This document shows positions 1 to 12,515 of a stretch of 12,515 nt of DNA, piece after piece. The DNA is from Flavobacterium sp. (lineage in GTDB: Bacteria > Bacteroidota > Bacteroidia > Flavobacteriales > Flavobacteriaceae), in NCBI GenBank assembly GCA_030682755.1, contig JAUXNR010000515.1, positions 1 to 12,515 on the forward strand, written 5' to 3'. A model generated the notes under the pieces. That model searched no databases. It saw only the letters and a list, made by a program, of their open reading frames with translations, and was not told the origin of the DNA. Position 1 is the first letter of the stretch; each line of letters starts with the position of its first letter. The position numbers were made by a program, and so were the translations under genes.

Positions 1-284
1 TTTAAATGGCAATTTGAAAAGTCTTCAGTCATTGCTTTAAAAAAAGTGTTTGGTCCGATGCAAGGATCAAGTATAGCAGAATTTGGTTTTAGTGTGTCTC
101 TTAATAGCCTAATCATAAACTTTGCAAGAATAGCAGACGTAAAAACTTGTCCTAAATTTTCATTTTCTTTAGGATTATTTGATTTTGTCTCGAATTCCTT
201 TGAAAAGAATAATTCCAACTGTTCTTCAAAGGTTTGCACAACCTCTTCTAATTCTTTATAGGGCTCACAAACTGAATTAAGCAT
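1..284 (-). CDS. N6-adenine-type DNA methyltransferase, N-terminal fragment (runs off the left edge)
   Basis: The minus-strand frame from an ATG at 284 is open to base 1, giving 94 codons with no stop. Residues 44-57 read LGQVFTSAILAKFM, the 'GQ(V/F)(F/Y)T..IA.FM' signature found just before the SAM-binding domain of N-6 DNA methylases. Residues 71-82 read ILDPCIGPNTFF, which fits SAM motif I (DPxxGxxxFF). The catalytic (N/D)PP(Y/F) motif would lie outside the window. The start overlaps the end of the upstream XRE gene by 8 nt, so the two are co-transcribed and probably translationally coupled. From family knowledge such enzymes protect host DNA by methylating adenines in the site recognised by a partner endonuclease. 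Whether this is a separate methylase or a fused type IIG enzyme cannot be seen here. The fragment is cut by the window, not visibly broken. Confidence 0.85.
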   Translation of the reverse strand, partial: MLNSVCEPYKELEEVVQTFEEQLELFFSKEFETKSNNPKENENLGQVFTSAILAKFMIRLLRDTLKPNSAILDPCIGPNTFFKAMTEDFSNCHL

Positions 285-576
285 TTTTAAATTTTTTATA
301 TTTTACTTGTTCCTCGGCTACTTTCAAAGCTAATAAAGCAGATTCTTCATCTCTTACAATTGAGTAAACTTTGTTTGCAAGCCATAAAGATTCAAGTTCT
401 TCAATTGGAGTACTAAAGAGTTCATTTAATTTCGTCAAATCTTCTCTTTTTAAAGGCTTTTGGTCATGCTCAACTTTACTTAGATATCCCTCTCCAATTC
501 CAAGTTGAAATGCCAGTTCCCTTTGTTTGAGTCCAGCATTTTCCCTTAATTCTTTTATTTTTTGCCCAAGCGTCAT
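277..576 (-). CDS. XRE-family HTH protein, probable controller (C) protein of a restriction-modification system
   Basis: From ATG 576 the product is 99 aa. Residues 4-58 form a Cro/C1-type helix-turn-helix (GLKQRELAFQLGIGEGYLSKVE is the helix 2-3 region). The tail (SLWLANKVYSIVRDEESALLALKVAEEQV) is characteristic of small XRE proteins next to DNA methyltransferases in Bacteroidota. Its stop lies inside the start of the methyltransferase (8-nt overlap), which fits a controller timing methylase and endonuclease expression. An in-frame TTG at 609 would add 11 residues. I prefer ATG 576 because the added residues lie outside the HTH fold and a TAnnTTTG-like box (TACTTTTG, minus strand, 607-614) covers that TTG, which would then lie upstream of the transcript. 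Role as a C protein is inferred from neighbourhood. Confidence 0.9.
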   Translation of the reverse strand: MTLGQKIKELRENAGLKQRELAFQLGIGEGYLSKVEHDQKPLKREDLTKLNELFSTPIEELESLWLANKVYSIVRDEESALLALKVAEEQVKYKKFKNA

Positions 577-606
577 TGTCTTATTTTGTACTTGTCTTGT
601 TTCGGT

Positions 607-614
607 CAAAAGTA
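607..614 (-). promoter_or_regulatory. candidate -7 box (TAnnTTTG) of the XRE/methyltransferase operon
   Basis: TACTTTTG on the minus strand is a full match to the Bacteroidota -7 consensus TAnnTTTG. It lies 31 nt upstream of ATG 576. No good TTG/TTTG -33 box is visible at the expected distance, so expression may depend on an activator such as the XRE protein itself. It overlaps the alternative TTG start at 609 and argues against that start. Confidence 0.35.
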
Positions 615-723
615 ATAATATTTTTTGACTTTTTTTTTACAGAGTGAGAATTAAAAACAATAATTGTACAGCAAAAGCTTGAGAAATTATATAATTGTAA
701 AATAAAAAACTAAATTTTATTTC

Positions 724-765
724 ACTATGCAATTTCAAAATTTAACTATTCAAAAAGAAATGACG
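724..765 (+). repeat. 21-bp-period repeat, left copy (one good unit plus a degenerate unit)
   Basis: Bases 724-744 match the units at 12075-12116 at 19 of 21 positions (consensus ACTATGCAATTYCARAATT plus two variable bases). A second unit begins exactly 21 nt later with ACTATTCAA and then diverges. The copy lies between the two XRE genes, upstream of the controller gene. Orientation on the plus strand is the same as in the right-hand copy 11.35 kb away. Confidence 0.6.
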
Positions 766-773
766 AGTAAAAT

Positions 774-799
774 AAAAAAAGATGCCTAAGCATCTTTTT
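774..799 (-). terminator. intrinsic terminator of the second XRE gene
   Basis: AAAAAGATGC at 776-785 pairs perfectly with GCATCTTTTT at 790-799 around a 4-nt loop. On the minus strand the stem is followed by a run of seven T. It lies 43 nt past the stop of the XRE gene at 843-1097. The A/T symmetry means it could also stop plus-strand transcription. Confidence 0.85.
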
Positions 800-842
800 G
801 TGGGTTTTGTTTGGGAAAACATTTATAATCTAACAAATGAAT

Positions 843-1097
843 TTATTCATTATCTATTTTATATTTCTGGATATCAAATTCAAAATTAAATAAAGCTTTT
901 GGGTGTACATTAAGTGCTAATGCAAATTTTGCTAGTGTTTTTACAGTCAAATTTCTTTTGCCTTGCTCATATTTACTCACCTCACCTGAATCAATACCAG
1001 TTAGAAACTCTATATCGTGTTGAGTTTGTTTATTTTTAATTCTTAATTCAGCTAATTTATCACCTATCTGCTTTTGCAAATCCTTACTAATATCCAT
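843..1097 (-). CDS. small XRE-family HTH transcriptional regulator
   Basis: The product is 84 aa and starts at ATG 1097. Residues about 10-70 make a Cro/C1-type HTH: IGDKLAELRIKNKQTQHDIEF, then TGIDSGEVSKYEQGKRNLTVKTLAKFALALNVHPKALF. There is no extra ligand-binding domain, so it should act as a small dimeric DNA binder. It is not part of the controller/methyltransferase operon: a strong terminator and 233 nt separate them. It is divergent from the structured region and susC operon. A perfect 14-bp palindrome (1145-1158) lies 47 nt upstream of its start and is a good candidate for its own operator. What it controls besides itself is unknown; the neighbouring RNA candidate or the susC operon are the natural guesses. 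Confidence 0.9.
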   Translation of the reverse strand: MDISKDLQKQIGDKLAELRIKNKQTQHDIEFLTGIDSGEVSKYEQGKRNLTVKTLAKFALALNVHPKALFNFEFDIQKYKIDNE

Positions 1098-1144
1098 GTT
1101 TGCTTGATTTTAGGCAATTTGCATCATTTAAATAAAAATATTAT

Positions 1145-1158
1145 TGGGATATATCCCA
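1145..1158. promoter_or_regulatory. 14-bp perfect palindrome, candidate XRE operator
   Basis: TGGGATATATCCCA is its own reverse complement. It lies in the intergenic region between the XRE gene (start 1097) and the plus-strand promoter box at 1177. A weak minus-strand -7-like box (TATTTTTA, 1133-1140) lies just downstream, so a bound dimer would sit where RNA polymerase must bind. This is a usual arrangement for XRE autoregulation; the assignment to this protein is inference. Confidence 0.5.
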
Positions 1159-1176
1159 CTATTTAAAAAAGTTTAA

Positions 1177-1184
1177 TATATTTG
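1177..1184 (+). promoter_or_regulatory. perfect TAnnTTTG -7 box facing the structured RNA region
   Basis: TATATTTG matches the Bacteroidota -7 consensus exactly on the plus strand and predicts transcription starting near 1190. There is no clear TTG/TTTG -33 box 17-23 nt upstream, so the promoter is weak by sequence or activator-dependent. The XRE operator candidate lies 19-32 nt upstream of the box, which would let the XRE protein control both directions. Confidence 0.4.
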
Positions 1185-1190
1185 TTTTTC

Positions 1191-1392
1191 AATTGCATCT
1201 TAAGATGTAATTTTGCGATTCTTCAAAAAACATTGAAGCATTCGCTTAGAATCTCGTTTTCAAAAACTGGTAATTTTTAAACACGCGAGATAATAAGTAT
1301 GATGCTCACGTCCTATGGCGTGGGCTCTCTTATTCGTGTGTTGGGTATACCAGTACCTTGAAAGCGTTTAAGTTGAGTTCCACGCTTTTTTT
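1191..1392 (+). ncRNA. candidate ~200-nt structured small RNA or susC leader/attenuator
   Basis: The unit starts just after a perfect TAnnTTTG box and ends at an intrinsic terminator. Visible helices: an inverted repeat at 1191-1212 (8-bp stem with one G-U, loop CTTAAG); GATTCT/AGAATC (1217-1222/1248-1253), which competes with CTTCA/TGAAG (1221-1225/1234-1238); ATCTCG/CGAGAT (1251-1256/1286-1291); a nested arm ACACG/CGTGT (1281-1285/1335-1339), AATAAG/CTTATT (1292-1297/1329-1334) and GCTCACG/CGTGGGC (1304-1310/1319-1325) capped by TCCTATGG; GGTATACC (1344-1351); then the terminator. CGAGAT can pair either with the 5' ATCTCG or sit as a bulge in the long arm, suggesting a pseudoknot or a switch. 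I do not recognise a named RNA family: it lacks the single long hairpin of 6S RNA and the tmRNA and SRP signatures. It could be a free sRNA or a leader that attenuates susC. Confidence 0.45.
1361..1392 (+). terminator. intrinsic terminator of the RNA candidate
   Basis: AAAGCGT (1361-1367) pairs perfectly with ACGCTTT (1382-1388) around a 14-nt loop. The right arm runs into a seven-T tract (1386-1392). It would end transcripts started near 1190 and lies 372 nt before the susC start codon. Confidence 0.7.
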
Positions 1393-1397
1393 ATGCA

Positions 1398-1415
1398 TTC
1401 CTGCTAAGGCGGGAA
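1398..1415. repeat. REP-like short hairpin
   Basis: TTCCTGC and GCGGGAA (1398-1404/1409-1415) form a 7-bp stem with one T-G pair and a TAAG loop. It resembles the 'CATTCCTGC..GCAGGAATC' type of extragenic palindrome that is repeated in many bacterial genomes. Only one copy is in the window, so its repetitive nature is a guess. Confidence 0.35.
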
Positions 1416-1502
1416 CCTCATCCAAAAAATTCAGGAACTCCATTAAAGAATAGTCATCATTAGGCTACACCTCAGATTCTCAGCACTGCTTTTTTCAGAA
1501 CG

Positions 1503-1533
1503 TTTCGCGTAATGATCATGTCATTTAATTTTT
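1503..1533 (+). promoter_or_regulatory. weak candidate promoter for the susC operon
   Basis: TTTC at 1503-1506, a 19-nt spacer, then TAATTTTT at 1526-1533. Each box is one base away from the Bacteroidota consensus (TTTG and TAnnTTTG) and the spacing is typical. It would give a leader of about 225 nt carrying the CTCAG repeat and the 1689-1721 hairpin. An ATGATCAT palindrome lies between the boxes. There is no better match between the RNA terminator and susC. Confidence 0.3.
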
Positions 1534-1643
1534 TTTAGTTAGTTGGAAATATGCTGCTCAACCTTGGCTGCAACAAGCACGGGCGGCATACTTTCCTTAA
1601 CCTTTAAAACCAGTTGCCTATGATATAAAAAAAGAAAAGCAGT

Positions 1644-1683
1644 CTCAGCTACTCAGTGGCTCAGCCACTCAGTACCTCAAAAA
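1644..1683. repeat. octanucleotide tandem repeat CTCAGNNN
   Basis: CTCAG recurs with exact 8-nt spacing at 1644, 1652, 1660 and 1668, with a partial fifth unit CTCA at 1676. The three variable bases are CTA, TGG, CCA and TAC. Units 2 to 4 also form the inverted repeat AGTGGCT-C-AGCCACT. The array lies in the susC leader, 82 nt before the start codon. Confidence 0.75.
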
Positions 1684-1688
1684 AAAGA

Positions 1689-1721
1689 TCCTCTAACCCG
1701 TCTTCAAACAAGTATAGAGGA
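1689..1721 (+). promoter_or_regulatory. leader hairpin upstream of susC
   Basis: TCCTCTA (1689-1695) pairs perfectly with TAGAGGA (1715-1721) around a 19-nt loop. There is no T-run after it, so it is not an intrinsic terminator. It ends 43 nt before ATG 1765 and may protect the mRNA 5' region or serve as a regulator target. Confidence 0.4.
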
Positions 1722-1764
1722 CCAAAGCTAACAAAACCAATGTTTCATTTAACTAACCAAGTAT

Positions 1765-4700
1765 ATGAATAAATTATCATTTAACCAAAAGGGTAAACTA
1801 ATTAGGTATATATGCTCAATAGCATTTCTATTCCACTGTGTCACCTCACACGCAATACAACAACAACGGCAACAACCCATCACCGGAACGGTCAAAGATG
1901 CACAAGGCACTTTACCCGGTGTAACTGTGCTTATTAAAGGCAAAGCCGTGGGCACAATAACAGATGAAAACGGTCAGTTTTCTATCAATGCAAATCCTTC
2001 AGATGTTTTAGTATTTTCCTATATAGGCTACAAAACGGTCGAAATAACTGTAGCCAACCAAACTGCAATAAACATGCAATTAGAAGAAGACACAACACAA
2101 CTAAAAGAAGTGGTAATCAATGCGGGTTACTATTCTGTAAAAGACAAAGAAAGAACGGGAAGTATTTCCCGAATTACTGCAAAAGAACTCGAACAACAAC
2201 CGGTAAACAACGTTTTGGCGGCAATGCAAGGCAGAATGACTGGTGTAAACATCACCCAAACTTCAGGAGTTCCTGGCGGTGGTTTCGATATTGAAATCAG
2301 AGGAAGAAATAGTCTTCGTACAAACGGCAATAATCCACTCTACATCATCGATGGTGTTCCGTATTCCGCCGACCCAATCGGCACAGGCATTACCTCACCA
2401 ATCATCCCAACGCAACCAAGCCCACTAAACAGCATCAATCCTGAACTAATCGAAAGCATCGAAGTGCTCAAAGATGCCGATGCTACAGCCATCTATGGGT
2501 CAAGAGGTGCAAATGGTGTGGTACTCATAACTACCAAAAAAGGCAAAGAAGGCAAAACAACCTTCTCTGCAACCCTCTCACAAGGAGTAGGCTCAGTTGG
2601 AAATTTTATAAAACTAATGAATACCGAACAATACCTAGCCATGAGAAACGAAGCGTTCCAAAACGATGGAATCAGTGATATTCCTGCAAGTGCCTATGAT
2701 ATCAACGGAACATGGGACCAAAACCGATATACCAATTGGCAAAAAGAACTTTACGGAAACACAGCCAATATTTCCAGCATCCAAACAGCTCTTTCAGGCG
2801 GAAATGCTCAAACACAATTTTTGCTAAGCGGCAACTTCAACCAACAATCCACTGTCTTTCCGGGTAATTTCGATTACAAAAAAGCAAACTTTTTGCTAAA
2901 CGTTAGCCACACCTCAACGTCAAACAAGTTCAAATCCAACCTATCGGTGGGCTATACAGTGCAAGACAACCACCAACCATCAAATGATTTAACCCTTGAA
3001 TCACTGAGTATTGCCCCGAATGCTCCTGCATTATACGATGAATCGGGTAACTTGAATTGGGAAAACAGTACCTTCAACAATCCACTACGAAACTTAGAAG
3101 GAAACTACCTTGCCATGACTTATGATTTTATTGCCAATGGCCAATTATCCTATGCCATAACAGATGAACTAACGGCAAGAACAAACGTAGGGATAACACA
3201 CCTCAACCAAAACGATAGCAATACCGCACCATCTACTCAATATGATCCGGTATTTGGAGCAGACAGTTCTTTTTCTGCCATTTTTGTAAGTAGTGCAGAA
3301 CGAAAATCATGGATAATCGAGCCTCAACTCGATTGGAAAAAAACGTTCAGAAAAAATGAAATCTCTGTATTAGGTGGTGCAACATTCCAATCGCAACAAG
3401 GCAGTCAATTAGTGCAATACGGAATGGGTTTCGCAAGCAATAGCCTAATTTATAACTTAGCCGCTGCGTCAACCTTGATGGTGATGAATAGTCAAGAAAC
3501 AGAATACAATTACCAAGCATTCTATGGCAGAATAAACCTTAACCACGATTCAAAGTACATTCTAAACCTAACAGGAAGACGAGATGGGTCTAGTCGATTT
3601 GGTCCAGGTAAACAATTTGCCACATTTGGAGCTGTTGGAGCAGCATGGGTGTTTAGTCAAGAAGATTTTCTTGAAAACAACAATTGGCTAAGTTTCGGAA
3701 AGCTAAGAACTACATACGGAATAACAGGTAGTGACCAAATTGGCGACTATCAATACCTCGATACCTATGCTACCACAGGTCAAAACTACCAAGGCATAGT
3801 AGGAATGCAACCCACAAGACTTTTTAACCCAAAATTTGCGTGGGAAACCAACAAAAAATTTGAAGTAGCTCTAGAAATGGGATTTCTCAATGACCGAATT
3901 TTCTTTTCATCGGGATGGTTTTCTAACCGATCGTCCAACCAACTAATTGGAATTCCTCTTCCGGGAACAACCGGATTTCCATCAATACAGGCTAACCTAA
4001 ATGCAACTGTAGAAAACACAGGTACAGAATTAGGACTCCGTACCATCAATTTCAATGGTAAAGATTTTTCATGGAACACATCCATAAACCTAACTTTTGC
4101 TCAAAACAAATTACTGTCATTTCCTGATCTCGAAGGCTCAACATTCAGTAATCAATTTGTAATTGGAGAATCTGTAAGCATTAGACAGTTGTATCAATTA
4201 GAAGGCGTAAATCCCGAAACGGGTCTATATGAATTTACCGATTTAAATGGCGATGGGGTCATAACAGCAGCTGGAGATAGAAAAATTGTGAAAGATTTCG
4301 CTCCGGAATATTTTGGAGGTATTCACAATAATTTACAATACAAAAACTGGCAATTGGATTTTCTATTTCAATTTGTCAAACAACAAAACCGAAGCCATTA
4401 TACAATGTTTGCCACACCGGGAAGACTTGGCAATCAACCGGTAGAACTCATAGACAGATGGCAAGAACCAGGCGATAACGCAACTTTTCAACAAGTAACC
4501 AGCGGGACTAATCCTCTTGCAGTAGAAGCCTACAATCGATTTTCAGAAAGCACGGGAGCAGTAACCGATGCATCATTTATTAGACTAAAAAATCTGGCTA
4601 TTTCTTATACTCTCCCATACAACTACACCAAGTTTGCTCAAATCAGACTGCAATTGCAAGGGCAAAACCTTTTAACATTCACAAAATACAAAGGAATTGA

Positions 4701-4773
4701 TCCTGAATTCAAATCAATCGGTTATTTACCTCCTCTTCGTGTAATCAGTGCAGGTATGCAATTAACATTTTAA
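1765..4773 (+). CDS. SusC/RagA-family TonB-dependent outer-membrane transporter
   Basis: The product is 1002 aa, normal for the family. Residues 1-31 form a signal peptide with a plausible cut after SHA. Residues about 38-113 are a carboxypeptidase-regulatory-like beta domain (ITGTVKDAQGTLPGVTVLIKG...GQFSI...SYIGYKTVEI). The TonB-box region LKEVVINAGY follows, then the plug (about 125-245), with NPLYIIDGVPY near 188-198 and SIEVLKDADATAIYGSRGANG near 232-252. The rest is the 22-stranded barrel, with the typical SusC loop DLNGDGVITAAGDRK near 826 and a C-terminal phenylalanine. There is no STN domain and no sigma/anti-sigma pair nearby, so the ECF-sigma signalling route is unlikely. It is followed 16 nt later by its susD-like partner. 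It should import a ligand delivered by the SusD-like lipoprotein; the ligand is not readable from the sequence. Confidence 0.97.
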   Translation: MNKLSFNQKGKLIRYICSIAFLFHCVTSHAIQQQRQQPITGTVKDAQGTLPGVTVLIKGKAVGTITDENGQFSINANPSDVLVFSYIGYKTVEITVANQTAINMQLEEDTTQLKEVVINAGYYSVKDKERTGSISRITAKELEQQPVNNVLAAMQGRMTGVNITQTSGVPGGGFDIEIRGRNSLRTNGNNPLYIIDGVPYSADPIGTGITSPIIPTQPSPLNSINPELIESIEVLKDADATAIYGSRGANGVVLITTKKGKEGKTTFSATLSQGVGSVGNFIKLMNTEQYLAMRNEAFQNDGISDIPASAYDINGTWDQNRYTNWQKELYGNTANISSIQTALSGGNAQTQFLLSGNFNQQSTVFPGNFDYKKANFLLNVSHTSTSNKFKSNLSVGYTVQDNHQPSNDLTLESLSIAPNAPALYDESGNLNWENSTFNNPLRNLEGNYLAMTYDFIANGQLSYAITDELTARTNVGITHLNQNDSNTAPSTQYDPVFGADSSFSAIFVSSAERKSWIIEPQLDWKKTFRKNEISVLGGATFQSQQGSQLVQYGMGFASNSLIYNLAAASTLMVMNSQETEYNYQAFYGRINLNHDSKYILNLTGRRDGSSRFGPGKQFATFGAVGAAWVFSQEDFLENNNWLSFGKLRTTYGITGSDQIGDYQYLDTYATTGQNYQGIVGMQPTRLFNPKFAWETNKKFEVALEMGFLNDRIFFSSGWFSNRSSNQLIGIPLPGTTGFPSIQANLNATVENTGTELGLRTINFNGKDFSWNTSINLTFAQNKLLSFPDLEGSTFSNQFVIGESVSIRQLYQLEGVNPETGLYEFTDLNGDGVITAAGDRKIVKDFAPEYFGGIHNNLQYKNWQLDFLFQFVKQQNRSHYTMFATPGRLGNQPVELIDRWQEPGDNATFQQVTSGTNPLAVEAYNRFSESTGAVTDASFIRLKNLAISYTLPYNYTKFAQIRLQLQGQNLLTFTKYKGIDPEFKSIGYLPPLRVISAGMQLTF

Positions 4774-4789
4774 TCAAAAACATAATAAT

Positions 4790-6208
4790 ATGAAAAATAA
4801 AATAATACTCGCAAGCAAATCAGTTCATTACTTGTTTAAACCTAAAAGTTTGCTTTTACTAGTGTTACTAAGTTGTGTTTATTCATGCGACGAATTCGTA
4901 GAAGTAGACCTACCCAATTCTCAGTTAACTGCAGAGGCTGTTTATGAAGATAAATTCACAGCAACCGCAGCCTTAGTAGATATTTACTCCAAAATGAGAA
5001 CAGCCGGTGTGTTGTCAGGCAGTTTATCAGGAACTTCATCTTTAATCGGTAATTATGCAGACGAATTAGATTTCTATGGCAATCCGCAGTCCGCCATTCT
5101 ACCATTCTATCAAAATAGTGTTATTGCAACAAATCGCGACATCAAAACGCTTTGGGACAATAGCTATAAACAAATTTACACGGCCAATGCAGTGATAGAG
5201 GGTGTTGAACAGTCAACTTCTTTACCACAAGATACACGTGACCTATTAAAAGGAGAAGCTCTATTCATCAGAAGCATCATTCATTTTTATCTAGTCAATC
5301 TATTCAATGACATTCCGTACATCAAAACAACGGACTATCTACAAAACCGCCAAGTCAGTCGTACACCTGCCAGCGAAGTGTACCAACAAATCATTCTCGA
5401 TTTAGAAACTGCAATCACATTATTACCGGAAGAATACGCAACGGCAGATAGAGTGCGACCAAATAAATACGCTGCTTTGGCCTTACTTGCACGGGTGTAT
5501 TTATACGCAGGCTTTTGGGCAGAAGCCTCTAATGCGGCTTCAGCCGTGCTCAATAACACTGCGGTTTATCAGTTAGATACATCTGTTGAAAATAGTTTTC
5601 TAAAAAACAGTAATAGCACAATTTGGCAGTTCATGTCTTCTGCAGCCGGAATTAATACCTCAGAAGCAAGTTCATTCATTTTCAATAGTGGTCCTCCACC
5701 AAACAGTGCATTACGTGCAGAATTGCTAAATGCTTTCGAAACAAACGATTTACGTAAAACAACTTGGATTAGAACAGTTACAAACAGCACAGGCACATGG
5801 CATCATGCTTACAAATACAAAGCCAATACAAACACGGGTACATCCGTAGAGCTTTCAAAAGTGCTTCGTGTGGCAGAACTCTATTTAATTCGTGCCGAAG
5901 CTCGTGCGAGACAGGGCGAATTAATAACAGCCAAAGAAGATTTAAATGCCATCAGAATTCGCTCCGGCCTACCAGAAACTACAGCCAATGACCAAGCAGA
6001 ACTAGTAAATGCAATTCTCAACGAACGAAGAGTCGAATTATTCACAGAGTTTGGTCACCGCTTTTTCGACCTAAAAAGAATGAACCGCCTAAATGAATTT
6101 TTAGCTCCAATCAAACCGGGATGGTCAGCAACAATGTCTCACCTGCCAATTCCGGAAGCTGAGATACTGCTCAATCCAAATTTAGCACCACAAAATCCGG
6201 GTTACTAA
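4790..6208 (+). CDS. SusD/RagB-family surface lipoprotein
   Basis: The product is 472 aa. The N-terminus has a lipoprotein signal peptide ending ...LLLLVLLSCVYS-C33, followed by acidic DE, which fits export to the cell surface in Bacteroidota. The middle carries the alpha-helical TPR-like region of the family (AVIEGVEQ, LLKGEALFIRSIIHFYLVNLF). The C-terminal half has hallmark segments LRVAELYLIRAEARARQG, LNAIRIRSGLP, ERRVELFTEFGHRFFDLKR and the final LPIPEAEILLNPNLAPQNPGY. It would act as the lid over the SusC-like barrel and bind the substrate. Being 16 nt after susC and 2 nt before the S9 peptidase, it is surely co-transcribed with both. Its ligand is unknown; the peptidase neighbour points to peptides instead of glycans, and no carbohydrate-active enzyme is nearby. 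Confidence 0.97.
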   Translation: MKNKIILASKSVHYLFKPKSLLLLVLLSCVYSCDEFVEVDLPNSQLTAEAVYEDKFTATAALVDIYSKMRTAGVLSGSLSGTSSLIGNYADELDFYGNPQSAILPFYQNSVIATNRDIKTLWDNSYKQIYTANAVIEGVEQSTSLPQDTRDLLKGEALFIRSIIHFYLVNLFNDIPYIKTTDYLQNRQVSRTPASEVYQQIILDLETAITLLPEEYATADRVRPNKYAALALLARVYLYAGFWAEASNAASAVLNNTAVYQLDTSVENSFLKNSNSTIWQFMSSAAGINTSEASSFIFNSGPPPNSALRAELLNAFETNDLRKTTWIRTVTNSTGTWHHAYKYKANTNTGTSVELSKVLRVAELYLIRAEARARQGELITAKEDLNAIRIRSGLPETTANDQAELVNAILNERRVELFTEFGHRFFDLKRMNRLNEFLAPIKPGWSATMSHLPIPEAEILLNPNLAPQNPGY

Positions 6209-6210
6209 GT

Positions 6211-8826
6211 ATGAAGAGTATTAATAAAAATAAAAAGTGGTTTAGAATACTTTTTTTCATGTTAATGTCTTGTCCGTTAATCGGGCAAGGCATTCAACAA
6301 ATGCAAATAGCACCCGAAAACTATTCCTCGTGGGGAAAGTTATTCCTATCAGAGCTGTCTGAAAAGGGCAACTGGGTGAGTTACAAAATGAGCTACGAAG
6401 AAGATACCGATACCTTGTTTATCCAAAATACAAAAACTGCAATCTTGTATAAAATTCCCAAAGGTTCTTCGGGCACATTTTTTAAGGAAGAAGTATACGT
6501 GTGTTTGCTACCCGATAAAAAAGGTGTAGTTATAGATTTAATGAGTGGAAAACAAAATGTACTTGAAAACGTCAATAATCTTGAGTTAATTGAAAACACA
6601 AAAATGGTGGTTCTGAAAAATCAGGATAATGATGGAACACTACAATTAAAAATTAATGACCTTAATACAAATAAGGCTATTATTGAAATCAATGATGTAA
6701 TTGCGTATAGCATAAATCCAAATCAAACAGAAATCATCTACAGTTCAAATTCAAATAATTATAATCAGGTTTCACTTCTAAATTTACAAACGCTAAAAAC
6801 GAAAACAATTTACCATGAAAACACAACCGACTACTTCATTAATTTTAGTTGGCAAAAGCAAGGAAAGTCAGTATCGTTCAGCAAACAAGAAAAACTAAAT
6901 CAACCACTACCTTCCAAGGGAATATATTTTTACAATTTGCTAAACCAAAAAATAAAAAAGCTTGCCCCTTCCAAATTATATGAAGCGACACACGACTATG
7001 ACATCCAAGGATTTTATAGTTCATCAATAGCTATTTCTGAAAATGATAATAGACTATACATAGCATGCGTTTCCAAAAATAAATCAAAAGATGCAAATCA
7101 AAATGTTGACGTTTGGAATGCACTAAATAAGGAAATAGGCACGCGTAAAGATGACATTCGAAAATCAGCATTACTATCATGGAATACAGAAACAGAACAA
7201 GTATTTTTTCTTGGCAAAGAAGATGATCAAATTCTTCAACTAAATGAAAATCAAAATTGTTTGCTTTCATATGCCGAAAGCCACTACAAACCAACCATTA
7301 AAAGTGAAAGCGATGTCGATATTATACTCACAGATCTAAAAACAGGTAAGAGAAGTGTTATTTTAACTGAATTCTCTCGTAATTTTTCCACCTTACATTG
7401 CTCACCAAATGGCCAATATATAACTTATTTTTCAAAAGGAAATTGGTGCATTTATGATGTAAAGAATGAAAAACATACGAACCTAACTCAAAATATACAA
7501 ACCGATTTTTCAGAAGAAGTCTATAGTACAAAAGACAATGACAATTCTGCAGGTTTTGCTGGATGGTCTATGAATAATGACAGTTTCTTTGTCTACGATA
7601 AGTTTGATGTCTGGCAAATTACAGTACTTCCAAATCAAAGCAAAAGAGTGACAAAAGGAAGTGAGGAGTCAATTGTATACCGTTTAGTAAAAGATGTAGC
7701 AAAAGAGGAGAGAAACAAGCCTTTTTTTATTAAAAACACAACTATAATCAATCTAAGCCAACCAATTTTAGTAAAAGGCGAAGCAGTGGACTTTAGTAAA
7801 GAAGGCTACTTTTGGCTTTCAAATGGAAAATTGACACAAGCAACTGAATACGGTTCTTTTCATCTTAGTAACTTGCTATATGCTAAAAAGCAATTAATTT
7901 ATACAAAAGAGAAATACAACGTACCTAAACAACTTATTTTCAAATCGGAAAACTCAAAAGAAAAAGTTCTTTTTCAAAGCAACAGCCAATACAAAAAATA
8001 TCAATGGGGTCATTCTGAATTAATAAAATACACCAACTCAAAAGGTGAAGTACTAAACGGTGTTTTGTTTTATCCATTTAATTTCAATCCAAGTCAAAAA
8101 TACCCGATGGTAGTAAGAATCTATCAGAATTTGGCTTTTACACAGCACCTGTTTACAATACCAAGCTACAGAAATAGTGATGGCTTCAATAAAACAATCT
8201 ACACCAGTCAAGGCTACTTTGTTTTTTCCCCAGATATTAATTATGAAATCGGAAACCCCGGATATTCAGCCCTAGATTGTGTCGTATCAGCTACCAAAGC
8301 AGTTGTAAATAAAGGCAATATTCAAGAAAAAGAAATTGGTTTAATTGGCCACTCGTTTGGTGGCTACGAAAGTTTTTTCATTGCAACACAGTCAAATTTA
8401 TTTTCTACTATTGTAACAGGAGCGGGAGTTTCAGACCTAACCAGTTGCTATTTTACCTTCGGAAAAAGCTACAATAAACCCGAAACTTGGCGGTTTGAAT
8501 TCGGTCAAATGCGAATGGGAAAAAGTTTCTTTGAAGATAAAATAGGTTATTATGATAACTCTCCGATCACTCATCTTGATAAAGTAAACACACCTGTTTT
8601 ATCATGGACGGGTTCAAACGACTTACAAGTAAGCCCCGTTCAGACGATGAATTTCCATATGGGAATGCGTCGTCTAAAAAAAGAACACATGATGCTTCAA
8701 ATTCCCAATGAAGGTCACGTAATCCTAAATCGACAGAACCAAAAAGACTTGACAATAAAGATAAAGGAATGGTTTGATTATCATCTAAAAAAAGGCTCAA
8801 AACCGCTTTGGTCAGAACCTAACTAA
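6211..8826 (+). CDS. S9-family (prolyl-oligopeptidase-like) serine peptidase, secreted
   Basis: The product is 871 aa, fitting long Bacteroidota S9 peptidases. The N-terminus (KNKKWFRILFFMLMSCPLIGQ) is an export signal, probably cut after Q26. LMSC21 could be read as a lipobox, but the proline after the cysteine makes that less likely. Residues about 30-600 are a divergent beta-propeller-like region. The alpha/beta-hydrolase domain covers about 615-865 and carries the full triad: Ser715 in GHSFGGYES, Asp804 in TGSNDLQVS and His836 in NEGHV. All catalytic residues are present, so it should be active. The propeller normally limits access to short peptides. The gene starts 2 nt after the susD stop, implying translational coupling, and is closed by a strong terminator. 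Expected role: hydrolysis in the periplasm or on the envelope of a peptide captured by the SusC/SusD pair. An esterase activity cannot be excluded. Confidence 0.95.
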   Translation: MKSINKNKKWFRILFFMLMSCPLIGQGIQQMQIAPENYSSWGKLFLSELSEKGNWVSYKMSYEEDTDTLFIQNTKTAILYKIPKGSSGTFFKEEVYVCLLPDKKGVVIDLMSGKQNVLENVNNLELIENTKMVVLKNQDNDGTLQLKINDLNTNKAIIEINDVIAYSINPNQTEIIYSSNSNNYNQVSLLNLQTLKTKTIYHENTTDYFINFSWQKQGKSVSFSKQEKLNQPLPSKGIYFYNLLNQKIKKLAPSKLYEATHDYDIQGFYSSSIAISENDNRLYIACVSKNKSKDANQNVDVWNALNKEIGTRKDDIRKSALLSWNTETEQVFFLGKEDDQILQLNENQNCLLSYAESHYKPTIKSESDVDIILTDLKTGKRSVILTEFSRNFSTLHCSPNGQYITYFSKGNWCIYDVKNEKHTNLTQNIQTDFSEEVYSTKDNDNSAGFAGWSMNNDSFFVYDKFDVWQITVLPNQSKRVTKGSEESIVYRLVKDVAKEERNKPFFIKNTTIINLSQPILVKGEAVDFSKEGYFWLSNGKLTQATEYGSFHLSNLLYAKKQLIYTKEKYNVPKQLIFKSENSKEKVLFQSNSQYKKYQWGHSELIKYTNSKGEVLNGVLFYPFNFNPSQKYPMVVRIYQNLAFTQHLFTIPSYRNSDGFNKTIYTSQGYFVFSPDINYEIGNPGYSALDCVVSATKAVVNKGNIQEKEIGLIGHSFGGYESFFIATQSNLFSTIVTGAGVSDLTSCYFTFGKSYNKPETWRFEFGQMRMGKSFFEDKIGYYDNSPITHLDKVNTPVLSWTGSNDLQVSPVQTMNFHMGMRRLKKEHMMLQIPNEGHVILNRQNQKDLTIKIKEWFDYHLKKGSKPLWSEPN

Positions 8827-8828
8827 AT

Positions 8829-8867
8829 ACAAATCAGCTTCGCAAACGGGAAGCTGATTTGTTTTTT
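8829..8867 (+). terminator. strong intrinsic terminator of the susC-susD-peptidase operon
   Basis: A perfect 13-bp stem (8829-8841 with 8850-8862, core CAGCTTC/GAAGCTG) with an 8-nt loop is followed by six T (8862-8867). It starts 3 nt after the peptidase stop codon. It also lies just beyond the 3' end of the convergent minus-strand operon and may work in both directions, although the minus-strand T-run is weak. Confidence 0.92.
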
Positions 8868-8880
8868 AAACGGCCTTCAA

Positions 8881-9156
8881 CTAATTACTTATTTTGTATA
8901 AAGGCACATTACAAGGAGAAGTCTCTGTTGCTTTTCCCCAAAGGTTAACATTCTCATACTGACAAACGTCACCAAATTCAGTAGTACACATAATCTCAGC
9001 ACGACATGGCTCTAATACCGATATAAATCGGTAACCTTGTTGATGTGAGGAAGTGGTTGCTTTCTTACTCATGGCATGAGTTGAAAATGCTCCTAAAATC
9101 CCAAGTAAAACGAATGCCATTGGCATAAACATTTTTTTAAATTGAAAATTTTTCAT
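8881..9156 (-). CDS. small secreted four-cysteine protein, DUF6520-like
   Basis: The product is 91 aa from ATG 9156. Residues 1-28 are a signal peptide (KKMFMPMAFVLLGILGAFSTHA). The mature part of about 63 aa has four cysteines at 51, 57, 65 and 82, in the pattern C-x5-C-x7-C-x16-C, and ends CNVPLYKISN. This matches what I recall of DUF6520 proteins, small envelope proteins of unknown function common in Flavobacteriia and Sphingobacteriia, often next to MauE/DoxX-like genes. The even number of cysteines suggests two disulfides outside the cytoplasm. It is the last gene of the minus-strand cluster, 81 nt after the preceding gene. I cannot assign a function; possibilities are a secreted signal or effector peptide, or a redox client of the MauE-like protein upstream. 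Confidence 0.85.
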   Translation of the reverse strand: MKNFQFKKMFMPMAFVLLGILGAFSTHAMSKKATTSSHQQGYRFISVLEPCRAEIMCTTEFGDVCQYENVNLWGKATETSPCNVPLYKISN

Positions 9157-9214
9157 AATAATAAAATTTTGGTTATTGATCTACTCTTTTTCAGGTTTTC
9201 GATCGATTCCCTGC

Positions 9215-9226
9215 TACTGGCCAGTA
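9215..9226. promoter_or_regulatory. 12-bp perfect palindrome between the propeller-like gene and the small secreted protein gene
   Basis: TACTGGCCAGTA is self-complementary and lies 11 nt past the stop at 9238. On the plus strand it runs into TTTTTTAT, a weak terminator shape; on the minus strand no T-run follows. It could be an operator for the small-protein gene, or an mRNA hairpin that separates expression levels of the two genes. Confidence 0.35.
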
Positions 9227-9237
9227 TTTTTTATAGT

Positions 9238-10311
9238 TCATTCATACTTCTTTAGTAGTTCAGATCGTAATTGATACTTAACTATTTTATCACCAACTAA
9301 TGCATAGAGAGTATGGTCATCAACAGTAAAACTTTTCATCTTTGAATTACCAATATGATAAACATAAAAACTCAAAACATAACGCTTCCCAACCAAATCA
9401 TAAACGTCAATAATGCTTGCGTTTTTCCAATTAACTGCCAATTCAAATTGACCTCGCAACATCGAATGATTAAATAAGAAATTACCATAGGTTGCACTTG
9501 ATTTATTGACAATCAGCGGAGGAGAGGCGAAGGTCTTGATAGACTTACCTTTAATTTCCTTGAGTTCGATGGTTGATTTACTAATAGTATCAATAGTTTT
9601 ACCTCTATAAAGTAATGCTAAGCTGGGCTTAAACACAGTAAATTCATTTCGATACCGATGCATATAACAGAGTAAATCGAGTTGCTTATTATAAAGCAAC
9701 GTCCCATCTGTATCAATTATGCCATCAAGCTGTTTTTCTAAAAGTGTACTTGATAAATTCACGTCAGCCGTATCACGCAAATCGTACACTCCAATAATAT
9801 TCTCTCCACTTTGAGGGGCAATATACCTGACCGCATTTCGTACAGAATCAATAGGTACCACCTGCGAGAAAAAGTTGCCGGAATTAATCTTTAGTGAAGC
9901 TTTCCAATCAAATACTGAGCCTTGAAACAAATAAGGTATCGACCCTTCATAAACATAAAAATTAGTATCATAAACCTTGACCTGTGGCTTATGAAACGGT
10001 AAGTCTTTTTCATCAAGCTCAATGAAAAACTGCTCCTTTCGTTGCAATAAAGTGTCAAGAAGTAGCATTTGAAGTGGGGCTGTAATATTGCCTAAGTAAA
10101 TAGTTGAATCTTCTATTCCCGAAAAATAATAAGAATTAAAACCCAAATCAGCTTGATTCACTTCTGTTGCAAAATGGGGTGGAAATTGCCGAATAAAGGA
10201 GTTCGTATACTGAATACTTTTCTCCGATTGTTGAAAAAGAAAAATAACAGATAATGTGCCAACAACTAAGCAACAAAGTAAGGCTACTATTTTAATAGTT
10301 AGTGATTTCAT
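9238..10311 (-). CDS. membrane-anchored protein of unknown function, possible beta-propeller
   Basis: The product is 357 aa. Residues 5-27 (TIKIVALLCCLVVGTLSVIFLFQ) are one hydrophobic segment, either an uncleaved anchor or a signal peptide. The rest is hydrophilic and rich in repeated beta-strand-like segments, such as KVYDTNFYVYEGSIPYLFQGS, IDTDGTLLYNKQLDLLCYMHRY, ASIIDVYDLVGKRYVLSFYVY and HTLYALVGDKIVKYQL. This is the look of a divergent beta-propeller facing the periplasm, and I recall hypothetical proteins of this kind next to MauE/DoxX-like genes in Pedobacter and relatives. No catalytic motif is recognisable. Its ATG overlaps the MauE-like stop by 4 nt (ATGA), so the pair is translationally coupled and probably forms a functional unit at the inner membrane. 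The propeller assignment is inference from pattern only. Confidence 0.85.
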   Translation of the reverse strand: MKSLTIKIVALLCCLVVGTLSVIFLFQQSEKSIQYTNSFIRQFPPHFATEVNQADLGFNSYYFSGIEDSTIYLGNITAPLQMLLLDTLLQRKEQFFIELDEKDLPFHKPQVKVYDTNFYVYEGSIPYLFQGSVFDWKASLKINSGNFFSQVVPIDSVRNAVRYIAPQSGENIIGVYDLRDTADVNLSSTLLEKQLDGIIDTDGTLLYNKQLDLLCYMHRYRNEFTVFKPSLALLYRGKTIDTISKSTIELKEIKGKSIKTFASPPLIVNKSSATYGNFLFNHSMLRGQFELAVNWKNASIIDVYDLVGKRYVLSFYVYHIGNSKMKSFTVDDHTLYALVGDKIVKYQLRSELLKKYE

Positions 10312-10748
10312 CTGGTAAATTTTAATTGTGTAACATCAGGATGTAGTAAAATAGCTAGTACAACCTGAATTATAAATGCAATGTTAAAGAGTAGATGCTG
10401 ATTCCATGTCATTTTCTCTAAAACTCCTCCACAGGAACAAGGAACAAAACTGCTATAAGTAAGAATAAGATAGATGTAAACCGTAAACATCACCATTAAT
10501 ATAAACGAACCAAACAAACCAAACAAGCGTGTAGTGGGCAATAAAATAAGAACAACGATGAACAACTCAATAGCAGGCACTAGCCATGAAATAATAGAAG
10601 CATAGGCACTAAGCAATGGCGATTGCCCCAACTGCACCTGAAAATTCTCATAATCCAACAACTTACTGACAGCTGCATAGACAAATAATAAAACATACAA
10701 GTAGCTTACAACTAAAACAAAACTATTTTTTATTTTATCAGAAATCAT
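10308..10748 (-). CDS. MauE/DoxX-family redox-associated membrane protein
   Basis: The product is 146 aa, with four hydrophobic segments near residues 10-30, 48-68, 76-98 and 117-138. After the third comes FVPCSCGGVLEKMTWNQHLLFN, the CxCGG-type motif of Bacteroidota MauE-like proteins, with two cysteines placed at the membrane surface. From family knowledge MauE/DoxX relatives are linked to electron transfer and to disulfide formation or maturation of exported proteins. It is the first gene of a minus-strand unit, overlapping the next gene by 4 nt. Downstream a secreted protein with four cysteines is encoded, a natural candidate client, though this link is inference. A palindrome 11 nt before the start (10760-10773) may be a regulator site. 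Confidence 0.9.
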   Translation of the reverse strand: MISDKIKNSFVLVVSYLYVLLFVYAAVSKLLDYENFQVQLGQSPLLSAYASIISWLVPAIELFIVVLILLPTTRLFGLFGSFILMVMFTVYIYLILTYSSFVPCSCGGVLEKMTWNQHLLFNIAFIIQVVLAILLHPDVTQLKFTR

Positions 10749-10759
10749 AATAACTGAGT

Positions 10760-10773
10760 TTTCAATATTGAAA
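10760..10773. promoter_or_regulatory. 14-bp perfect palindrome in front of the MauE-like gene
   Basis: TTTCAATATTGAAA is its own reverse complement and lies 11 nt upstream of ATG 10748. It falls inside the predicted leader if the candidate promoter at 10823-10850 is real. AT-rich palindromes of this size also arise by chance, so the operator call is tentative. Confidence 0.35.
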
Positions 10774-10822
10774 TATTTAATCCTAGAAAATTCCTTCTAT
10801 CCGTTTAAATAAGTGGTTCAGA

Positions 10823-10850
10823 AAAAATTAACTACCGTAAAATTCTACAA
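10823..10850 (-). promoter_or_regulatory. weak candidate promoter of the MauE-like/propeller operon
   Basis: On the minus strand TTG (10850-10848), a 17-nt spacer, then TAATTTTT (10830-10823), one base from TAnnTTTG. It lies in the 167-nt gap after the AraC gene and would give a leader of about 70 nt. There is no clear intrinsic terminator after the AraC gene, so read-through from it is also possible. Confidence 0.25.
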
Positions 10851-10915
10851 TATTTATTTATAACACTATGCAAATCAAGCATTTCGTTATCCAATTCCAA
10901 AAACAGCCTATCAAT

Positions 10916-11806
10916 TTACTTCCTCGCAACCTCACTTGGTGAAAACCCATACTTTTTTCTAAATGCCTTATAAAAATTCAAATAACCCACAAACCCACAC
11001 TGAAAAGCAACCTCTTTCAACGGTAAATCGGTTTGTAAAATGAGTAAGTAGGCTTTCTTCAACCGCTCATCTTGATAAAATTGATACACACTGGTCTGAT
11101 AATGCTCACGGAATCCATGACGTATTTTGTGCTCCTCACTACCAAACAATGAGGCTAGCGACTTTAAAGAAGGTAATGGAGCGTTCAAATGCTCCAAAAT
11201 ATAAGTATGAACTTTCTCAATGACATCCGCTTCTGCTCTCGCTTTCTCAATTGCAACAGAAGGAATCTGGTTCAAAAAAGGAGTGTCTTTCAAAATAACT
11301 TCAGCAGATAGTACAAACACGAACTGTTTGACAAGGCTACTACTAACCGAACAAAACAAAGGCAGCTTAAATCCATCAACAGTCAAAAAAAGCAATTCCG
11401 TCGTAACAAAAAAAGAAGTCTCACTTTTTACTTGCGCAAGTAAATCGTTCCAAACCAATTTAGAAGAATCATCCAGCAAGCTTTCAAAAAGCAGACTCTG
11501 AATTACTTCTGATTCATACTTTAAACGTTCAACAACAGTATAATTAAAATCGACTATTCTGTAATTGGAGTCCAGAACAAATACAAATTGATTCAGATGC
11601 TCAAATGAAGAATATGGCGGAACCATACCCTGATCCAAAGCCAATGCTCGAATTCGGTCACCATGTTCTGATAAAGACAATATAATGGCATCATATTCAT
11701 CATCTAAAGTGCCCATATCCAAAACAACAGTCTTTCTACCGGTTGCCAAGTCAAACAACAACTGATAAATAATTCTGAGTTTTTCCTCTTGATTTGACAT
11801 AGACAT
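10916..11806 (-). CDS. AraC-family transcriptional regulator with an N-terminal PAS-like sensor domain
   Basis: The product is 296 aa. Residues about 68-180 resemble a PAS domain (FVFVLDSNYRIVDFNYTVVERLKY...LFLTVDGFKLPLFCSVSSSL...FVFVLSAEVI), which could sense a small ligand, redox state or a partner protein. Residues about 195-294 are the AraC double HTH: LPSLKSLASLFGSEEHKIRHGFREH for the first, and LPLKEVAFQCGFVGYLNFYKAFRKKYGFSPSEV for the second, with the usual family signature. There is no membrane segment, so it is cytoplasmic. Start: ATG 11806, with a second ATG at 11800; I see no strong ribosome site to choose between them. It reads in the same direction as the MauE-like operon and is the likely dedicated regulator of the module. 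Its own promoter region carries two strong inverted repeats. Confidence 0.93.
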   Translation of the reverse strand: MSMSNQEEKLRIIYQLLFDLATGRKTVVLDMGTLDDEYDAIILSLSEHGDRIRALALDQGMVPPYSSFEHLNQFVFVLDSNYRIVDFNYTVVERLKYESEVIQSLLFESLLDDSSKLVWNDLLAQVKSETSFFVTTELLFLTVDGFKLPLFCSVSSSLVKQFVFVLSAEVILKDTPFLNQIPSVAIEKARAEADVIEKVHTYILEHLNAPLPSLKSLASLFGSEEHKIRHGFREHYQTSVYQFYQDERLKKAYLLILQTDLPLKEVAFQCGFVGYLNFYKAFRKKYGFSPSEVARK

Positions 11807-11813
11807 ACAATAG

Positions 11814-11871
11814 AATTTGATAGATTTTGCAACTGTCAGAGTAGTAAAAAGTCAAACAAACCTATCAAATT
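11814..11871. promoter_or_regulatory. 10-bp inverted repeat in the leader of the AraC gene
   Basis: AATTTGATAG (11814-11823) and CTATCAAATT (11862-11871) are perfect reverse complements, 38 nt apart. The near arm ends 8 nt from the AraC start codon. The two arms could be half-sites for a looped regulator, or in the mRNA form a stem that holds the start region. Confidence 0.45.
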
Positions 11872-11886
11872 ATACCAATCTAAACT

Positions 11887-11916
11887 AAAACTTAAGTATT
11901 GGATTCTAGAATCCAA
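11887..11916 (-). promoter_or_regulatory. candidate AraC promoter with an 18-bp palindromic operator between its boxes
   Basis: On the minus strand TTG (11916-11914), 19 nt, then TAAGTTTT (11894-11887), one base from TAnnTTTG. The perfect palindrome TTGGATTCTAGAATCCAA (11899-11916) covers the -33 box and most of the spacer. It extends to 24 bp (11896-11919) with one mismatched pair. This position is what is expected of a repressor or autoregulatory site. There is no T-run, so it is not a terminator. Confidence 0.5.
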
Positions 11917-12074
11917 CACCTAATTTTCAAGGAAAAAGCTAAAAAAGATTGCGGTATTAAAAAGAGACGTTCCCAATAAATAAAACCCTTCAAAAAGAAA
12001 AGTAACCTCTTTTAAATGGTGAAAAAAAGCACAATTCAAAAAAAATCAAAATCCACAACTATAAAATGAAAAAG

Positions 12075-12116
12075 ACTATGCAATTCCAAAATTCAACTAT
12101 GCAATTCCAGAATTTC
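12075..12116 (+). repeat. 21-bp tandem repeat, two units (right copy)
   Basis: Units at 12075-12095 and 12096-12116 are identical at 18 of 21 positions (consensus ACTATGCAATTCCARAATT). The same unit occurs at 724-744, in the same orientation, near the other end of the window. The 21-nt period keeps the reading frame, giving Thr-Met-Gln-Phe-Gln-Asn twice. Confidence 0.75.
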
Positions 12117-12234
12117 ACACCCAAACAATTGTTCCAAACAAAAACCAAACTTAGTTTTGTCAACACCAAAAACAACTGTAATTGAATAAAACTCGTTGAA
12201 TATAAAAAAAATTCTTAGTAAAACCAAAATGACG

Positions 12235-12249
12235 CTCTCGTGTGGAGAG
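12235..12249 (+). promoter_or_regulatory. small hairpin in the leader of the RteC-like gene
   Basis: CTCTC pairs with GAGAG around GTGTG, 24 nt before the start codon. It lies in a short GC-richer patch in otherwise A-rich DNA. The role is unknown; a leader structure is the simplest reading. Confidence 0.3.
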
Positions 12250-12273
12250 AAATTTAGGGTGAGTTAAACAACC

Positions 12274-12515
12274 ATGAAAAACTACGCAAACCAACTCCTC
12301 AATCAACTCGAACAACAACTCACTAAAATCATCCCTTTAGTGGAAGAAGACCCTATTCAAAATTGTTCGCTGGCAATCAATATACTGATGGAAGGTTACC
12401 AAAAGTTAAGAACTGCCTTTATCAATAAAAATAACAGTCAAGAAGAAGAAATTGATTTCTTCAAAAATGACAAACCCAAACTAACAAGCCAAATAATTTA
12501 TTTTAACGAAATATA
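12274..12515 (+). CDS. RteC-like protein, N-terminal fragment (runs off the right edge)
   Basis: The frame from ATG 12274 is open to the end, giving 80 codons. The protein begins MKNYANQLLNQLEQQLTKI, then has a helical stretch. It contains QEEEIDFFKNDKPKLTSQIIYFNEI at about 56-80, which matches the conserved 'EEI.FFK..KP...S.LIYY' segment of RteC proteins. RteC is known as a regulator of excision of Bacteroides tetracycline-resistance conjugative transposons, but RteC-domain genes also occur widely in Flavobacteriia and Sphingobacteriia outside recognised transposons. The remaining two-thirds of the protein and its neighbours are outside the window. I am fairly sure of the family and unsure of the role. 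Confidence 0.8.
   Translation, partial: MKNYANQLLNQLEQQLTKIIPLVEEDPIQNCSLAINILMEGYQKLRTAFINKNNSQEEEIDFFKNDKPKLTSQIIYFNEI

Follow-up and report, generated by a model that had tools for sequence, protein, structure and literature searches.

A conserved RNA element upstream of a susC operon, here named R1, is probably a cis-acting, two-state transcription attenuator of the operon that follows it, as judged from the comparison of sequences. It was found in a window of 12,515 nucleotides, by which we mean the whole stretch of Flavobacterium DNA that was analysed, and its parts are listed in Table 1. R1 is an RNA class absent from Rfam and is of a known kind, that of the two-state attenuating leaders; its tie to RNA-guided transcription is unusual. 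In attenuating leaders and riboswitches, which lie in cis upstream of the regulated gene, the same strand can be used either by a folded domain or by an intrinsic terminator. R1 resembles them in this competition and in this position, but differs in that its target genes have no shared pathway and in that it matches no Rfam 15 family at or above the gathering cut-off, a search that covered the window and the loci of four relatives (L250, L256, L261 and L268). The first-pass annotation, whose interpretation is partly supported by our results, had likewise recognised no named family in what it took to be a structured RNA of ~200 nt with two-state character, and both folds indeed covary. Among the matches listed in a literature search, no title or abstract concerned an RNA like R1.

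We propose that transcription of R1 starts from the TAnnTTTG promoter, probably near position 1190, and that use of this promoter is probably set by the divergently encoded HTH protein bound at a palindrome. The nascent RNA would then have two options. One would be an aptamer-like arm with a pseudoknot (P2, P7 and P3-P6), in which P5 and P6 keep their 3' strands occupied. In the other, these same strands would pair with the tail to form a long hairpin followed by seven U, in which case transcription would be expected to stop before susC and an RNA of ~200 nt to be released. The choice between them might be made by a ligand, a protein, a second RNA or pausing, and the genes downstream of R1 showed no common theme pointing to a ligand. 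The sequences themselves show the conservation, the two folds, the context and the guide match described below; termination, switching, binding at the operator and read-through are deductions.

Table 1. Features of R1 and its surroundings in the window (positions are those of the window).
Feature	Position	Strand	Basis or detail
Divergent HTH (XRE) regulator	843..1097	-	Pfam HTH_3, E 2e-9; start codon at 1097
Perfect palindrome TGGGATATATCCCA	1145..1158	.	palindrome scan, 61 copies vs shuffles
TAnnTTTG -7 box	1177..1184	+	read in sequence
R1 RNA, probable start to end of U run	1190..1392	+	BLAST conservation stops at U run
P1 hairpin	1215..1245	+	strands 1215-1218/1242-1245 and 1221-1226/1233-1238; covariation
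P2 pseudoknot, ATCTCG/CGAGAT	1251-1256/1286-1291	+	covaries though absent from model
Nested arm, P7 and P3-P6	1257..1364	+	covariation
P7	1257-1263/1358-1364	+	nested arm helix
P3	1266-1272/1348-1354	+	nested arm helix
P4, ACACG/CGTGT	1281-1285/1335-1339	+	nested arm helix
P5, AATAAG/CTTATT	1292-1297/1329-1334	+	nested arm helix
P6, GCTCACG/CGTGGGC	1304-1310/1319-1325	+	nested arm helix
Terminator hairpin 5' arm (3' strands of P6 and P5)	1317..1336	+	duplex energies, covariation
G1317 and 17 bases (1318-1334) equal to the L128 dCas12f guide (another genome)	1317..1334	+	sequence identity
Terminator hairpin 3' arm (tail)	1367..1385	+	duplex energies, covariation
U run, seven T	1386..1392	+	read in sequence
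Block partly complementary to R1 5' part	1471..1509	+	GATTCTCAGC vs GCTTAGAATC, 9/10
susC (TonB-dependent receptor), first gene 3' of R1	1765..4773	+	Pfam/ORF reading
susD	4790..6208	+	Pfam/ORF reading
S9 peptidase (prolyl oligopeptidase family)	6211..8826	+	Pfam/ORF reading

TAnnTTTG is the consensus of the -7 promoter box, and the box claimed in the first-pass annotation is present in the window. The motif lies 14-60 nt 5' of the start of the R1 model in 54/61 copies, compared with 1/61 for a control stretch. A palindrome with an arm of at least 7 is found near R1 in 62% of the 61 copies, compared with 8.9% of mononucleotide shuffles, and the perfect palindrome in the window is a possible operator for the divergent HTH protein.

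The covariance model of R1, built from 25 sequences over 177 positions without the pseudoknot, matches window positions 1214-1388 with 194 bits. All complementary helices named in the first-pass annotation could be located, and the stem covariation that it had proposed to look for in homologues was found. In an alignment of 62 matches (A3; 61 strong ones and a weak, 31-bit second hit in L089), 94.6% of the 2879 cells of the folded state pair and 30 of the 47 pairs have changed on both sides, values that were reached by none of 500 shuffles, while controls with slid partners gave 35-46% pairing. Because the model used for fitting this alignment contains P1 and P3-P7, these helices are favoured in the pairing statistics. 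P2 was left out of the model and still exchanges pairs (CG 51, UA 8, UG 2, AU 1 at the clearest one). Another alignment (A6; 87 matches from 86 hand-picked sources) showed changes on both sides in 33/38 pairs. The weakest helix is P4 (78.0% and 71.5% paired). At the sequence level, covariation beyond chance is confirmed for the helices, including the ATCTCG/CGAGAT pseudoknot, and a conserved fold with compensatory changes is what is expected of a two-state attenuator or riboswitch. The ATCTCG/CGAGAT complementarity had been read as a pseudoknot or a switch; it holds as a pseudoknot inside the folded state, whereas the candidate switch lies between P5/P6 and the tail.

A long hairpin immediately before the U run joins the tail to the strands that form the 3' sides of P6 and P5 (the arm). 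Of the intrinsic terminator claimed earlier, the seven-T run stands but a small local hairpin does not, since the partner of the tail is this arm; a small local terminator within the tail was superseded on duplex energies. Over 86 rows, omitting the weak L089 row, the arm had a mean duplex energy of -23.0 kcal/mol with its own tail, -20.6 with swapped tails and -9.8 with shuffled tails, and over 20 divergent rows (L216, L250-L268) the values were -23.5 for own against -19.2 kcal/mol for swapped tails (0/5000 permutations in either set). The own tail is not always the top partner of the arm (median rank 18.5 of 86), and the excess of paired arm-tail cells over shuffles is slight (94.6% vs 92.6%). 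Changes on both sides occur in 10 of the 13 arm-tail pairs, compared with 2.6 in shuffles (0/500), the tail columns carrying no structure in the covariance model, and L268 shows joint changes in P6, arm and tail. P5 and P6 need the arm as well, which makes the folded state and the arm-tail hairpin mutually exclusive, so that R1 has a terminator hairpin and U run that exclude part of its fold, as in an attenuator. Modelled without the pseudoknot, the folded state and the terminator fold have similar energies, namely -56.8 and -50.5 in the window and mean energies of -56.5 and -51.2 over 61 copies, the folded state being lower in 58/61; the terminator may therefore rarely form unaided.

The genomic context was assessed in 61 loci, the window and 60 that were fetched. 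A divergent ORF of 60 aa or more on the minus strand is present in 57/61 (absent from L084, L088, L107 and L114), with its start codon 25-121 nt 5' of the R1 model start; 41 of these 57 ORFs match HTH_26 and 36 match HTH_3, in overlapping sets. On the other side, 60/61 loci have a same-strand ORF of 120 aa or more within ~2 kb downstream. The first such ORF encodes SusC in 43/61, of which 40 are full-length and three partial or cut (L104, L106, L120), a 177-202-aa protein in 10/61, sigmaE in 5/61 and other proteins in two (L086, L093), leaving one locus with none (L091). Thus, homologues upstream of other susC genes, which the first-pass annotation had suggested seeking, do exist, and R1 occupies the upstream, same-strand position of an attenuator relative to the gene that it would regulate; the operon order in the window is susC, susD and S9 peptidase. 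That annotation had left the choice between an attenuated susC leader and a free sRNA. We favour the leader because a same-strand gene mostly follows R1, in the 61 copies as in distant relatives, and because the fold has a rival in a terminator that also covaries; the sRNA is kept as a rival, the 5' part of R1 being complementary to sequence downstream.

The 177-202-aa protein (L081-L085, L087, L088, L090, L094, L099) comes from another family of the order and has an FFxxNDL-like stretch; the one member scanned had no Pfam match. L083 and L090 have a susC-like gene after this protein.

We also considered put elements, which are RNAs that bring about processive antitermination by modifying RNAP. 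R1 could be an element of this type that modifies RNAP with no terminator switch, which would suit both the lack of a shared metabolic theme downstream and the presence of a stable fold with a pseudoknot close to where what appear to be long operons begin. However, the terminator within R1 already accounts for the covariation of the tail, and we regard this explanation as improbable.

The possibility that R1 is mainly an sRNA deserves more weight, although we still think it unlikely. The product would then be the terminated RNA of ~200 nt, whose 5' part and tail would regulate the susC leader, by pairing with its complementary block, or other mRNAs, in keeping with its own promoter-like box and U run and with the several copies per genome. 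Over the 51 of 101 loci that were used, the 5' part of R1 pairs on average better with the downstream 120 nt than shuffles do (mean -20.9 vs -13.9 kcal/mol). Yet downstream blocks swapped between loci gave -19.6 and the own block was better in just 31/51 loci, and among the controls the R1 core had a z of 0.06 and the reversed strand also reached a z of -1.5. Furthermore, most of the 61 copies lie in cis upstream of the kind of gene that is regulated, and an sRNA has no need of a switch between P5/P6 and the tail. The complementarity leaves room for an sRNA role, and attenuation alone does not account for the block. The block in the window, like that in relatives, is partly reverse-complementary to the outer segments of R1 without its core. 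The R1 tail as a guide for the downstream block was unconvincing (own 6.89, cross 6.51, permutation maximum 7.02).

In Bacteroides, FopS and GibS are described as multi-copy sRNAs tied to SusC control, FopS targeting susC mRNAs in trans around the start codon and binding RbpB (PMC11697453). R1 is likewise a multi-copy, SusC-linked RNA family but, going by this description, it differs from FopS in its cis position, its pseudoknot and its competing terminator.

The genome of the window (3.69 Mb in 950 contigs, ~96% complete, 6% contamination) carries three R1 copies, each flanked by a divergent HTH-like gene and susC. A BLAST search of 100 genomes, including that of the window, gave a match in 33 (E<=0.001), of which six match just 26-43 nt around the promoter and 27 match over longer stretches. 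The covariance model detected R1 in 102 of the 395 genomes that represented the order Flavobacteriales (E<=0.001), with up to seven copies each, and in 48/395 sampled across the phylum (E<=1e-4). These samples overlap, the E-values are rough, and the copy numbers are only lower bounds because the filters were strict and seven candidates were scored per genome. In 20 distant matches that were inspected (19 at 51-124 bits and L269 at 146 bits) the core is kept, and so is the T run in most of them (broken in L259, L261, L266 and L269). By eye, distant relatives lie 5' of an ECF sigma gene (L252), of response regulators (L256, L257, L260 and L265, with a Pfam search of the start of one gene), of SusC-like genes (e.g. 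L251, L269) and, elsewhere, of further kinds of gene. The phage records that were searched gave no match.

The sigmaE genes that follow R1 in five loci are themselves followed by a 364-381-aa protein. A profile of four such proteins matched PDB 9n9c, ‘Nuclease-deactivated Cas12f’ (E 1e-204), and one sigma of the R1-led loci matched RpoE of PDB 9n9q. In the order sample, dCas12f was found in 22/395 genomes, all of which are among the 102 R1-positive ones (by-eye comparison). R1 lies just 5' of sigmaE-dCas12f in 23/30 loci (one weak match; two loci are fragments) and at most 3 kb upstream in 43/79 named loci (two weak matches), the 43 including that of Allomuricauda (Flagellimonas) taeanensis (L154), identical to the PDB chain. 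The two sets of loci have some members in common (L145/L220 and L143/L210 are seemingly identical), so that these counts and those given below for 107 loci are not independent. The proximity, together with a pseudoknot and a suitable size, favoured at first the idea that R1 is a tracr-like guide RNA of dCas12f. However, a guide RNA should have its scaffold beside dcas12f and its guide at the 3' end, and what lies 3' of dcas12f in 94/107 loci (pattern) is a different scaffold, conserved and with ATACAAC at its end, after which a guide follows; the idea was therefore dropped. The remaining dcas12f loci have no adjoining R1, and Flavobacterium genomes carry R1 with no dCas12f match (0/12), leaving this idea next to no likelihood.

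R1 is instead a putative target of the system. The guide after the scaffold starts like the R1 arm in 74/107 loci (loose pattern), and in L128 the guide GCGTGGGCTCTCTTATT is identical to the 17 bases adjoining G1317 in the window, within the most invariant stretch of R1. The target motif is reportedly a 5'-G, and start sites are said to have a fixed spacing from the R-loop, on its far side; among the matches listed in our literature search, no title or abstract dealt with sigmaE-dCas12f. Specificity was assessed in eight chosen dCas12f genomes, namely G138 and seven in which dcas12f has no R1 next to it. They contain 20 sites with at most one mismatch to the 17-base pattern, compared with none for the reversed control pattern: ten are guide-RNA genes (after C or T) and ten are R1 elements (after G). 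Downstream of these ten elements we found a susC-like start in six, sigmaE-dCas12f in one, an unclassified ORF in one and, in two, no long ORF in the downstream piece examined. The eight genomes have 16 R1 matches (14 and two in G138), of which the ten are within one mismatch of the guide and the other six have 2-4 mismatches; in G803 a guide RNA is present and the covariance-model scan gave no R1 match. In relatives, then, R1 DNA bears a guide match beside a G, and R1 also precedes the sigmaE-dCas12f operon itself.

Guides of other types exist. The guide of A. taeanensis (TTGTGGGATA...), the species whose proteins were solved, has no match in R1, while a site in L244, GTTGTGGGATACCCG, located ~200 nt 3' of R1 in the susC leader of this species, resembles it by eye; a CCTTCC type and a type in Echinicola were also seen. 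Six loci (L145, L183, L199, L220, L222, L227) have 2-3 tandem copies of the guide RNA with differing guides, that is, small arrays, and in L194, L198 and L202 what appears to be a 5' remnant of R1 stands alone before sigmaE (by eye).

No dCas12f match was found in 12 R1-bearing Flavobacterium genomes, including that of the window (E<=10). An empty result from a set without a positive genome shows little; a similar profile had matched the 22/395 genomes of the order sample. The scaffold pattern at up to three mismatches was likewise absent from the ~96% complete genome of the window, and it gave one 3-mismatch match in each of 2/11 other Flavobacterium genomes; the positive control, G138, gave two matches, one exact. 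The window's genome thus shows neither the dCas12f nor the scaffold expected if its R1 were such a target. As none of the 12 genomes has a dCas12f match, R1 probably works without dCas12f in Flavobacterium, where its conservation can hardly stem from this protein. The invariance of the guide-matching arm could also be taken to mean that R1 is conserved solely as a DNA target or operator and not as an RNA, an explanation to which we give almost no credence given that compensatory changes occur throughout P7, P3, P2 and the arm-tail hairpin, also in genomes without a dCas12f match.

Returning to the attenuator, the guide match suggests how the two could be combined in relatives. The guide, directed against the 5' arm of the terminator, would recruit the sigmaE-dCas12f complex to R1 DNA. 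Transcripts initiated past this arm could not form the terminator, so that read-through would be expected; this bypass follows from the geometry and from the reported rule that starts lie beyond the R-loop. R1 would then be a phylum-wide RNA switch, and the R1-led susC and sigmaE-dCas12f operons would belong to a single RNA-guided regulon superimposed on an older switch. We consider the case for this extended scenario evenly balanced, and it is weakened by the six of 16 R1 elements without a close guide match and by G803 without R1. If true, an RNA class outside Rfam would govern outer-membrane nutrient uptake in Flavobacteriales and further, and the aim of natural RNA-guided activators would be explained together with their exact site, the guide lying on the strand required for the terminator. 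The class also makes it worth asking to what signals the many SusCD operons found in environmental Bacteroidota respond.

Some observations concern the surroundings of R1. Six distant relatives (L256, L257, L260, L262, L263, L265) are housed in apparent conjugative transposons; the genes upstream of R1 in L257, L262, L263 and L265 resemble what we take to be TraO/TraQ of such elements. Another relative, L292, is on a mobilizable Rhizosphaericola plasmid. To the left of the HTH gene (L064-L123), the content differs between copies and is often anti-phage-defence-like: families such as AriA, PtuA, GajA and AbiLi were each assigned by PADLOC to 3-5 of the 116 left-flank proteins that remained after four of 120 had been discarded, an uncontrolled count. 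In the window, a piece of an N6_Mtase gene lies beyond the HTH gene (3-609, minus strand). At the other end, minus-strand genes at 8881-10748, convergent to the susCD-peptidase operon, encode a DUF6520-like small protein, a 357-aa protein without a Pfam match and a MauE protein.
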